DNA of 64,000 bases from Flavobacteriales bacterium (GTDB taxonomy: Bacteria > Bacteroidota > Bacteroidia > Flavobacteriales_C > GCA-002722245), in contig PBEC01000001.1 of the NCBI GenBank assembly GCA_002717515.1, positions 66,960 to 130,959 on the forward strand, given 5' to 3'. Each line of letters begins with the position of its first letter. Position 1 is the first letter of the stretch. A program made the translations under genes and the position numbers. Below are positions 1-64,000 of this stretch, one piece after another. A model generated the notes under the pieces. That model was given only the letters and a program-made list of their open reading frames with translations. It made no database searches and was not told where the DNA came from.

Positions 1-211
1 TAAAATTATCTCTGTGTAGCGGCGTTTCATCAAAAAGTTTAATCGTCATGTCTCCAAATTTTGTGGAGATTATGTATGTGTTATTGTTTGCGTTCAACTC
101 ATTTTCTGAATTGACATTATCTGAGTTAGAGTCTTTGGTAGAGCCGCACCCGAAAAATAGTAAAGATGCGTTGACCACTAAAATGGTTTTTTTAATTACT
201 GAAATATTCAT
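1..211 (-). CDS. Cyclophilin-type peptidyl-prolyl isomerase lipoprotein (5' part only)
   Basis: Only the first 70 codons are present; the gene runs off the left edge. The start is the ATG at 211. The N-terminus has a short basic stretch and a hydrophobic segment ending in a lipobox (LLFFGC), so the protein is probably a lipoprotein. A low-complexity Asn/Ser/Glu linker of about 25 residues follows. Then comes FGDMTIKLFDETPLHRDNF, which matches the first beta strand and following segment of cyclophilin-type isomerases (G-x-I-x-I-x-L-x-x-x-x-P-x-x-x-x-N-F). Members catalyse cis-trans isomerisation of prolyl bonds; a lipoprotein form would act on envelope proteins. The catalytic Arg and the rest of the fold lie outside the window, so activity cannot be judged. 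Confidence 0.8.
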   Translation of the reverse strand, partial: MNISVIKKTILVVNASLLFFGCGSTKDSNSDNVNSENELNANNNTYIISTKFGDMTIKLFDETPLHRDNF

Positions 212-269
212 GCTGCAAAATTAGCCATTTAAGGGTGGAATGTGAATTTTTAACGAAACAAAATTTTAT

Positions 270-277
270 TATATTTG
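270..277 (+). promoter_or_regulatory. Possible -7 promoter box upstream of the lipoprotein at 316
   Basis: TATATTTG matches the Bacteroidota -7 consensus TAnnTTTG exactly, 38 nt before the first in-frame ATG. I see no clear TTG -33 element at the expected distance, so support is partial. Confidence 0.35.
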
Positions 278-315
278 TTCAACTGTAATGAGTCTTAGTA
301 ACCCCATTACCTTAT

Positions 316-717
316 ATGCAAGTAACTATGAAGGCTGTTAAATATATCTTTTTTGTAATAACCACAGGTTTTATTGTTGGCTGCACTCCATCACCAACTG
401 AAGGCATTGTGTCGGTAATTGATTTAGCAAGTAACACTCCTGTGCCAAATGCTGAGGTTGAAATTTATGTCGATGATCCAAATAATGCAGATGCTGGTTT
501 TTTTCTTTGTAATGAGTACGAAACTACGGAGAGAATGCTTTATACAACCAATGCTGGAGGAGTAACGGAAAGAATATGTTTCAAATTACCAGCTGTTTTA
601 AAGGTAAGCGTTAAAGCTTCTTTTGGAGATACAATATTTGGAGGTAAAACAGGTTCTACTACATTATCCCTTGTTGAAGGAGAAACAACAACAGTAGTTT
701 GTAAAATATCGAACTAA
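316..717 (+). CDS. Small secreted lipoprotein, carboxypeptidase-regulatory-like fold
   Basis: The product has 133 residues. It carries a signal peptide with a lipobox ending in Cys at about residue 23 (FIVGC), so it is probably lipid-anchored. The mature part starts with EGIVSVIDLASNTPVPNAEV, the pattern of a carboxypeptidase-regulatory or transthyretin-like beta sandwich, in which a value is introduced and then 'tunable' through a P-x-A/G-x-V turn. It has two further Cys residues (FLCNEY, RICFKL) that could form a disulfide. ATG codons at 316 and 328 are both possible starts; the second gives a more typical signal peptide. It converges on the next gene with a 1-nt gap. I do not recognise a specific function. 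Confidence 0.7.
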   Translation: MQVTMKAVKYIFFVITTGFIVGCTPSPTEGIVSVIDLASNTPVPNAEVEIYVDDPNNADAGFFLCNEYETTERMLYTTNAGGVTERICFKLPAVLKVSVKASFGDTIFGGKTGSTTLSLVEGETTTVVCKISN

Positions 718-718
718 G

Positions 719-1057
719 CTAGTAGATTTCTCCGAAATATTCCAAGATTCCTTGTTTCATTAACTTCAATTGTTCACCTGATTTTAGATTTGGTAATGGT
801 TTTATTGTTTCATAGTATGGCCATCCGTCTTGATCTGAATGTGAAAGCTTGTAAAAACCAAAAGGTTCTAAAATTCTGCAGATTGCAATGTGCATGATGT
901 CCAATTTTTGATCCTTTGTAAATTCCTGAGCTCCTTTTCCCAGTTCTTGAACACCAATTAGAAACAGTATGCCTTGAATATCGAGGTCTCCTCCAAAATT
1001 GATTTCTATCTTGCTTTTAAGTTCTTTCCATTTCTTTTCAAAATCACTATCAATCAT
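719..1057 (-). CDS. Conserved hypothetical cytosolic protein
   Basis: The product has 112 residues from the ATG at 1057; an in-frame TTG at 1069 is less likely to be the start. There is no signal peptide or membrane segment. The sequence is amphipathic and helical at the start (DSDFEKKWKELKSKIE) and has a compact, globular composition with a GIQELGKG-like turn and an aromatic-rich end. It lies 15 nt downstream of the DUF5686 gene in the same orientation and is probably co-transcribed with it. I recall similar small uncharacterised proteins in Flavobacteriia but cannot assign a function. Confidence 0.65.
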   Translation of the reverse strand: MIDSDFEKKWKELKSKIEINFGGDLDIQGILFLIGVQELGKGAQEFTKDQKLDIMHIAICRILEPFGFYKLSHSDQDGWPYYETIKPLPNLKSGEQLKLMKQGILEYFGEIY

Positions 1058-1072
1058 AAAACAAAACAAAGG

Positions 1073-3526
1073 TTAAAATGCCCATTTATTAGTAAATGGG
1101 TTAAAAACGTTCAGTCCAAATTTAAACATATTAAGTAAGTTCGAATAATTGGAATATGCAATTGTGTAGTAACACCCAAATTTTAACTGAGTATCTCCCA
1201 TTTTAAACGGAGTTTCTACACCGTAGTAAACTTCAGAATGTTTGAGATTGTTATCGTTAATATAAAGTATACCTCCTCCAGCTACGGATTCAAGCTTAGT
1301 TTTTTTAAGACCGGGTAATTTTTTTATTATTGCTCCATGAAAATGATGGATGAAGTTTAATGAAGCGTAATTTTCAAGAGACCTATATGTTTCTCCAAGC
1401 AACTGAAATGTATACAAAGGGTGGGAGAAAAAGTAATTATCGGTTCCTCTAAAAAATGAATAGTTTGGTAATTCAACTTCTCTGATTGATAAATATTGAC
1501 CATATCCAGCTTTAATTTTAGAGGTTCCTAACAAACTTAGTTTATAACTGTAGTCAAAACCACATGTGATTTTTTGATAATTAATTTTCGAATTAAATAA
1601 ATTGGGTATTCCGTGTTCCCAGCCAAAGAGAAAGGTTGGCCATTTACTGCCATAAATGATTTTTTTCCTTCCGTCCATTCCAAATTTTTGGTTTGGGGTA
1701 AAGTTGATCTGAGCTTTCAAATTAAATTCCTGATAATTTTCAAATTCTAATGGTTCATTGTTGTTTGAAAATAATTCCTTACTCCAATTTGATAGAGATA
1801 GGTTTGATATCGAAGATCTTTTAAAGAAGTTTAGGTCAATGTCCAGAAAGAGACCATTTAATATCTCGCAAAAATGCCCCACTTTTAGAAAATCATTTTT
1901 TATAAAATTTCCTCTACTGAATAAGGAAGATAAATTTTGCATGTAGGTCAACATTTGATATTTTCTTCCACCACTCAACTTAAGTTGAGCGAATTTTTTT
2001 GGGGCATAGGTATATTTTATATTTACGTCGCTTAGCAAGTCTTTATTGTTGAAGCCATAATTGATTGTTGTCTTGATAAAAAAATCGTTTTTATTTTTGA
2101 ATGTTTTTAACAGTTGCCCTCCTAATGCATGTCGGTAACCACCAATCCCAAATATTCTTGCCTGTTCAATGAGCGGATTAATTTTCCATTTTAAACCATT
2201 TAATGTGTTGTAATGATCAATACCTGTAAAAGTGACTTCCCAAAAATTTGTTCTGTTTTTTAAAGAGTCCTGTCTTTTTATATATTTTTCAGACGTTTTT
2301 AGCCTGGATATTGCAAGTGAAGTCTCTATGAATTTTTTTTCTTCATCGCTGAGTTGAATTGACCGCTTTTTCTCCCAAAATGTTTCCGAACGAATATAGG
2401 CTGAATCAACTACTAATTGAGTGAGGTTGCTGAGTTTTATTTTTGCATCGGAAAAAGCATAATTTGAGAATTTTGAATAAACCGTACCGTGATGTGGGGT
2501 TAATTGCGTGTTGGAATTATAGTAATAAAAGAATTCTTGTCGGTCCAATACTCTCCGATTATTGGATCGAGAAAATCTTTGATATATTTTGAACGACTTG
2601 AATTTGTGAAGTCTTTTTCCATTCATTTCAAGTTCAGTTGAAACGATGGCCCAGCTGCTGTCCTCTACTTGAATAACTCCTTTAAAAACAGATTCTTCAG
2701 GTCGTTTTGGCGTAACTTTAATTTTATGAATGAGATGGTTGTTTTCCCGATATGATTCTATGTATGAATAGTTGTAGCTTGTTAAAGCAAGTGTTCCCAA
2801 TGGCGAAATAAAAGGGTTTTGTCCGAGCTTCGGAACAAGTATAGTAGTTCTATAGAAATTAAAGTTACCGTCCGAAATATCATTGTAAAATAGATTAGAT
2901 TTAGATTTTATATCCATTAATCTTTGAGTTTTAAAACTGCCCCATTTTTTTGTGTAAAGACTTTTTGGTTTTTCTTGAATTGAAAAATCTTTCAACCCTA
3001 ATTTTGTTTCTTTCCATTTTCCTTTTGAGTATTCGATTTTTGAGTATTTTTCAGAAAAGAACAATTGTATTGTGTCTATCGAACTTCTTCCTGATGTTTT
3101 TTTTCGATCTAATGTGGATTTTGTATACAAATTAGCTGAAAAAGATTCATTGTGATAATCGTTTTGATTTCGATTTTTAATTACATTTTTGATTATGTTT
3201 TTTGCTAATGTTTTTTTATTTGAGACTGTTATTATATCCAGCTGTTGGTTTGAGTGTTCAAGATAAACTATGGGATTTGAGAGAAGTAGTTTTGCAGAAA
3301 TTGATTTTTCTTTGAAACCATTGCTCAAAATCACTAAAGTATCTTGCAATGAATTTACAACCAATTTGAACTCTCCTTTACTGTTTGCAAATGTTCCATT
3401 GCTTGTACCTTTTACATATACTGTGGAGAACGCCACAAATTTATTCTTATGCATAATGGTTCCACTCACCTCCTGAGAAAAGGTAATTTTTGAAACGGTC
3501 ATCAACATTAGGAAAAATATTCGCAT
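1073..3526 (-). CDS. DUF5686 / carboxypeptidase-regulatory-like outer-membrane protein
   Basis: The product has 817 residues with a signal peptide of about 17 residues (cleavage after ITFSQ). Residues about 18-95 form a carboxypeptidase-regulatory-like domain (VSGTIMHKNKFVAFSTVYVKG, then a GTFANSKGEFKL strand). This is followed by a long region rich in aromatic strands that fits the DUF5686 family and ends in a probable outer-membrane barrel with a C-terminal Phe. Proteins of this architecture are abundant in Bacteroidota envelopes; the molecular role is not established. The ATG sits 5 nt after a -7-like box, which suggests a leaderless or near-leaderless mRNA. The gene is divergent from rsmI and probably co-transcribed with the small gene downstream. 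Confidence 0.8.
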   Translation of the reverse strand: MRIFFLMLMTVSKITFSQEVSGTIMHKNKFVAFSTVYVKGTSNGTFANSKGEFKLVVNSLQDTLVILSNGFKEKSISAKLLLSNPIVYLEHSNQQLDIITVSNKKTLAKNIIKNVIKNRNQNDYHNESFSANLYTKSTLDRKKTSGRSSIDTIQLFFSEKYSKIEYSKGKWKETKLGLKDFSIQEKPKSLYTKKWGSFKTQRLMDIKSKSNLFYNDISDGNFNFYRTTILVPKLGQNPFISPLGTLALTSYNYSYIESYRENNHLIHKIKVTPKRPEESVFKGVIQVEDSSWAIVSTELEMNGKRLHKFKSFKIYQRFSRSNNRRVLDRQEFFYYYNSNTQLTPHHGTVYSKFSNYAFSDAKIKLSNLTQLVVDSAYIRSETFWEKKRSIQLSDEEKKFIETSLAISRLKTSEKYIKRQDSLKNRTNFWEVTFTGIDHYNTLNGLKWKINPLIEQARIFGIGGYRHALGGQLLKTFKNKNDFFIKTTINYGFNNKDLLSDVNIKYTYAPKKFAQLKLSGGRKYQMLTYMQNLSSLFSRGNFIKNDFLKVGHFCEILNGLFLDIDLNFFKRSSISNLSLSNWSKELFSNNNEPLEFENYQEFNLKAQINFTPNQKFGMDGRKKIIYGSKWPTFLFGWEHGIPNLFNSKINYQKITCGFDYSYKLSLLGTSKIKAGYGQYLSIREVELPNYSFFRGTDNYFFSHPLYTFQLLGETYRSLENYASLNFIHHFHGAIIKKLPGLKKTKLESVAGGGILYINDNNLKHSEVYYGVETPFKMGDTQLKFGCYYTIAYSNYSNLLNMFKFGLNVFNPFTNKWAF

Positions 3527-3531
3527 TTTAG

Positions 3532-3562
3532 CGAAAATAAATTAAACATTATTGCTACCAAA
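3532..3562 (-). promoter_or_regulatory. Predicted promoter of the DUF5686 gene
   Basis: Read on the minus strand: TTTG (3562-3559), a 19-nt spacer, then TATTTTCG (3539-3532), one mismatch from the Bacteroidota consensus TTTG-N19-TAnnTTTG. The start codon follows after only 5 nt. Confidence 0.55.
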
Positions 3563-3594
3563 GAATACTTAGATGAATGAATTAAATAAACAGT

Positions 3595-4269
3595 ATGAGT
3601 AAGTTAATTCTTATACCAACACCTATAGGTAATTTAAAAGATATAACACTGAGGGCTATTGATGCAATTCAATCCGTTGATGTTCTATTGGCAGAAGATA
3701 CACGGCATACAGGCAAATTATTAAAACATCTTAAGATTGAAAAAAAAATGTTGCCTTATCACGCTCACAATGAACATAGATTAATGGAATCAATTGTTGA
3801 CAAAATTAAATCTAAAGAAATTGTTGGTTTGGTTTCTGATGCTGGAACTCCGGGGATATCTGACCCAGGTTTCCTTTTGGTTAGAGAGTGCGTTAAAGCT
3901 GGTGTTCACATTGAAACCTTGCCTGGTCCAACTGCCTTTATTCCTGCTTTGGTAGGTAGCGGTTTGCCTTGCGATAAGTTCTATTTTGAAGGATTTTTAC
4001 CTCACAAGAAGGGACGTCAATCCCGATTGAAATTTTTAGCAAATCTGCCCTGCACAATTGTTTTATATGAATCACCTCATCGCTTGATTAAAACTTTGGA
4101 ACAAATCTCCGATATTCTTGGGCAAGATAGAAAGATATGCATAGTTAGAGAGTTAACAAAAATTCATGAGTCCTTTCATCGTGGAGATGTGAGTACTCAG
4201 CTCGAATATTTTAAAAAAGTATTACCCAAGGGAGAAATTGTAATTGTAATAGGTGGAAATGGAATTTAG
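3595..4269 (+). CDS. rsmI: 16S rRNA (cytidine1402-2'-O)-methyltransferase RsmI
   Basis: The product has 224 residues, a normal size for the short Bacteroidota form. It is a SAM-dependent enzyme of the tetrapyrrole-methylase fold that 2'-O-methylates C1402 in the ribosomal P site. The family signatures appear in order: LIPTPIGNLKDITLRA at the N-terminus, LLAEDTRHTGKLLKHL, SDAGTPGISDPG near residue 80, LPGPTAFIPALVGSGLP near residue 110, FEGFLPHKKGRQSRL, and YESPHRL. The gene stands alone, divergent from the DUF5686 gene. The ATG at 3595 places the first beta strand at the usual distance. Confidence 0.95.
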   Translation: MSKLILIPTPIGNLKDITLRAIDAIQSVDVLLAEDTRHTGKLLKHLKIEKKMLPYHAHNEHRLMESIVDKIKSKEIVGLVSDAGTPGISDPGFLLVRECVKAGVHIETLPGPTAFIPALVGSGLPCDKFYFEGFLPHKKGRQSRLKFLANLPCTIVLYESPHRLIKTLEQISDILGQDRKICIVRELTKIHESFHRGDVSTQLEYFKKVLPKGEIVIVIGGNGI

Positions 4270-4346
4270 ATATAGACTATGTCTAAATAAGTAAATGATA
4301 TTGTTATGGCTTAACAGATTGCTTAACTTTAAAAAAAAATACTAAA

Positions 4347-4868
4347 ATGGTTTCGAAAAGAGTAGAAGAAGCACTAAATAAACAAATTTCTCTTGAAGGA
4401 AATTCTTCACAGTTTTATCTGGCAATGGCATCTTGGGCGGAAAGTCAAGGTTACAATGGTACAGCCGAGTTTTTATACCGTCAAACTGATGAAGAAAGGC
4501 AGCACATGTTGAAACTCATTAGATATGTTAATGAAAGAGGAGGTACCGCAAAAATACCTTCTATTGATGAACCTCCTGTTGAATTTGAGGGGTTGGAAAA
4601 AGTATTTGAAATGTTATTGCAACATGAATTAAAAGTTACAGCCGCAGTTAACAGTGTGGTGCACATATGTTTAGAAGAAAAGGATTATACCACGCATAAT
4701 TTTATGCAGTGGTATGTAAGCGAACAAATTGAGGAAGAGGCAACGGCCAGAGGAATTTTGGATCGAATCAAGCTTACTGGAGCTGAAAAAGGTGGTTTAT
4801 ATCTCTTCGACAGAGATCTGGAGAACCTTACAGGTGGGAGCATCTCTGTTCCCGATGCTGGTAAGTAA
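4347..4868 (+). CDS. ftnA: Ferritin
   Basis: The product has 173 residues, a typical bacterial non-heme ferritin length. It forms a 24-subunit iron storage shell in the cytosol. Ferroxidase ligands are visible in the first two helices (E17 in SLEGNSSQFY; E50 and H53 in DEERQH), and the third helix carries LLQHELKVTAAVN and the fourth WYVSEQIEEEA. The C-terminal helix is short and ends in a Gly-rich tail. It is a single-gene unit, followed within about 20 nt by a strong intrinsic terminator. I see no iron box. Confidence 0.95.
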   Translation: MVSKRVEEALNKQISLEGNSSQFYLAMASWAESQGYNGTAEFLYRQTDEERQHMLKLIRYVNERGGTAKIPSIDEPPVEFEGLEKVFEMLLQHELKVTAAVNSVVHICLEEKDYTTHNFMQWYVSEQIEEEATARGILDRIKLTGAEKGGLYLFDRDLENLTGGSISVPDAGK

Positions 4869-4889
4869 TTTAAACTGAAAACAAAACAA

Positions 4890-4913
4890 AGGCCTGAATT
4901 CTCAGGCCTTTTC
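4890..4913 (+). terminator. Intrinsic terminator of the ferritin gene
   Basis: The stem AGGCCTGA / TCAGGCCT (8 bp perfect, 4-nt loop) is followed by TTTTC. Confidence 0.85.
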
Positions 4914-4962
4914 AATTAATGGACAGGAACTAAAATAATCCGTAACTTTCGAAATTCAATTT

Positions 4963-5625
4963 ATGGTAGTAAAACGGGTTAAAATACTGGCTATGTGTCT
5001 GATTGGTGTTCAGTCTTTTGATGTGAGAGCAGGTGACTATGTAAAATCAGATCGTTTAATTTTTGATTTTTACAGTCCTAAGTGGGTGAATGCTCCCTTT
5101 AACGTAAATTCGGAACCTACTTTTAGTTTTACAGCTTCATGGGGCAAAGACATTCCCTTCAATTCTTCGAGGTTTTCTTTTTTTTATGGATTAGGATATG
5201 ATTTTAGTAAAGTTAATAATAACCTTAATTTAAAGTCTGTACCCGCCTCAGAAGGGGCATTAAGAGAAATGGGAATTCGTGTTCTAAACGTTCCATATTC
5301 CTTAAACAGGTTAAGTACACAGTATATAGAATTTCCTTTGGAAATAAGATTTAGAACACAAACAAAACACCCTTTAAGATTTTATCTTGGTGGGAAATTA
5401 GGTTATATGACTAGATCCTCCTACAATTTAGATGAAGGAAATGGTTTTACTTACAAAAGAAAAAGTTTAAGTGAGCTGGATCGCTTGAAATATGGTACAA
5501 CACTTAGATTTGGATGTGGAATGGTTAATTTTTATGCTTATTACGGGTTTAATGATTTAATGTCCTCTGAAAAACAAACAGGAATTAATCAGTTGTCATT
5601 TGGATTTACTTTATTGGCTAATTAA
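4963..5625 (+). CDS. Outer-membrane beta-barrel protein (PorT-like fold)
   Basis: The product has 220 residues with a signal peptide ending near residue 23 (DVRAG). The mature protein alternates polar and hydrophobic residues in strands (LIFDFYSPKW, FSFFYGLGYDFS, YIEFPLEIRFR, FYLGGKLGYM, LSFGFTLLAN), as in the 8-stranded outer-membrane barrel family common in Bacteroidota (PF13568 type). The last strand ends close to the C-terminus. It follows the ferritin terminator, so it probably has its own promoter, and it converges on the PAP2-like gene with an 8-nt overlap of coding ends. The barrel class is fairly secure, but no transport or assembly role can be read from the sequence. Confidence 0.75.
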   Translation: MVVKRVKILAMCLIGVQSFDVRAGDYVKSDRLIFDFYSPKWVNAPFNVNSEPTFSFTASWGKDIPFNSSRFSFFYGLGYDFSKVNNNLNLKSVPASEGALREMGIRVLNVPYSLNRLSTQYIEFPLEIRFRTQTKHPLRFYLGGKLGYMTRSSYNLDEGNGFTYKRKSLSELDRLKYGTTLRFGCGMVNFYAYYGFNDLMSSEKQTGINQLSFGFTLLAN

Positions 5626-6214
5626 AAAGGTAAAAAATCCCGAACAGTTCACAACAAAATCCTAAACAAAATCCTGCGATTAACTGTTTGGCATTATGAG
5701 CTTTTAGCCTTAACCTACTGAAGCCTATTAATCCAGCTATTAAAAAAGAAACGGACAAAGGGTATAGTAAAACGTCCTGGTTAAATTTGGAAAGAAAACT
5801 TAAAATACCAGTTATACCTCCAATACCAATCATATGAATGCTTATTTTCCAAAATAAAGTAACAACGAATCCTAATAATGTTGCAAACATCCCAAAGAAA
5901 ATAAAATAGAAAATAAGTCCGTTCAGAGGTAATTCCTGTTCATATCTCAAATAGTAATAAGCACCAAAATAACAAAAGCAAGTTAGTAAAAACGGTATGG
6001 ATCTTTCCTCTCTATTGGGCATTTTTAAGGAGGAAATAATTTTCAATTTTTTAAGAGCTAATGCAATTAAAAGAGGGGCAATACAGGTAGCCAGGAACAA
6101 AATTGAAATTGTAAAAAGCGCAACTGTTTTATCCGAATCCGTTGAATAGAGGTTAAACCCCGGTATTTTACCTAGATAGAAAACTAAAATCATTCCGTTT
6201 GTAGGCATGAACAA
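5618..6214 (-). CDS. PAP2-like integral membrane protein with an anomalous 5' end
   Basis: The listed start is a TTG at 6214 (an ATG at 6208 is also possible), giving 198 residues with about six hydrophobic segments. The C-terminal block LRLKAHNAKQLIAGFCLGF resembles the last motif of PAP2-family membrane proteins, but the classical catalytic motifs are not complete, so phosphatase activity is doubtful. Coding character continues upstream of the TTG: the frame reads YLARFTSYVFHPLFMPTNG, and S-Y-x-F-H-P-L is the usual N-terminal motif of this family as I recall it. The same frame reaches an ATG at 6322, right after the rpoN stop (TGAATG), but has one amber codon at 6305-6307. The true start is therefore unresolved. 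It is probably in the rpoN operon. Confidence 0.65.
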   Translation of the reverse strand: MFMPTNGMILVFYLGKIPGFNLYSTDSDKTVALFTISILFLATCIAPLLIALALKKLKIISSLKMPNREERSIPFLLTCFCYFGAYYYLRYEQELPLNGLIFYFIFFGMFATLLGFVVTLFWKISIHMIGIGGITGILSFLSKFNQDVLLYPLSVSFLIAGLIGFSRLRLKAHNAKQLIAGFCLGFCCELFGIFYLFN

Positions 6215-6322
6215 CGGATGAAAAACGTAGGATGTGAAACGAGCTAAATACTCACTATATTTATTGACTTTATAAAAATAATAAAAAGACCAAAGTATTT
6301 GACACTAGTCTTTATCCTGCAT

Positions 6323-7777
6323 TCAAATTTCTTTTCGTAGTCGTCCAACAGGAATACTCAGTTGCTCTCTGTATTTTGCAACGGTCCTTCTTGCAATTGG
6401 ATACCCTTTTTGTTTTAAGACCTCCGCTAATTTTTCATCCGTTAGAGGTTTTCGCTTATCCTCTACACCTATTGTATCTTGTAAAATCCTCTTTATTTCT
6501 CTTGTGCTAACTTCTTCACCTTCAGAATTTTGCATACTTTCTGAAAAAAAGGTTTTTAATAAGAAAGTACCGTAAGGAGTTTGTACGTATTTACTGTTTG
6601 CAACTCTGGAAACTGTTGAAATATCCATATCGATTTTGTCGGCTATATCCTTTAAAATCATAGGTTTAATTTTAGTTTCATCACCCGATATAAAATATTC
6701 ATATTGTAAATCAGTAATTGTTTGCATAGTTTTTAACAAAGTATTTTGTCTTTGTTTGATTGCATCAATAAACCATTTTGCAGAATCTAATTTTTGCTTT
6801 ACAAACAATACCGCGTCTTTTTGTGCTTTTGTTGCTTCTTTTTTTTGAGCTTGATATCCTTTTAATAAATTTTTATATTCTCTACTTACTTTCAAGTCAG
6901 GAGCATTTCGACTGTTTAGAGTTAAATTTAATTTACCGTCCTCAATAGTTAAATGAAAATCGGGAACAACGGCCTGAGAAATTCTTTGAGTTTCATTCAT
7001 TGAACCGCCAGGCTTTGGGTTCAATTTTAAAATTTCATCTAAAGCGAGCCTTAGTTCCTCTTCTGTAATTTCAAACTTTTTAATAATTTTCTTGTAATGT
7101 TTTTTTGTAAACTCATCAAATGTTTCATCAATGATTTTTTCTGCTAAATAAACGTTTAAATCGGATCTGTTTTTTCTTTTAATTTGAATCAATAAACATT
7201 CCTTTAAATCTCTTGCTCCTATACCAGCTGGTTCCATATTTTGTATGGATAAGAGCAATTTTCCAAGTTCTTTCTCAGTAGTTGTAATGTTTTGATAAAA
7301 CGCCAGATCGTCCATTATTGATAAAACATCTCTCCTTAAATATCCTGCATCGTCTAAATTTCCTATGAGGTGTTCAGCAACAACTTTTTCTTGTTCTGAT
7401 AGTTTTAATAATCCCAATTGTGCATTAAGAGCCTCATGAAAAGATTTTCCCATTGATAGAGGCATGGATTTTTCATCTTCATCAGCTCCTACATTTCTAA
7501 TAGATGTTTTATAAGAAGGTACTTCGTCGTCTGAAATGTATTCTGATAAATCAAAATCTTCTCTTTTATTTTCATCATTATAGCCATCGTCCTGATGATC
7601 TTCATGGTCAATATCTTTCTCGACATCTAAACCTTCCTCCAGAGCAGGGTTACTCTCTAATTCCTCTTTAATTCTTTGTTCGAGGGCGATTGTTGGTACT
7701 TGCAAAAGCTTCATCAACTGTATTTGTTGAGGTGAGAGCTTTTGCAACAATTTTTGTTGTAATGATTGTTTTAACAT
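6323..7777 (-). CDS. rpoN: RNA polymerase sigma-54 factor
   Basis: The product has 484 residues, full length for RpoN. Residues 1-50 are the Gln/Leu-rich activator-response region (QQKLLQKLSPQQIQLMKLLQ), followed by a highly acidic linker (about 50-95). The core-binding region occupies roughly 100-290. A helix-turn-helix region follows (MDISTVSRVANSKYVQTPYG). The C-terminal RpoN box ARRTVAKYREQL, which contacts the -24 promoter element, is intact. RpoN directs transcription that needs AAA+ activators; none is encoded in this window. It is divergent from the AsmA-like gene, and the PAP2-like gene follows directly on the same strand. Confidence 0.97.
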   Translation of the reverse strand: MLKQSLQQKLLQKLSPQQIQLMKLLQVPTIALEQRIKEELESNPALEEGLDVEKDIDHEDHQDDGYNDENKREDFDLSEYISDDEVPSYKTSIRNVGADEDEKSMPLSMGKSFHEALNAQLGLLKLSEQEKVVAEHLIGNLDDAGYLRRDVLSIMDDLAFYQNITTTEKELGKLLLSIQNMEPAGIGARDLKECLLIQIKRKNRSDLNVYLAEKIIDETFDEFTKKHYKKIIKKFEITEEELRLALDEILKLNPKPGGSMNETQRISQAVVPDFHLTIEDGKLNLTLNSRNAPDLKVSREYKNLLKGYQAQKKEATKAQKDAVLFVKQKLDSAKWFIDAIKQRQNTLLKTMQTITDLQYEYFISGDETKIKPMILKDIADKIDMDISTVSRVANSKYVQTPYGTFLLKTFFSESMQNSEGEEVSTREIKRILQDTIGVEDKRKPLTDEKLAEVLKQKGYPIARRTVAKYREQLSIPVGRLRKEI

Positions 7778-8053
7778 CTTGACCTTTCTGTTAGTATTTC
7801 CTTACGTTGATTCATAAATTTTGTTGAGTATCAACACAAAAAAATAATGATTACAAGCGGAATGAAACAATATCTATGCCGTTTTTTTAAATATCTGATT
7901 ATTAATACGTTACAATATATCTATTTTTTTCTCGTTTATTCTTCCAAAAGATGATTTTTTTAAAAAAAATGAACAATAAACATCAGATATTGAAAAACAA
8001 ATTATCAAAAGCGATGTAAAATCTTTTGATATAACATATTTTGGCTATTGTCT

Positions 8054-10612
8054 ATGAAGTGGTTTAAACGAATTTTCTTACTCATTACTGGTTTGATCGT
8101 TCTTTTTGTGGGATCTGTTGCGTTTATTGGGACACAATATGAAAAAGAGATTATTGACTATGTTAAGCATGAATTAGGAAAACAACTCAATCGAGAAGTT
8201 AAAGTTGGAAAGATTGAATACAGTTTATTTTCAAGTTTTCCGAATGTATCTGTTGACTTAATAAATCTTGAGACGTACAGTTATAAATTGGGAGATGTCC
8301 CTTTTGTAAAATTGAATAAATTACACTTGGTTTTTGATATTATCCCGTTGATTCAAGGTGAGTTTGAAGTTGGGAAAATCATATTGGAAGAGGGGGAAGT
8401 AAATATTATTTACAATAATAAAGGAGACGGAAATTTCAATATAATTAAGGACAGCCCCAATACAAGTGCTTCAAAAAAAACGTTTAGTGTTGAACGAGTA
8501 CAACTTAATAACGTTAGTGTTTCTTATCAAAATTGGAAGGAAGGAGATAGTTATAAAGTCGATTTTGATGATTGTGTAGTATTTCCAAGTTCTATTATAG
8601 ATTCTGTTAAAACAAAAGTTGAACTAGTTGGTAATGCTCCATTTATTAGCGTTGGAAATTATGTCACAAAAAAACCGATTAACCTGGATGGTGAACTACA
8701 ACTCCTGGTAAAAAAAGAATCACTGAATTTTAAATACTACGGACAGTTTGGTTCAGGAGAGGCCAACTTAGAGGGCTGGGTTGGATTTTTAAATACTAAT
8801 CAAAAATGGGATTTTAAGTTTGAATTATTAAATCAAAATACAGCCGATCTTTTAGCTACTTTGCCAAATGAATTTAAAAATTCGACATTAAGTTCTTTAA
8901 ATGGAAACCTTTCAGCAGAATTTACAATGAAAGGAGAAAAATCAAAATCAAAATATCCACCTATAAATGTAGCGTTTAATTTTTCGAACGGACTATTTCA
9001 GGTGGAAAAAGAAAAGTTTTCAAAAATATTTCTAAAAGGTGTTTATTACCAGCCGAATGCGAAAAATATTTCAGGAGCAACTTTCAAAATTGATAACTAT
9101 TCGTTGAATTATAGCGGTATAGATGTTTCTGGAAATGCAAATATAAAAGAGTTGAAAAGACCTATAATATCAGCAAAAGTTCAGTCAAGTTTAGATTTGC
9201 ATCATCTCCATGATTTGATTTTGAAAGATGAGTTTAAAGTTCTTACAGGGAGTGCTTATTTTGATATGAATTTATCAGGAAGGTTAGTTGAAATTTTTCA
9301 AAACCAGAAAAAAAAGGATTTGAAATTGTTCAAATCCAGTGGTAGTATAAACCTATCTAACGTGAAGGTTCAACCTGTCGATTTTGATTATCCAATTGAG
9401 ATAAAAAATGGAAAACTTGACTTTAGTAATTCAGATTTATTACTGGATTCCTTTACGGGAAAAATATTGTCGAGTTCTTTTTCAATGAATGGTAGAATAA
9501 AAAGTTATTTGAAAACAATTTTTGAAGATGAACCCCTATCGTTTGATGCAGATTTAAAAATGGATAAAATGATTTTAGATGAATTCGTTTCAGATACTAC
9601 TAGTCATGAAAGTTCCGAATATCAATTTAATTTACCTAAGTCTATTAGATTAAAAACTAATCTTGAATTGGGTGAATTTAGGTTTAGAAAATTCATAGCA
9701 AATCAAGTTGTGGGTCAAATGAGTTTAAATCATCAGGAATTATCTTTTAAAAATGTATCTATGAATACATGCGACGGTACGGCTCACATAGTAGGTGTTG
9801 TTAACGCTGAAAAACCCGATAAAATACTCTTTAACTGTTCTTCAGATTTTCAAAATATAGATGCGGAAAAAGCATTTGCCCAATTTGAGAATTTTGGTCA
9901 AGATGTTTTGCTCCAAAAACACGTAAAAGGAAGGATATCAATCAAATCGATTCTGCGGGCAGAATCTGATAAACAATTGAATGTTTTTGAGGAAAAAATT
10001 CAAACCGAATCTCAATTGTTAATTCACAATGGAGAGCTTATTTCTTTTGAACCCCTTGTAGAATTACAAGAATTTTTAAAGGAAGAACTGAAACTAAAAT
10101 TTAATTTGAGTCATTTAAAGTTTGAAACGTTAAAAAACAATATAAACATTAATAATGGAGTAATTACGATTCCCGAAATGGCGATACGTTCAAGCGATAT
10201 TAATTTAGATGTTTCTGGAAAACATTCTTTCAATCAAGACATTGATTACCTTTTAAAAATCAAACACAATGAAATTTTTAAAGCGAATAAACAGAATAAA
10301 ATAGATGCAGAATTTGGAGTAGTTGAGAACAATGATAAAACTGCAACTCTTCCCTTGAGAATGAAGGGAAATATAGAAGATCCTAAATTCAGTTATGACA
10401 CAAAAGAAAAAATAAATTTGATTTCAAAATCCTGGAAACAAGAGGGTCAACAAATAAAAAAGGTGTTTATCGATGAATTTGGAGGCATTTTTAAATCAAA
10501 GAAAGATAAATCAACTAAGGATGAGAGTGATCCTTTGAACAATTCCTCATCCAAAACACAAACTATAATTCATTGGGATGAGGATGAGGATGAGGATGAG
10601 GATGAAGAATAA
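8054..10612 (+). CDS. AsmA-like inner-membrane-anchored envelope protein
   Basis: The product has 852 residues from the ATG at 8054; an in-frame TTG lies 6 nt upstream. A single N-terminal membrane anchor (residues about 5-27, FLLITGLIVLFVG) is followed by the AsmA-type opening (VKHELGKQLNREVKVGKIEYSLFSSFPNVSVDL) and a very long repetitive beta-rich region ending in the AsmA C-terminal module (ISIKSILRAESDK to KGNIEDPKFSY). AsmA-family proteins form long periplasmic bridges implicated in lipid transport to the outer membrane. The C-terminus is an acidic tail encoded by a hexanucleotide repeat. The gene ends 3 nt before the histidine kinase start, so the two form an operon. Confidence 0.85.
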   Translation: MKWFKRIFLLITGLIVLFVGSVAFIGTQYEKEIIDYVKHELGKQLNREVKVGKIEYSLFSSFPNVSVDLINLETYSYKLGDVPFVKLNKLHLVFDIIPLIQGEFEVGKIILEEGEVNIIYNNKGDGNFNIIKDSPNTSASKKTFSVERVQLNNVSVSYQNWKEGDSYKVDFDDCVVFPSSIIDSVKTKVELVGNAPFISVGNYVTKKPINLDGELQLLVKKESLNFKYYGQFGSGEANLEGWVGFLNTNQKWDFKFELLNQNTADLLATLPNEFKNSTLSSLNGNLSAEFTMKGEKSKSKYPPINVAFNFSNGLFQVEKEKFSKIFLKGVYYQPNAKNISGATFKIDNYSLNYSGIDVSGNANIKELKRPIISAKVQSSLDLHHLHDLILKDEFKVLTGSAYFDMNLSGRLVEIFQNQKKKDLKLFKSSGSINLSNVKVQPVDFDYPIEIKNGKLDFSNSDLLLDSFTGKILSSSFSMNGRIKSYLKTIFEDEPLSFDADLKMDKMILDEFVSDTTSHESSEYQFNLPKSIRLKTNLELGEFRFRKFIANQVVGQMSLNHQELSFKNVSMNTCDGTAHIVGVVNAEKPDKILFNCSSDFQNIDAEKAFAQFENFGQDVLLQKHVKGRISIKSILRAESDKQLNVFEEKIQTESQLLIHNGELISFEPLVELQEFLKEELKLKFNLSHLKFETLKNNININNGVITIPEMAIRSSDINLDVSGKHSFNQDIDYLLKIKHNEIFKANKQNKIDAEFGVVENNDKTATLPLRMKGNIEDPKFSYDTKEKINLISKSWKQEGQQIKKVFIDEFGGIFKSKKDKSTKDESDPLNNSSSKTQTIIHWDEDEDEDEDEE
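10577..10606 (+). repeat. GATGAG hexanucleotide repeat encoding an Asp-Glu tail
   Basis: Four exact GATGAG units plus one GATGAA unit at the 3' end of the AsmA-like gene encode alternating Asp-Glu. Unit loss or gain would keep the frame and change only tail length. Confidence 0.9.
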
Positions 10613-10615
10613 AAG

Positions 10616-11755
10616 ATGAATATTTACAGAAAGAAACAATGGTGGAAGGTTTTTTTGCTAATTGGGGCAATTATAATTGCTTTTGCATCTTTGACTTACA
10701 CAAACTCTCTTGTAAAAAGGCTTGCGAAAGAGGAGAGTAAAAAAGTTCAGCTTGTTGCTGAAGCAACAAAAAGGCTTATTTCAGAGTCGGGAGACATTAC
10801 TTTTTATCACGACATCATTATTGGTAATTCAACTGTTCCCGTAATTTTGGTAGATGAAGGAGGAAATGTTATTACATGGAGGAATTTAGATTCAATTAAA
10901 GTTTTGGACAATCCTGGTTATTTATCGAGTAGGTTGATGGAAATGAAATCCAAAGCAAAGCCAATAGAAATACCGGTTTTTGATGGTGAGAAGCAGTACA
11001 TTTATTTCGAACACTCCATACTAATAGATATGCTCGCTTATTATCCTTATATGCAGTTATCTGTAATTGGTTTATTTGTAGTCATAAGTTATTTTGCATT
11101 TTCAAGTTCAAGAAATGCTGAACAAAATCAGGTTTGGGTGGGGATGTCGAAGGAAACGGCACATCAATTAGGTACACCGCTATCTTCTCTATTGGGTTGG
11201 GTTGAGTATCTGAAATCAACTAAAGTTGATTCTTCAATTGTTGAAGAAATAAGTAAAGATGTTTCAAGATTAGAGACAGTTACAGATCGATTTAGTAAAA
11301 TTGGCTCAGATCCAAAATTTGAAAATGTTTCAGTTAAAGCAACTATGGATAACGTAATAGATTATTTGAGATTGCGAATTTCAGATAAAATCAAAATTGA
11401 AATAGAAGGAGACGAAGAATATTATTTAAATCTCTGTGTCCCTCTTTTTGAATGGGTAATTGAAAATCTTACAAAGAATGCTGTTGATGCGATGGGGGGG
11501 AATGGTGATTTTTTAATTCGAATTAAGAAAATAGATCAAAAATTGATGATTGATTTTTCGGATACAGGAAAAGGTATTCCCAAAAACGATTTTAAAAAGA
11601 TTTTTAAACCCGGTTTCACTTCAAAAAAGAGAGGATGGGGTCTAGGGCTTTCACTGGTGCGTAGGATTATAGAGGACCATCATTATGGAAAGATCTATGT
11701 TAAATCTTCTGAAATAGGAAAGGGAACTGTTTTTAGAATAGAGATGCCGATTTGA
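10616..11755 (+). CDS. Orphan membrane sensor histidine kinase
   Basis: The product has 379 residues. Membrane segments lie at about 11-30 and 140-160, enclosing a small extracytoplasmic sensor of about 110 residues. The phosphoacceptor box is KETAHQLGTPLSSLLGW with His183; having Gln-Leu-Gly-Thr-Pro after the His departs from the common HELKTP. The ATPase domain has an N box (ENLTKNAVDAMG), a G1 box (DTGKGIP) and a G2 region (GWGLGLSLVRRIIEDHH). No response regulator is adjacent. It lies 3 nt after the AsmA-like gene, which suggests a link to envelope state, but the signal is unknown. Confidence 0.88.
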   Translation: MNIYRKKQWWKVFLLIGAIIIAFASLTYTNSLVKRLAKEESKKVQLVAEATKRLISESGDITFYHDIIIGNSTVPVILVDEGGNVITWRNLDSIKVLDNPGYLSSRLMEMKSKAKPIEIPVFDGEKQYIYFEHSILIDMLAYYPYMQLSVIGLFVVISYFAFSSSRNAEQNQVWVGMSKETAHQLGTPLSSLLGWVEYLKSTKVDSSIVEEISKDVSRLETVTDRFSKIGSDPKFENVSVKATMDNVIDYLRLRISDKIKIEIEGDEEYYLNLCVPLFEWVIENLTKNAVDAMGGNGDFLIRIKKIDQKLMIDFSDTGKGIPKNDFKKIFKPGFTSKKRGWGLGLSLVRRIIEDHHYGKIYVKSSEIGKGTVFRIEMPI

Positions 11756-11810
11756 TGAATAGACCAGACTCTATTCTATGAAAGGGTTCTATATATAGTT
11801 CATTATCCGA

Positions 11811-13097
11811 CTAGTTTAAATATTTCTGTAAGTCAAAACCTAAATCTGACCTGAAATACTTTTCCTCCCAATCAATAATTTCTGTGTTTTTATAGCTTTG
11901 CTTTAATGCTTCATTGAAATCTTTACCATAAGAAGTTACGGCTATGACTCTGCCGCCATTCGTAAAAACCTTCCCGTTATCTTCTTTTGTTCCCGCATGG
12001 AATATGATTGAACCTTCAGTTTTATCTAAACCTGAAATTTCATGACCTTTTTCATAAGCTTCCGGATAACCTCCTGAAACCATAATTACTGTTGTTGCAG
12101 ACTTATCTTCAAACTCAACCTCAATATCCCTTAATTTTTCATCTGCTACGGCTTGCATGATTTCAAGAAGATCGGTTTTAAGCCTGGGCATTACTACTTC
12201 TGTTTCGGGATCTCCCATTCTTACATTGTATTCCACTACTCTTGGGTTTCCATCATCATTCATTAACCCAATGAAAACAAATCCCTTGTAGGGAAGGTTT
12301 TCTTTTTTAAATCCATCAATGGTGGGGATTACCACTTCCTCTTCTACACGTTTCATAAAATTATCATCAGCGAAAGGGACCGGTGATATTGCTCCCATCC
12401 CTCCAGTATTTAATCCTGTATCACCCTCACCAATTCTTTTGTAATCTTTCGCTTCAGGTAAAATCACATAATCTTTTCCATCTGTAATAACAAAAACAGA
12501 TAGTTCAATACCACTCATAAATTCTTCGATAACAACTTTCCTGGAAGCATCTCCAAATTTAGCGTCAGCAAGCATTGCTTTTAATTCTTTTTTGGCCGCG
12601 GTTAAATCATTAAGAATTACAACTCCCTTTCCTGCAGCTAAACCATCCGCTTTTAAAACATAAGGAGGGTTTTGCGTTTCTAAGTAATTTAGTCCTTTTT
12701 CCAATGTTTCTTTGGTAAATGACTCGTAGCCTGCTGTTGGAACATTATTTCTTTGCATAAAACGTTTTGAGTACTCCTTTGAACCTTCCAGCTGGGCTGC
12801 TTCTGCCTGAGGTCCAATAATAGGAATGTTTTTGATTTCTTCATCTTTCAGAAAAAAATCAACAACACCATTCACCAAAGGATCCTCAGGACCAACAATT
12901 ACAAGGTTGATATTGTTTGCCAATACAGCCTTTTTAATTTCATTAAAGTCGTTTACATCAATATTGAGATTTTCGGCAAGTTCTGTTGTCCCTGCATTTC
13001 CGGGTGCTACATACAATTTTGAGAGTTTTGGGCTTTGTGCTAATTTCCAACTAATGGCATGTTCTCTTCCTCCAGATCCAAGTACTAATACATTCAT
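11811..13097 (-). CDS. purD: Phosphoribosylamine-glycine ligase (GAR synthetase)
   Basis: The product has 428 residues from the ATG at 13097, which puts MNVLVLGSGGREHA at the N-terminus as in known PurD; an in-frame start 9 nt upstream is less likely. It joins glycine to phosphoribosylamine with ATP in purine synthesis. The ATP-grasp fold is complete: VIVGPEDPLVNG, the GSKEYSKRFM region, PYVLKADGLAAGKGVVI as ATP-binding loop, GDTGLNTGGMGAISP, and the Mg-binding EYNVRMGDPETE. It is a single gene converging on the histidine kinase. Confidence 0.97.
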   Translation of the reverse strand: MNVLVLGSGGREHAISWKLAQSPKLSKLYVAPGNAGTTELAENLNIDVNDFNEIKKAVLANNINLVIVGPEDPLVNGVVDFFLKDEEIKNIPIIGPQAEAAQLEGSKEYSKRFMQRNNVPTAGYESFTKETLEKGLNYLETQNPPYVLKADGLAAGKGVVILNDLTAAKKELKAMLADAKFGDASRKVVIEEFMSGIELSVFVITDGKDYVILPEAKDYKRIGEGDTGLNTGGMGAISPVPFADDNFMKRVEEEVVIPTIDGFKKENLPYKGFVFIGLMNDDGNPRVVEYNVRMGDPETEVVMPRLKTDLLEIMQAVADEKLRDIEVEFEDKSATTVIMVSGGYPEAYEKGHEISGLDKTEGSIIFHAGTKEDNGKVFTNGGRVIAVTSYGKDFNEALKQSYKNTEIIDWEEKYFRSDLGFDLQKYLN

Positions 13098-13275
13098 ACA
13101 AATCAAATTTTTACTAAATTAATAAATATGTTCTTTTCCTAACCTAAAGTGTTTATTGCAAAAAAAAAATATCATCACGAATTTAAATTCTGATTACGCC
13201 AAAAGCATACTCGAATTGTTCTAATGAGTTGATTTAAAGTAATTTGATGAATTTCATGAAATAAACTATTAATAA

Positions 13276-13307
13276 TTTGTGTGGTTTAAATTAAACTCGT
13301 ACTTTTG
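13276..13307 (+). promoter_or_regulatory. Predicted promoter of the rplM-rpsI-rpsB-tsf operon
   Basis: TTTG (13276-13279), a 20-nt spacer, then TACTTTTG (13300-13307), an exact match to TAnnTTTG. Transcription would start near 13312 and give a leader of about 42 nt before the GTG start of rplM. Confidence 0.65.
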
Positions 13308-13319
13308 TCGCCCATTTTT

Positions 13320-13332
13320 CTGCAAAGTGCAG
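13320..13332 (+). promoter_or_regulatory. Leader hairpin upstream of rplM
   Basis: CTGCA (13320-13324), loop AAG, TGCAG (13328-13332) forms a 5-bp stem in the predicted leader, ending 22 nt before the start codon. Ribosomal protein leaders for L13 exist in other bacteria; whether this is one is an inference. Confidence 0.3.
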
Positions 13333-13354
13333 AGCTAATTAAAACTATAGTATA

Positions 13355-13810
13355 GTGGATACATTAAGTTATAAAACAATTTCGGAGAACGCAGGAACAA
13401 CGAACAAAGAATGGTTACTTGTTGATGCAGAGGGACAAACTTTAGGACGTTTAGCTTCTACGGTTGCAAAATTAAGTAGAGGTAAACATAAGGCGGGATT
13501 TACTCCTCATGTTGATTGCGGTGATAACGTTGTTGTTGTAAACGCCGATAAAGTTTCACTATCTGGCGATAAGTGGAGTGAGAAAAGGTACATAAGATAT
13601 ACTGGTTACCCAGGTGGTCAAAGGGTTCTGTCTGCAGAACAGTTGTTGGAGAAACATCCAACTGCCTTAGTAGAAAAAGCAGTAAAAGGAATGTTGCCTA
13701 AGAATAAATTGGGTAACGCTATTCATAAAAATCTATTTGTTTACGCTGGGGCAGAGCATAAACAAGAAGCTCAAAAGCCCAAAGCAATTAATATTAACGA
13801 TATTAAATAA
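13355..13810 (+). CDS. rplM: 50S ribosomal protein L13
   Basis: The product has 151 residues. The start is a GTG at 13355, giving [12 protein letters not shown], the usual N-terminus of this protein in Bacteroidota. L13 is an early-assembling large-subunit protein. Signatures include [17 protein letters not shown], the [18 protein letters not shown] block, [12 protein letters not shown], and [12 protein letters not shown]. It heads the rplM-rpsI-rpsB-tsf transcription unit; rpsI follows after 5 nt. A promoter and a small hairpin sit upstream. Confidence 0.97.
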
Positions 13811-13815
13811 AAAGA

Positions 13816-14202
13816 ATGGAAGTAGTTAATACTATCGGAAGAAGAAAGTCTGCTGTTGCAAGAGTTTACCTTAAAGAAGGAAACGGACAGATTACTATCA
13901 ATGGAAAAGATCAAAAAGAATATTTTACATTGGAACAGTGGTTGTTTAAATTGAATCAGCCTTTCGCATTAACGGATCAAGAAGGTAAATTTGATGTTAC
14001 TGTGAATGTTAAAGGAGGTGGATTTACAGGACAGGTTGAGGCTATCCGTTTAGGTATATCAAGAGCCTTAGTTCAGCTTGATGAAGAATCAAAGCCGGCA
14101 CTAAAAAAAGAAGGGTTGATGACAAGAGATCCAAGGATGGTTGAGCGTAAGAAGCCTGGTCAGAAGAAAGCGCGTAAGAAATTCCAATTCTCGAAGCGTT
14201 AA
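13816..14202 (+). CDS. rpsI: 30S ribosomal protein S9
   Basis: The product has 128 residues, standard length. The N-terminal block [19 protein letters not shown], the central [20 protein letters not shown], and the basic tail [14 protein letters not shown] that ends in the conserved Lys-Arg reaching the P-site tRNA are all present. It is spaced 5 nt from rplM and 33 nt from rpsB, in the universal L13-S9 pair. Confidence 0.97.
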
Positions 14203-14235
14203 TAGTAAACTACGAATTAAAGAATTATTTAGAAT

Positions 14236-14979
14236 ATGGCTACTGCAAATTATAAAGAGTTATTAGAAGCTGGGTGTCATTTTGGACACTTAACAAGAAA
14301 ATGGAATCCGAATATGGCTCCTTACATTTTCATGGAAAAGAATGGGATTCATATAATTGATTTAAACAAAACTGTTGCAAAACTTGAGGAAGCGTCGGCT
14401 GCTTTAAATCAAATTGCAAAATCAGGTAAAAAGATTCTTTTTGTTGCTACTAAAAAACAAGCAAAAGATTTAACGGCTCAGAAAGTTGAACAAATTAACA
14501 TGCCTTTCATTACTGAGAGATGGTCAGGGGGGATGCTTACCAACTTTGCAACTGTAAGAAAAGCAGTGAGAAAGCTTAATTCTTTGGAAAAGATGGAGAA
14601 AGATGGAACTTTTGAAAAGATTTCAAAGAGAGAGCGTTTATCTAAGTCAAGACAAAAAGATAAGTTAAACAAAACGATTGGTTCTATTTCTGATTTGAAT
14701 AGGTTACCAGCTGCCTTATTCATAGTAGATATTCATAAGGAACATATTGCTGTAGCCGAAGCAAAAAAGTTGGGTATTCCAACATTTGCAATTGTTGACA
14801 CAAACTCAAACCCTAATGAGGTTGATTTCGCAATACCAGCAAATGATGACAGTTCTGCATCTGTAGCAAAAATTTTAGATGTGGTTTGTTCTTCTATAGC
14901 AGCAGGTTTAGAGGAAAGAAAGGCTACTAAGGAGGCTGCAAAGAAAACTGAAAAAGTAGCAGACGAGAACGAGGCTTAA
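14236..14979 (+). CDS. rpsB: 30S ribosomal protein S2
   Basis: The product has 247 residues. It has the opening LLEAGCHFGHLTRKWNPNM, the IIDLNKT block, WSGGMLTNFATVRKAV, and the C-terminal PTFAIVDTNSNPNEVDFAIPANDDS motif. The end is an Ala/Lys/Glu-rich tail. S2 binds the small-subunit head and helps recruit S1. It is followed after 32 nt by tsf, the standard rpsB-tsf arrangement. Confidence 0.97.
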   Translation: MATANYKELLEAGCHFGHLTRKWNPNMAPYIFMEKNGIHIIDLNKTVAKLEEASAALNQIAKSGKKILFVATKKQAKDLTAQKVEQINMPFITERWSGGMLTNFATVRKAVRKLNSLEKMEKDGTFEKISKRERLSKSRQKDKLNKTIGSISDLNRLPAALFIVDIHKEHIAVAEAKKLGIPTFAIVDTNSNPNEVDFAIPANDDSSASVAKILDVVCSSIAAGLEERKATKEAAKKTEKVADENEA

Positions 14980-15011
14980 TTGATATAATTATACATTCAA
15001 AAAAAGATAAA

Positions 15012-15836
15012 ATGGCAACTGCTGAAATTAGTGCAAAAGATGTTTTCAAATTAAGAAAGCAAACTGGTGCTGGTATGATGGATTGTAAAAAGGCATTACA
15101 AGAGTCCGATGGTGACTTTGATGCAGCAATCGACTATTTAAGAAAAAAAGGACAAAAATTAGCAAATAAAAGAGCTGATAGAGAGGCTTCCGAAGGGTAT
15201 GCTTTAGCCAAGGTTTCCGGTAAGAAAGGTTATCTTCTTGTGCTTAATTGTGAAACAGATTTCGTTGCAAAGAATGAGGACTTTGGAAAATTGGTTGAGT
15301 CCTTTTTAGATGTAGCGATTGAAAATGGTGCTTCCAATTTGGAAGAATTGCTTTCGTCTTCAATTGATGGAATCACTGTTGCTGAAAAGGTTACCGAACA
15401 AACTGGTGTAATTGGTGAGAAATTAGAATTATCTTATTACGAAGTTGTTGAAGGAGAAACGGTTTATGGATACAATCATCCAGGAAATCAAATAGCAACT
15501 CTTATAGGTTTAAGTGAAGAAGTTGATCAAATTTATGCTAAGGATTGCGCTATGCAAGCCGCGGCAATGGCTCCTGTTGCAATTGATGAGGAGGGTGTGT
15601 CACAAGAAATCATCGATAAAGAAATTGAAATTGCTAAAGAATTACTAAGACAAGAAGGAAAGCCTGAAAAGATGATTGACCAGATTGCTCAAGGTAAATT
15701 GAAAAAGTTTTTCAAGGAAAACACCCTGTTGAACCAAGCTTTTATTAAAGATAATAAGAAATCTATTAAGCAATATTTAGCAGAGGCCTCAAAAGATCTA
15801 ACGGTTGTTTCAATGAAAAGATTTTCAATGAAATAA
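15012..15836 (+). CDS. tsf: Elongation factor Ts
   Basis: The product has 274 residues, normal length. The N-terminal UBA-like domain (VFKLRKQTGAGMMDCKKALQ) is followed by the core LNCETDFVAKNEDF motif, which contacts EF-Tu, and by DCAMQAAAMAPVAI. It catalyses GDP release from EF-Tu. The gene is last in the rplM-rpsI-rpsB-tsf unit and is followed by a strong terminator. Confidence 0.97.
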   Translation: MATAEISAKDVFKLRKQTGAGMMDCKKALQESDGDFDAAIDYLRKKGQKLANKRADREASEGYALAKVSGKKGYLLVLNCETDFVAKNEDFGKLVESFLDVAIENGASNLEELLSSSIDGITVAEKVTEQTGVIGEKLELSYYEVVEGETVYGYNHPGNQIATLIGLSEEVDQIYAKDCAMQAAAMAPVAIDEEGVSQEIIDKEIEIAKELLRQEGKPEKMIDQIAQGKLKKFFKENTLLNQAFIKDNKKSIKQYLAEASKDLTVVSMKRFSMK

Positions 15837-15856
15837 AAAACAATAAAATAAAAAAA

Positions 15857-15883
15857 AGCTACCAATCAGGTAGCTTTTTTTTT
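15857..15883 (+). terminator. Intrinsic terminator after tsf
   Basis: The stem AGCTACC / GGTAGCT (7 bp, 5-nt loop) is followed by eight T residues. Confidence 0.9.
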
Positions 15884-15991
15884 GCTTGTTAATTTCTATT
15901 CTAATAATTATCAAAATAAAAGAAATAAACTTTGTAATTTAACCCTTCAGAAAGAGCTCTTATTCGAGATTCTGTAATAAAATAAATATTA

Positions 15992-16702
15992 ATGAAGTAT
16001 AATCGAGTTTTACTAAAGTTGAGTGGAGAGGCTTTGATGGGAAGCGGAAATTACGGAATAGATCCCAATAGATTGTCGGCATATGCATCTGAAATAAAAG
16101 CCGTTGTTGATAGCAATGCTGAGGTTGCCGTTGTTATTGGTGGTGGGAATATTTATCGAGGTATGCGAGCTGAAAAAATGGGGATTGACAGAGTACAAGG
16201 AGATTATATGGGAATGTTGGCTACTGTTATAAATGGCATGGCACTACAAGCTGCATTGGAGGGGATTGGAGTGGATACTCGTTTACAGACTGCAATTAAA
16301 ATGGAGCAAATAGCAGAACCATATATTAAGAGAAGAGCGACTCGACATTTAGAAAAAGGAAGAGTTGTTATTTTTGGTGCAGGAACCGGAAACCCATATT
16401 TTACGACGGATACTGCTGCAACATTAAGAGCTATTGAAATAGGGGCAGATGCAATATTAAAAGGAACTCGAGTTGATGGTATTTATACTGCAGATCCTGA
16501 GAAGGATAGTGATGCAAAAAAATACGATAAAATTTCTTTTTCAGAAGTTTATGAAAAAGGATTAAATGTCATGGATTTAACTGCATTTACTCTCTGTAAT
16601 GAAAATAAATTACCAATAGTAGTTTTTGATATGAATAAGCCTGGTAATTTAAAAAATGTTCTATTAGGAAAAGAAGAAGTAGGAACTTTAGTTGAATTTT
16701 AA
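15992..16702 (+). CDS. pyrH: UMP kinase
   Basis: The product has 236 residues. It phosphorylates UMP to UDP and belongs to the amino-acid-kinase fold. Motifs: [11 protein letters not shown] at the N-terminus, [11 protein letters not shown], the [20 protein letters not shown] block, [12 protein letters not shown], and [16 protein letters not shown]. It is paired with frr 11 nt downstream, as in most bacteria. Confidence 0.97.
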
Positions 16703-16713
16703 ATATAATTGTT

Positions 16714-17277
16714 ATGACTGAAGAAGTACAGTTTGAATTGGAGTCTGCACAAGAAGCAATGCAGAAATCATTAGAAAGATTAGATCAGGAGCTAACAAAA
16801 ATTAGAGCAGGTAAGTCAAATCCATCAATGCTTTCAAGTGTAAAAGTTGATTATTATGGAGCTCTTACACCTTTGGCTCAGGTTGCCAATGTAAGTACAC
16901 CTGATACAAAAACATTAACGGTTCAGCCTTGGGAAAAAAGTATGTTGGAGCCAATATCAAAGGCGATAATTGATTCGAATTTGGGTTTGAATCCGCAGAA
17001 TAATGGAGATGTAATTATTATTTCCATACCTGCACTTACAGAGGAGAGAAGAAAAGATTTGAGTAAACAGGCAAAAGCAGTTGGAGAGGATGCTAAAGTT
17101 GCCATTCGATCGGCACGTAAAAACGCCAACGATGGAGTTAAGGCTCTAAAGGATGACGGGTTACCAGAGGATGCTCAGAAAGATGCTGAAACAAAAGTTC
17201 AGAATTTAACCGATAAATATGTCGCAAAGGTAGATTCAATTATTGCTGCCAAAGACAGGGATATTATGACGGTATAA
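16714..17277 (+). CDS. frr: Ribosome recycling factor
   Basis: The product has 187 residues, standard size. With EF-G it splits post-termination ribosomes. It has the tRNA-mimicking two-domain organisation: ELTKIRAGKSNPSMLSSVKV at the start of the helical bundle, YGALTPLAQVANVSTPDT in the small domain, and RRKDLSKQAKAVGEDAKVAI. It is second in the pyrH-frr unit and followed by a terminator. Confidence 0.97.
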   Translation: MTEEVQFELESAQEAMQKSLERLDQELTKIRAGKSNPSMLSSVKVDYYGALTPLAQVANVSTPDTKTLTVQPWEKSMLEPISKAIIDSNLGLNPQNNGDVIIISIPALTEERRKDLSKQAKAVGEDAKVAIRSARKNANDGVKALKDDGLPEDAQKDAETKVQNLTDKYVAKVDSIIAAKDRDIMTV

Positions 17278-17310
17278 TATAAAATTATTGTAATGAAAAT
17301 ATATTATAAA

Positions 17311-17336
17311 AAGCTCTCTATTAGGGAGCTTTTTTA
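17311..17336 (+). terminator. Intrinsic terminator after frr
   Basis: The stem AAGCTCTC / GGGAGCTT (8 bp with one G-T pair, 5-nt loop) is followed by a T run. Confidence 0.85.
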
Positions 17337-17454
17337 ATAGTGTATCCCAAGGTTATTAACAACTTTTCAACATTATAAGAAAAACACCTCACATTAATTG
17401 AGATAGCGTAGGATAAAGCGTAAACTTGTACTCTATTCCAAATTATTTATCCAA

Positions 17455-18975
17455 ATGACTGATGTAAAGATTAAAAGTGCCTTAATTTCCGTATTTGATA
17501 AAGGAAATTTAGAGCCAATCGTTAAGAAATTAAATGAACTGGGAGTTGCAATATATTCAACTGGAGGAACTCAAACTTTTATTGAGAGTTTAGGGGTTGG
17601 TGTTGAAAGAGTTGAAGACTTAACGGATTATCCCTCCATTTTAGGTGGGAGAGTTAAAACGTTACATCCAAAAGTTTTTGGGGGAATATTGGGAAGAAGA
17701 GATTTAGACGCAGACAAAGAGCAAATGGCTCAATATTCTATTCCAGCAATCGATTTAGTGATTGTAGACCTCTATCCATTTGAGGATACAGTTTCTTCAG
17801 GGGCTACGCATTCCGATATCATAGAAAAAATAGACATTGGAGGTATATCCTTAATTAGAGCTGCAGCAAAAAATTACAAAGACGTAGTTATTGTCCCTTC
17901 TAAAGATCAGTATCAAAAATTGATGAACTTATTAGAGGATAAAGGGGGGATAACTTCTGAGGAAGATAGAAAGCAATTTGCACTTTCGGCATTTAATGTT
18001 TCATCACACTATGATTCTGAAATTTTCAAATATTTTGATGGTGATAATCAGTCGGCTTTAAAAGTTTCCGAACTTTCTTCTCAAGTTTTAAGGTATGGAG
18101 AAAATCCGCATCAAAATGGAGCTTTCTTTGGAGACTTAAATCAAATGTTTGAAAAATTACACGGAAAAGAACTTTCGTATAATAATCTTTTGGATGTTGA
18201 TGCCGCAGTTAATTTAATTGCAGAGTTTAAGGAGACTACCTTTGCAGTATTGAAACATAATAACGCATGTGGAGTTGCCTCCAGGTCAACAGTTTTAGAG
18301 GCTTGGAAAGATGCCTTAGCGGGCGATCCTGTTTCTGCTTTCGGAGGTGTTTTAATTACAAATGCTAGAGTAGATAAATCAACTGCTGAAGAAATACAAA
18401 AATTGTTTTTTGAAGTTTTAATAGCCCCTGCATACGATGAGGATGCTTTGCCCGTTTTAAAATCCAAGAAGAATAGGATTATTTTGATTCAAAAGGATAT
18501 TGCATTGCCAAATAAATCCGTTAGGACAGCCCTTAATGGAACTTTAGTTCAAGAAAAGGATTTGAAAATGGAAACAGTAGATGATTTAAAACCTGTTACG
18601 AATAAAATTCCTAGTGATGCTGAGAAAAATGATTTAATATTTGCAGCAAAAGTTTGTAAGCATACTAAATCCAATACAATTGTTTTTGCAAAAAATAATA
18701 CACTGATTTCAAGTGGTACGGGTCAAACTTCAAGAGTTGATGCTTTAAAACAAGCTGTAGAAAAGGCAGAGTTGTTTGGGTTTTCATTAGATGGGGCAGT
18801 TATGGCTTCGGACGCTTTTTTTCCATTCCCTGATTGTGTGGAGTTGGCGAATAATGTAGGTGTTAAAGCAGTAGTTCAACCGGGAGGTTCGATTAAGGAT
18901 CAAGATTCTATAGACTATTGCAATGCAAATGATATTGCAATGGTAATGACAGGAATTCGTCATTTTAAACACTAA
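17455..18975 (+). CDS. purH: Bifunctional AICAR formyltransferase / IMP cyclohydrolase
   Basis: The product has 506 residues, full length. It performs the last two steps of IMP synthesis. The N-terminal MGS-like cyclohydrolase domain (about 1-190) shows VFDKGNLEPIVKKL, YSTGGTQTFIE and LGGRVKTLHPKVFGGIL. The C-terminal formyltransferase domain shows RYGENPHQNGAFF, LKHNNACGVAS with the catalytic Lys-His, DPVSAFGGV, and the end HFKH. It lies just upstream of mreB, an arrangement I recall as common in Flavobacteriia. Purine synthesis is also represented here by purD. Confidence 0.97.
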   Translation: MTDVKIKSALISVFDKGNLEPIVKKLNELGVAIYSTGGTQTFIESLGVGVERVEDLTDYPSILGGRVKTLHPKVFGGILGRRDLDADKEQMAQYSIPAIDLVIVDLYPFEDTVSSGATHSDIIEKIDIGGISLIRAAAKNYKDVVIVPSKDQYQKLMNLLEDKGGITSEEDRKQFALSAFNVSSHYDSEIFKYFDGDNQSALKVSELSSQVLRYGENPHQNGAFFGDLNQMFEKLHGKELSYNNLLDVDAAVNLIAEFKETTFAVLKHNNACGVASRSTVLEAWKDALAGDPVSAFGGVLITNARVDKSTAEEIQKLFFEVLIAPAYDEDALPVLKSKKNRIILIQKDIALPNKSVRTALNGTLVQEKDLKMETVDDLKPVTNKIPSDAEKNDLIFAAKVCKHTKSNTIVFAKNNTLISSGTGQTSRVDALKQAVEKAELFGFSLDGAVMASDAFFPFPDCVELANNVGVKAVVQPGGSIKDQDSIDYCNANDIAMVMTGIRHFKH

Positions 18976-19048
18976 TTGACGGTTGGTCTGTTGAAAAAAA
19001 CAGAACAAAATAATACAAACGAATACTTAAGTGAGTTATATTTAAAAT

Positions 19049-20077
19049 ATGGGTCTTTTTAGTTTTTTAAACCAGGAAATAGCCATCGATTTAGGGACGG
19101 CAAATACCTTAATAATAGAAAGTGATAAAGTTGTAGTTGATGAACCGTCAATTATTGCAAAACACAGAACTTCTGGTACAGTTATGGCCATTGGCAAGCG
19201 AGCAATGCAGATGCATGGAAAAACTCATGAAGAAATTAAAACAATTCGTCCGCTAAAAGATGGTGTAATTGCAGATTTTCAAGCTGCAGAGGAGATGATT
19301 AGAGGTTTCATTAAGATGATTAATGAAGGGAGGAAAAAAATGTTTGGGCCTTCTAATATTCGAATGGTAATTTGTATTCCTTCAGGAATTACTCAAGTTG
19401 AAATGAGAGCGGTTAAAGATTCTGCAGAGCATGCAGGAGCAAAAGAGGTGCGTTTAATTCAAGAGCCAATGGCGGCTGCGATTGGAATCGGAATTGATGT
19501 TGAGGAGCCTCAAGGTAACATGGTCATTGATATAGGTGGGGGTACTTCAGAAATTGCGGTAATTGCTTTAGGAGGTATTGTTTGTGATAAATCCATTCGA
19601 GTTGCTGGCGATGAGTTTACAAGCGATATTGAGGATTATATGAGACGTCAACATAATATCCTTGTTGGAGAGAGAACGGCGGAAAGAATTAAAATAGCTG
19701 TAGGTGCTGCAATTCCAGAATTGGATGAACCTCCAGTTGATATGGCCGTACATGGACGAGATTTAATGACGGGTATACCCAAGGAAATTGAAGTTTCATA
19801 TTCTGAAATAGCACACTGTTTGGATAAATCGATTAGTAAAATTGAGGCGGCTATCTTAAGTGCGCTTGAAATGACACCTCCTGAATTATCTGCAGATATT
19901 TATAGAACAGGTATATATTTGGCAGGAGGAGGTTCAATGCTGAGAGGTCTGGATAAGCGAATTTCTCTTAAAACTAAACTACCGGTTCATGTTGCTGACG
20001 ATCCTTTGAAGGCTGTTGCGCGAGGAACAGGAATAGCGTTGAAAAACTTTGACAGATTCCCGTTTTTAATTAAATAA
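19049..20077 (+). CDS. mreB: Rod shape-determining protein MreB
   Basis: The product has 342 residues. It is a bacterial actin homologue that forms membrane-bound filaments guiding lateral wall synthesis. The phosphate-1 loop IAIDLGTANTLI, the RPLKDGVIADFQAAEEM block, phosphate-2 MVIDIGGGTSEIAVIALGG, and the adenosine motif IYLAGGGSMLRGLD are all present. It is first of the mreB-mreC-mreD-mrdA-rodA cluster. A terminator separates it from mreC, so mreB may be expressed more highly than the membrane partners. Confidence 0.97.
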   Translation: MGLFSFLNQEIAIDLGTANTLIIESDKVVVDEPSIIAKHRTSGTVMAIGKRAMQMHGKTHEEIKTIRPLKDGVIADFQAAEEMIRGFIKMINEGRKKMFGPSNIRMVICIPSGITQVEMRAVKDSAEHAGAKEVRLIQEPMAAAIGIGIDVEEPQGNMVIDIGGGTSEIAVIALGGIVCDKSIRVAGDEFTSDIEDYMRRQHNILVGERTAERIKIAVGAAIPELDEPPVDMAVHGRDLMTGIPKEIEVSYSEIAHCLDKSISKIEAAILSALEMTPPELSADIYRTGIYLAGGGSMLRGLDKRISLKTKLPVHVADDPLKAVARGTGIALKNFDRFPFLIK

Positions 20078-20097
20078 AATATAATGAATATCAAATG

Positions 20098-20134
20098 GCC
20101 GTAGTCGAAACGTATTTTTGATTACGGCTTTTTT
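20098..20134 (+). terminator. Intrinsic terminator between mreB and mreC
   Basis: The stem GCCGTAGTC / GATTACGGC (one G-T pair, 13-nt loop) is followed by six T residues. It ends 17 nt before the mreC start, so mreCD-mrdA-rodA depend on read-through or on a promoter overlapping this short gap. Confidence 0.8.
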
Positions 20135-20150
20135 GTAGAAAATAATAGGT

Positions 20151-20987
20151 GTGATAAATATTTTAGCCATATTAAAACGATTCCATTTTCAAATTCTGTT
20201 TGCTTTGCTTTTAATTATTGGGTTAGGTTTAACAATTCAACAAAAAAATTATCAAAGAACAAAATTTATCAATTCAGCTAACTTTCTCTCTGGAGGTATT
20301 TATTCTTCTTTCAATAATATCGAGGACTATTTGAATCTCAAACAGATCAACGATGAATTACAGGCTGAAAATGCATTATTACGTTCTGAATTGATAAGTT
20401 CTTTAAAAAAGATCAATGGAGAATATTATCAAAAAGATGATACACTCTACAGTCAAAAATATGTTTATAGAGTAGCTGATGTGATTAGTAATAGTTATTC
20501 CAGACCTACGAATTATCTTACCTTAAATATGGGAAGTAATGATGGAATTATTGAGGAAATGGGAGTTATTTCACCTTCTGGTGTAGTGGGGATGGTGGGG
20601 GCAGTCTCAGATAATTACAGTACGGTAATTTCCTTTTTACACCCAAAAACAGTCATCTCCTGTAGGTTAAAGTCTTCCGGAGTATCGGGTCTTCTCAAGT
20701 GGACAGGAAAAGACATTTCCGAGGCTCAAATAAATGATATTCCAATTACAACCAGAATAGAGAAGGGAGATTCTGTTTTAACATCGGGTTATTCGTCAGT
20801 TTTTCCGGGTGGAATATATATGGGTCATATTAAATCTTTTGAAAAAGATTTAGAGAGTCAAACTCAAAAAATAACAGTTGATTTAAGTATCGATTTCTCT
20901 TCATTGAATAAGGTTTACGTAGTTGAAAATTTATATAAATCAGAATTGGAGGAATTAAACAAAAAAACAGCCCAATTAAGTGAGTAA
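20151..20987 (+). CDS. mreC: Rod shape-determining protein MreC
   Basis: The product has 278 residues from a GTG start. It has one N-terminal membrane segment (about 9-28), then a coiled coil (about 58-88, LKQINDELQAENALLRSEL), then the periplasmic beta-barrel pair (YLTLNMGSNDGI, GVISPSGVVGMVG, TSGYSSVFPGGIYMGHI). MreC links MreB to the PBP2-RodA synthase. Its stop overlaps the mreD start by 8 nt. Confidence 0.93.
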   Translation: MINILAILKRFHFQILFALLLIIGLGLTIQQKNYQRTKFINSANFLSGGIYSSFNNIEDYLNLKQINDELQAENALLRSELISSLKKINGEYYQKDDTLYSQKYVYRVADVISNSYSRPTNYLTLNMGSNDGIIEEMGVISPSGVVGMVGAVSDNYSTVISFLHPKTVISCRLKSSGVSGLLKWTGKDISEAQINDIPITTRIEKGDSVLTSGYSSVFPGGIYMGHIKSFEKDLESQTQKITVDLSIDFSSLNKVYVVENLYKSELEELNKKTAQLSE

Positions 20988-21492
20988 TTCATCAGTAAGA
21001 TATATAGTAATTATTGTTGGCGTCCTTTTCTTTCAGCTTATTGTACTGAACAGATTAAATATTTCACAAAATATACTGCCTTTAATTTATCCAATCATTT
21101 TGCTTACACTTGTTCGCAATATAAACGGATCATTATTGCTATTAATTGGTTTTATTCTTGGTTATGTTATGGATGTCTTTTCAAATACTGGTGGTGCACA
21201 TGCTGTTGCGTGTACGGTACTTGCATTTCTTCGTCCATTTTTTCTTTCGTCCATCGGGCCAATGGATATGGGGTCAGATCAAATTCAACCTTCTATAATA
21301 AGTTTTGGTATTAAAAATTTTGCGGTCTATTCTTTTTTTCTTTTAGCAATTCATCACGTTGTTTTTTTTCTTTTGGAAGTTTTTTCGTTTAATAACTTCC
21401 CAAATACCCTTCTTCGAATAATTTCAAGTTTACTGTTCAGTTGGGTTTTAATTATGGCTCTACAATTTTTATTTAACGGTAGAAAGAGATAA
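20980..21492 (+). CDS. mreD: Rod shape-determining protein MreD
   Basis: The product has 170 residues from a GTG start inside the end of mreC. It is almost entirely hydrophobic, with about five membrane segments, including LLLIGFILGYVMDVFSNTGG, the conserved D-x-F/L-S-x-x-x-G loop of MreD. Its stop codon overlaps the mrdA ATG (TAATG). Function is inferred from position and this motif because the family is poorly conserved. Confidence 0.88.
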   Translation: MSNSSVRYIVIIVGVLFFQLIVLNRLNISQNILPLIYPIILLTLVRNINGSLLLLIGFILGYVMDVFSNTGGAHAVACTVLAFLRPFFLSSIGPMDMGSDQIQPSIISFGIKNFAVYSFFLLAIHHVVFFLLEVFSFNNFPNTLLRIISSLLFSWVLIMALQFLFNGRKR

Positions 21493-23315
21493 TGGCAACT
21501 TTAGAATCGAGAAAATATCACATTTATATTCTTTTTGGCTTTTTCTTTTTAGTGTATCTGTCTCGATTATTTTATGTTCAGATTTTTGCACAGGATTTTT
21601 TTGAGACAAGGGCAGAGCATGATGCTGTTGATATTGATATCGATTTTCCTCCAAGAGGGAATATATATGATAGAAACGGAAAGGTTTTAGTTCAGAATGA
21701 AATCGCTTATGACATTATGATTACCATGAGGGATTTCAAGGTAGATACTCAAAAGTTTTGTGCTCTTCTTGAAATCGACACTTCTATTTTTAATCACAAG
21801 ATTAAAGAGATTAAGAGTAAGAAAAACAAAGGGTACTCATCGTATATTCCTCAGGAATTTATTTCTTTAATGAAAGCAAATAAATTTGGTGGTATAAAAG
21901 AAAGACTTTTCAATTACAAGGGTGTTTCTGTTAAAAAGAGAACAATTAGAAATTATCCAAAACCTATTGGAGCGCATGTTTTGGGATATACTAATAAGGT
22001 CTCAAGTTTTGACCTTAGGAAGGATAAATATTACACAGCGAGAGATTACAAAGGAGCTTCGGGGCTTGAATCCTATTATGAAAAGGAACTTCGGGGGCGA
22101 AAAGGTGTAAGGAGGTATCTGACAAATATAAAGGGGGAAAGAATCTCTTCATATCTTCAAGGTGCTCTTGATACGATTTCTATTGCAGGTAAAAACTTAT
22201 CTACAACACTGGATTCTGATCTTCAAGAGTATGGAGAATTTCTTATGCAAGGAAAGAGAGGGGCTGTTGTCGCTATTGAACCCAGTAGCGGTCAGGTTTT
22301 AGCTCTTATAAATGCACCTACTTATAACCCCAATTTATTATCCGGAGGAGAGACGGGAAAAAATTATAAAATTTTAGAGGCTATGGAAGGAAACGTCTTA
22401 TATCAAAGGGCTATAAAGTCACGTCAACCGCCTGGTTCAATTGTTAAAACTATGCAAAGTGCTATTGCTTTGGATGTTGGGGTAGCAAATAAATATACTG
22501 CCTATCGATGCAACAAGAATCTGGTAGGTTGTCACAACCATGAAAGCCCGATCACTTTACCACAGTCTATACAGCATTCTTGTAATCCTTACTATTATCA
22601 CTTAGTAAATAAAATTTTCACTAAAGGACGAAAAGGCAATATGGCTCAATTGAGAAAAGGAATGGATCAATGGGAGAAGTATGTAAGGTCTTTTGGATTT
22701 GGAAGTACTTTGGGGATAGATCTTTATGGTGAGAAAGAAGGGAATGTTCCCGACAAAAGAGAATACGATTTAATTTACGGTAAAAACAGGTGGAATTGGA
22801 GAACCGTTTATTCTATTGCAATAGGTCAAGGTGAGTTTTCAGTGACTCCATTACAGATGGCCAACTTAGCTTGTATAATGGCCAATAAAGGGTTTTATTA
22901 TCGACCTCATTTGGTTACAAAAATAGGCGAACAAAATATTGTAATTGAAGACTCTCTGTTCCAAAAGAAAACTTTGGTAGACTCTCTTCATTTTGATATT
23001 GTTCATAATGGTATGCAATCTGTTTTAGAGGAAGATGGAGGTACCGCTATTCGCTCAAGAATCCCCGGTTTAGTTGTTTGTGGAAAAACAGGAACATCGC
23101 AGAATCCTCACGGCGATGATCATTCGGTTTTTATAGCATTTGCTCCCAGGAAAAATCCAAAAATTGCTATTGCAGTTTTTGTTGAGAATGCAGGGGGAGG
23201 GGGAGGAACAGCTGCTCCAATTGCAAGTTTAATTATTGAAAAATATTTAAAGAAATCAATAGAAAGAAAAGAACTGGAATCAGAGATGGTCAACAAAATA
23301 TTTTTCGAACAATAA
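21492..23315 (+). CDS. mrdA: Penicillin-binding protein 2 (transpeptidase of the elongasome)
   Basis: The product has 607 residues. An N-terminal membrane anchor (about 9-28) precedes the dimerisation domain with DFPPRGNIYDRNGKVL. The transpeptidase domain has all three active-site motifs: S-x-x-K in PPGSIVKTMQ, S-x-N in QHSCNPYYY, and K-T-G in CGKTGTSQNPHG. It cross-links lateral-wall peptidoglycan together with RodA. The start overlaps the mreD stop, and rodA begins immediately after its stop codon. Confidence 0.96.
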   Translation: MATLESRKYHIYILFGFFFLVYLSRLFYVQIFAQDFFETRAEHDAVDIDIDFPPRGNIYDRNGKVLVQNEIAYDIMITMRDFKVDTQKFCALLEIDTSIFNHKIKEIKSKKNKGYSSYIPQEFISLMKANKFGGIKERLFNYKGVSVKKRTIRNYPKPIGAHVLGYTNKVSSFDLRKDKYYTARDYKGASGLESYYEKELRGRKGVRRYLTNIKGERISSYLQGALDTISIAGKNLSTTLDSDLQEYGEFLMQGKRGAVVAIEPSSGQVLALINAPTYNPNLLSGGETGKNYKILEAMEGNVLYQRAIKSRQPPGSIVKTMQSAIALDVGVANKYTAYRCNKNLVGCHNHESPITLPQSIQHSCNPYYYHLVNKIFTKGRKGNMAQLRKGMDQWEKYVRSFGFGSTLGIDLYGEKEGNVPDKREYDLIYGKNRWNWRTVYSIAIGQGEFSVTPLQMANLACIMANKGFYYRPHLVTKIGEQNIVIEDSLFQKKTLVDSLHFDIVHNGMQSVLEEDGGTAIRSRIPGLVVCGKTGTSQNPHGDDHSVFIAFAPRKNPKIAIAVFVENAGGGGGTAAPIASLIIEKYLKKSIERKELESEMVNKIFFEQ

Positions 23316-24806
23316 GTGAAGAAAAGAGGAGATATATTACAAAACATAGATTGGATTCTAATAACTCTCTATCTTGTTCTATGCCTTATTGGTGTTGTTA
23401 ATATTTATGCGGCAGATTTTAACCCATTAAATGGCGATTTTTTTGATTTATCCAATAGAAGTGGAAAACAATTCTTGTGGTTGGGGGCATCTTTGGTTAT
23501 AGGTATAGTTATAATGTCTTTCGACAGTAAGTTTTTTAGAACGATCTCGCCTATTGTATACGTATGTATAACAATACTTCTATTGTTTGTTATTTTCCTG
23601 GCTAAAGATGTCAAAGGAGCAAGAGCTTGGATAGATATTGGACCGTTTAAATTACAACCTGCAGAGTTTTCAAAATTTGCTACGGCACTTTTTTTAAGTG
23701 CTTATTTGGGAAATATAACACGTACAAAAAAAATAGAAGAATCCTCGATAGAGGATATAGGGAAAAGATTAAGTAGGTTCATTAGAGGAAAAAAAGTCTT
23801 TTCCATTTCTGATATTGATTTTTATGGACAACTTCTTCCGATTGTTATAGTGTTAATACCAATGGCATTGATATTAGGCCAAGACGACACAGGTTCTGCG
23901 TTAGTTTTTAGTTCATTTTTCTTTGTTTTTTACAGAGAAGGAGTTATTGGTCGAATTTTCATAATTGGTTTAATGGCAATAATCCTCGCAATAATTACAC
24001 TTATGTATGATAAGCACGTTGCTTTTTCTGCATTAGGTGTTTTAGCAATCTTGGTTTATTCATCCTACATCAAAAGCACAAAAATTGCCATTGGAACAAT
24101 TTCAAGCTTATTTGTTTTTTTGTTGTTCATGGCTGTTTTTGATTGGAATACGTCTTTAAATACATATATTTTGTGGGGATGGATTTTAGTCAATTTGATT
24201 GTTTTGATGAGTATTCCACATTTATGGAAAAGGATTGAGCGTATTGTTATACTTTTTGGATTGGTTTTGTCCATGGGTTATGTAGGTGTGCTCGAAAAGG
24301 CGTATACAATTCTTCAACCCCATCAAAAAGAGAGGATAGAAATTATTTTTGGAAAAAGGCACGATAAATCAGTTAGTTTTCAAACGGATCAGTCTTTAAA
24401 TGCAATAGGGTCGGGAGGTTTTTTGGGGAAAGGTTTTTTAGAGGGAACTCACACAAAAGGTAAATGGGTTCCTGAACAAAGTACGGATTATATTTTTTGT
24501 ACTGTTGGAGAGGAATGGGGACTAGTTGGCACATCGATTGTTATCTTTTTATTTATTGCACTGATTTTTAGAATTGTACAAAAAGCTGAAATGCAGCGCT
24601 CTAAAATGAGTCGAGTCTATGGCTATTGTGTTGCTTCAATTTTTTTCGTTCATTTTCTAATTAATATTGGAATGACAATTCAGATCATGCCTGTTATAGG
24701 AATTCCATTACCTTTTATGAGTTATGGTGGTTCATCTCTATTTGGTTTTACAGCGCTTTTATTTCTATTTATTAAATTCGATTCTCAGAGATTGGATGTT
24801 CTTTAG
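23316..24806 (+). CDS. rodA: Rod shape-determining glycosyltransferase RodA
   Basis: The product has 496 residues from a GTG that abuts the mrdA stop. It is a SEDS-family peptidoglycan polymerase with about ten membrane segments. Motifs: DVKGARAWIDIGPFKLQPAE, the GQDDTGSALV loop with the catalytic-type Asp, QSLNAIGSGGFLGKGFLEG, and PFMSYGGSSLFG near the end. It is longer than the roughly 370-residue proteobacterial form because of two insertions, a charged cytoplasmic loop at about 135-165 and extra hydrophobic segments at about 210-320. Its end overlaps the convergent luxE-like gene by 4 nt. Confidence 0.95.
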   Translation: MKKRGDILQNIDWILITLYLVLCLIGVVNIYAADFNPLNGDFFDLSNRSGKQFLWLGASLVIGIVIMSFDSKFFRTISPIVYVCITILLLFVIFLAKDVKGARAWIDIGPFKLQPAEFSKFATALFLSAYLGNITRTKKIEESSIEDIGKRLSRFIRGKKVFSISDIDFYGQLLPIVIVLIPMALILGQDDTGSALVFSSFFFVFYREGVIGRIFIIGLMAIILAIITLMYDKHVAFSALGVLAILVYSSYIKSTKIAIGTISSLFVFLLFMAVFDWNTSLNTYILWGWILVNLIVLMSIPHLWKRIERIVILFGLVLSMGYVGVLEKAYTILQPHQKERIEIIFGKRHDKSVSFQTDQSLNAIGSGGFLGKGFLEGTHTKGKWVPEQSTDYIFCTVGEEWGLVGTSIVIFLFIALIFRIVQKAEMQRSKMSRVYGYCVASIFFVHFLINIGMTIQIMPVIGIPLPFMSYGGSSLFGFTALLFLFIKFDSQRLDVL

Positions 24807-25774
24807 AGTACGAGTAAATTACAGCCTCTGATTTGTGCGTGATCGATTCGTCCGGATACTGTAAACCCTTTTTTTTCTGTTACCGTTCCGAGATCATCAG
24901 TAGCAACAAATGAACAGCTGTGTAAGTTCGCAAGATCGATTAAATTTAATGCTCCTTTTCCAGATTTATAACTTGTTAATGGATCGTTTGGTTCTCTCAC
25001 AAGAGCTTTTAGCCAAGGTGGTGTTTTGAATACATCTTTTTGATAATAGGCCTGAGATAATAGTTCAGTCATCCCGTATTCAGAATGAATTGCTTTAGGT
25101 TGAAGGGTTTGTTTTAAAACATGATGCAGATCCTCTCTAGTTAATTCTTTTCCTCTTCCTTTCATTCCTCCTGTTTCAATAACAATTGAATTTCTGAGTT
25201 TGATATTTTTCTCAGCCATTTGAAGAAGAGCAAAGGTTACTCCAAAAACTATTTTAGGATTTGGGTCACACTCAAGATATTTTATGAATTCAGTAGTTAA
25301 GTTTAACTGAAATTTGCTGTCGTTATTTTCAGATCTTTGTATAAGATTCTGAACCATATAGATTAATGATGAATCGTCTCTTTCCAAATAACTTGGTAAA
25401 AGGCCAATTATAGAATTCTTTCTCCAGTTTGGGTAGAAATAATTAAAGGTTGTAAAGAAGCTTTTTTCATAGAGAGTTAAATCTTTAATATAGTGCTTAC
25501 TTGTATTATTTCCGGTTGTCCCACTGCTTGAGAAAACCATCTCTTTTTTAAAATTGCCGGATTTTACTGTTTGGGTTTTAAAAAACTGGATAGGGAGAAA
25601 AGGAATTTTTTCAATTTTATTGATTGCATTGAGTTCAATATTAAGCAAATTACAATATTGATTATAAATGGTACAGTTTTGATATTGATACTCGAAAATT
25701 CTCAAGGCTAAATTTTCAAACTCTAAATCACTTTGAATATCAAATATTTTATGCTCAATATCGTTTAAATTCAT
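24803..25774 (-). CDS. LuxE-family acyl-protein synthetase / acyltransferase
   Basis: The product has 323 residues. It belongs to the LuxE (PF04443-type) branch of adenylate-forming enzymes: IPFLPIQFFKTQTV, the P-loop-like FSSSGTTGNNTS, IIGLLPSYLERDDSSLIYM, GVTFALLQMAEK, and HSEYGMTELLSQAY as the A5-type motif. LuxE activates fatty acids for reduction in luminescence, but no lux genes are here. Flavobacterial relatives are usually annotated only as acyl transferases, so the substrate is unknown. The ATG at 25774 lies 5 nt from the start of the divergent lipoprotein gene. A good promoter match lies inside that neighbour. Confidence 0.85.
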   Translation of the reverse strand: MNLNDIEHKIFDIQSDLEFENLALRIFEYQYQNCTIYNQYCNLLNIELNAINKIEKIPFLPIQFFKTQTVKSGNFKKEMVFSSSGTTGNNTSKHYIKDLTLYEKSFFTTFNYFYPNWRKNSIIGLLPSYLERDDSSLIYMVQNLIQRSENNDSKFQLNLTTEFIKYLECDPNPKIVFGVTFALLQMAEKNIKLRNSIVIETGGMKGRGKELTREDLHHVLKQTLQPKAIHSEYGMTELLSQAYYQKDVFKTPPWLKALVREPNDPLTSYKSGKGALNLIDLANLHSCSFVATDDLGTVTEKKGFTVSGRIDHAQIRGCNLLVL

Positions 25775-25779
25775 TTACT

Positions 25780-26265
25780 TTGGAAAACGTGTGTACAAAA
25801 GCAAAAATATCACTATTAATTGGATGTGCAATTTTACTCTTTAGCTGTATCAAAGACGATAATTTTGATGCTGTCCCATCTATTGATTTTAAGGAATATA
25901 CAGTATATGTTAATTCTTTAAATAGTGTTGATTCAGCTCTGTTTAAATTCTCCTTTACCGATGGAGATGGAGATTTAGGTAGTCTTAATTCAGATGAGTT
26001 CAATTGTTTTTTGATTTATGAGGAGATGCATGGAGATTCCATTGTCGCGTTTCCTGAGATTGCCCCAAGAGAATATAGTTTACCGAATTTAACACCAAGT
26101 GCTCGTGACAAGAATATTGAGGGTTCAATTTCATTAATATTGAAACCAGCACCTATTTTTAATATTAGTACGGATAGCGTATACAGATACACCTGTTACG
26201 TTATAGATAGGAAAGGTAATAAGAGCAACACGATAACTTCAGGTTGGAACGAAAAGTCCAACTAA
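25780..26265 (+). CDS. Secreted lipoprotein of unknown function
   Basis: The product has 161 residues from a TTG at 25780; a GTG at 25789 is an alternative, and no in-frame ATG precedes the signal sequence. The lipobox is LLFSC. The mature part contains FKFSFTDGDGDLGSLNSDE, the Asp/Gly-rich motif typical of small Bacteroidota lipoproteins with an immunoglobulin-like fold, then YTCYVIDRKGNKSNTI near the end. TACTTTG, one base short of a -7 box, lies 6 nt before the GTG. It converges with the Na/Pi transporter gene, overlapping by 4 nt. Confidence 0.75.
   Translation: MENVCTKAKISLLIGCAILLFSCIKDDNFDAVPSIDFKEYTVYVNSLNSVDSALFKFSFTDGDGDLGSLNSDEFNCFLIYEEMHGDSIVAFPEIAPREYSLPNLTPSARDKNIEGSISLILKPAPIFNISTDSVYRYTCYVIDRKGNKSNTITSGWNEKSN
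25802..25832 (-). promoter_or_regulatory. Predicted promoter of the luxE-like gene, inside the divergent gene
   Basis: Minus strand: ATTG (25832-25829), a 19-nt spacer, TATTTTTG (25809-25802), an exact -7 match. It implies a leader of about 24 nt and lies within the coding sequence of the lipoprotein on the other strand. Confidence 0.6.
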
Positions 26266-27962
26266 ATTTTCAGCTGCATCGCTTCGGAAACATTTATTAA
26301 GTGGTCTCCAACTTTTTCACAAGCCATAAACAAATCTCTGTAGTGCATTGCAGATTTAAAATCATATTCTCCATTTTCTAATTCTTCAATGTGAGAAACT
26401 CTTAGTTTACTTTGAAGTTGGTTGTTTTGATTTTCCAAATCGATTGCTTCATCAATAGAGTTTGCTTTAAACTCATTATCAAGATGTTTTTGCACTACTA
26501 AAAATGTTTTGTCTATTAATTCAAAATAGCCGTAAAGTTTATTTCTTTGAGACTGTGTAAACCATATTTTATTGTCTCTCTTTTTTTCAAGCGTTAACGC
26601 CATTCTGAAATAGATGTCTCCAACTCTTTCAAGGTTGGATATTATTTTGTGAAGTGCTTGAATTCTTAAAGACATATTTTCAGTTAAAGCACCTTGTCCG
26701 ATTTTAACAAGGTATTTTGCGATTTCTTCTTCAAATCGATCGGTGACTTCTTCAAAGTTCTTGATTTTTCCCGCAATTTTTTGAAACGATTTATTATCGT
26801 TTTCTTTAACAAGATTTCTAATCAGGTTATTCATTTTTGAGGTAGTTCTTGCAAATTGTTTCACCTCTTTTTTCGCTTCCATTAGGGAAAGTTCATTTGA
26901 GGGTAAAAGTCCCTCACCGATATACCCTAGCTTAAATACTTCATCTTCTTCACCTTTTGATTTAACCATTTTTGTAGCTGTCTTAACTAGCCAAGGGATG
27001 AACCAAATTAAAAGTAAAACATTGGTAATGTTAAAAAGGGAATGAAAAATAGCAATTCCTGTTCCTCTACCCTCTGGTGATAGAATGTCTGTACTATCTC
27101 TCAAAATATTTTCATTTACCCATTGAATGATGGGAGGTAAATCAATAATGAAGCTAATCAAAAGAATCATCCATACAACACCTATGATATTGAAAAGAGA
27201 GTGAATTCTTGCCGCTCTTTTGGCATGGACGTTTGCAGGAATTGAAGCCAGCCAGGCAGTTATGGTGGTTCCTATATTTTCTCCCAATACCATTGCTGCA
27301 GCAATTTCAAAAGGAATAATTCCACTGACTGCTAATGTAATGGTTAAAGCCATGGCTGCACTTGAGGATTGGAGTATTACTGCAATTAAGGTACCTACAC
27401 CAACAAAAAGAATATTTGAAAAAAAGCCACCATCAGCATAAGCTTGCAAGAAATTTAATACTTCAGGATTGTTTTTTAAATCCGGAACAGCATCTTTCAT
27501 TTCATGCAACCCCCAAAACAAAATGGCAAAACCTAAAATAAATTCACCATAAAATTTAATTTTTTTTCTTTTTGCAAAAAGCATAGGTACTGAAAGAGCA
27601 ATTAGCGGCAGACAGGCGGCGCTAATGTTAATGTCAAAACCTACTTTATCAATAATCCAAGCAGTGATGGTTGTGCCTATATTTGCCCCTAAGAGTATAC
27701 CTGCTGATTGCGTAAGCGAAACTAAACCTGCGTTAACAAAACTTACAGTCATTACAGTTGTTGCTGAAGAGGATTGTACAAGAGTAGTTACCATAAAACC
27801 AGATACAACACCAAGAAAGTTGTTTTTGGTCATGGCACCAAGAATTTTTTTAAGGCTACCACCTGCCGCCTTTTGTATTCCATCGCTCATCATTTTCATT
27901 CCGAAAATGAAAAAAGCTAATGCACCTAAAATACTTAGTATGTCTAAAATTTCTACATTCAT
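26262..27962 (-). CDS. Na+/phosphate cotransporter family protein with PhoU-like C-terminus
   Basis: The product has 566 residues. Residues 1-320 hold two inverted Na/Pi repeats, each with the signature Gln-Ser-Ser-Ser-Ala (TLVQSSSATTVMTVSFVNAG and VILQSSSAAMALTITLAVSG) and GANIGTTITAWI / GENIGTTITAWL. Residues about 350-566 form PhoU-like helices with LERVGDIY and CEKVGDHLIN. It imports phosphate with sodium across the inner membrane. It is divergent from a PhoB/PhoR-like pair across a 336-nt gap, which suggests phosphate control, although I did not identify a Pho box. Confidence 0.92.
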   Translation of the reverse strand: MNVEILDILSILGALAFFIFGMKMMSDGIQKAAGGSLKKILGAMTKNNFLGVVSGFMVTTLVQSSSATTVMTVSFVNAGLVSLTQSAGILLGANIGTTITAWIIDKVGFDINISAACLPLIALSVPMLFAKRKKIKFYGEFILGFAILFWGLHEMKDAVPDLKNNPEVLNFLQAYADGGFFSNILFVGVGTLIAVILQSSSAAMALTITLAVSGIIPFEIAAAMVLGENIGTTITAWLASIPANVHAKRAARIHSLFNIIGVVWMILLISFIIDLPPIIQWVNENILRDSTDILSPEGRGTGIAIFHSLFNITNVLLLIWFIPWLVKTATKMVKSKGEEDEVFKLGYIGEGLLPSNELSLMEAKKEVKQFARTTSKMNNLIRNLVKENDNKSFQKIAGKIKNFEEVTDRFEEEIAKYLVKIGQGALTENMSLRIQALHKIISNLERVGDIYFRMALTLEKKRDNKIWFTQSQRNKLYGYFELIDKTFLVVQKHLDNEFKANSIDEAIDLENQNNQLQSKLRVSHIEELENGEYDFKSAMHYRDLFMACEKVGDHLINVSEAMQLKI

Positions 27963-28298
27963 TATCCTTTCAAATTAAGCACAGCATGATTGTAATATCA
28001 ATAGCACGTGCAACTTACACGTTTCAGAATGCAAAAATACGGAAAGTACGTGAATGTTTGGGGATTAAATTTGTAAACAAAAGGTTAATCTTCCTAAAAA
28101 GATACTTTTTAGACTAAAAACATCAATCAAAAAATTGATTTTCAAAAACTTATGTGTTTTTTTTTAGAAAAATCATTCTTTTAGTTTGGTTTGAATTAGT
28201 TCATTAAGTTAGAAGGTTTAACAATTAAGATAGGTATTAATAAATTGGTATATGATTATAGATAGAAGGATTAAATTTATTTTCAATAAATTAGGTTC
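27963..28298. other. Gene-free divergent regulatory region
   Basis: This 336-nt region lies between the Na/Pi transporter and the response regulator. No convincing gene is present. It holds TATTTTTG on the minus strand (28039-28032), an exact -7 match without a clear -33 partner. It also holds a 15-bp odd palindrome TTTTTAG-A-CTAAAAA at 28106-28120 and the dyad AATCAA / TTGATT at 28125-28140. Either dyad could be an operator. Confidence 0.5.
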
Positions 28299-28988
28299 AT
28301 GGAGGAAACAAAAATATTAATTGTTGACGACGAGAAAGATATATTAGAATTTGTCGGATATAATCTAGAGAATGAAGGCTATACTGTAAAAAAGGCAAAT
28401 AATGGTTATGAGGCGATTGAATTAAACAATTCTTTTAAACCCGATATAATTATACTTGATGTAATGATGCCCGACCTGGACGGTATTGAAACTTGTTATC
28501 AAATTAAACAGGATACAGGAAATAATAATCCTAAAATAATTTTCTTAACGGCTCGTTCAGAAGATTATTCCGAAATTTCAGGATTGGAGGCAGGTGCTGA
28601 TGATTATATAACGAAACCTGTTAGACCTCGTGTTTTGTTGAGTAGGATAAAGGCAATCATGAGAAGAGGTCAACAAAATGAAGAGGTTAAACCAAAAGTC
28701 AGTTATGGGGAGTTTACAATTGACTGGGATAAATATATTGTTGTAAAAAATGATGAGGCCAGAACATTGCCAAGAAAAGAAATGGAGCTTTTTGGTTTAC
28801 TTTTTTCATCTCCAGGAAAGGTGTTTGATCGGGAAACGATAATGAAACGAGTTTGGGGGTCTGAAGTTGTTGTTGGTGATCGAACGATTGATGTTCATAT
28901 CAGAAAGTTAAGAGAGAAGTTTGGTGAACATTATTTCGAAACAGTGAAGGGTGTTGGGTACAAATTTGTGTCGCCTGATCATGTTTAA
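28299..28988 (+). CDS. PhoB/OmpR-type response regulator
   Basis: The product has 229 residues. The receiver domain shows acidic residues near position 10 (LIVDDEKD), the phosphoacceptor Asp in IIILDVMMPDLDG, a Thr/Ala switch (FLTARS) and a Lys in ADDYITKPVRP. The winged-helix DNA-binding domain includes PRKEMELFGLL, GKVFDRETIMKRVWG, and DRTIDVHIRKLREKFG. It is paired with the downstream kinase (8-nt overlap) and is divergent from the Na/Pi transporter, so a phosphate-related role like PhoB is plausible but not proved. Confidence 0.93.
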   Translation: MEETKILIVDDEKDILEFVGYNLENEGYTVKKANNGYEAIELNNSFKPDIIILDVMMPDLDGIETCYQIKQDTGNNNPKIIFLTARSEDYSEISGLEAGADDYITKPVRPRVLLSRIKAIMRRGQQNEEVKPKVSYGEFTIDWDKYIVVKNDEARTLPRKEMELFGLLFSSPGKVFDRETIMKRVWGSEVVVGDRTIDVHIRKLREKFGEHYFETVKGVGYKFVSPDHV

Positions 28989-30000
28989 AAAAACCCTGCA
29001 TATTACTCTTTTTTTTAGTGCATTTGGATTTTTGCTCCTTTTGTCCATATTGCTATTGGTTACGGACGTTACTTTTTTCAAAGTATTGCTCATTTCTTCG
29101 CTCATAGGCATTATTTTATTTTTTACTTCTCAAATTTTATTGGATAAATTCATTTTTGGAAGAATGAATCTGTTGTTCGATAAAATATTGAATATAACCT
29201 ATGAAAGGAAGGTGTTAAACCTTCTGGAAGACCCTTTTGATTTAATCGATTCAAAAGTAAATATTTATTTAGAGAAGCAGGAAAAAGAAGAAGAAACATT
29301 AAATGAACAACAGAAATTTAGAAGAGAGTACATTGGTAACATTGCACACGAATTGAAAACACCAATTTTTACTGCCCAAGGATATATTCTTACTTTACTG
29401 GACGGAGGTCTTGAAGATGAAAGAATAAATAGGGATTATCTTAAGCGTGCAGATAAAAGTATAGAAAGAATAATCGATCTTTTGGATGATTTGGATTTGA
29501 TTACAAAATTAGATTCAGGAGAATTTCCATTAGAAATTGAAACCTTTGATTTGGTTCAGTTGTGCAATGAAGTAATTGACTCCCTTGAATTGAAAGGAAA
29601 GGAACGAGATATAAAAATTGGTTACTTAAGAGTTCCCAAAAGACAAGTTTTTGTCGATGCAGACAGAAATCGAATTTTTCAGGTTCTGTCTAATTTAATT
29701 GTGAATGCTATAAAATATGGTAGAGACGGTGGTAGTGTAGATATTAGTTTTAATATCATGAGTGAACAGTATGTTTTAGTTGAGGTAATTGATGATGGAC
29801 TTGGAATAGACGAAGATAATTTGCTTAAAATTTTCCAAAGATTCTACAGAGTGGATAAAAGTGGAGGTAGAAAGTTTGGAGGTTCCGGTTTAGGACTTTC
29901 AATAGTTAAACACATTTTAGAGGCTCATGAACAAACATTGAATGTGAATAGTAAAGTAGGTGTTGGATCCACTTTTTCATTTACTTTAAAATTAGCATAA
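28981..30000 (+). CDS. PhoR-like membrane histidine kinase
   Basis: The start chosen is the ATG at 28981, which overlaps the regulator stop (ATGTTTAA) and gives 339 residues; an upstream non-ATG start in frame is less likely. Two hydrophobic segments at about 7-28 and 32-52 are separated by only a few residues, so there is almost no periplasmic sensor. The phosphoacceptor box is YIGNIAHELKTPIFTAQGYI. N, G1 and G2 boxes follow: LSNLIVNAIKYG, DDGLGID and GGSGLGLSIVKHILEAH. The lack of an external sensor fits PhoR-like kinases that read transporter state inside the cell. Confidence 0.92.
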   Translation: MFKKTLHITLFFSAFGFLLLLSILLLVTDVTFFKVLLISSLIGIILFFTSQILLDKFIFGRMNLLFDKILNITYERKVLNLLEDPFDLIDSKVNIYLEKQEKEEETLNEQQKFRREYIGNIAHELKTPIFTAQGYILTLLDGGLEDERINRDYLKRADKSIERIIDLLDDLDLITKLDSGEFPLEIETFDLVQLCNEVIDSLELKGKERDIKIGYLRVPKRQVFVDADRNRIFQVLSNLIVNAIKYGRDGGSVDISFNIMSEQYVLVEVIDDGLGIDEDNLLKIFQRFYRVDKSGGRKFGGSGLGLSIVKHILEAHEQTLNVNSKVGVGSTFSFTLKLA

Positions 30001-30090
30001 AGTTAAAAATAAACAGTTTTTAACGGAGTATTCTAATTGTATTTACCCTGCTGTTTTTAAGAATAAATTAAGTAGTTTTACCGCACATAA

Positions 30091-31068
30091 ATGATATCTG
30101 TTGAGTCAATAAAGGCCCCAATTGCCGAGGAAATGTCCCTTTTTGAAAAAAAATTTAAAGAGGCTATGAAAGGGAATGCCCCTTTGTTGGATAAAATCAC
30201 TCATTATATTGTAAAGCGAAAGGGAAAGCAAATGAGACCTATGTTTGTTTTTTTGGCTGCGAATTTATGTGGAGGTGTCTCGGAGAGAAGTTATAGAGCA
30301 GCTAATTTGATTGAAATGATTCATACTGCAACATTGGTGCACGATGATGTTGTAGATGATGCAAACAAAAGGAGGGGGTTTTTCTCCGTAAATGCACTTT
30401 GGAAAAATAAAATTGCGGTTTTGGTGGGAGATTTTTTACTGAGTAAAGGATTACAGTTGGCAGCACAACATAAGGATTATGATTTTCTTGAAATTATCTC
30501 AGAGGTTACTAAACAAATGAGTGAAGGAGAGTTGCTCCAAATAGAAAAGGCTCGACGACTGGATATTAAGGAAGATATTTATTTTGAAATTATTCGTCAA
30601 AAAACAGCGACTTTAATTGCTGCATGTTGTGCAACGGGGGCTTCTTCAGCTGGGGCAAATGAAGATGAGGTTGAAAGGTTACGATTGTTGGGAGAAAAAA
30701 TAGGAATCGCTTTTCAAATTAAAGACGATTTATTCGATTATGAATCTTCTGTATCTCTAATCGGAAAGCCGGTTGGAATTGACATCAAAGAGCGTAAAAT
30801 GACGTTGCCTTTAATTTATGCCTTAAATAATTCATCTAAAAAAGATAAGCGATGGATGATCAACATTGTCAAAAATCGAAATGAAGATCAAAAAATGGTT
30901 ACTCAGTTGATTGAAAAAGTAAAAGTCTCTGGAGGCATTGAGTATACAAAAAAGAAAATGTATCAGTTTCGAGAAGAAGCAATGGGAATTATTAAAACTT
31001 ATCCCGACACTCCGTCACGACAAAGTTTAATCGACTTGATATTGTACACTACTGAACGAAATAAGTAA
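30091..31068 (+). CDS. Long-chain trans-polyprenyl diphosphate synthase
   Basis: The product has 325 residues. It elongates allylic diphosphates with IPP to make the side chain of menaquinone (octaprenyl-, heptaprenyl- or similar synthase). Both aspartate-rich motifs are intact: the first in LVHDDVVDDANKRRG and the second in IAFQIKDDLFDYES, with GKQMRPMFVFLAAN upstream. The residues before the first motif that set chain length do not give a clear prediction. It is a single gene converging on rlmN. Confidence 0.92.
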   Translation: MISVESIKAPIAEEMSLFEKKFKEAMKGNAPLLDKITHYIVKRKGKQMRPMFVFLAANLCGGVSERSYRAANLIEMIHTATLVHDDVVDDANKRRGFFSVNALWKNKIAVLVGDFLLSKGLQLAAQHKDYDFLEIISEVTKQMSEGELLQIEKARRLDIKEDIYFEIIRQKTATLIAACCATGASSAGANEDEVERLRLLGEKIGIAFQIKDDLFDYESSVSLIGKPVGIDIKERKMTLPLIYALNNSSKKDKRWMINIVKNRNEDQKMVTQLIEKVKVSGGIEYTKKKMYQFREEAMGIIKTYPDTPSRQSLIDLILYTTERNK

Positions 31069-31075
31069 AAAGGGG

Positions 31076-32113
31076 TTAATGTTTGTTCGCCAATTGACCA
31101 CATGCTGCATCGATATCTTTACCTCTTGATCTCCGTACATTCACAACTAAACCTTTATCTTCTAAAGACTTGACAAATGCATCTAAACGTTCAGGCGTTG
31201 TTTGTTGAAATTCACCGTCATCGATAGGGTTGTATTCAATGATGTTTATTTTACAAGGTAAATTTTTAGAAAAATCGGCTAATTCCAATGCGTCTTCAAT
31301 GGAGTCGTTAAAATCTTTAAAAACGATGTATTCGAAAGTTACTCGTGTTCCAGTTTTGTTGTAAAAATATTTTAAAGCTTCTGATAAAGAGTCCAACGAG
31401 TTGTGCTCGTTTATCGGCATAATTTTATTACGTTTTTTATCGTTTGCGGCATGCAGGGACAAAGCCAAATTAAATTTAACTTCATCATCTCCAAGTTTTT
31501 TAATCATCTTTGCGATTCCAGCCGTAGAAACTGTAATTCTTTTTGGAGACATTCCCAAGCCCTCATCTGATGTTATTTTTTCGATGGACCTCATCATTCC
31601 TTTATAATTCAACAAAGGTTCTCCCATGCCCATATAGACAATATTGGTTAGAGGTGATTTGTAATTCTGTTCTGCTTGTTTTTTTATGTGGACAACTTGA
31701 TCAAATATTTCGTCAAAGTCAATGTTTCTTAATCGATTTAATTTTCCTGTAGCACAAAATTTGCAGGTTAGACTACATCCAACTTGTGATGAGATACAGG
31801 CAGTCATTCTGTCTGATGCAGGAATTAAAACACCTTCCACAACATTTCCATCCGATAGTTGGAAAGCATTTTTTATCGTTCGATCTGAACTGATTTGACT
31901 GGATTTTATTGTAACTGAAGGGATTAAAAAGTTTTCTTTTAATTTTTCCCTAGTTTTAACAGATAGGTTGGTCATCTCATCAAAGCTTTGCACGGATTTT
32001 TTCCAAATCCATTCATGTACTTGTTTTGCCCTGAAGACTTTTTCACCAATTTCAATAAAAAAAGGTTTCAATTCTTCAATCGATAAATGTCGTATGTTTT
32101 GTTTATTGTTCAT
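31076..32113 (-). CDS. rlmN: Dual-specificity RNA methyltransferase RlmN
   Basis: The start is the ATG at 32113 (345 residues); an in-frame TTG upstream is unlikely. It is a radical SAM enzyme that methylates C2 of A2503 in 23S rRNA and A37 in some tRNAs. The iron-sulfur motif is GCSLTCKFCATG, followed by YMGMGEPLLNY and the C-terminal catalytic Cys in ACGQL. An exact -7 box lies 9 nt before the start, so the leader is very short. It is divergent from a small lipoprotein and metG. Confidence 0.95.
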   Translation of the reverse strand: MNNKQNIRHLSIEELKPFFIEIGEKVFRAKQVHEWIWKKSVQSFDEMTNLSVKTREKLKENFLIPSVTIKSSQISSDRTIKNAFQLSDGNVVEGVLIPASDRMTACISSQVGCSLTCKFCATGKLNRLRNIDFDEIFDQVVHIKKQAEQNYKSPLTNIVYMGMGEPLLNYKGMMRSIEKITSDEGLGMSPKRITVSTAGIAKMIKKLGDDEVKFNLALSLHAANDKKRNKIMPINEHNSLDSLSEALKYFYNKTGTRVTFEYIVFKDFNDSIEDALELADFSKNLPCKINIIEYNPIDDGEFQQTTPERLDAFVKSLEDKGLVVNVRRSRGKDIDAACGQLANKH

Positions 32114-32122
32114 TAATCTTTG

Positions 32123-32154
32123 CAAAGTTAAGTTATTATAGTTTGTAGGTCAAT
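32123..32154 (-). promoter_or_regulatory. Predicted promoter of rlmN
   Basis: Minus strand: ATTG (32154-32151), a 20-nt spacer, TAACTTTG (32130-32123). The -7 box is an exact TAnnTTTG match and ends 9 nt before the ATG. Confidence 0.5.
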
Positions 32155-32195
32155 TTCATTTTTTAAATGAAGATTTAAGATGTAATTTTACCAGT

Positions 32196-32351
32196 ATGAA
32201 AATATTGAGTAAAATTATAACCATACTTATTTTCTCAGGAATTTTTCTTTCTTCTTGTAAGGCTCCCCCTTTGGGGACATATGTTGATCCCTTATATTTA
32301 GATGATGAAAATCCTGATGCGAATAAAGATTCATCGAGAAAAAAGAAATAA
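32196..32351 (+). CDS. Very small lipoprotein (51 residues)
   Basis: The ATG at 32196 opens a 51-codon frame ending at TAA 32351. The product has a classical lipoprotein signal peptide (basic start, hydrophobic core ILIFSGIFLSSC), so about 31 residues remain after processing: CKAPPLGTYVDPLYLDDENP, then a Lys/Arg/Ser-rich end. It lies 23 nt upstream of metG in the same orientation and may share its transcript. The clear signal peptide makes it likely to be real, but its function is unknown. Confidence 0.7.
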   Translation: MKILSKIITILIFSGIFLSSCKAPPLGTYVDPLYLDDENPDANKDSSRKKK

Positions 32352-32374
32352 TCCAACTTAATCAAATTTATTCA

Positions 32375-34417
32375 ATGTCTGACAGATATACGGTTACTAC
32401 GGCACTTCCATACGCTAATGGGCCTCTTCACTTAGGTCACGTTGCAGGCGTTTATATACCCGCTGATATATATGTAAGATATCTTCGTGCCAACAATAAA
32501 GATGTAGTTTTTATTGGAGGAACTGATGAACATGGTGTTCCGATTTCCATTAAGGCTAAAAATGAGGGCGTTTCGCCAAAAGAAATAGTTGATCGATATC
32601 ATAACATTATTAAAAAATCTTTAGAAGGTTTAGGCATTTCTCTTGATTTTTTTGGTCAAACCTCTTCTTCGAATCATTATGATGTTGCGACGGAATGGTT
32701 TCAAAAATTGCACAAAGACGGTGTTTTTTCTGAAGAAGTTTTACAACAGTATTACGATGAGGAAAATAAGCAATTCCTTGCGGATAGATACATTACAGGA
32801 ACCTGTCCAAGCTGTAAAGATGAAGGTGCTTACGGTGACCAATGTGAAAAATGCGGAGCCTCTCTTAGTCCTACGGAATTGATTAATCCAAAATCTGCAT
32901 TGAGTGGAAATAAGCCTGTGTTAAAAGAAACTAAGCATTGGTATCTTCCTTTGAACAATTTTGAACCTTGGTTAAAAGAATGGATTGAAAAGAAAAAAAA
33001 CCTTTTAAAAGCTAATGTTTATGGTCAAGTTAGGTCATGGCTTGATGAAGGTTTACGCCCTCGAGCAATTACTAGAGATTTAGAATGGGGAGTTCCAGTT
33101 CCAGTTAAAGGTGGAGATGGAAAAGTTTTATATGTTTGGTTTGATGCGCCGATTGGTTATGTTTCGTTTACTAAAGAATTTTTAGAAAATGATCCAAAAA
33201 GAAATTGGGAAGATTATTGGAAAAAAGATGGAGGATCTAAGCTTATTCATTTTTTGGGGAAGGATAATATAGTTTTCCATTCTATAATTTTTCCAAGTAT
33301 GTTAAAGTCAATGGGTGATTATATATTACCGGAAAATGTTCCTGCAAATGAGTTTTTGAATTTAGAAGGGGATAAGTTTTCAACTTCAAAGAACTGGGCT
33401 GTTTGGTTGGACGATTACTTACAAGATTTTCCTGATAAAACGGATTTACTCAGGTACGTTTTATGCTCCATTTTACCCGAACAAAAAGACGCTGATTTTA
33501 CATGGGCTGATTTTGTAGCAAAAAATAATAATGAGTTGGTCAACAATTTTGCAAACTTTGTTCATAGGTCACTTGTTCTCACAAATAAATATTGGGGAGG
33601 AATTGTTCCCGCTCAAGGAGAATTAACAGATTTTGATAAAGAAATTCTTGAAGAGTTAAAAAAATATCCGTTTAAAATATCTGATAGTATTGAAAAACAT
33701 AGATATAAGGAGGCTCTTTCGCATTTAATGAAATTATCTGCCCTTGGGAATAAATATCTTACTGAAACCGAGCCGTGGCAACATATAAAAGAAGATGAGG
33801 GAAGAGTAAAAACAATTTTGAATATTTCCCTTCAGGTTACAGCTGCTTTAGGTGTTTTATCAGGTCCTTTTTTACCAAAAACATCAGAAAAATTGCTTGC
33901 AATGCTCAACTTAACGTCTCTCAAATGGACGGATGTTTCGATAAATAATATAGCAGCTGGTCATAAAATTAATGAAGGGGTTCATTTGTTTAAGAGAATG
34001 GATGAGAAAATAATTCAGGAACAAAGAGAAAAATTAGAAAAAGCGAAGCACGAAGCGGAGATTTTAAATCAAAAGATGGAACCACAAAAGGAAACGACTA
34101 CATTTGACGAATTTCAAAAAATGGATATAAGAGTTGGGACAATTGTTGAAGCTCATAAAATTAAGAAGGCCAAAAAATTACTCAAATTAAAAGTAGATAC
34201 CGGAATTGATCAAAGAACTGTTGTTTCAGGAATAGCTCAATTTTTTGAACCGGAGGACATAGTTGGAAAACAAGTTTCAATTTTGATAAATCTTGCCCCA
34301 AGAACCATGTTGGGGATAGAATCAGAGGGTATGATTTTAATGGCGGAAAACAATCAAGGAGAGTTACAATTTGTTTCCCCCGGTTCACCTTTTGAAAATG
34401 GGGCTATAATTGCTTAA
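32375..34417 (+). CDS. metG: Methionyl-tRNA synthetase
   Basis: The product has 680 residues. It charges tRNA-Met. The class I signature is PYANGPLHLGHVAG, and the KMSKS-type loop is GDKFSTSKNWAVWLD. A zinc knuckle CPSCKDEGAYGDQCEKCG inserts in the connective domain. The C-terminal region from about 580 (FDEFQKMDIRVGTIVEAHKI) is an EMAP/tRNA-binding OB fold, used for dimerisation and tRNA capture. The length agrees with the long bacterial form. Confidence 0.97.
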   Translation: MSDRYTVTTALPYANGPLHLGHVAGVYIPADIYVRYLRANNKDVVFIGGTDEHGVPISIKAKNEGVSPKEIVDRYHNIIKKSLEGLGISLDFFGQTSSSNHYDVATEWFQKLHKDGVFSEEVLQQYYDEENKQFLADRYITGTCPSCKDEGAYGDQCEKCGASLSPTELINPKSALSGNKPVLKETKHWYLPLNNFEPWLKEWIEKKKNLLKANVYGQVRSWLDEGLRPRAITRDLEWGVPVPVKGGDGKVLYVWFDAPIGYVSFTKEFLENDPKRNWEDYWKKDGGSKLIHFLGKDNIVFHSIIFPSMLKSMGDYILPENVPANEFLNLEGDKFSTSKNWAVWLDDYLQDFPDKTDLLRYVLCSILPEQKDADFTWADFVAKNNNELVNNFANFVHRSLVLTNKYWGGIVPAQGELTDFDKEILEELKKYPFKISDSIEKHRYKEALSHLMKLSALGNKYLTETEPWQHIKEDEGRVKTILNISLQVTAALGVLSGPFLPKTSEKLLAMLNLTSLKWTDVSINNIAAGHKINEGVHLFKRMDEKIIQEQREKLEKAKHEAEILNQKMEPQKETTTFDEFQKMDIRVGTIVEAHKIKKAKKLLKLKVDTGIDQRTVVSGIAQFFEPEDIVGKQVSILINLAPRTMLGIESEGMILMAENNQGELQFVSPGSPFENGAIIA

Positions 34418-34521
34418 ATTGTATCCTTAATGTAAAAGCGGAATATTGGAAAATTTAGATATCGATATTTCAAATTCAAAATTTAAAACACAATTGTCTC
34501 TTATTATTACTAATTTTTACA

Positions 34522-35670
34522 ATGAGTAAATTCGGAACAAAGGCCATTCATGCTGGTGCAGAACCAGATTCGGCGACTGGCGCTATAATGACTCCCATCT
34601 ACCAAACTAGTACATACATACAAAATGCTCCTGGAGAACATAAAGGTTATGAGTATTCAAGAACATTAAATCCAACACGGCATGCATTGGAGAAAAATTT
34701 AGCCGCATTAGAAAATGGAAATTATGGACTTGCTTTCTCAAGTGGTTTAGCAGCCATGGATGCTCTATTAAAAACATTTAAACCCGGTGATGAAATTATT
34801 TCATCAAATGATTTATATGGAGGTTCTTATCGTTTGTTTACTAAAATTTTTTCCGATTTAGGTCTCAAGTTTCGCTTTGTAGAAATGGATGAAATTAGTA
34901 AGGTTGAATCCTTAATCAATGCTTATACCAAAATGATTTGGATTGAGACTCCAACAAACCCAATGATGAATATTATTGATATTAAGGCAGTTTCTAATCT
35001 TGCAATAAAACACAATATTTTGTCGGCTGTTGATAATACTTTCTCGTCTCCTTATTTACAGAATCCTTTGGATTTAGGAGCGGATGTTGTTGTTCATAGT
35101 ATCACAAAGTTTATTGCTGGACATAGTGATGTAGTAATGGGTGCAATTGTTTTAAATGATGACACATTAGCCAATAAGTTATATTTTATCCAAAATTCAT
35201 GTGGCGCTGTTCCTGGTCCTCAGGATTGTTTTTTAGTATTAAGAGGAATAAAAACTTTACACGTTAGAATGGATCGTCATTGTCAAAATGCGATTCAGGT
35301 GGCATCTTTTTTAAAGAATCATCCTAAGGTGGAAAGTGTTTTCTATCCTGGTTTATCCTCGCATCCAAATCACGAGGTTGCAGTAAGTCAAATGAATGAT
35401 TTCGGAGGAATGATTTCATTTATTACCAAGGGAAACAGGATAGAAGATGCAAAAAAAGTGATTACAAGTACTAAAATTTTTAGTTTAGCAGAATCCTTAG
35501 GGGGCGTAGAGTCATTGTGTGGTCATCCCGCTACTATGACACATGCCGCCATACCAAAGGAAGAAAGAGAAAAGTCAGGTGTTGTTGATGCTTTAATTCG
35601 ATTAAGTGTTGGTATTGAAGATGTGGAAGATTTAATTGAAGATTTAAGTCAAGCACTAGAAAAAATATAG
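34522..35670 (+). CDS. Trans-sulfuration PLP enzyme (cystathionine gamma-synthase/lyase type)
   Basis: The product has 382 residues. It is a PLP enzyme of the Cys/Met metabolism family. Features: MTPIYQTSTYIQNAPGEHKGYEYSR at the N-terminus, the FSSGLAAMDALL cofactor loop, DNTFSSPYLQNPL, the Schiff-base Lys in VHSITKFIAGHSDVVMG, and SLAESLGGVESLCGHPATMTHA near the end. Synthase and lyase cannot be separated by eye, so MetB- or MetC-like function in methionine or cysteine synthesis is left open. The K+ regulator gene starts 3 nt after its stop. Confidence 0.9.
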   Translation: MSKFGTKAIHAGAEPDSATGAIMTPIYQTSTYIQNAPGEHKGYEYSRTLNPTRHALEKNLAALENGNYGLAFSSGLAAMDALLKTFKPGDEIISSNDLYGGSYRLFTKIFSDLGLKFRFVEMDEISKVESLINAYTKMIWIETPTNPMMNIIDIKAVSNLAIKHNILSAVDNTFSSPYLQNPLDLGADVVVHSITKFIAGHSDVVMGAIVLNDDTLANKLYFIQNSCGAVPGPQDCFLVLRGIKTLHVRMDRHCQNAIQVASFLKNHPKVESVFYPGLSSHPNHEVAVSQMNDFGGMISFITKGNRIEDAKKVITSTKIFSLAESLGGVESLCGHPATMTHAAIPKEEREKSGVVDALIRLSVGIEDVEDLIEDLSQALEKI

Positions 35671-35673
35671 ATT

Positions 35674-36369
35674 ATGAGAGGAACAAAGTTTTCGGTAATT
35701 GGAATGGGTAAATATGGTAGATCTATTGCTCAAATATTAAGTGATCGAGGGGCCGAGGTTATTGCTATTGATAATAGAGAAGAGTATATTGAAGAGGTTG
35801 AAGATATTGTTGCTTTGGCCGTTACAATGGATGCCACAGATGGAAAGGCCTTGGAGTCCCAAAATATTCATGAAAGCGATGCTGTTGTGGTTGCAATAGG
35901 TGCTAATTTCGAGGCTCTTTTGTTGTGCTGTGTTCAGTTAAAAGAATTAGGTGTTAAGAGAATAATAGCTCGATCTAATGATGAAAATCAAAAAAAGATT
36001 CTTCAAAAAATTGGAATAGAGGAAATTCTTGAGCCTGAAAAGGAAATCGGAGTATTGGTTGCCGAGCAATTAATAAATCCGAGTATTGTTTCTTTTTTAC
36101 AACTTCCGGACGATTATGAAGTCGCAGAAATAAAACCTCCAAAAGATATTGAGTCCCGAACTGTAGAGGAAATTGGCTTAAGAAGTAAGTATCGCTTGAA
36201 CTTAATTACCATCAAGCGATGTTTTGAGGAAGACAATGGAGATTCAGTGGAGGTAGTTCAACACATCCTAGGGGTTCCGGCATCGAATACAGTAATTCAA
36301 CATACCGATACTTTAATCGTTTTTGGAACATCAAGGGATATTAAAAGATTTATAGAGATCAATAATTAA
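35674..36369 (+). CDS. TrkA/KtrA-type K+ uptake regulatory protein
   Basis: The product has 231 residues: one RCK_N plus one RCK_C domain, the KtrA layout rather than the double TrkA layout. The nucleotide-binding motif is VIGMGKYGRSIAQILSDRG with an acidic residue at the end of strand 2 (VIAIDNREEY), and DATDGKALESQNIHESDAVV follows. The C-terminal domain spans about 135-225. Such proteins gate Trk/Ktr potassium channels in response to ATP/ADP or c-di-AMP. No channel subunit gene is in the window. Confidence 0.9.
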   Translation: MRGTKFSVIGMGKYGRSIAQILSDRGAEVIAIDNREEYIEEVEDIVALAVTMDATDGKALESQNIHESDAVVVAIGANFEALLLCCVQLKELGVKRIIARSNDENQKKILQKIGIEEILEPEKEIGVLVAEQLINPSIVSFLQLPDDYEVAEIKPPKDIESRTVEEIGLRSKYRLNLITIKRCFEEDNGDSVEVVQHILGVPASNTVIQHTDTLIVFGTSRDIKRFIEINN

Positions 36370-36435
36370 AAAAACATCTATTTAATACAATAATGAATTG
36401 ATTTTATTGTTTTCAATTAAAAATCAATAATAGAA

Positions 36436-36756
36436 ATGAAAGTATTAAAGTTTTTAGCCGTATTAATTGGTCTTATAATTACAGCTACCGGCTTACAGTC
36501 TTGTAAAAAAGATGAGCCCAATAAACCCATAATTACTAAAGAGTGTTGTGAGATCAATATTACCTATTCGGAAGATGATGGTGGAGAAACAATTTATGGG
36601 AAAGTATGTGATGATGGTTATCAATATTCTAAACTTACGGAATCAAATGGATCGATTATTACATATACCTATAACTGGAAACAGGATTCCAGCTATACCT
36701 GGGATTATTTTAAAACCTCAGTATATTCTTATGGTGGTACATGTGAGTTTGAGTAA
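36436..36756 (+). CDS. Cysteine-rich small lipoprotein, copy 1
   Basis: The product has 106 residues. Its signal peptide ends in a lipobox (TGLQSC). The mature protein is acidic and Tyr/Thr-rich with four further Cys residues (ECCEI, VCDDG, GTCEFE), which could make two disulfides. It is a tandem paralogue of the gene at 37002: most of the signal peptide matches, and 61 nt in the middle are identical. A terminator follows. I do not recognise the family. Confidence 0.75.
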   Translation: MKVLKFLAVLIGLIITATGLQSCKKDEPNKPIITKECCEINITYSEDDGGETIYGKVCDDGYQYSKLTESNGSIITYTYNWKQDSSYTWDYFKTSVYSYGGTCEFE

Positions 36757-36773
36757 AATATTTAATTTGTTAG

Positions 36774-36796
36774 AGGTTACATAAGTAGCCTTTTTT
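36774..36796 (+). terminator. Intrinsic terminator after lipoprotein copy 1
   Basis: The stem AGGTTAC / GTAGCCT (7 bp with one G-T pair, loop ATAA) is followed by a T run. It closely resembles the terminator after copy 2. Confidence 0.75.
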
Positions 36797-36845
36797 GTGA
36801 TTTTATTTAACCTCCAAAATCGTTTTTGTTAAAAAAAACATCAAG

Positions 36846-36883
36846 ATAAAAAGCCAAACATTTGGTCAGTAAAGGCTTTTTAT
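36846..36883. repeat. Orphan terminator-like inverted repeat
   Basis: ATAAAAAGCC (36846-36855) and GGCTTTTTAT (36874-36883) are perfect 10-bp complements around an 18-nt loop. It resembles a bidirectional terminator but follows no gene of its own; it lies between the two lipoprotein copies. Confidence 0.6.
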
Positions 36884-37001
36884 TGTGTTCGTAGAGTATC
36901 GATAAAAATCAAAATATTGAGAAAATAAAATAATGGAAAAACATTAAATGTTAATGAAGTAATAAAATGTTTTTATATTTTTAAGATCTAAAATAAAAAA
37001 A

Positions 37002-37325
37002 ATGAAAGTATTAAAGTTTTTAGCTGTAATAATTGGTGTTTTAATTACAGCTTCCGGATTGCATTCCTGTAAAAAAGATGAGCCCAATGAACCTGTATTG
37101 ACCAAAGAGTGTTGTGAGATCAATATTACCTATTCGGAAGATGATGGTGGAGAAACAATTTATGCGAAAACATGTGACGATGGTTATACTTATTCTAAAT
37201 ATACTTACTCAAACGGTGAAACCTACACTTATACTTATAACTGGCTAGAGGAGGATTCCACAAACACATGGGATTACCAGAAATCTATAGCTTATGAGTA
37301 CGGTGGAACTTGTAAGTTTGAGTAA
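37002..37325 (+). CDS. Cysteine-rich small lipoprotein, copy 2
   Basis: The product has 107 residues, paralogous to the gene at 36436. The lipobox is SGLHSC, and the same four Cys positions are kept (ECCEI, TCDDG, GTCKFE). Differences cluster in the Thr/Tyr-rich region after residue 70, where copy 2 has one extra residue. A strong terminator follows, and its T-tract ends 3 nt before the sulfotransferase start. Confidence 0.75.
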   Translation: MKVLKFLAVIIGVLITASGLHSCKKDEPNEPVLTKECCEINITYSEDDGGETIYAKTCDDGYTYSKYTYSNGETYTYTYNWLEEDSTNTWDYQKSIAYEYGGTCKFE

Positions 37326-37342
37326 AATACTTGATTTTTTAG

Positions 37343-37367
37343 AGGCTGTGTAAACAGCCTTTTTTTA
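37343..37367 (+). terminator. Intrinsic terminator after lipoprotein copy 2
   Basis: The stem AGGCTGT / ACAGCCT (7 bp perfect, loop GTAA) is followed by seven T residues. The next start codon (37371) follows almost at once. Confidence 0.85.
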
Positions 37368-37370
37368 TTT

Positions 37371-38240
37371 ATGAAGAAAGAAACCAAATATGAAGACGTA
37401 GGTTACGCCTTCATATTAAAAATTCTCAGGGGGATAATTATCTTTTTCTCTAAAATTGTAGGATATTTTAAAAAGTGGGAAGAGAAAATTCGATTTCAAA
37501 AATTTAAGTTGGCTTTTGGTGAAAGAGACGATGATATTTATATTTCCACTTATCCCAAGTCCGGGACTACTCTGACTCAGGTAATATTATACTGTTTGAC
37601 AACAGATTCTAATATGAAATTTAATCATATTTATGACGTTTCTCCTTGGATAAGAAACGCATCCTTTCTTAGAAAACAACCTGTTGATTTGCCCAGTCCA
37701 AGAATAATTAAAACACATGATGAGTATAAAGATTTTAACAAAAATTTAAAAGGTAAAATAATCTATGTGTATCGAGATGGCATGGATGTAGCCGTATCTC
37801 AGTTTAATCAGCAAAAAAATTACAACGCACCAAATTTAGAATTTGATTCTTTCCTTAGGAATTTTTTGAAATCAAAAAAATGGTTTAAGCATGTTGAGTT
37901 ATGGATGAAGAATAAAAAACATCTTCCTATCCTCTACATAAGGTATGAAGACTTGTTGCGTGACAAAAGAAAAGAAATAAATAAAATAATTGAATTTTGT
38001 GGCATTAAATGCTCAGAAGCGGCGATTAAGAAAGCAATTAAGTATAGTGACTTTAAATACATGAAAGCCAATGAAACTAAATTTGGAGACCAGCCTACGG
38101 AAAAAAATAAAATTTTTAATCAATTCATAAGAAAAGGAAAAAGTGGTGAAGGGAAGCAAAAATTTTCCGATTCACAGGTAAAAGAATTTACACAATTGTA
38201 CAATGAAAATTTAAAAGAAACATTTGATAAAATTTTTTAA
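37371..38240 (+). CDS. PAPS-dependent sulfotransferase
   Basis: The product has 289 residues. An N-terminal hydrophobic stretch (about 13-32) may be a membrane association or anchor. The 5'-phosphosulfate loop is STYPKSGTTLTQ, and the 3'-phosphate motif is VYRDGMDVAVSQFN, both diagnostic for the cytosolic-type sulfotransferase fold; LPILYIRYEDLLRDKRKEI follows. The acceptor substrate cannot be predicted. No PAPS synthesis genes are nearby. The start lies just after a terminator, and the next gene begins 2 nt after its stop. Sulfotransferases of this type are patchy in Bacteroidota, so transfer is possible but unproved. Confidence 0.88.
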   Translation: MKKETKYEDVGYAFILKILRGIIIFFSKIVGYFKKWEEKIRFQKFKLAFGERDDDIYISTYPKSGTTLTQVILYCLTTDSNMKFNHIYDVSPWIRNASFLRKQPVDLPSPRIIKTHDEYKDFNKNLKGKIIYVYRDGMDVAVSQFNQQKNYNAPNLEFDSFLRNFLKSKKWFKHVELWMKNKKHLPILYIRYEDLLRDKRKEINKIIEFCGIKCSEAAIKKAIKYSDFKYMKANETKFGDQPTEKNKIFNQFIRKGKSGEGKQKFSDSQVKEFTQLYNENLKETFDKIF

Positions 38241-38242
38241 TA

Positions 38243-38884
38243 GTGAGAAACTTTTTGAAGATTATAATTTTAATTTTTCTAATTTCAATATCCGTCTTAC
38301 TTACTTTTGTATTAATCAATCAAAAGGATATTCAATCAAAGCTGGAGAATACCAACCGATTGTTGTTCAATCAAAAAATGGAGTTAAAAATTTCAGATTT
38401 ATTAAAGAAAGACTCCTTAGATATTGTTTTAGGGGAGTACAATGCAGACAACTCGATAATTATTTATTTAAGATATGGGTGTAGTGCTTGTGATGAATAT
38501 TACAAGGAAACATTGTCTAAATTTAATACACAGATTCTTAGTGATTTCAAATTGAGTCTTACATTTAGGTTTTTAGCTCACGACAGTAAACCTGAAATAC
38601 TGAAATTTTCGGAAACAGTATATCAAGCTCAAAGAGAAGGTTTTTTTGGTGATTTCATGAATGAAGTTTTTCTAAATAAAAGGCCTTTCAGGAAATCTTT
38701 TGAAGAGTTAAAATCAAAATATCATTCAGATTTAAAATACCTTGATGTTAAAGAATATGTTCTGAAAAAATCAAGAGATGCCCGTAATCTTAGTGTTTTA
38801 TCCACACCAACAAGCTTTGTCAACGGAAAAAGAGTTACGGGGTCGATCAGTAAAGAACGGTTGATACAATTATTAAAAAAATAA
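38243..38884 (+). CDS. DsbA/thioredoxin-like thiol protein, membrane-anchored
   Basis: The product has 213 residues from a GTG start. It has one N-terminal membrane segment or uncleaved signal (about 5-25). The active-site-like motif is YLRYGCSACDEYYKETL (Cys-Ser-Ala-Cys), and the C-terminal VLSTPTSFVNGKRVTGSIS contains the cis-Pro loop and the FVNGK strand of the DsbA/thioredoxin-4 family. It probably acts as a periplasmic thiol oxidoreductase. It is 2 nt after the sulfotransferase gene and close to two Cys-rich lipoproteins that could be substrates. Confidence 0.8.
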   Translation: MRNFLKIIILIFLISISVLLTFVLINQKDIQSKLENTNRLLFNQKMELKISDLLKKDSLDIVLGEYNADNSIIIYLRYGCSACDEYYKETLSKFNTQILSDFKLSLTFRFLAHDSKPEILKFSETVYQAQREGFFGDFMNEVFLNKRPFRKSFEELKSKYHSDLKYLDVKEYVLKKSRDARNLSVLSTPTSFVNGKRVTGSISKERLIQLLKK

Positions 38885-38887
38885 AAG

Positions 38888-41800
38888 TTACTTTTTAATA
38901 ATCTCAGTTGTGTAAATTTTTCCGTTGTGGTCAATCTTAATGTAATAGAAACCAGAAGGCAGATTTTCAAAAGAAATGTTTTCGGTAAGCCTTACATTGC
39001 CCTTATTTAGTATTCTTCCTTGTGCGTCAAATAGTAACCATCTTGATTCATCTGACAAACTATTTTGTTCTTCTTTGTGCACAATTAGTTCTTTGATTAC
39101 CGGATTAGGGAACAAATTAACCCCAATGGCATTGAGGTCATCAATTCCTGTACAAAGGTCAAAATTTGCAGTTACTTCAACTCTCGAGCTTGGACAGTCG
39201 TTTATGTCCTCTTTTACCTTCCAGTTGTAAAAGTAGTAGTAATATTTTGTTTCAACTCCAGTTGCAGTACTTTCATAGATTGAAGCAATATTTCCAACAT
39301 CGTAGGGATAATTTGATACGTTGTTATTTCTGAAAAGAGCCACACTGTTAGAGTTTATTTTTTCACAGGAAAGAGTATAACCTGTACCAATATTAATGGA
39401 CCAATTCAATGAAACAACACTTTTCCCATCGGGTATATTTACGTTTTCATCATAAATGATATCATCATTTAAATTCTTTAAAACAAAGTTTCTTTCACCT
39501 GCTCCTTGAGCATAAACTTCAAAAGACATTAAAATCATATCTTTTGAAACATTAAATTTTATTCCATACCCTCCCGCATGAATTCCACCAGAACTTTCGC
39601 TCGTGTCAGCGACCGCTCCATACACAATTGTGTTTTCTGTTGAAGATTGTTCTACATAAAATGTTGTGTCGGAGGATAATGTAGAAATAAGACTGTCTCC
39701 AATATGTATAGGAGTTTCGTCTTCCTGATTAGCAAACCACCTCACTTCATGTTCAGGATTATTTACAGTGAAAACTACTGTTTCTCCTTGGGAACAAAAT
39801 ATTTGATTCTCTACTGAAGGTGACTCTGCTGTTTCTCTTGTAACAACTTCTATCTCTTCCGATTCTAAAGTATCTTCTGATGTTGTAATACGAACGGAAT
39901 AGTTCCCTGATTCAAGTGCTGTATATAAATTTGAATTTGCCCCATCAATATCTAAACCATCTTTAATCCACTGATAGTTATAGTCTGAGTTGTTTATAGC
40001 TTCTAAAACAACATTTTCATTAGAACAAAAAGAGAGTGCGGATTGAGCTGAAACAGCAGCATTAATTTGGTTGGCTGTTTCGTAGGTGGGAGCACTCCAA
40101 GCACCTCTTCCATAGGTTCCTGCATATATTCTGTTATTTACTGAACTTATAATTAATTCATTTACTCTAACATTGGGTAGGTTGTCCTGAAAGTCTGTCC
40201 ACTCATCCATAGAGCTTTTTATATAATAAACTCCACTGTACATACCAACATAGATTGCATTTGAGTCGTTATCTGCTATGGCAACACAATTTGCAGAAAT
40301 ATTTGGTAGATTATGTTTCATTCCTGTCCAAGAGGCTCCACCATTGGTTGATAAGTATACTTTGCTTGATCCATTTGATGCAATCACTACTTTTTCGGGA
40401 TTGGAGGGATGAATATCTATATCGTTAATTCTACCCAATGAAGTAGTTAAACTGGTCCAAGAAATACCTCCATCAATTGATTTGGATAAATTGGACCCTT
40501 TTGATGCAAACATTATGTCGGGGTTCGATTCCGCCACTTTAAGTACATTACATTTCCCACTTCCGGTTGGAGTTCCTAAATCATATCCTGTCCCAGATGC
40601 AAAGGAGTATTTTTTTACAGCTGTATATCCTACATAGAATACATCTGCCTCCTCCGGGTCCTCGCAAACAGGGGTAACCCAATTTCCATCTTCATCCTCT
40701 ACATATGATCGAGAGATTCCACCATTGGTCGTTTTGTACAAACCACCATTCTGAGAAGTCCCAACTTGATTGTTGGAGTTAAACCTACTGACATACCCAT
40801 CCATACCATCAGCTCCCAACCATTCTTGCCAACTGTAGTTTGAACCATAGGTCGAAACTGTTCCATTATCCTGTGCTCCACCCAGTATTTTTGTTGGATC
40901 TGTTTCTGATATGTCAATCAGATAAAACTGACGTGTATTCAAACCAATACTTAAGTCAGTAAATGAACTTTCAGAGTTTTTTCCTACACTTATTCCTCCA
41001 TCTGTTCCAGTGTATAAAGTGCTGTCAGCCCACTCCAAAGAATGTATGTCTGCATGAATGTATTTTACACCAGCGCTACTATAAGTCCAGGGGACATATA
41101 ATGAAAAACTGTTTCCCCCATCTATTGAACGATAAAGTTCAAATCCTCCCGTATAGATGAGGTTCGGATTTTCGTTGGAAACAGCGATATCAAAGCCATA
41201 CCAACCATATCCTCCAAAATAATCTGTTTCACTGGTGTGAATAGAGGTAAAGGAGTTTCCTGAATTAGTAGATTTATATAAGGTTTCAAATTCGTTTCCG
41301 CTTGTTGTTGTAAGCCAAACGCTATTGGGTTGAGCATCAGATACAGCAAACCGAGAGTATGTTCCTGATGGACCTTCTATTTCACTAAAAGTCACTCCAT
41401 TGTCGATCGATTTAAAAAAATTACTCCCCGATGCATAAACAATATTCGAGTTACTGGGGTGATATTCTAAATCCAGAGTATTTTCATTACTTACAGAAGA
41501 AAACGAGTTCCCTCCGTTTGAAGATCTAAAAATCCCATATGATCCACATGCCATTACAATATTGCTGTCTATTGGGTCAGGTTTAACACGAACTGTTTTA
41601 GTATACGTGATTTTTTCCCAGTTTACTCCCCCATCAAGAGATCTATATATTCCTTTATCGGTTCCTATGAAGTAGGTTTGATTGTTATGAGGAGATATGG
41701 ATACAGCAAGTATATCTAACGTTGAAAGGTGGTCGGTAAGAGGAATCCATGAATCGCCACCATTTATGGTTACCCAAACCCCTCCTGTTGGAGCTCCTGC

Positions 41801-42226
41801 CAGAATATGATTTGGGTTTGAAGGGTCAACCGAAATACATTCTACTCTACCTAAACCCGGATTCCAACTTGAAGTTGGGTTTCTAACGGAAGGGCCTAGT
41901 TCTGTCCAAAGATTATTTTTCTTAGTTGTAAAGGAATGCCCTTTTAAAATTGCATTCTTTTTAAACTTAAGTACTTCAATATCGGATTGATTTCTCCATT
42001 GAATGGAGTTATTTTGGTCGGCATCTTTTAATGCAAAATACTCCCACCTTTTATACTGTTTGTATCCTGAACCTTTGCCTTTGTATTTGTTTTCGAAATA
42101 TTTTTCAGCTTCTTTTTGAATTTCAGTTACTGTATAACCTCCATTGTTTATCATTTCCCAATGTTTTTGGGCATAGACAACAGGGTAGGTGGAAATTAGA
42201 ACAACTATGGTAATAATTACTTTCAT
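38888..42226 (-). CDS. Large secreted beta-propeller protein with type IX sorting domain
   Basis: The product has 1112 residues with a signal peptide of about 19 residues (VVYAQ). Residues about 110-720 contain many BNR/sortilin-like propeller blades, each with a variant of S-x-D-G-G-x-S/N-W (NGGDSWIPL, LDGGVNWEKI, NGGASWTG). An Ig-like SprB/PKD-type region follows (about 725-850), then another beta domain. The final 75 residues start with LFPNPV and end in GFYYIKIDHNGKIYTTEIIKK, a type A sorting domain for the type IX secretion system. The protein is therefore exported to the cell surface or medium. Substrate or ligand is unknown. Confidence 0.9.
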   Translation of the reverse strand: MKVIITIVVLISTYPVVYAQKHWEMINNGGYTVTEIQKEAEKYFENKYKGKGSGYKQYKRWEYFALKDADQNNSIQWRNQSDIEVLKFKKNAILKGHSFTTKKNNLWTELGPSVRNPTSSWNPGLGRVECISVDPSNPNHILAGAPTGGVWVTINGGDSWIPLTDHLSTLDILAVSISPHNNQTYFIGTDKGIYRSLDGGVNWEKITYTKTVRVKPDPIDSNIVMACGSYGIFRSSNGGNSFSSVSNENTLDLEYHPSNSNIVYASGSNFFKSIDNGVTFSEIEGPSGTYSRFAVSDAQPNSVWLTTTSGNEFETLYKSTNSGNSFTSIHTSETDYFGGYGWYGFDIAVSNENPNLIYTGGFELYRSIDGGNSFSLYVPWTYSSAGVKYIHADIHSLEWADSTLYTGTDGGISVGKNSESSFTDLSIGLNTRQFYLIDISETDPTKILGGAQDNGTVSTYGSNYSWQEWLGADGMDGYVSRFNSNNQVGTSQNGGLYKTTNGGISRSYVEDEDGNWVTPVCEDPEEADVFYVGYTAVKKYSFASGTGYDLGTPTGSGKCNVLKVAESNPDIMFASKGSNLSKSIDGGISWTSLTTSLGRINDIDIHPSNPEKVVIASNGSSKVYLSTNGGASWTGMKHNLPNISANCVAIADNDSNAIYVGMYSGVYYIKSSMDEWTDFQDNLPNVRVNELIISSVNNRIYAGTYGRGAWSAPTYETANQINAAVSAQSALSFCSNENVVLEAINNSDYNYQWIKDGLDIDGANSNLYTALESGNYSVRITTSEDTLESEEIEVVTRETAESPSVENQIFCSQGETVVFTVNNPEHEVRWFANQEDETPIHIGDSLISTLSSDTTFYVEQSSTENTIVYGAVADTSESSGGIHAGGYGIKFNVSKDMILMSFEVYAQGAGERNFVLKNLNDDIIYDENVNIPDGKSVVSLNWSINIGTGYTLSCEKINSNSVALFRNNNVSNYPYDVGNIASIYESTATGVETKYYYYFYNWKVKEDINDCPSSRVEVTANFDLCTGIDDLNAIGVNLFPNPVIKELIVHKEEQNSLSDESRWLLFDAQGRILNKGNVRLTENISFENLPSGFYYIKIDHNGKIYTTEIIKK

Positions 42227-42249
42227 GATTTCAGTTTAAGGGTAGTTTT

Positions 42250-42271
42250 CTCATATTATTTAATATATGAG
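42250..42271. repeat. Dyad symmetry upstream of the beta-propeller gene
   Basis: CTCATAT (42250-42256) and ATATGAG (42265-42271) are perfect complements with an AT-rich centre, 24 nt upstream of the minus-strand start. It could be an operator; no T-tract follows. Confidence 0.4.
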
Positions 42272-42438
42272 GCTATACAATTTACTAAAAAAAAATGTTT
42301 TTGAAGAGTTTTAATCGTTTTAGTTCGTTGATTTCGTATGATTTACAATTGTCAAAATTGCAATAAGGCTTTTTGTTGGTGGTTTCTTTTAGAATTGTAT
42401 TTTTCCTCAAAAGCTTTTTTATATTTTTGATTATATAC

Positions 42439-42834
42439 ATGAGTAAACGATTCGGTAAACAAGATAAAGTAAAAGGTAAAAAAGCAGTTTCGAGGATATT
42501 TGAAAATCCTAAAAGTTCAATTACGTTGTTTCCTTTTAAAGCATTTTATTCAATTTCGAAATCTAATAAATCAAATGTAAGATTCGCAGTTTCTGTACCC
42601 AAAAAGAAATTTAAAAGAGCTGTTGATCGAAATAAAATAAAAAGATTACTGAGGGAGGCGTTGAGGCTTCATAAGTCAATTTTAGATGAGTGTCTGACCA
42701 AACAAAATATTTCATTAGACGTTATGGTATTATACAATTCTGAAAAAATGCCAAGTTATAATTCTGTAGAAATTAAAATAAAAGAAATCCTAAAGCGTTT
42801 GTGTTTAGGTATTCAATCTTATGAAGAAAAATAA
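42439..42834 (+). CDS. rnpA: Ribonuclease P protein component
   Basis: The start chosen is the ATG at 42439 (131 residues), giving MSKRFGKQDKVKGKKAVSRI; a longer upstream frame lacks conservation. The protein is basic and carries the RNR signature region KKFKRAVDRNKIKRLLREALR, preceded by FAVSVPKK. It binds RNase P RNA for tRNA 5' maturation. TATTTTTG (42422-42429) lies 9 nt before the start. Its end overlaps the protease gene by 14 nt. Confidence 0.95.
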   Translation: MSKRFGKQDKVKGKKAVSRIFENPKSSITLFPFKAFYSISKSNKSNVRFAVSVPKKKFKRAVDRNKIKRLLREALRLHKSILDECLTKQNISLDVMVLYNSEKMPSYNSVEIKIKEILKRLCLGIQSYEEK

Positions 42835-44479
42835 ATACTACATCATTTTTGCAATATTAACTCTTTTTCTAATAAGTTCTTTTGGTGATGAAGAGAATAC
42901 CTCTGATCGGTTCGAGATTGGCAAAAACTTAGATATTTTCACTGAGTTATACAAAGAAGTGAATCGAACTTATGTCGATGGAACTCAGCCGGGTGATTTA
43001 ATGAAAACAGGTATTGATGCAATGCTTGAGAGTTTAGATCCATACACTGTTTATTACCCTGAATCTGATATAGAAAGTTACAAACTAATGACAACTGGTC
43101 AATACGGTGGTATTGGTGCGAGAATTAGAAAAATAGATGATTTTGTGGTTGTTGGAGAACCCTATGAAGGGTTTCCTGCACATAAAGCAGGTTTGAAGGC
43201 TGGTGACGTTATTTTAAAGGTAGATGGTAATTCTGTTAAAGGAAAATCAACGAGTGATTTAAGTAAAATTTTAAAAGGAAATCCAGGAACAGGGTTGACC
43301 ATGTTGATAAAACGTCCTGGTTCTGATGAAGAATTTGAGGTAAGTTTTAAAAGAGAGAAAGTTCAAATTAAGAGTGTTCCATATTATGGTATGCTCAACG
43401 ATGAGGTTGGATATATTAAAATGACAAGCTTCACTAGAAATGTTTCCAAGGAGATAAAAGATGCATTTTTTGATTTGAAAAAAAATCAAGATTTTCAATC
43501 ATTAATATTTGATTTACGAGGCAACCCTGGTGGGTTACTTCATGAAGCGATTAAAACGGTTGAATTGTTTGTAGCAAAGGGACAAAAAATTCTTGAATCA
43601 AGAGCTAAGATTAGTGAGTGGACAGATACTTACAAAACGATAAATCCTCCCATTGATAAAAATATTAAAATCGTTTTTTTGGTTGATGGAGGCTCTGCAT
43701 CAGCAAGTGAAATTGTTAGTGGGGTAATGCAGGATTTTGACCGGGCTGTTGTTTTAGGTAGAAGAACTTATGGTAAAGGACTGGTTCAAGTGACTCGTAA
43801 ATTAAAATATAATACGAGTATAAAAGTAACGAAAGCTAAATACTATCTTCCGAGCGGAAGATGTATTCAGGCTATTGATTATTCCAAGAGAAACAGCAAC
43901 GGAAAAGCAATGAAAACACCTGATTCTTTACTTGCGAAATTTACCACAAAAAGAGGTAGAGAGGTATTGGATGCGTCGGGAATTACACCAGATATTATTG
44001 TCGAAAAGAAAAGATTGGACAAGGTTGTTCTTGCTCTATTATCGAACAATCTTATATTTAATTATGCTACTCAGTACGTTTTAAGTCATGATACTATTTC
44101 TTCAGCAAGTCAATTTAAATTAACCGATGCTGATTACGATAAATTTATTGATTATTTGAATCAAAAAGAGTATGATTTCGAAACAAGCACAGATAAGAGT
44201 ATTGAACTGTTAAAATCAAAAGCAGAAAAAGAAAGTTTGATTGATGAAATAACTTCTGAAATAGAAATTATGAAGAAAAAATTGATGGAGAAAAAGAAAG
44301 AGCAAATTCATCAACAAAAAAAACAAATCAAAAAATTATTGGAAGTCGAAATAGCGACTCGATATTATCTTCAAAAAGGAAAGGTTCAAAACAATCTGAG
44401 TGATGATCCAGACGTAGAAGAAGCATTGAGAATTTTGGAGGATAATAATCGTTATCAAACAATTTTATCAGAACAATAA
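42821..44479 (+). CDS. S41-family C-terminal processing protease
   Basis: The product has 552 residues. An N-terminal signal or anchor (about 5-21) is followed by an N-terminal helical domain, a PDZ domain at about 90-175 (GGIGARIRKIDDFVVVGEPY, AGLKAGDVILKVDG) and the catalytic domain with SLIFDLRGNPGGLLHEA. The nucleophile Ser lies in GGSASASEIVSG and the general-base Lys in RRTYGKGLVQ. The long C-terminal region (about 420-552) is Lys/Glu-rich and coiled-coil-like. CtpA/Prc-like enzymes trim envelope proteins. It is co-transcribed with rnpA. Confidence 0.93.
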   Translation: MKKNKYYIIFAILTLFLISSFGDEENTSDRFEIGKNLDIFTELYKEVNRTYVDGTQPGDLMKTGIDAMLESLDPYTVYYPESDIESYKLMTTGQYGGIGARIRKIDDFVVVGEPYEGFPAHKAGLKAGDVILKVDGNSVKGKSTSDLSKILKGNPGTGLTMLIKRPGSDEEFEVSFKREKVQIKSVPYYGMLNDEVGYIKMTSFTRNVSKEIKDAFFDLKKNQDFQSLIFDLRGNPGGLLHEAIKTVELFVAKGQKILESRAKISEWTDTYKTINPPIDKNIKIVFLVDGGSASASEIVSGVMQDFDRAVVLGRRTYGKGLVQVTRKLKYNTSIKVTKAKYYLPSGRCIQAIDYSKRNSNGKAMKTPDSLLAKFTTKRGREVLDASGITPDIIVEKKRLDKVVLALLSNNLIFNYATQYVLSHDTISSASQFKLTDADYDKFIDYLNQKEYDFETSTDKSIELLKSKAEKESLIDEITSEIEIMKKKLMEKKKEQIHQQKKQIKKLLEVEIATRYYLQKGKVQNNLSDDPDVEEALRILEDNNRYQTILSEQ

Positions 44480-44485
44480 ATAGAA

Positions 44486-46039
44486 GTGCTTAATCATAAG
44501 AAAATTGCATTTTATATTTTTTATTTAGGTCTATATGGCCTTTCAATAAGTATACCTGTTTCTAAATTTGGGACATCAGTAGGTTTGATTTTAATATCTT
44601 TTTCGTGGTTTTTGGAGTGGAATTGGCGCGAGAAAATAAAATTATTGAAAAAAAATAAGTTGCTTTTAACTTTATCCTGTAGTCTCTTTTTAATTTTTGT
44701 TTTAGGTCTTTTTCATTCAGAAAATACAGCATATGCTCTAAAGGATTTAAAAATAAAAGCTCCAATTTTGATTTTACCGATTATTTTTGGTTTATCTGAA
44801 ATAAAACTTGAGCGAAAAAAAATAATAACAGCAATCACATTGTTTGGAGCATCTGGCATAACAGCTTCAATTATAGGGTTTGTTCTTTATCATCTCAGGT
44901 TGCAAGAGGGAGAGGTTGTCAATTTAAGAGCAATGTCGCCTTTCATAAGTATGATAAGACTCTCTTTGATACTATGTTTTACTTTTGGCTTTTTATTGTG
45001 GGCTATCAATAATTTATTTACAAAATGGAAATGGTTGCTTCTCATACCAAGTGTCTGGATCGTTTATTATCTTGTAAGTGCCGAAAGTTTAACAGGTATT
45101 TTATTATTGCCTATCGTTTTTACGTACTTTCTGTTTTTCCTTTTTAAGAGAAATTTAAAGTTGGCAATGGCTCTGATTACAGTTCTTATTGGTCTTTTTA
45201 TATGGGTAGGGTTTGAATTAAATGACATTAGAGTTATGATTTTTAAGAATCACAATTCAGAATTAATGCATCAAACGTTAAATGGTAGATATTATAGCCA
45301 TAATTTAAAAGCGACTTTTCGAGAAAACGGATATCTTGTTTTTGATAATTTTTCTAAAGAAGAATTGGAAAAAGAATGGAATAAAAGAAGTGAAAAAAAA
45401 TATAAGGAGTCATTTAATGAGTATAAGTATAGTTCGATTTTAATGAGATACCTTTCTTCAAAAGGTTTAACTAAGGACTCTGTTGGAGTTTCAAAATTAT
45501 CCGATTTGGAAATAGAAGCCATTGAAAAGGGAGTCACAAATGTATATTATGTCAATAGAAATCCGATATTTAAGAGACTGCATGTTGGTGTTATGGAAAT
45601 TAAAGACGCCATAGAAAACAATAGATACGAAGGCAGGTCTATTGCATCAAGATTTATGTACGCAACAACGGGAATTCAAATTTTCAAGGAAAATTTTTGG
45701 ATTGGAGTGGGAACTGGAGATGTTAAAGATGAATTTTTAAAAAAATATTCTGAAAGTAGTCTTTTTAAAAAGGGGTGCGATAAAAAATCTCATAATCAAT
45801 ACATTACAATAGCTTTGAGTCTTGGAGTGTTCGGTTTTTTGACATTTACAGGAGCATTGATATTATTGCTCAAAAAGTATTCAGGTACCATAAAATATCT
45901 TTTCATCTTGAGTCAAATTATTTTGCTTTTAAGTATGATCTGGGAGGATACCATTGAAACACAAGCTGGGGCTACAATTTTTTCACTTCTACTGAACGTT
46001 TTTCTTTTTGAAGATAAAGCCCAACCGAATCAAAGTTAG
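44486..46039 (+). CDS. O-antigen ligase / polymerase-like membrane protein
   Basis: The product has 517 residues from a GTG start 6 nt after the protease stop. It has about ten membrane segments. A long extracytoplasmic loop lies between about 250 and 390, and a Wzy_C-type motif follows: FKENFWIGVGTGDVKDEF, then KKSHNQYITIALSLGVFG. These are features of O-antigen ligases and polymerases that transfer lipid-linked glycans in the periplasm. The glycan is unknown. Confidence 0.82.
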   Translation: MLNHKKIAFYIFYLGLYGLSISIPVSKFGTSVGLILISFSWFLEWNWREKIKLLKKNKLLLTLSCSLFLIFVLGLFHSENTAYALKDLKIKAPILILPIIFGLSEIKLERKKIITAITLFGASGITASIIGFVLYHLRLQEGEVVNLRAMSPFISMIRLSLILCFTFGFLLWAINNLFTKWKWLLLIPSVWIVYYLVSAESLTGILLLPIVFTYFLFFLFKRNLKLAMALITVLIGLFIWVGFELNDIRVMIFKNHNSELMHQTLNGRYYSHNLKATFRENGYLVFDNFSKEELEKEWNKRSEKKYKESFNEYKYSSILMRYLSSKGLTKDSVGVSKLSDLEIEAIEKGVTNVYYVNRNPIFKRLHVGVMEIKDAIENNRYEGRSIASRFMYATTGIQIFKENFWIGVGTGDVKDEFLKKYSESSLFKKGCDKKSHNQYITIALSLGVFGFLTFTGALILLLKKYSGTIKYLFILSQIILLLSMIWEDTIETQAGATIFSLLLNVFLFEDKAQPNQS

Positions 46040-46076
46040 CATGATTCAGTTGTGCTGAAAAATAAATATTGTTTTT

Positions 46077-46781
46077 TTAACTTGTAAGGAGCTTAAATCC
46101 TCTTCCGTGCATATTAACAATTTCTAATTTTGGATCTGCTTTTAGATACTTTCGAAGTTTCGTAATATAAACATCCATTGATCGTGCATTAAAGTAACTA
46201 TCGTCTTTCCATATTTTATTTAAGGCAACTGAACGCTCCAAAACATCGTTTTTATTTTCGCAAAGAAGTTTAAGTAAATCTGCTTCTTTGCTGGTTAGTT
46301 TTTGTTCATTATCGACATTGTCTTTTAGTATTCTTCTGTCGTAATCAAAGTTTAAAATTCCTAATTTGAAGTTTTTTATATCTGCATTAACTGAAGAGTT
46401 TCCTTGAGTTCTTCTCAAAATTGCTTTAATTCGCATGAGTAACTCTTCCATCGAAAAAGGTTTTGTTAAATAGTCATCGGCACCGCTTTGAAAACCTTCA
46501 ATTTTATCTTCTTTTAGAGATTTAGCTGTGAGAAAAATAATTGGTATTTGTTTGTCCGTATTTCTTATTTCTTTGGCTAAGGTAAACCCATCCTTTATAG
46601 GCATCATAACGTCAAGAGCACATAAATCATATGAGCCTTTCAAGAAGGCCTTAAGTCCTTTGTCCCCATCTGTCTCAAGTTGACAATTAAATCCCTTTGC
46701 GATTATGTACTCCTGTAATAAAGATCCTAAGTTTGGATCATCTTCAACTAATAAAATATTTGTTTTATTGCTCATCTTCAT
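46077..46781 (-). CDS. OmpR-type response regulator (RprY-like)
   Basis: The product has 234 residues from the ATG at 46781; an in-frame ATG 6 nt downstream is an alternative. The receiver domain shows ILLVEDDPNLG, the phosphoacceptor in LCALDVMMPIKDG, and ADDYLTKPFSMEELLMRI. The winged-helix domain has LTSKEADLLKLLCENKN and ARSMDVYITKLRKYLK, the recognition region. Its start overlaps the end of the kinase gene by 17 nt. By sequence character the pair resembles Bacteroides RprX/RprY; the regulon is unknown. Confidence 0.92.
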   Translation of the reverse strand: MKMSNKTNILLVEDDPNLGSLLQEYIIAKGFNCQLETDGDKGLKAFLKGSYDLCALDVMMPIKDGFTLAKEIRNTDKQIPIIFLTAKSLKEDKIEGFQSGADDYLTKPFSMEELLMRIKAILRRTQGNSSVNADIKNFKLGILNFDYDRRILKDNVDNEQKLTSKEADLLKLLCENKNDVLERSVALNKIWKDDSYFNARSMDVYITKLRKYLKADPKLEIVNMHGRGFKLLTS

Positions 46782-48306
46782 TAAGTTTAAATGGTAAGTG
46801 AATACTAAAGGTTGAACCTTTTCCTATTTGACTTGATACTTTAATTGTTCCCTGATGTTTATCGACTATCGCTTTCACATAACTTAAGCCCAGTCCGAAA
46901 CCTTTAACATCGTGGACATTTCCGGTAGGAACTCGGAATAATTTATCGAATATTTTTGTGATGTTTTCCTTCGAAATACCTATTCCACAATCCTGAACTG
47001 CAATTACGATTCCGTTATTCAAATTTTTCGTTTTTATTTGGATTTTTGGTCCATTGGGAGAGTATTTTATAGCGTTGTCGATTAGATTGCTGATTACATT
47101 GGTTAAGTGTACTTTGTCGGCAGTAATATTGGGCATTTCCGCGTTTAATTGAGATGTAATAGAACCATTGGCAGCTTCTATTCTTACGCGTGCTTGACCG
47201 ATAACATTTTGAATTGTTTGATGAACATCCAATTCATAGAGTTTAAGTTTAAAATCACCCTTATCTAAAACAGCACTTTGCAAAACATTTTCTACAAGAG
47301 TACCTAACCTTTTATTTTCGGAGTTAATTACATTGACATAATGTGTTGTTTTTTCAGTTGTTTTAGGGATGTCCTCATCGTTCAAAACTTCACATGCTAG
47401 TGAGATCGTAGAAATTGGTGTTTTTAGTTCGTGGGTCATATTATTGATAAAGTCATTTTTGATAACAGCTAGTTTTTTTTGTCGAACAACAGTGGCAAAA
47501 GTTATCCAGAAGGTAATCAAAATAGCGAGAATGAAAATAGATGAAAGAGTAATAGCCGGTCCTACCGAGCCTATAAGATAGCCTCTCTCTTTTGGGAAAT
47601 AAAGACTTAAAAAATCATTGTTGTTGTAAAAAAATGAAGGTCCTTGAAAAAGCTGAACTGTGTAAGGTGATTTTAAGAAATTATCTGTGTCAATTCCTTT
47701 TTCTTTAACTACTAATCGGTTGTTAGAAAACAAACCAATGTGAAATTTAGTTTTTATCCCGTGATTTCTAAGCTCTTTTTTAAGAATTTCAGCGAGTGAA
47801 TGAGGATTGATGTTTTCTATAAGTTTTCCGTAGCTTCCAAACGGAGAAAAACCAATATTGTAGTTTTGTGGAGATGTTTTTATTCTATTGAATGTATTGA
47901 AGGGATCTGTTTTGCTCGTGTTGAAGGACTTTTGTATTACGTTTCCTTTTTCGTCTTTGAGTATTTGTGTTGTTTTTTTTAAAATTTTCCCATCCGCAGT
48001 TTCGTAAACATTTTCTTCTTCTAGCTCAAAAGAGAATCTTTGGGATTTATAATTACTGTCTACCAAAGTATGCGTTTTGATAGAAAAAATCATACCATTA
48101 CTCTTTTTTGCATTTTGGCGAAATGACATTTGCTCTGCTTGTTCAAGTTTTTGAGCAGAGATGTTCATAGCTCGAAGAACGTCTTTTTGAAATTGCTGTT
48201 CCTCGAGTTCTATTGCGCTACTCAGCCAGTATCCTTGAACAACAATGATACCAACCAGTGCAACAGTCATTATTGAAACGAGCAGTTTGAGGTACTTTTC
48301 CTTCAC
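46765..48306 (-). CDS. Membrane histidine kinase (RprX-like)
   Basis: The product has 513 residues from a GTG start. Two membrane segments at about 8-28 and 252-275 frame a large periplasmic sensor with helical and low-complexity parts. The phosphoacceptor box is FINNMTHELKTPISTISLA. N, G1 and G2 boxes: ISNLIDNAIKYSPNGP, VQDCGIGISKENI and GFGLGLSYVKAIVDKHQG. It is followed by its cognate regulator. TAACTTTA, one base from the -7 consensus, lies 4 nt before the start. Confidence 0.93.
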   Translation of the reverse strand: MKEKYLKLLVSIMTVALVGIIVVQGYWLSSAIELEEQQFQKDVLRAMNISAQKLEQAEQMSFRQNAKKSNGMIFSIKTHTLVDSNYKSQRFSFELEEENVYETADGKILKKTTQILKDEKGNVIQKSFNTSKTDPFNTFNRIKTSPQNYNIGFSPFGSYGKLIENINPHSLAEILKKELRNHGIKTKFHIGLFSNNRLVVKEKGIDTDNFLKSPYTVQLFQGPSFFYNNNDFLSLYFPKERGYLIGSVGPAITLSSIFILAILITFWITFATVVRQKKLAVIKNDFINNMTHELKTPISTISLACEVLNDEDIPKTTEKTTHYVNVINSENKRLGTLVENVLQSAVLDKGDFKLKLYELDVHQTIQNVIGQARVRIEAANGSITSQLNAEMPNITADKVHLTNVISNLIDNAIKYSPNGPKIQIKTKNLNNGIVIAVQDCGIGISKENITKIFDKLFRVPTGNVHDVKGFGLGLSYVKAIVDKHQGTIKVSSQIGKGSTFSIHLPFKLNEDEQ

Positions 48307-48423
48307 AGTGTAAAGTTAAAGTTAAAAATCAGTCAAGTAAAAGTGCTTAACTTTTTTTAACTCAAAAAATACCATCATTTTTCAGTTCTCCAAATTGTGT
48401 AGGGTGTTGGGGAGATATAAAGA

Positions 48424-49695
48424 TTAAATTTTACTAAAACCGGTATACTTTTGAAGTACTTCTGGAATACAGATGTCTCCATTTATATCTTGATTGTTTT
48501 CAATCAAAGCAGCCATTATTCTAGGTAATGCCAAGGCAGAGCCATTTAATGTATGTGCCAGCTGAGGCTTTTCTTTATCTTTTTTGAATCTCAGTTTTAA
48601 ACGGTTACTTTGATAGGTCTCAAAATTAGACACAGAACTAACCTCAAGCCATCTTTCCTGAGCGGTTGAGTAAACTTCGAAGTCAAAAGTTAAAGCAGAA
48701 GTAAGTCCTAAATCTCCTCCACATAATCGTAAAATTCTAAAAGGTAATTTTAGCTTTCTGACTAACTCTTTAACGTGCTCTACCATATCATTAAGTACTT
48801 GGTAGCTTTCATCAGGATGCACTACCTGAACAATTTCGACCTTATCGAACTGGTGCAATCGATTCAATCCCCTTACCTCTTTACCGTAGGATCCTGCTTC
48901 TCTTCTGAAACAAGGTGTGTATCCACAGTTTTTTTTCGGCAGTTCATTTTCATTTAAAATCAAATCTCTATAGATGTTTGTTATAGGAACCTCTGCTGTC
49001 GGTATCAAATATAAATTGTCTCCAGTAACATGGTACATTTGACCTTCTTTATCGGGTAGTTGTCCGGTTCCGATTCCAGATGCTTCATTAATTAAGAGTG
49101 GTGGAATAACTTCAGCATATCCTGATTTTTCAGCTTCATCTAAAAAAAAGTTAATTAACGCACGTTGCAATCGAGCACCTTTTCCTTTATAAACAGGAAA
49201 ACCTGCTCCCGTTATTTTAACCCCTGTTTCAAAATCAACAATATTCTTTTTCTTTACGATTTCCCAATGCGGTTTAGCTCCCTCGTGAAGAATTGGTATA
49301 ATACCCTCACTGTAAACTTCTTCGTTGTCTTCTTCTGTGCTTCCTGATGGAACAGTAGTATGAGGTACATTTGGGATCTGGTAGAGTAAGTTTCTAAATT
49401 TTTCCTCTATGTTATTCAACTCTTCCTCAAGATTCTTCTGCTCAGTTTTCGCCTTTTGAACTTCTAATTTTGCAGCATTTGCCTCTTCAATTCTTCCTTC
49501 TTTAAATAACCCACCAATTTCCTTGGACTTTTTATTTCCTTCAGCTCTTAAGTCTTCAACTTTAACAATTGAAGTTTTTCTTTCAAGATCGAGATCAATA
49601 ATTTGCTGAACAAGAGTTTCCGCATCAAGGTTTCTTTTTTTTAAACCTTCAATAACTTGTTCTTTGTTTTCAAGGATATGTTTTACTTGAAGCAT
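48424..49695 (-). CDS. serS: Seryl-tRNA synthetase
   Basis: The product has 423 residues. The N-terminal coiled-coil arm (about 25-110, Glu/Lys-rich) clamps the long variable arm of tRNA-Ser. The class II catalytic core shows GTGQLPDKEGQMYHV, PTAEVPITNIYRD, motif 2 TPCFRREAGSYGKEVRGLNR, and motif 3 LNGSALALPRIMAALIENNQ. Length is normal. It stands alone on the minus strand. Confidence 0.96.
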   Translation of the reverse strand: MLQVKHILENKEQVIEGLKKRNLDAETLVQQIIDLDLERKTSIVKVEDLRAEGNKKSKEIGGLFKEGRIEEANAAKLEVQKAKTEQKNLEEELNNIEEKFRNLLYQIPNVPHTTVPSGSTEEDNEEVYSEGIIPILHEGAKPHWEIVKKKNIVDFETGVKITGAGFPVYKGKGARLQRALINFFLDEAEKSGYAEVIPPLLINEASGIGTGQLPDKEGQMYHVTGDNLYLIPTAEVPITNIYRDLILNENELPKKNCGYTPCFRREAGSYGKEVRGLNRLHQFDKVEIVQVVHPDESYQVLNDMVEHVKELVRKLKLPFRILRLCGGDLGLTSALTFDFEVYSTAQERWLEVSSVSNFETYQSNRLKLRFKKDKEKPQLAHTLNGSALALPRIMAALIENNQDINGDICIPEVLQKYTGFSKI

Positions 49696-49764
49696 AGTGG
49701 TTGATTTTTTGATAAAAATAAATTAATAATGAGGTTTTATTATCTTAAATTGAGAATAAATTTG

Positions 49765-49796
49765 AAAAAAAAAGGCTACTCACTTGAGTAGCCTTT
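49765..49796 (-). terminator. Intrinsic terminator of rplU-rpmA
   Basis: Perfect 11-bp stem AAAGGCTACTC / GAGTAGCCTTT with a 4-nt loop; on the minus strand it is followed by a T run (A run at 49765-49773 on +). Confidence 0.9.
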
Positions 49797-49815
49797 TTAC
49801 CTTTTCAAGTGTTTC

Positions 49816-50073
49816 TTAAGCCTGAGCTTCAACCGAAACAAAAGATTTGTTGTTTTTCTTTTTCTTAAAAACTACTTTTCCATCAGATAAAGCGTACAAT
49901 GTATGGTCTTTACCAATACCAACATTTTCACCTGGATGGTGTTTAGTTCCTCTTTGGCGAACGATTATGTTACCTGCGATAACTTGCTCTCCTCCAAATT
50001 TTTTAACTCCTAAGCGTTTCGACTGTGAGTCTCTTCCGTTGTCCGTAGATCCAACTCCTTTCTTATGTGCCAT
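49816..50073 (-). CDS. rpmA: 50S ribosomal protein L27
   Basis: The product has 85 residues. It begins [16 protein letters not shown] with no cleavable N-terminal extension of the Firmicutes kind, so the N-terminal tail can reach the peptidyl-transferase centre directly. [20 protein letters not shown] and [18 protein letters not shown] follow. It is second in the rplU-rpmA unit and followed by a terminator. Confidence 0.97.
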
Positions 50074-50088
50074 TTCTTAAAAATTTTA

Positions 50089-50403
50089 TTAGTTAGCAGA
50101 AATTGATTCAATAGTAATTTGAGTGAACGCTTGTCGGTGTCCATTCAGTTTTTGGTATCCTTTTCTTCTTTTCTTTTTAAAGACCAATACCTTATCTCCT
50201 TTAACGTGTGAAACTACCTTTGCAGTAACTTTCGCACCTTTTACAGCTGGGGCGCCAACATTTACTTTACCCTCGTTATCTACTAAAAGAACTTTTTCGA
50301 AATCTACTTTCGCACCTTCTTCAGCATCCAAACGATGTACAAATATCTGTTGATCTTTCTCTACTTTGAACTGTTGCCCTGCTATTTCTACAATTGCGTA
50401 CAT
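50089..50403 (-). CDS. rplU: 50S ribosomal protein L21
   Basis: The product has 104 residues. It starts [18 protein letters not shown] and contains [20 protein letters not shown] and [16 protein letters not shown], the conserved basic end that contacts 23S rRNA. It is paired with rpmA 15 nt downstream. A well-formed promoter lies upstream. Confidence 0.97.
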
Positions 50404-50440
50404 AATACAGCTTTTTTGTTAATTACAAATTTTGGGTTTG

Positions 50441-50472
50441 CAAAGGTAGTTCAATTATTTTAAAATAACAAT
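50441..50472 (-). promoter_or_regulatory. Predicted promoter of rplU-rpmA
   Basis: Minus strand: ATTG (50472-50469), a 20-nt spacer, TACCTTTG (50448-50441), an exact -7 match. It gives a leader of roughly 33 nt, with the same spacing as the rplM promoter. Confidence 0.65.
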
Positions 50473-50599
50473 CTGTTGAGTGTTTTAGAATTTGTGTTCC
50501 AATTGAAATAGTTTTAATGATAATCCAAATAAACAATTGTTATAACAAATATTTGGTTTTTAATTGATATTATCGTTAATTTTAGAAGGAAATAAAATG

Positions 50600-50613
50600 G
50601 GATTCCCGAATCC
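50600..50613. promoter_or_regulatory. Dyad upstream of the metal-binding lipoprotein
   Basis: GGATTC-CC-GAATCC is a perfect inverted repeat ending 23 nt before the ATG; a second small dyad TTTTGA-T-TCAAAA follows at once. Possible operator or 5' hairpin. Confidence 0.35.
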
Positions 50614-50636
50614 GTTTTGATTCAAAAAATTTAAAG

Positions 50637-51074
50637 ATGAAAAAAGCTTTGTGTTTTATTTTGATTATCACTCTTTTTGCTTGTGATCAAACAGTTAAGA
50701 AGTCTTCGTTAGAGATTAAAATAGAAGGAATGTCGTGTAGCCACTCATGTGCACCATCCATTCAAAAAAAATTAATTGAAACAAAAGGAGTAATTGATGC
50801 TAAGGTAATTTTTGAACAAAAATCCGCTTCGGTTATATTTGATTCCAACGTAACATCTAAGAAAGAAATCGTCCAAAAAATTGAAACCATATACGGTGGA
50901 ACGTACAAAACGACAGAAGTTATTGAACGAAAAGTTAATAATTCGGACGAAAAAAATAAGAAGTCTGAAGAATCCAGTTCAGTTGAATTTAATTTGTCAA
51001 AAACGAACGTTTCTCATTCTTCGGGATTTCAAATTCCAAACCTTTTCAATCTTTTAAACTCTATTCTTAACTAA
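50637..51074 (+). CDS. Heavy-metal-associated (HMA) domain lipoprotein
   Basis: The product has 145 residues. It has a lipoprotein signal peptide (IITLFAC). The HMA domain (about 22-90) carries the metal site GMSCSHSC, a CxxxC variant of the usual CxxC with an extra Ser/His, then IDAKVIFEQKSASVIFDSN. The C-terminal third is Lys/Glu/Ser-rich linker and a short amphipathic end. It probably binds copper or zinc in the periplasm. It is about 70 nt upstream of the heme A synthase gene in the same direction, so a link with cytochrome oxidase copper supply is possible. Confidence 0.85.
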   Translation: MKKALCFILIITLFACDQTVKKSSLEIKIEGMSCSHSCAPSIQKKLIETKGVIDAKVIFEQKSASVIFDSNVTSKKEIVQKIETIYGGTYKTTEVIERKVNNSDEKNKKSEESSSVEFNLSKTNVSHSSGFQIPNLFNLLNSILN

Positions 51075-51141
51075 TTAACTATAATAGATAGGTTTGTAGT
51101 TTTAATCACATTATTTTTGTGTTACGTAAGAATGATTTTCA

Positions 51142-52188
51142 ATGGCCATTAATTTAGGGTATAACCGTTTAACCAAGATTACAATATTCCTTTCCATATT
51201 TGTGGTGTTTGCCGGGAGTATGGTAAAAGTAACTGGTTCGGGAATGGGCTGTCCTGATTGGCCCAAATGTTTCGGCTATTATATTCCTCCGTTTGACGAA
51301 AGTCAGTTGATTTGGAAACCTAATTTTCAGTATTATTCAGGAGAGATGATTTTCTGGAAGGGTGATTTGTTGAAAGCAAATGATGATTTTTCCTCTGAAA
51401 TGCTTTTTAATCTAAACAATTGGTCGATTTACGATAAGCACGATTACCACGTTTACAATCCGATTCATACCATTATAGAATACGTCAATCGTCTTGTTTC
51501 GGTTTTACTGGGGTTGTCCGTTATTTTAATGATTTTATTTTCTTTCAAATCAATAAAAAACAGGAAGAGCAATATATTGTTTTCCTTTTTAGCGTTACTA
51601 CTCATCGGTTTTAACGCTTGGTTGGGTAAATTGGTGGTTGAAGGCGTTCTCGATCCAGGCGACATCAGTTCACATATGTTAGCTGCTTTTGCTCTTATAA
51701 TGGCGCTTTCTTTTACTCATTCACAGAATAGTCATTCACAATCATTCATGTATTCCAGAAATTATAAATTACTCCAAATTGGATGTTTTATATATTTACT
51801 CTACCAACTTTTTATTGGTGTTTTATTGCGACAAACTTTCGATACCTACTCCGATATATCAAGAGAGTTATGGGTTGAAAATGCTGGGATTAATTTTCTT
51901 CTGCATCGCTCATCATCTCTGCTTTACGCCGGTGCAGTAATATTCATTTATATGATACTGAAAAATGTTTCTAAAAAATCTTTTGAATGGAGAAATTTCA
52001 GGTGGATTATTGTTTTAACAATTGCTGAAATTATATCAGGTGCTGTTATGGGGTATTTGGAAGTGCCTAAGTTTGCACAGCCTTTTCATGTTATTGTTAG
52101 TTCTATATTATTGTTGGTGCAAGCTAATTTATTTTTTAAAATTATATTAAAGTCAAAACAAAATGGTAGAGAATTGGAAAGAATCTAA
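51142..52188 (+). CDS. ctaA: Heme A synthase (COX15/CtaA family)
   Basis: The product has 348 residues with about eight membrane segments. The first contains [20 protein letters not shown], a COX15/CtaA signature with two Cys near the first external loop. His residues that could ligate heme occur in [38 protein letters not shown] and [11 protein letters not shown]. It oxidises heme O to heme A for aa3-type oxidase. The protein has an unusually long first external loop (about 45-95). TATTTTTG (51112-51119) lies 22 nt before the start. Its end overlaps the next gene by 26 nt. Confidence 0.9.
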
Positions 52189-52399
52189 AGGTTTTTTATC
52201 CAGAGAATTCGAATTTAATAACTTTCAAGAAGCATTTGCATTCATGACTAGAGTTGCATTTTTAGCAGAAGAATTGAATCATCATCCGAATTGGAAAAAT
52301 GTATACAATAAAGTATCTATTCATTTGACGACTCATGATGCCGGAGAAGTAACTCATAAGGATTATGAATTGGCAAACGCTATTAATAAACTAGTTTGA
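52163..52399 (+). CDS. Pterin-4a-carbinolamine dehydratase
   Basis: The product has 78 residues, slightly shorter than the usual 90-110. It keeps the active-site block [19 protein letters not shown] and [18 protein letters not shown], with the two adjacent His and later His that dehydrate 4a-hydroxytetrahydrobiopterin. The missing N-terminus corresponds to the first helix. It overlaps ctaA by 26 nt and abuts the convergent methyltransferase gene with no gap. No aromatic amino acid hydroxylase is in the window. Confidence 0.88.
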
Positions 52400-53290
52400 T
52401 TATTTTTTTTTAATTATATAAATAACAGAACTGCATTTCTCCGGATGAATTTTTCCTTTTAATGCAAATATAATTCCCTTGTACAGGCCAAGAAGTTTTT
52501 TTCCGGTTTTATATTGTTCGCTTAGCATAGAGACGTACACTGCATCAAGAGGCATTGAAATGGTTTTTTGTACTCTAAATCCATGGCAGTCCATTAATTT
52601 TTTTATGGTTGATGGATTGAAGTGCCATAAGTGAATTGGAATGTCCCAAGCAGCCCAATATTCTTTGTAGTATTCCTGATCGAACGATTTGTGGTTGGGA
52701 ACAGCTACAACAAATATGCCATTAGATTTTAATATCGAGTGGATTTTTTTTAAATAGCCATTTAAATCGTGAACATGTTCCAAGACATGCCACATTGTAA
52801 TTGCGTTAAATTTTTCAGGAGGAAGATTATAAAATTCAAATGTATCTCTCACTTTAAGATTGAATTTATCTTTGGCAAAACCCCTGGTTTGATCATCTTG
52901 CTCAATCCCCTCTCCAGACCAACCTTTTTCAATCATTGTGTTTAGAAAATAACCTGTTCCTGTTCCAATATCCAATATGTTTCCTTTCTTTAAACCCGTT
53001 TCTGAAATAATCAGATTTCTTTTTTTCTTCAACATATAACTTCTTGCAAAATGATAAAGTTTAAAGAAGAAGCTTTTCTGAGTATCGGAGTGAGAAATAT
53101 AGTTTTCACTTTTATAGTATGGTCCAATTGACTGTTCGTCAGGAACATCTTGTGTGAAATTAAAACCGCAATCAGAACATTCGAAAACTGTAAAAGCTTC
53201 ACCTGTGTGCGAATGGTCCTTTAAAACGATAGTATCCTTAATGTTCGTTGATTGGCAAACCAAACAACTATTACGATGGAGTGTGCCCAT
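52400..53290 (-). CDS. Class I SAM-dependent methyltransferase with N-terminal zinc-finger-like motif
   Basis: The product has 296 residues. Residues 9-45 hold two CxxC pairs (SCLVCQS, ECSDCGF) resembling a zinc ribbon. The Rossmann methyltransferase core starts at about residue 85: ILDIGTGTGYFLNTMIEKG binds SAM, then ITMWHVLEHVHDLNGYL and GIFVVAVPNHKS. This architecture is typical of methyltransferases acting on sugars or small molecules. Substrate unknown. The start overlaps the M28 peptidase stop (TAATG), so the two are co-translated. Confidence 0.85.
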   Translation of the reverse strand: MGTLHRNSCLVCQSTNIKDTIVLKDHSHTGEAFTVFECSDCGFNFTQDVPDEQSIGPYYKSENYISHSDTQKSFFFKLYHFARSYMLKKKRNLIISETGLKKGNILDIGTGTGYFLNTMIEKGWSGEGIEQDDQTRGFAKDKFNLKVRDTFEFYNLPPEKFNAITMWHVLEHVHDLNGYLKKIHSILKSNGIFVVAVPNHKSFDQEYYKEYWAAWDIPIHLWHFNPSTIKKLMDCHGFRVQKTISMPLDAVYVSMLSEQYKTGKKLLGLYKGIIFALKGKIHPEKCSSVIYIIKKK

Positions 53291-54558
53291 TATCTATATT
53301 CAGTGATAAAATCTGTAATTAATTGAAAAACTTCATTGTATTTTGAGAGGGTCAGGTTTTCACCTGTATCATGAACATCATGGTATGCTTTTGATCCACC
53401 CATCGTATATAAAAATATTGCTTTTACTCCTTTCTCGTCAAAAGGATGATGATCACTGTTTGCCGCTTTCCCTCTCCGCTTAATTTTTTTTACGTAATTT
53501 TTTTTATTGTTTATTTTTTGGAAAGTCTCATAAACGTTATGGTTTTTAACAGCATTTACCATTGTTATTCCATCATCTCCAGTTCCCATAATATCTGTAT
53601 TAATTTGAAGAATAATTTTTTTTAGCGGAAAATATGGGTTTTTTACATAGAATTTGCTTCCCAAGAGACCAACTTCTTCGGCGCCAAAAGCTATAAATAA
53701 AATTGAGAATTTTGGTTTGTTTTCAGGTAGAGAGTAATGTCTTGCTAAATCAATTATCATAGACGTTCCACTGGCATTATCGTTTGCTCCAGGGAAAATT
53801 GCATTTGTTCCCAGCATTCCTATATGGTCATAGTGAGCTGAGAAAACTATAAAGGAATCAGGGGTTTCAGTTCCTCTTATGTAGCCTAGGACGTTTTGAG
53901 TTATTTCGTCTTTTTTCAAGGTTGCATTAATATCTAACTCGATTGTTTTATCGGTATGTGAAATCAAGTTTTGTTTAATGTAAATAATTGGATGACTATT
54001 TTGGTATTGACTTATGCCCCAGGTAAATTTTTTGTTTTGAACTACAACAATTCCTTTTGCATTAAATTGATTGGACATCATTCCATTCACAAAGGCCAAT
54101 TGAATAGAGTCAGTTATCTCTGTTTTGTCTATGACCAGGAATGAGTTTTTAAAATCTCTTGAATTGAATTTTGTCATTTTTTTTCTGTTTCCAATTGATT
54201 TAGGGTCGAACCAAATCAAGTCAAACTTTCCTGAGACTGCAGGGCAGCTTGGGTTAACAATAAAATCAATTCCAGCATTTATTAATCTCCCATCGATGGT
54301 GACCTTTGCATTTCCACCAAATGTATTAACATGAATTTTAAATTTTTGTTTGTAATCGGAGTCAAAACCGTTAAGACCAAATTCTTTGAATTTTTCAGAA
54401 ATATAATCAGCAGCTTTATTGTGCCCGTTTTTAACATATCCTCTCCCTGCGTAATTTTCTGATGTTAATATTTTTACTATCTCTTTTGCGAAAATTTTAT
54501 TCTGGCTTTGGAGATTGAAGTAAAAGAGTATGCTTAAAATTAATAGACGATAATTCAT
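53290..54558 (-). CDS. Secreted M28-family zinc aminopeptidase
   Basis: The product has 422 residues with a signal peptide of about 18 residues. Zinc ligands and catalytic residues are present: His in VFSAHYDHIG, Asp in FPGANDNASGTSM, Glu-Glu in FGAEEVGLLGS, Asp in INTDIMGTGDDG, and His in NSDHHPFDEKG. A protease-associated-like insert lies at about 75-200. It probably trims peptides in the periplasm or outside the cell. It is first gene of a two-gene unit with the methyltransferase and is divergent from the adenylating enzyme gene. Confidence 0.92.
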   Translation of the reverse strand: MNYRLLILSILFYFNLQSQNKIFAKEIVKILTSENYAGRGYVKNGHNKAADYISEKFKEFGLNGFDSDYKQKFKIHVNTFGGNAKVTIDGRLINAGIDFIVNPSCPAVSGKFDLIWFDPKSIGNRKKMTKFNSRDFKNSFLVIDKTEITDSIQLAFVNGMMSNQFNAKGIVVVQNKKFTWGISQYQNSHPIIYIKQNLISHTDKTIELDINATLKKDEITQNVLGYIRGTETPDSFIVFSAHYDHIGMLGTNAIFPGANDNASGTSMIIDLARHYSLPENKPKFSILFIAFGAEEVGLLGSKFYVKNPYFPLKKIILQINTDIMGTGDDGITMVNAVKNHNVYETFQKINNKKNYVKKIKRRGKAANSDHHPFDEKGVKAIFLYTMGGSKAYHDVHDTGENLTLSKYNEVFQLITDFITEYR

Positions 54559-54602
54559 AGTAGGCTAAATTACAAAAAATATGCCCCTATTGGTTGACTG
54601 GT

Positions 54603-54632
54603 TTTGGATTGAATCTACTGTGGTTATATTTG
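54603..54632 (+). promoter_or_regulatory. Predicted promoter of the adenylating enzyme gene
   Basis: TTTG (54603-54606), 18-nt spacer, TATATTTG (54625-54632). Both boxes match the consensus exactly, and the GTG start codon follows after only 4 nt. Confidence 0.65.
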
Positions 54633-54636
54633 CAAT

Positions 54637-56010
54637 GTGGAAAGTCTAATTCAAAAAATTGTTTCAAAATTGGAACAGTCATCCTCGACGATCGCTATTG
54701 AGGGGAACGGAATTTCCGTCACTAATGCAGAATTGCTTCAGAAATCGAGAGATTACGCATATGGGATTTCACAAAAAGGAGTAGAGGACTCATGGATTGG
54801 CATTTCTACCAATTTGGGCTGGGAGGTTTACTCCGCAATACTTGCCTGTTGGATTACAGGTAATGGATATGTACCTATTCATTCAGACTTTCCCAAGTCA
54901 AGGGTGCGACAAATTGTAAGTCAAACGAATCTAGAATACTGTATTGGAAATTCCTTTGTGAAAGAAATTTCTCCTTCTAAGGGCTTTAAGGAGAATATAA
55001 AAAAAGGCCAAAAAGCATATCTTATGTTTACCAGTGGAACGACAGGAGTTCCAAAAGGAGTTCCGATTTCTCAGGGAAATTTAGAAGCTTTTGCAAACCA
55101 TTATCTTCATCATAAAAACATCAAATTTACAGCTCAAGACAAGTTTTTACAAAGCTATGAGCTTACATTTGATGTGAGTGTATTTTGTTTTTTAATGCCC
55201 TTTTTGGTGGGTGGAACCTTAGTTATACCACAAAAAACAAAGGTGAAAAACCTGGGATTATTTAAAGCAATTCAAGAATACGATGTTACGGTGACCAGTT
55301 TCGTACCTTCGGTAATTCGGCTAACCAAAGAGTTGCTTCCTAGAGTTGAATTCCCAAAATTGAGGTATTCTTTCTTTAGTGGTGAGCCATTAATTGGGGA
55401 TTGGGCAAAAGTATGGATGCAGTCAGTTCCAAATGCAGAAGTTTACAATTGTTATGGACCAACTGAAACGGTTATTGTTTGTACAGAAGAACTATTGAAT
55501 GACTTAGATGATACGTATTTTAATACTGATTATCCCTTGCCTTTGGGAAAAAAATTTAAGGGCATTAATTTAAAAATCATTGATAGAGAAATCGTGTTTT
55601 CGGGAACTCAAACTTTTGGGGGATATTTAAATCAGGAGTCTGTTTCACTGTATTACTCAGGTGATTTGGCCCATTACGATAAGAATGGAAAACTTATTTT
55701 TGAGGGCCGAAAAGACAATCAAATTCAATGGAACGGATATCGAATTGAGCTTGATGAAATAGATAGAGTACTTTCTAATCAATCTCCTGGTTGGATAAAA
55801 ACAGTGTTTTTTAAAAAAGAAGTAAAACTTATTGTTTTTACGAATCAAGATAAGGAACAAATCCAGACATTGATTAAAAATTCATTTCCCGATTACTATA
55901 AACCGTCATTAGTTTTTCAAATCAAAGATTTACCCTTGAATATTAATGGTAAGCTGGACTTGGCTAAGCTTAAAACGAAGGTTTTTTTTGATGAATCAAG
56001 CACTCAATGA
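54637..56010 (+). CDS. AMP-binding adenylate-forming enzyme (DltA/adenylation-domain-like)
   Basis: The product has 457 residues from a GTG start. Adenylation motifs: YLMFTSGTTGVPKGVPIS (A3), SYELTFDVSVFCFL, NCYGPTETVIVC (A5), YYSGDLAHYDKNGKLIFEGR (A7/A8), and NGYRIELDEID, with the A10-type Lys in LPLNINGKLDL. It resembles D-alanine-carrier protein ligases and stand-alone amino acid adenylation domains. No carrier protein or dlt genes lie nearby, so the substrate is unknown. The start is only 4 nt downstream of a consensus -7 box, indicating a leaderless mRNA. Confidence 0.85.
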   Translation: MESLIQKIVSKLEQSSSTIAIEGNGISVTNAELLQKSRDYAYGISQKGVEDSWIGISTNLGWEVYSAILACWITGNGYVPIHSDFPKSRVRQIVSQTNLEYCIGNSFVKEISPSKGFKENIKKGQKAYLMFTSGTTGVPKGVPISQGNLEAFANHYLHHKNIKFTAQDKFLQSYELTFDVSVFCFLMPFLVGGTLVIPQKTKVKNLGLFKAIQEYDVTVTSFVPSVIRLTKELLPRVEFPKLRYSFFSGEPLIGDWAKVWMQSVPNAEVYNCYGPTETVIVCTEELLNDLDDTYFNTDYPLPLGKKFKGINLKIIDREIVFSGTQTFGGYLNQESVSLYYSGDLAHYDKNGKLIFEGRKDNQIQWNGYRIELDEIDRVLSNQSPGWIKTVFFKKEVKLIVFTNQDKEQIQTLIKNSFPDYYKPSLVFQIKDLPLNINGKLDLAKLKTKVFFDESSTQ

Positions 56011-56073
56011 GAATATATTTAATGTTTATATGAGTCTTATAAGTCACATTAAAACAAGTATTATCTTTGCATA

Positions 56074-58218
56074 ATGCTTATCGACGAGCAAACCATAAAG
56101 GATTTAGAGTTTGATGTTATAAGAAGTCGCCTGGCTGAACAATGTAAGTCTGAGAAAGCGAAAATTAATGCATCAAGAATAAAACCTTTTTCTTCCTTAG
56201 AAAATGTTCGTAAAGAGTTTGATGTTCTACACGAAATTCAAACGATTTATAAGGATGAAGAAATAAGTTTTCCTCATTCATCATCCGGAGATATTGACCA
56301 TGCGCTAAAAGTTCTAAGAGTAGAAAATGGGGTATTGACTTTAGAAGAACTTATTCGTGTTTTTAAGTTGTGTCTAGGAACAGATACATTGGTTAAATTT
56401 GCTAAGAAAAACAAGGGAAAGTACCCTAAAATTTGGGAGTCTTGTGAGCACATTAACAGGGTGCAGGATATCATTAAATTAGTGAGGTCTGTATTAAATA
56501 AACATCTTGAAATTGATGACAAAGCTTCGTCCGAATTGGATGCAATTAGAAAACAATTGAAGTCGGTTAAAATTGAAATCGATAAGAATTTTAACAGAGT
56601 TCTTAGGCAATATAAAAAAGAAGACATTCTTGATGCAACTGAGGAAACTTTTTTGGATAATCGAAGATTATTAGTTGTTGTATCTGCTCACAAAAGAAAA
56701 GTTCAAGGAAAAGTTCATGGTGTAAGTGGAAAAGGAAATTTTAGTTATGTTGAACCTGGTGTTAACCTAAATCTTAATAAACAGTTTGATAAATTAATCA
56801 TAGAGGAAGCAAATGAAATATTTAAAATACTAAGGGAGATTACTCTTTTGTTAAGGTTGGAAAAGAGTAATCTGAAAGCTTTCGAACGACTCTTAATTCG
56901 TTTTGACCTTTTTAATGCGAAAATACAATTTTCGGATAGTTACAAAGGATCGATTCCGAAAATGAATAATGAATTAAACATGTATTGGGAGGAAGCGTTT
57001 CATCCAATTTTGTTGTTAAAAAACAGAGAGATTGATGAGAGCACCGTTGCTCAAAATTTTCATTTACATAAGAATCAGCGCTTTTTGGTAATTTCGGGCC
57101 CAAACGCTGGTGGAAAGTCAATTACACTAAAAACAGTAGGGTTACTTCAGTTAATGTTTCAAAGTGGATTGCCCGTTCCTGTTAAAGCAATAAGTGAGTT
57201 TTGTTGGTTTGACACTGTTTTGTCTGATATTGGAGATAATCAGTCGATTGAAAATCAATTGAGCACATATAGTTATCGCTTATCTCGAATGAAGTTGTTT
57301 CTGGATGAAATTAATGAACGTTCCTTAGTGCTTATGGATGAGTTTGGAAGTGGTTCGGATCCCGAGCTGGGTGGAGCTCTGGCTGAGGTCTTTTATGAGG
57401 AGCTTTACGAACGAAATTGTTTTGCGGTAATTAATACCCATTATACGAATATTAAAATTTTAACATCTAAAAAGAAAGAGGCTGTTAATGCTTTTATGTT
57501 GTTTGATACAAAAAAATTAAAACCACTATACAGGTTGTCTATTGGTCAGCCTGGATCGTCTTTTACTTTTGAAGTTGCTCGATTAAATGGGATTAGTGAT
57601 GATTTAATTAAGCGTGCTCAAAATAAGGTTTCCGATTTAAAAATTAATTTGGATAATTTATCATTGTCTTTACAAAAGGAAAAATCAAAATTTAATAAAG
57701 CGAATAAACTTCAAAATAAAGCTACTCAGGAGTCTAGAAAACTCATTAAACAGTATGATAATAAATTGAAAGATTTGTATGAGAAATCGAATCAACAGCA
57801 TAGGCATTTTGAGCAACAAAGTAAGTTTTTAAAGGTTGGAAAAAGAATATTTGATTTAATTAAGAGACATAGACTAGACGAAACGAACAAGGAATTAAAT
57901 GAGGCTGTAAAAAAATTTGTTGCAATCGAAAAGAAAAGGGCTTTACAGGTAAAACAGGCTCCTGTTCTAGATGGCAAATTGAAGGCGCCCAAGATTCAGA
58001 AACCGGTTGTAAAAGAAATTCTTCCGAAAGATTTTGAAGAGGAGGAGAAAGTAAAATCCGTCCAGCCTATGAATGTAAAGGTTGGATTGAGAGTTAGAAT
58101 ACCAGGGTACACTAAAACTGGAGTTATACAATCAATTAGAGGAAGTCATGTAGAGGTATTGGTAGGTAACTTTATTGTAACTATTAAAATTGCTGATCTT
58201 TCTGAAGTGGAAGGTTAA
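56074..58218 (+). CDS. mutS2: MutS2-family DNA-binding ATPase
   Basis: The product has 714 residues. After the N-terminal MutS core and clamp regions, the ATPase shows Walker A SGPNAGGKSITLKT at about residue 341, SDIGDNQSIENQLSTYSYRL, Walker B LVLMDEFGSGSDPE, and NTHYTNIKIL. A coiled coil (about 520-620) follows, and the end is an SH3-like KOW-type domain (VGLRVRIPGYTKTGVI). No Smr nuclease domain follows. MutS2 acts on recombination intermediates or collided ribosomes. An exact -7 box (TATCTTTG, 56062-56069) lies 4 nt before the ATG. Confidence 0.93.
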   Translation: MLIDEQTIKDLEFDVIRSRLAEQCKSEKAKINASRIKPFSSLENVRKEFDVLHEIQTIYKDEEISFPHSSSGDIDHALKVLRVENGVLTLEELIRVFKLCLGTDTLVKFAKKNKGKYPKIWESCEHINRVQDIIKLVRSVLNKHLEIDDKASSELDAIRKQLKSVKIEIDKNFNRVLRQYKKEDILDATEETFLDNRRLLVVVSAHKRKVQGKVHGVSGKGNFSYVEPGVNLNLNKQFDKLIIEEANEIFKILREITLLLRLEKSNLKAFERLLIRFDLFNAKIQFSDSYKGSIPKMNNELNMYWEEAFHPILLLKNREIDESTVAQNFHLHKNQRFLVISGPNAGGKSITLKTVGLLQLMFQSGLPVPVKAISEFCWFDTVLSDIGDNQSIENQLSTYSYRLSRMKLFLDEINERSLVLMDEFGSGSDPELGGALAEVFYEELYERNCFAVINTHYTNIKILTSKKKEAVNAFMLFDTKKLKPLYRLSIGQPGSSFTFEVARLNGISDDLIKRAQNKVSDLKINLDNLSLSLQKEKSKFNKANKLQNKATQESRKLIKQYDNKLKDLYEKSNQQHRHFEQQSKFLKVGKRIFDLIKRHRLDETNKELNEAVKKFVAIEKKRALQVKQAPVLDGKLKAPKIQKPVVKEILPKDFEEEEKVKSVQPMNVKVGLRVRIPGYTKTGVIQSIRGSHVEVLVGNFIVTIKIADLSEVEG

Positions 58219-58246
58219 AATAATTTAACACCAAAAAAAACAGTAA

Positions 58247-58933
58247 ATGGCAACGATTAGTGAATTAAATTTTAAATTTCTAAGAGAGATAAAAAACAAT
58301 AATAACCGTAACTGGTTTGCTCAAAATAAATCTGTATATCAACAGCATCAAGATTTATTAGTGTCTTTTGCTGAGAAAATGATGGTTCGTTTGAATGAAC
58401 ATGATAAAATAGAATATAGAAGTGGGAAAAAGACTGTTATTCGTGTATATAGGGATATTCGATTTTCAAAGGATAAGTCACCATATAAAACATACTCTGG
58501 TATGGGGTTTAGGCGATCAACTCAATTGTTACGCGGGAGTTACTATATTCATTTAGAACCAAGTAAAAGTTTTGTTGGTGGTGGATTTTGGGAGCCTAGT
58601 AAGGAGGATTTGTTAAAAATTAGAAAAGGTATTGAGTCGGATGAATCTGAGTTTCGAAAAATAGTTTCTTCTCAAGAATTTGTTTCTGTTTTTGGAAAAT
58701 TAAAAGGCAAACAATTGAAAACTTGTCCAAAAGGATTCAGTAAGGATTCAACTGCAATTGACTTATTGCGATTTAAACAATATATATTGACAAAAGAGTT
58801 TTCGGATGATGATGTAATTTCGTATGATTTTTTCGACAGGGCTCACGAGGTGTTCAAGTCCATGCGCCCTTTTTTGGATTTCATGAGTTATTTGTTAACA
58901 ACAGATGAAAACGGTGTCCCACTTTACGAATAA
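58247..58933 (+). CDS. DUF2461 (TIGR02453) family protein
   Basis: The product has 228 residues. It carries the family's conserved blocks: LKFLREIKNNNNRNWFAQNK (modified opening), IRVYRDIRFSKDKSPYKTY, GSYYIHLEPSKSFVGGGFW, and TCPKGFSKDSTAIDLLRFKQ. The family is widespread and has no established biochemical function. It lies between mutS2 (28 nt upstream) and an S4-domain gene (3 nt downstream), so the three probably form an operon. Confidence 0.9.
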   Translation: MATISELNFKFLREIKNNNNRNWFAQNKSVYQQHQDLLVSFAEKMMVRLNEHDKIEYRSGKKTVIRVYRDIRFSKDKSPYKTYSGMGFRRSTQLLRGSYYIHLEPSKSFVGGGFWEPSKEDLLKIRKGIESDESEFRKIVSSQEFVSVFGKLKGKQLKTCPKGFSKDSTAIDLLRFKQYILTKEFSDDDVISYDFFDRAHEVFKSMRPFLDFMSYLLTTDENGVPLYE

Positions 58934-58936
58934 ACT

Positions 58937-59308
58937 ATGAGAATTGATAAATACTTATGGTGTGTTCGTTTGCAGAAAACGAGATCGAAAGCTACTAAAT
59001 TTATTGAGGCGGGTAATGTCAAGATTAATGGCGAGGAAATAAAAAAGGCAAGTAAAGAAATAAAGATAGATCAAAATATTTCAATTCGTTTTCAGCCCAT
59101 ATGGAGAACATGGGAGGTCTTGGATATTCCCAAGTCAAGGGTTGGAGCCAAGCTTGTTCCTGGTTTAATTCGAGAAATAACTCTTGAAGAAGATTTGGCA
59201 GTACTGGAGGAGGTTCAAAGACAAAATCGCGAAAATAGATTGAAAGGTATGGTTGGCCGACCAACAAAAAAGAACCGAAGAGATTTGAATGATTTTTGGG
59301 GGGATTAA
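58937..59308 (+). CDS. S4-domain RNA-binding protein (Hsp15-like)
   Basis: The product has 123 residues. The S4 domain spans the first 60 residues (MRIDKYLWCVRLQKTRSKAT, AGNVKINGEEIKKASKEI). A basic C-terminal tail (KGMVGRPTKKNRRDLNDFW) resembles that of Hsp15, which rescues stalled 50S-peptidyl-tRNA complexes. Its end overlaps the convergent S4-domain gene by 4 nt. Confidence 0.9.
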   Translation: MRIDKYLWCVRLQKTRSKATKFIEAGNVKINGEEIKKASKEIKIDQNISIRFQPIWRTWEVLDIPKSRVGAKLVPGLIREITLEEDLAVLEEVQRQNRENRLKGMVGRPTKKNRRDLNDFWGD

Positions 59309-59520
59309 GTGGTAATTAAAATAGTAACATCTTGGTCTTGAATGGCAATTACATCTCCAATTATTAATTTACATCTTTTTCTTGTTTCAATTTTTGAATT
59401 TCGTAAAATATGACCATCACTAATCATTTGATTTGCAGCTCCGCCTGATTCTGCAATACTCAGAAGTTTCAATAGTTTATTCAGTTCTATGTGTGGTTTT
59501 CCTTTTAGGCTAAATTCCAT
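59305..59520 (-). CDS. Small S4-like RNA-binding protein (YbcJ type)
   Basis: The product has 71 residues, single S4-like domain. Key segments: PHIELNKLLKLLSIAESGG and AANQMISDGHILRNSKIETR, then KRCKLIIGDVI. This is the YbcJ/YaaA-like minimal S4 protein group, thought to bind rRNA. It is convergent with the Hsp15-like gene. Upstream of it begins the gene-free stretch with the tandem RNA element. Confidence 0.88.
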   Translation of the reverse strand: MEFSLKGKPHIELNKLLKLLSIAESGGAANQMISDGHILRNSKIETRKRCKLIIGDVIAIQDQDVTILITT

Positions 59521-59657
59521 GATGTAAAGATGTGAAAAATATTCAAAATACCTTTCTTGTTCAAGAAATATCTTTTAAATGTATTTAAATAGTTGTTATT
59601 CAATACTTTATTGATTTTTGAGTGTTTTTAGATTATGTGTTAGTTAATCCTTTTTGC

Positions 59658-59688
59658 TTGAGATACTCTTAATTAAGTGTCATCTTTG
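59658..59688 (+). promoter_or_regulatory. Possible promoter of the tandem RNA
   Basis: TTG (59658-59660), a 20-nt spacer, CATCTTTG (59681-59688), one mismatch from TAnnTTTG. Predicted transcription start is near 59693. Confidence 0.45.
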
Positions 59689-59794
59689 TTTATGCGATTT
59701 TGCAACGACGCTATTTAAGGTCGGTTTAAATTTAAAAAGTTGGTTAAGTTTTTTTAACCCATGATGATATAAAAGAAGCATTCTTTAATGCATA

Positions 59795-59855
59795 GGGTAA
59801 AGATTGATGGCTATCAATCTAGTTAAGGGGTGAGCGGGGTTAGGCTCCCGCTCAC
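59795..59855 (+). repeat. Structured module, copy 1
   Basis: 61 nt beginning GGGTAAAGATTGAT. Hairpin A: 59801-59808 with 59813-59820, loop GGCT. Linker AGTTAAGGG. Hairpin B: 59830-59838 with 59847-59855, loop GTTAGGCT. It is followed by AATTTT. Confidence 0.9.
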
Positions 59856-59880
59856 AATTTTAGCTTCTTTCGAAAAATAA

Positions 59881-59941
59881 GGGTAAAGATTGATTTAAAT
59901 CAGTCTAGTTAAGGGGTGAGTGGGGTTAGGCTCCCACTCAC
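59881..59941 (+). repeat. Structured module, copy 2
   Basis: 61 nt, same layout. Hairpin A: 59887-59894 with 59899-59906, loop TTAA and one T-G pair. Hairpin B: 59916-59924 with 59933-59941, where a C-G pair of copy 1 is replaced by T-A. Start-to-start distance is 86 nt. Confidence 0.9.
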
Positions 59942-59948
59942 ATTTTTT
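59916..59948 (+). terminator. Hairpin B of copy 2 plus T-tract: likely terminator
   Basis: A 9-bp GC-rich stem followed by A and six T residues. It would end the small RNA; copy 1 has only a weak AATTTT after its hairpin. Confidence 0.7.
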
Positions 59949-59991
59949 CATACCTGTATTATATTAAATCCAAAATTTAAAAAGCAACATT

Positions 59992-60960
59992 TCACTCCAG
60001 TAATTTTTTAATTGCATCGTATATCATTTTTGAGCTGATTTTTTTTATGCATCCCTCAGAGGATTGCTTACAGTATTTACCATGTTTTGAACAAGGTTTT
60101 TTCGAAATAGGAGAAATCACAGTTAAAGATTCTTTTTTTGTTAAGTAAGGAGAAAAGCCAAGCGATGGTTTTGTGCAACCCCAAAAAGAGAGTATTGGGG
60201 AGTTAAATGCCGAAGCAATATGCATCATGCCTGTATCATTTGTTAGAACAAGCTTACTTTCTTTAATTAAATAAGCCGATTCTTCAAATGAAGTATTTCC
60301 ACAAAAATCAAAGGTGTTTTCTGAACAGGTTTCTTTTAAAATTTGTTGACTCAATTTTTTGTCTTCTGATCCTCCCAACAAAATGACTGGTAAATGGATA
60401 TGAGATATCACTTCAGAAATTTGAGTGGAGGATAATTTTTTGTTTTCATGAGTTCCGCCAATACACCAAACGATGTAATCTTGATTAGTATCAAAATTAA
60501 CTTCAGGTGAACCGCTTATGAAATAATCAATTCCTTTTTTGTCATTTTGAACATTTAGATTTTTTAAAGATTCAAAATATCGATCTACAACATGATTTTT
60601 TAGTAAGTCAACACCAAAATTGATTAGAAGAAACCTTTTGAAATTTTTTTTGAGGTAAACATTGGATTTTACGTTCAGTTGTGATCGGATTTTTAAGGAT
60701 CTTAGGTTGTTTTGAAGATCAATAATTCGGTCGTATTTATTCGATTTTAAAACATCAAGAAGTTCGGTATTATTTTTATTTAGAGCATATATTTTGTTTA
60801 TGTAAGGATTTGAGGTTAAGAGGCTTTTGTAATTTTCCTTCGTAAGGAAATCAATCTCGGTATTAAGTTGTTGTTTTAAGCATCTAATTATTGGAGTAGT
60901 TAAAATGATATCTCCAATTGAGCTATATCTGATTATTAATATTTTAAGTTTTTCTTTCAC
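59992..60960 (-). CDS. Glycosyltransferase family 9 (heptosyltransferase-like)
   Basis: The product has 322 residues from a GTG start. The N-terminal IIRYSSIGDIILTTPIIRCLK and the C-terminal LVLTNDTGMMHIASAFNSP with SFWGCTKPSLGFSPY match GT9 enzymes that add heptose or related sugars to the LPS core. The end is Cys/Lys-rich (KKPCSKHGKYCKQSSEGC), common in the Bacteroidota branch. TAATTTTG (60978-60971), an exact -7 match, lies 10 nt before the start. No other LPS gene is adjacent. Confidence 0.9.
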   Translation of the reverse strand: MKEKLKILIIRYSSIGDIILTTPIIRCLKQQLNTEIDFLTKENYKSLLTSNPYINKIYALNKNNTELLDVLKSNKYDRIIDLQNNLRSLKIRSQLNVKSNVYLKKNFKRFLLINFGVDLLKNHVVDRYFESLKNLNVQNDKKGIDYFISGSPEVNFDTNQDYIVWCIGGTHENKKLSSTQISEVISHIHLPVILLGGSEDKKLSQQILKETCSENTFDFCGNTSFEESAYLIKESKLVLTNDTGMMHIASAFNSPILSFWGCTKPSLGFSPYLTKKESLTVISPISKKPCSKHGKYCKQSSEGCIKKISSKMIYDAIKKLLE

Positions 60961-61063
60961 TCTTTGAATGCAAAATTAGATAAATAATCTTTTGGCTTTA
61001 AGTCCTCTTCACCGGACTTTTTCCGGGACAAAGTTATTATATTTACATCCATAAATTTTACGG

Positions 61064-62773
61064 ATGGCACAGAATTTAAGTGAGCAGGAACTTCAAAGAA
61101 GAGAAAAGTTAGACCGATTAAGAGCTTTAGGCGTTGAGCCTTATCCAGCAGCAGAGTTTAAAGTTGATTGTTCAGCTGAAGATATATTAAAGAATTACGA
61201 AAGCAATAAAACACTTTATAAAGCAGTAAGTTTTGCGGGTAGAATTATGAGAAGAAGGATGCAAGGAAAGGCTGCATTCGTTGAAATGCAGGATGTTTCT
61301 GCGAGAATTCAAGTATATTTTAACCGCGATGAGATTTGTCCAGGTGACGATAAAACCATGTATAATGAAGTGTTTAAGAAACTTATTGATACAGGTGATA
61401 TTATTGGAGTTAAAGGTTATGTCTTTACAACTCAGGTAGGAGAAATCACGATTCACGCCAATGAATTTGTATTATTAACAAAATCGGTTAAACCTCTTCC
61501 TCAACCAAAAGTTGATGCGGAGGGTAAAGAATATGATTCATTTACTGATCCAGAACAGAGATATCGTCAGCGTTATGTTGATTTAAATGTGAACCCTGAG
61601 ATAAGAGAAACTTTTGTTCAAAGAACTCAGTTGGTGAATACCATGAGGAGCTATTTATCCGAGAAGGGATATTTAGAAGTTGAAACACCTATTTTACAAC
61701 CCATTTATGGAGGAGCCGCCGCACGGCCATTTAAAACTCATCACAATACATTGGATATGACATTGTATTTGAGAATTGCTAATGAGTTGTATTTAAAGAA
61801 ATTGATTGTTGGAGGATTCGATGGTGTTTTTGAATTTGCCAAGGATTTTCGTAACGAGGGAATGAGTAGGTTCCATAATCCAGAATTTACTCAAATGGAA
61901 CTTTATGTTGCTTATAAGGATTACAACTGGATGATGGATATGGTTGAAGAGATGGTTGAAAAAATAGCACTAGTTCTTCATGGAGATACAAAAGTTCAAG
62001 TAGGTGAAAATGAAATCAACTTTGCTCGCCCTTGGAAGCGTTATACTATGTTTGAGGCTATTGAAGAATATACAGGAATTGATATTTCTGAAATGAATGA
62101 GTCTCAATTGAGATCCACAGCGGAAAAATTAAATGTACCCGTTGATGCAACGATGGGTAAAGGAAAATTGATTGATGAAATTTTTGGAGAAAAGTGTGAG
62201 GGGTTATTAATACAGCCAACTTTCATTACCGACTATCCGGTTGAAATGTCTCCACTGGCAAAAAAACATAGAGAAAAAGAGGGACTCGTGGAGCGATTCG
62301 AATGCATATGTAATGGAAAAGAAATTTGTAACGCATATTCTGAATTGAATGATCCGATTGATCAAAGAAAACGATTTGAAGAGCAATTGGAGCTTGGAAA
62401 GCGAGGGGACGATGAAGCTATGGTTCTGGATGAGGATTTTTTGAGGTCTATTGAGTATGGTATGCCTCCTACAGCTGGTCTTGGTATAGGGATTGACCGC
62501 TTAGCAATGATTATGACTAATTCCAGTTCAATTCAAGATGTTTTATTTTTTCCTCAAATGAAACCTGAAAAAAGAGGTCCTGAACTTGGAGAGAATGAAA
62601 AGTTAATTTATGAAATTGTAAAAAAGGAATGTAAAATCGAATTGGGCCTTTTAAAGGCTCAAGTTGATTTGAGTAATAAAAAATGGGACAAGGCTATAAA
62701 AGGGTTGGCCAATCAAGGGTTAACCAAAGTAAATAAAACTGATCAGGGCTTGTTTATAGAGTTGGTCGGTTAG
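61064..62773 (+). CDS. lysS: Lysyl-tRNA synthetase (class II)
   Basis: The product has 569 residues. The N-terminal OB fold (about 55-150, with [19 protein letters not shown]) binds the anticodon. The catalytic core shows [20 protein letters not shown]-type [18 protein letters not shown], motif 2 [20 protein letters not shown] and motif 3 [17 protein letters not shown]-terminal extension of about 65 residues after the core (from [12 protein letters not shown]) is helical, as in other Bacteroidota LysS. It is followed by gpsA after 39 nt. Confidence 0.97.
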
Positions 62774-62812
62774 TACTTAATATATATCCATGCCAAAAAG
62801 TAAATTTAATTT

Positions 62813-63817
62813 ATGTTGTCGGATTCAAAAATAGCAATATTGGGCGGTGGAAGTTGGGCGACAGCTTTGGCTAAAATCATTCTTAACAATACAAAAAATA
62901 TAAATTGGTGGGTCCGAAGACAAGAAACAGCAGAACACCTTTTAAATTTTGGTCATAATCCGAATTACATATCTTCTATTGAATTTGATCAATCCAAATT
63001 GAATGTTTCCACTAACTTAAAAGAGACGATTAATAATTCTGATGTTCTTTTTTTGGTAATTCCATCCGCTTTTCTTCATACTGAGTTTGTAAACGCAAAA
63101 ATTACAGCTGAGGACTTAAAAGACAAAATAATTGTTTCCGCAATCAAAGGTATTATTCCAGAGTTTACGTTAATTCCGGCAGCGTATTTAAATGATCAGT
63201 TTAGAGTGGAGTACAACAATATGGCGATTGTCGCAGGTCCATGTCATGCCGAAGAAGTTGCTCATGAGCGGCTATCTTATTTAACTATCGCAACTCCAAC
63301 TCGGGGAAGAGCGCATGCAATTGGTGATTTACTGAAATGTCGTTATATAAATGTCAACCGAAATGATGATTTAGTAGGGACTGAGTACAGTGCAATTATG
63401 AAAAATGTTTATTCTATTGCAGCTGGCATTTGTTTTGGCATCGGATACGGAGATAATTTTATGGCTGTTCTCATATCCAATGCAATTCGTGAAACAGAAC
63501 AGTTTGTTGATTGTGTATATCCTAAGCATAGAGATGTGAAAACATCAGCCTACTTGGGAGACTTACTCGTAACGGCCTATTCGCAATATTCTCGAAATAG
63601 AACTTTTGGTAATATGATAGGGAAAGGATATTCAGTAAAATTTGCTAAGTTGGAAATGAAGATGGTTGCTGAGGGGTATTATGCTTCTAAATGCGTTAAC
63701 GATATTCAAAATAAGTTTGAATTGAATCTTCCAATAGCTGATGCGGTATATCAATGTCTGTATGAAGGTAAGAATCCAAAAAAAACATTCAAAGCCATAC
63801 AGAGTCTCTTGAAATAG
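62813..63817 (+). CDS. gpsA: NAD(P)H-dependent glycerol-3-phosphate dehydrogenase
   Basis: The product has 334 residues. It reduces dihydroxyacetone phosphate to sn-glycerol 3-phosphate for phospholipid synthesis. The dinucleotide motif is IAILGGGSWATALAKII. Further blocks are LFLVIPSAFLHTEF, the catalytic-Lys region SAIKGIIPE and IMKNVYSIAAGICFGIGYGDN. SAYLGDLLVTAYSQYSRNRTFG matches the substrate-binding block. It probably forms an operon with lysS and converges on the partial gene at the right edge. Confidence 0.96.
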   Translation: MLSDSKIAILGGGSWATALAKIILNNTKNINWWVRRQETAEHLLNFGHNPNYISSIEFDQSKLNVSTNLKETINNSDVLFLVIPSAFLHTEFVNAKITAEDLKDKIIVSAIKGIIPEFTLIPAAYLNDQFRVEYNNMAIVAGPCHAEEVAHERLSYLTIATPTRGRAHAIGDLLKCRYINVNRNDDLVGTEYSAIMKNVYSIAAGICFGIGYGDNFMAVLISNAIRETEQFVDCVYPKHRDVKTSAYLGDLLVTAYSQYSRNRTFGNMIGKGYSVKFAKLEMKMVAEGYYASKCVNDIQNKFELNLPIADAVYQCLYEGKNPKKTFKAIQSLLK

Positions 63818-63822
63818 AAAAT

Positions 63823-64000
63823 ATTACCGTTTTATCTTAGGATTTTTTTTGGTTTTCCCGCTTTGAACTCTTTATGGTAATAAGGCTCAAAATATGCTGT
63901 ATCTTCAAAATCCTGATTTTGAAATTTTTTAAAAGCAAGAGGAATAAGGTTTTTGGCGGATGTTTTTTGTTCTGGAAGATAAGTCCATTTAGGATTAACA
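63823..64000 (-). CDS. Partial gene at the right edge (3' end, unknown product)
   Basis: An open frame enters from the right edge and ends at the stop 63823-63825, giving a C-terminal 58 residues. The sequence reads like a real protein (NPKWTYLPEQKTSAKNLIPL, then FEDTAYFEPYYHKEFKAG) with a strongly basic end (KPKKIPKIKR). It converges on gpsA with a 5-nt gap. I do not recognise the family from this fragment. Confidence 0.6.

Follow-up and report, generated by a model that had tools for sequence, protein, structure and literature searches.

The window, which denotes the whole 64,000-nucleotide stretch of Flavobacteriales DNA analysed in this study, harbours at 59521-59991 a gap between two minus-strand genes that contains no open reading frame of at least 50 amino acids, in keeping with the gene-free stretch described in an earlier note on this DNA. 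The genes flanking the gap (Table 1) encode an S4-domain protein and a glycosyltransferase of family 9 (GT9), with lysS, on the plus strand, following next beyond the latter. Inside the gap lie two direct repeats (59794-59861 and 59880-59947) of 88% identity and a start spacing of 86 nt, each comprising a module of two hairpins, A and B, with 19 nt of spacer in between. Read on the plus strand, toward the 3′ end of the GT9 gene, the modules are positioned as expected for an intergenic small RNA (sRNA): both neighbouring genes are encoded on the opposite strand, and the space between them is devoid of a conserved open frame. A small peptide was considered and rejected, the frame ATG GCT ATC AAT CTA GTT AAG GGG TGA of module 1 having no counterpart in module 2.

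Table 1. Coordinates of features at the tandem-module locus (positions of the window)
Feature	Position	Strand	Basis
S4-domain protein, 71 aa (YbcJ/YaaA-like)	59305..59520	-	Pfam S4_2, E 2.6e-19; syntenic in genus
Candidate promoter CTTG-N20-CATCTTTG, Bacteroidota -33/-7 type, weak	59657..59688	+	8/10, not above shuffles
Module 1 (sRNA unit 1), GGGTAAAG...AATTTT	59795..59861	+	direct repeat
5′ block GGGTAAAGATTGAT, module 1, putative seed	59795..59808	+	identical in 5/5 copies
Hairpin A, module 1: 8 bp, loop GGCT	59801..59820	+	fold, pair counts, RNAalifold
Hairpin B and weak T-tract AATTTTAG, module 1: presumably leaky intrinsic terminator	59830..59861	+	terminator scan
Module 2 (sRNA unit 2), GGGTAAAG...ATTTTT	59881..59947	+	direct repeat
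5′ block GGGTAAAGATTGAT, module 2	59881..59894	+	identical in 5/5 copies
Hairpin A, module 2: 8 bp, loop TTAA	59887..59906	+	fold, pair counts, RNAalifold
Hairpin B and T-tract ATTTTTT, module 2: main intrinsic terminator	59916..59948	+	terminator scan
Glycosyltransferase family 9 (heptosyltransferase-like), convergent with RNA	59992..60960	-	Pfam Glyco_transf_9, E 1.8e-23; synteny

Repeat comparison and folding agree on the anatomy that had been proposed before, that is, two modules 86 nt apart, each with hairpins A and B. The 14-nt 5′ block is composed of an unpaired GGGTAA and the 5′ arm of hairpin A (AGATTGAT); a short, single-stranded linker (AGUUAAGGG) connects to hairpin B, GC-rich in both modules, whose stem has 10 pairs when the closing G-U is counted (loop TTAGGC) and 9 pairs when it is not (loop GTTAGGCT). 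The two modules differ at 8 of 67 positions. The changes listed earlier were correct (loop A, GGCT or TTAA; A replaced by G on the 3′ side of stem A, giving a T-G pair; one double change of C-G to T-A in stem B), to which a single A/T difference in the tail is added.

Occurrence in related genomes

Searched by BLAST against 100 relatives, the module gave convincing matches exclusively within the same genus (G004, 90%; G001, 82%; G003, 75%), the other matches listed being short and weak. Three of the four other genus genomes thus carry a single copy, always in the same position, flanked by the S4 gene and the GT9 gene; homologues in conserved synteny, which the note had asked for, thus exist within the genus. 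The fourth, G002, lacks the region, showing no match to S4, GT9 or DUF2461 and only a partial lysS; because its assembly is incomplete (77%), absence of the module there is uninformative. Different genes neighbour S4 in the sister genus. The gap from S4 to GT9 varies in length within the genus (L004 and L003 in G003 and G001; L002 in G004), with the module retained.

A covariance model recovered exactly the five copies: 395 genomes of the class yielded no other match, and at family level there was likewise nothing further above noise. The model, in whose construction the window modules had been used, matched module 1 with 95.6 bits (E 1.1e-20) and module 2 with 93.1 bits. Three weak matches were dismissed, one as an ordinary terminator (L065) and two as unrelated sequence (L062, L066). 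With gathering scores as the threshold, no Rfam 15 family, Flavo-1 included, matched anywhere in the window, consistent with an element absent from Rfam; in 59500-60000 matches were at chance level only (L20_leader, 17.7 bits compared to a cut-off of 58.7).

The palindromic character of the modules and their presence in two copies would befit a mobile or repetitive DNA element (MITE, REP-like). We consider this reading extremely improbable, given that no further copy was found in the genome itself, in plasmids or in phages, and that the module invariably occupies one syntenic place; copy number and synteny thus speak against the known mobile repeat named earlier as grounds for abandoning the RNA interpretation. 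Pattern searching of genome and viral contigs also found no further module: of the hits inspected, L036 is a brief match attributable to chance, and L037 and L038 are two near-identical stretches in which the remainder of the module is missing.

Sequence divergence argues for selection. Copy 2 differs from the G004 copy at 7 of 67 positions (∼90% identity), although the GT9 proteins of the two genomes share just 40% identity and, outside the module, the intergenic gap gives no significant alignment between them.

Retention of structure and strand preference

The region of both modules folds at -78.6 kcal/mol with a z-score of -4.8, a stability reached by none of 200 shuffled sequences, and the individual modules of the window genome have z-scores of -2.7 and -3.3. 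Among the relatives, G001 shows two mismatches in hairpin B, and its module alone folds no better than shuffles (z -0.9); the G003 module alone adopts a different fold. Across the five aligned copies (alignment A2), the structure is paired in 92.2% of cells, compared to 32-54% when the partners are slid, and RNAalifold arrived unprompted at the same 18 pairs. The modules had been characterized as covarying: retention of the structure is upheld by these counts, but covariation was overstated. Just one pair shows a two-sided change, the other changes are one-sided and lead mostly to G-U, and the covariation score was equalled by 69 of 500 shuffles, in a sample (five copies from one genus) nearly too small for a covariation test.

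For the reverse strand, the paired share of cells is 83%. Eleven wobble cells are G-U on the plus strand and one is G-U only on the minus strand, these cells being non-independent of one another. Terminator scanning gave both hairpin Bs as intrinsic terminators on the plus strand (shuffles average 0.4 sites per region) and no sites on the minus strand. Wobble cells and terminators agree and together point to an RNA read from the plus strand. The earlier proposal of a structured plus-strand RNA under selection is supported, as are its synteny in relatives and its ending in predicted intrinsic terminators.

Terminator-like hairpins

The 3′ intrinsic terminator expected of an intergenic sRNA is represented by two plus-strand terminator-like sites, as judged by sequence. 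The T-tract previously noticed after the last hairpin (ATTTTTT) is strong and scores as a plus-strand terminator; that of module 1 is weak, and because it is short the first terminator is probably leaky. Read on the minus strand, the hairpins lack a T-tract behind them, hence they are unlike an intrinsic terminator of the GT9 gene.

Hairpin B and its duplicate might simply serve as a terminator or insulator that stops plus-strand transcription before GT9, with hairpin A being incidental. Both hairpins are good terminators by the scan; in G003 the stem B is much changed yet hairpin and T-tract are retained; and a comparable GTGAG..CTCAC terminator hairpin exists at an unrelated place of G001 (L065). 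Strictest conservation, however, is found upstream of hairpin B, in the 14-nt 5′ block and in the linker's AGTTAA, neither of which a terminator needs, and the closest preceding end of a plus-strand gene lies as far away as 59308, 490 nt before the modules. We regard this explanation as decidedly unlikely.

The G001 hairpin just mentioned (G001:C31, L065, ∼1501-1559) has the similar terminator-like stem AAGTGAGTTG...CAACTCACTTTTTT, and the genus may have a preference for terminators with GTGAG/CTCAC stems. Elsewhere in the window, at 15850-15882, there is a perfect bidirectional terminator hairpin (AAAAAAAAGCTACC-AATCA-GGTAGCTTTTTTTT) that scored on both strands.

Promoter candidates

In flavobacteria, a -7 box of the form TAnnTTTG is established (PMC9723704). 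The best candidate in the window (59681), with its -7 box 114 nt upstream of module 1, scores 8/10, the level of nearly every shuffled sequence, and the best box before module 2 scores 7/10. A sigma-70 scan of the region returned none above chance, nor did the promoter scan of four genomes give any candidate above that level. The near-consensus promoter previously placed 100 nt upstream is hence not confirmed. The same applies to an RNA of ∼250 nt with its 5′ end at 59694: over the ∼100 nt of leader from that position no alignment to the relatives as a unit was obtained, and the promoter scores no better than chance, leaving the proposal unsupported.

Promoter-like sequences of the type TTG-N19/20-YATCTTTR are found just before GGGTAAAG in G001 (ATTG-N20-TATCTTTG) and G003 (TTTG-N19-CATCTTTA), again not above chance and in genomes that are close relatives of each other. 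Their -7 box begins 13 nt before GGGTAAAG, which would place the RNA start at or near the 5′ block.

Sequence conservation and candidate target sites

The 5′ block is invariant at 14 of 14 positions in the five copies, as is the linker's AGTTAA. Variation is seen in loop A (4 of 4 columns), loop B (4 of 6) and the 3′ arm of hairpin A (5 of 8). A fixed 5′ arm facing a 3′ arm that drifts while mostly still pairing is a pattern which fits a sequence-constrained 5′ end, such as a seed, within a hairpin, and does not fit a function vested in loop B.

The 8-bp dyad of hairpin A with its 4-nt spacer (AGATTGAT-N4-ATCAATCT) also has the look of an operator, and as it precedes the S4 gene, which is read from the opposite strand, it could be a DNA site for a regulator of that divergent gene. 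Drift of one arm mostly to G-U, with the other arm invariant, would however cost an operator its symmetry; the spacing between module and S4 start is anything from ∼115 to ∼330 nt in the genus; and hairpin B and the tail are conserved alongside the dyad. Such a role for the dyad appears very unlikely.

Loop B had been proposed as the conserved element of a sponge or ligand-binding RNA. The suggestion is weakened by loops differing from the window's GTTAGGCT in all three relatives (GATAGGCT, GTTAGGCC and ATTGAGTT), each with one module, and the repeated conserved binding loop expected of an RNA sponge was not found among the five copies. One may still envisage a longer independent RNA (∼170-250 nt) whose function depends on the two modules together, be it as a sponge with two sites or by binding a protein or ligand in tandem, considering that the modules stand in series, that the first terminator is weak and that the combined fold is far better than that of shuffles (z -4.8). 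Against it speak the single module of the relatives, the unconserved loop B and the unaligned upstream leader, and we judge it unlikely.

Complements of the 5′ block (CTTTACCC) before ATG were not enriched over the reversed control, and the target search consequently provides no support for the seed. Anywhere in the genome, the 14-nt complement with 2 mismatches showed a slight, non-specific excess, its nearest sites mostly inside open frames. A separate observation concerns G000:C14, where the same 37-nt sequence occurs at 867-903 (plus strand) and 17186-17222 (minus strand), inverted and ∼16 kb apart; the pair is possibly an inverted duplication.

Discussion

Based on the collective evidence, the locus is understood as a real, selected and structured element, most probably the gene of a genus-restricted, intergenic and trans-acting sRNA that measures ∼70 nt, carries a 5′ seed and has here undergone tandem duplication into siblings; we hold this interpretation with reasonable, though not strong, confidence. 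Each module would constitute a complete small-RNA unit of ∼67-75 nt, made up of an unpaired 5′ end GGGUAA, hairpin A, the linker and the terminator hairpin B with its U-tract, and the 5′ end of the RNA would fall at GGGUAAAG. Head-to-tail duplication of the unit in the window genome would have given sibling sRNAs. For the invariant 5′ block, a base-pairing seed acting in trans on mRNAs is the most likely role. The first terminator may be partly read through, its T-tract being short, so that some transcription would probably proceed to the second terminator and give a longer two-module RNA in addition.

The closest described arrangement is that of PrrF1/PrrF2 and the read-through PrrH in Pseudomonas aeruginosa (PMC4211561). 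In both loci, near-identical units stand side by side, the first with a terminator of its own, and read-through could give a third RNA. The likeness of two highly similar complete units in tandem applies at the level of the DNA (88% identity) and implies no sequence kinship: the PrrF RNAs are proteobacterial, iron-regulated and have known targets, and relatives of the window genome, unlike the PrrF pair, carry a single unit. An undescribed genus-level sRNA family, in which tandem duplication and a leaky first terminator yield ∼70-nt siblings and also a longer RNA spanning the two modules that has a separate function in the manner of PrrH, is an extension that we put forward as possible, if rather doubtful.

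Within the Bacteroidota, GibS of Bacteroides thetaiotaomicron (PMC7366714) shares with the module an intergenic location, conservation in one genus, a conserved 5′ portion and an intrinsic terminator. A conserved single-stranded 5′ seed has been demonstrated experimentally for GibS (PMC7366714); it is unstructured over 30-50 nt, whereas the module has ∼6 nt unpaired before hairpin A, and homology is not claimed. Rfp18 of Flavobacterium psychrophilum (PMC9723704) is, by description, similarly a structured Bacteroidota sRNA conserved within a genus, but it affects metalloprotease mRNAs with pairing predicted via its third stem-loop, unlike the 5′ seed considered here. Obvious Hfq and ProQ homologues are missing in Bacteroides, and the mode of sRNA action there is open (PMC7366714).

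The kind of system is already known and is not claimed as new. A little-studied lineage here gains a conserved small-RNA candidate that Rfam does not contain. With one copy in relatives and two in tandem in the window genome, the locus offers a clean natural case of sRNA duplication. The two window copies differ from the G004 copy at 7 and 8 positions, similar to the 8 of 67 between themselves, which implies that the duplication is about as old as the split of the window genome from G004, or that one copy was lost in G004.
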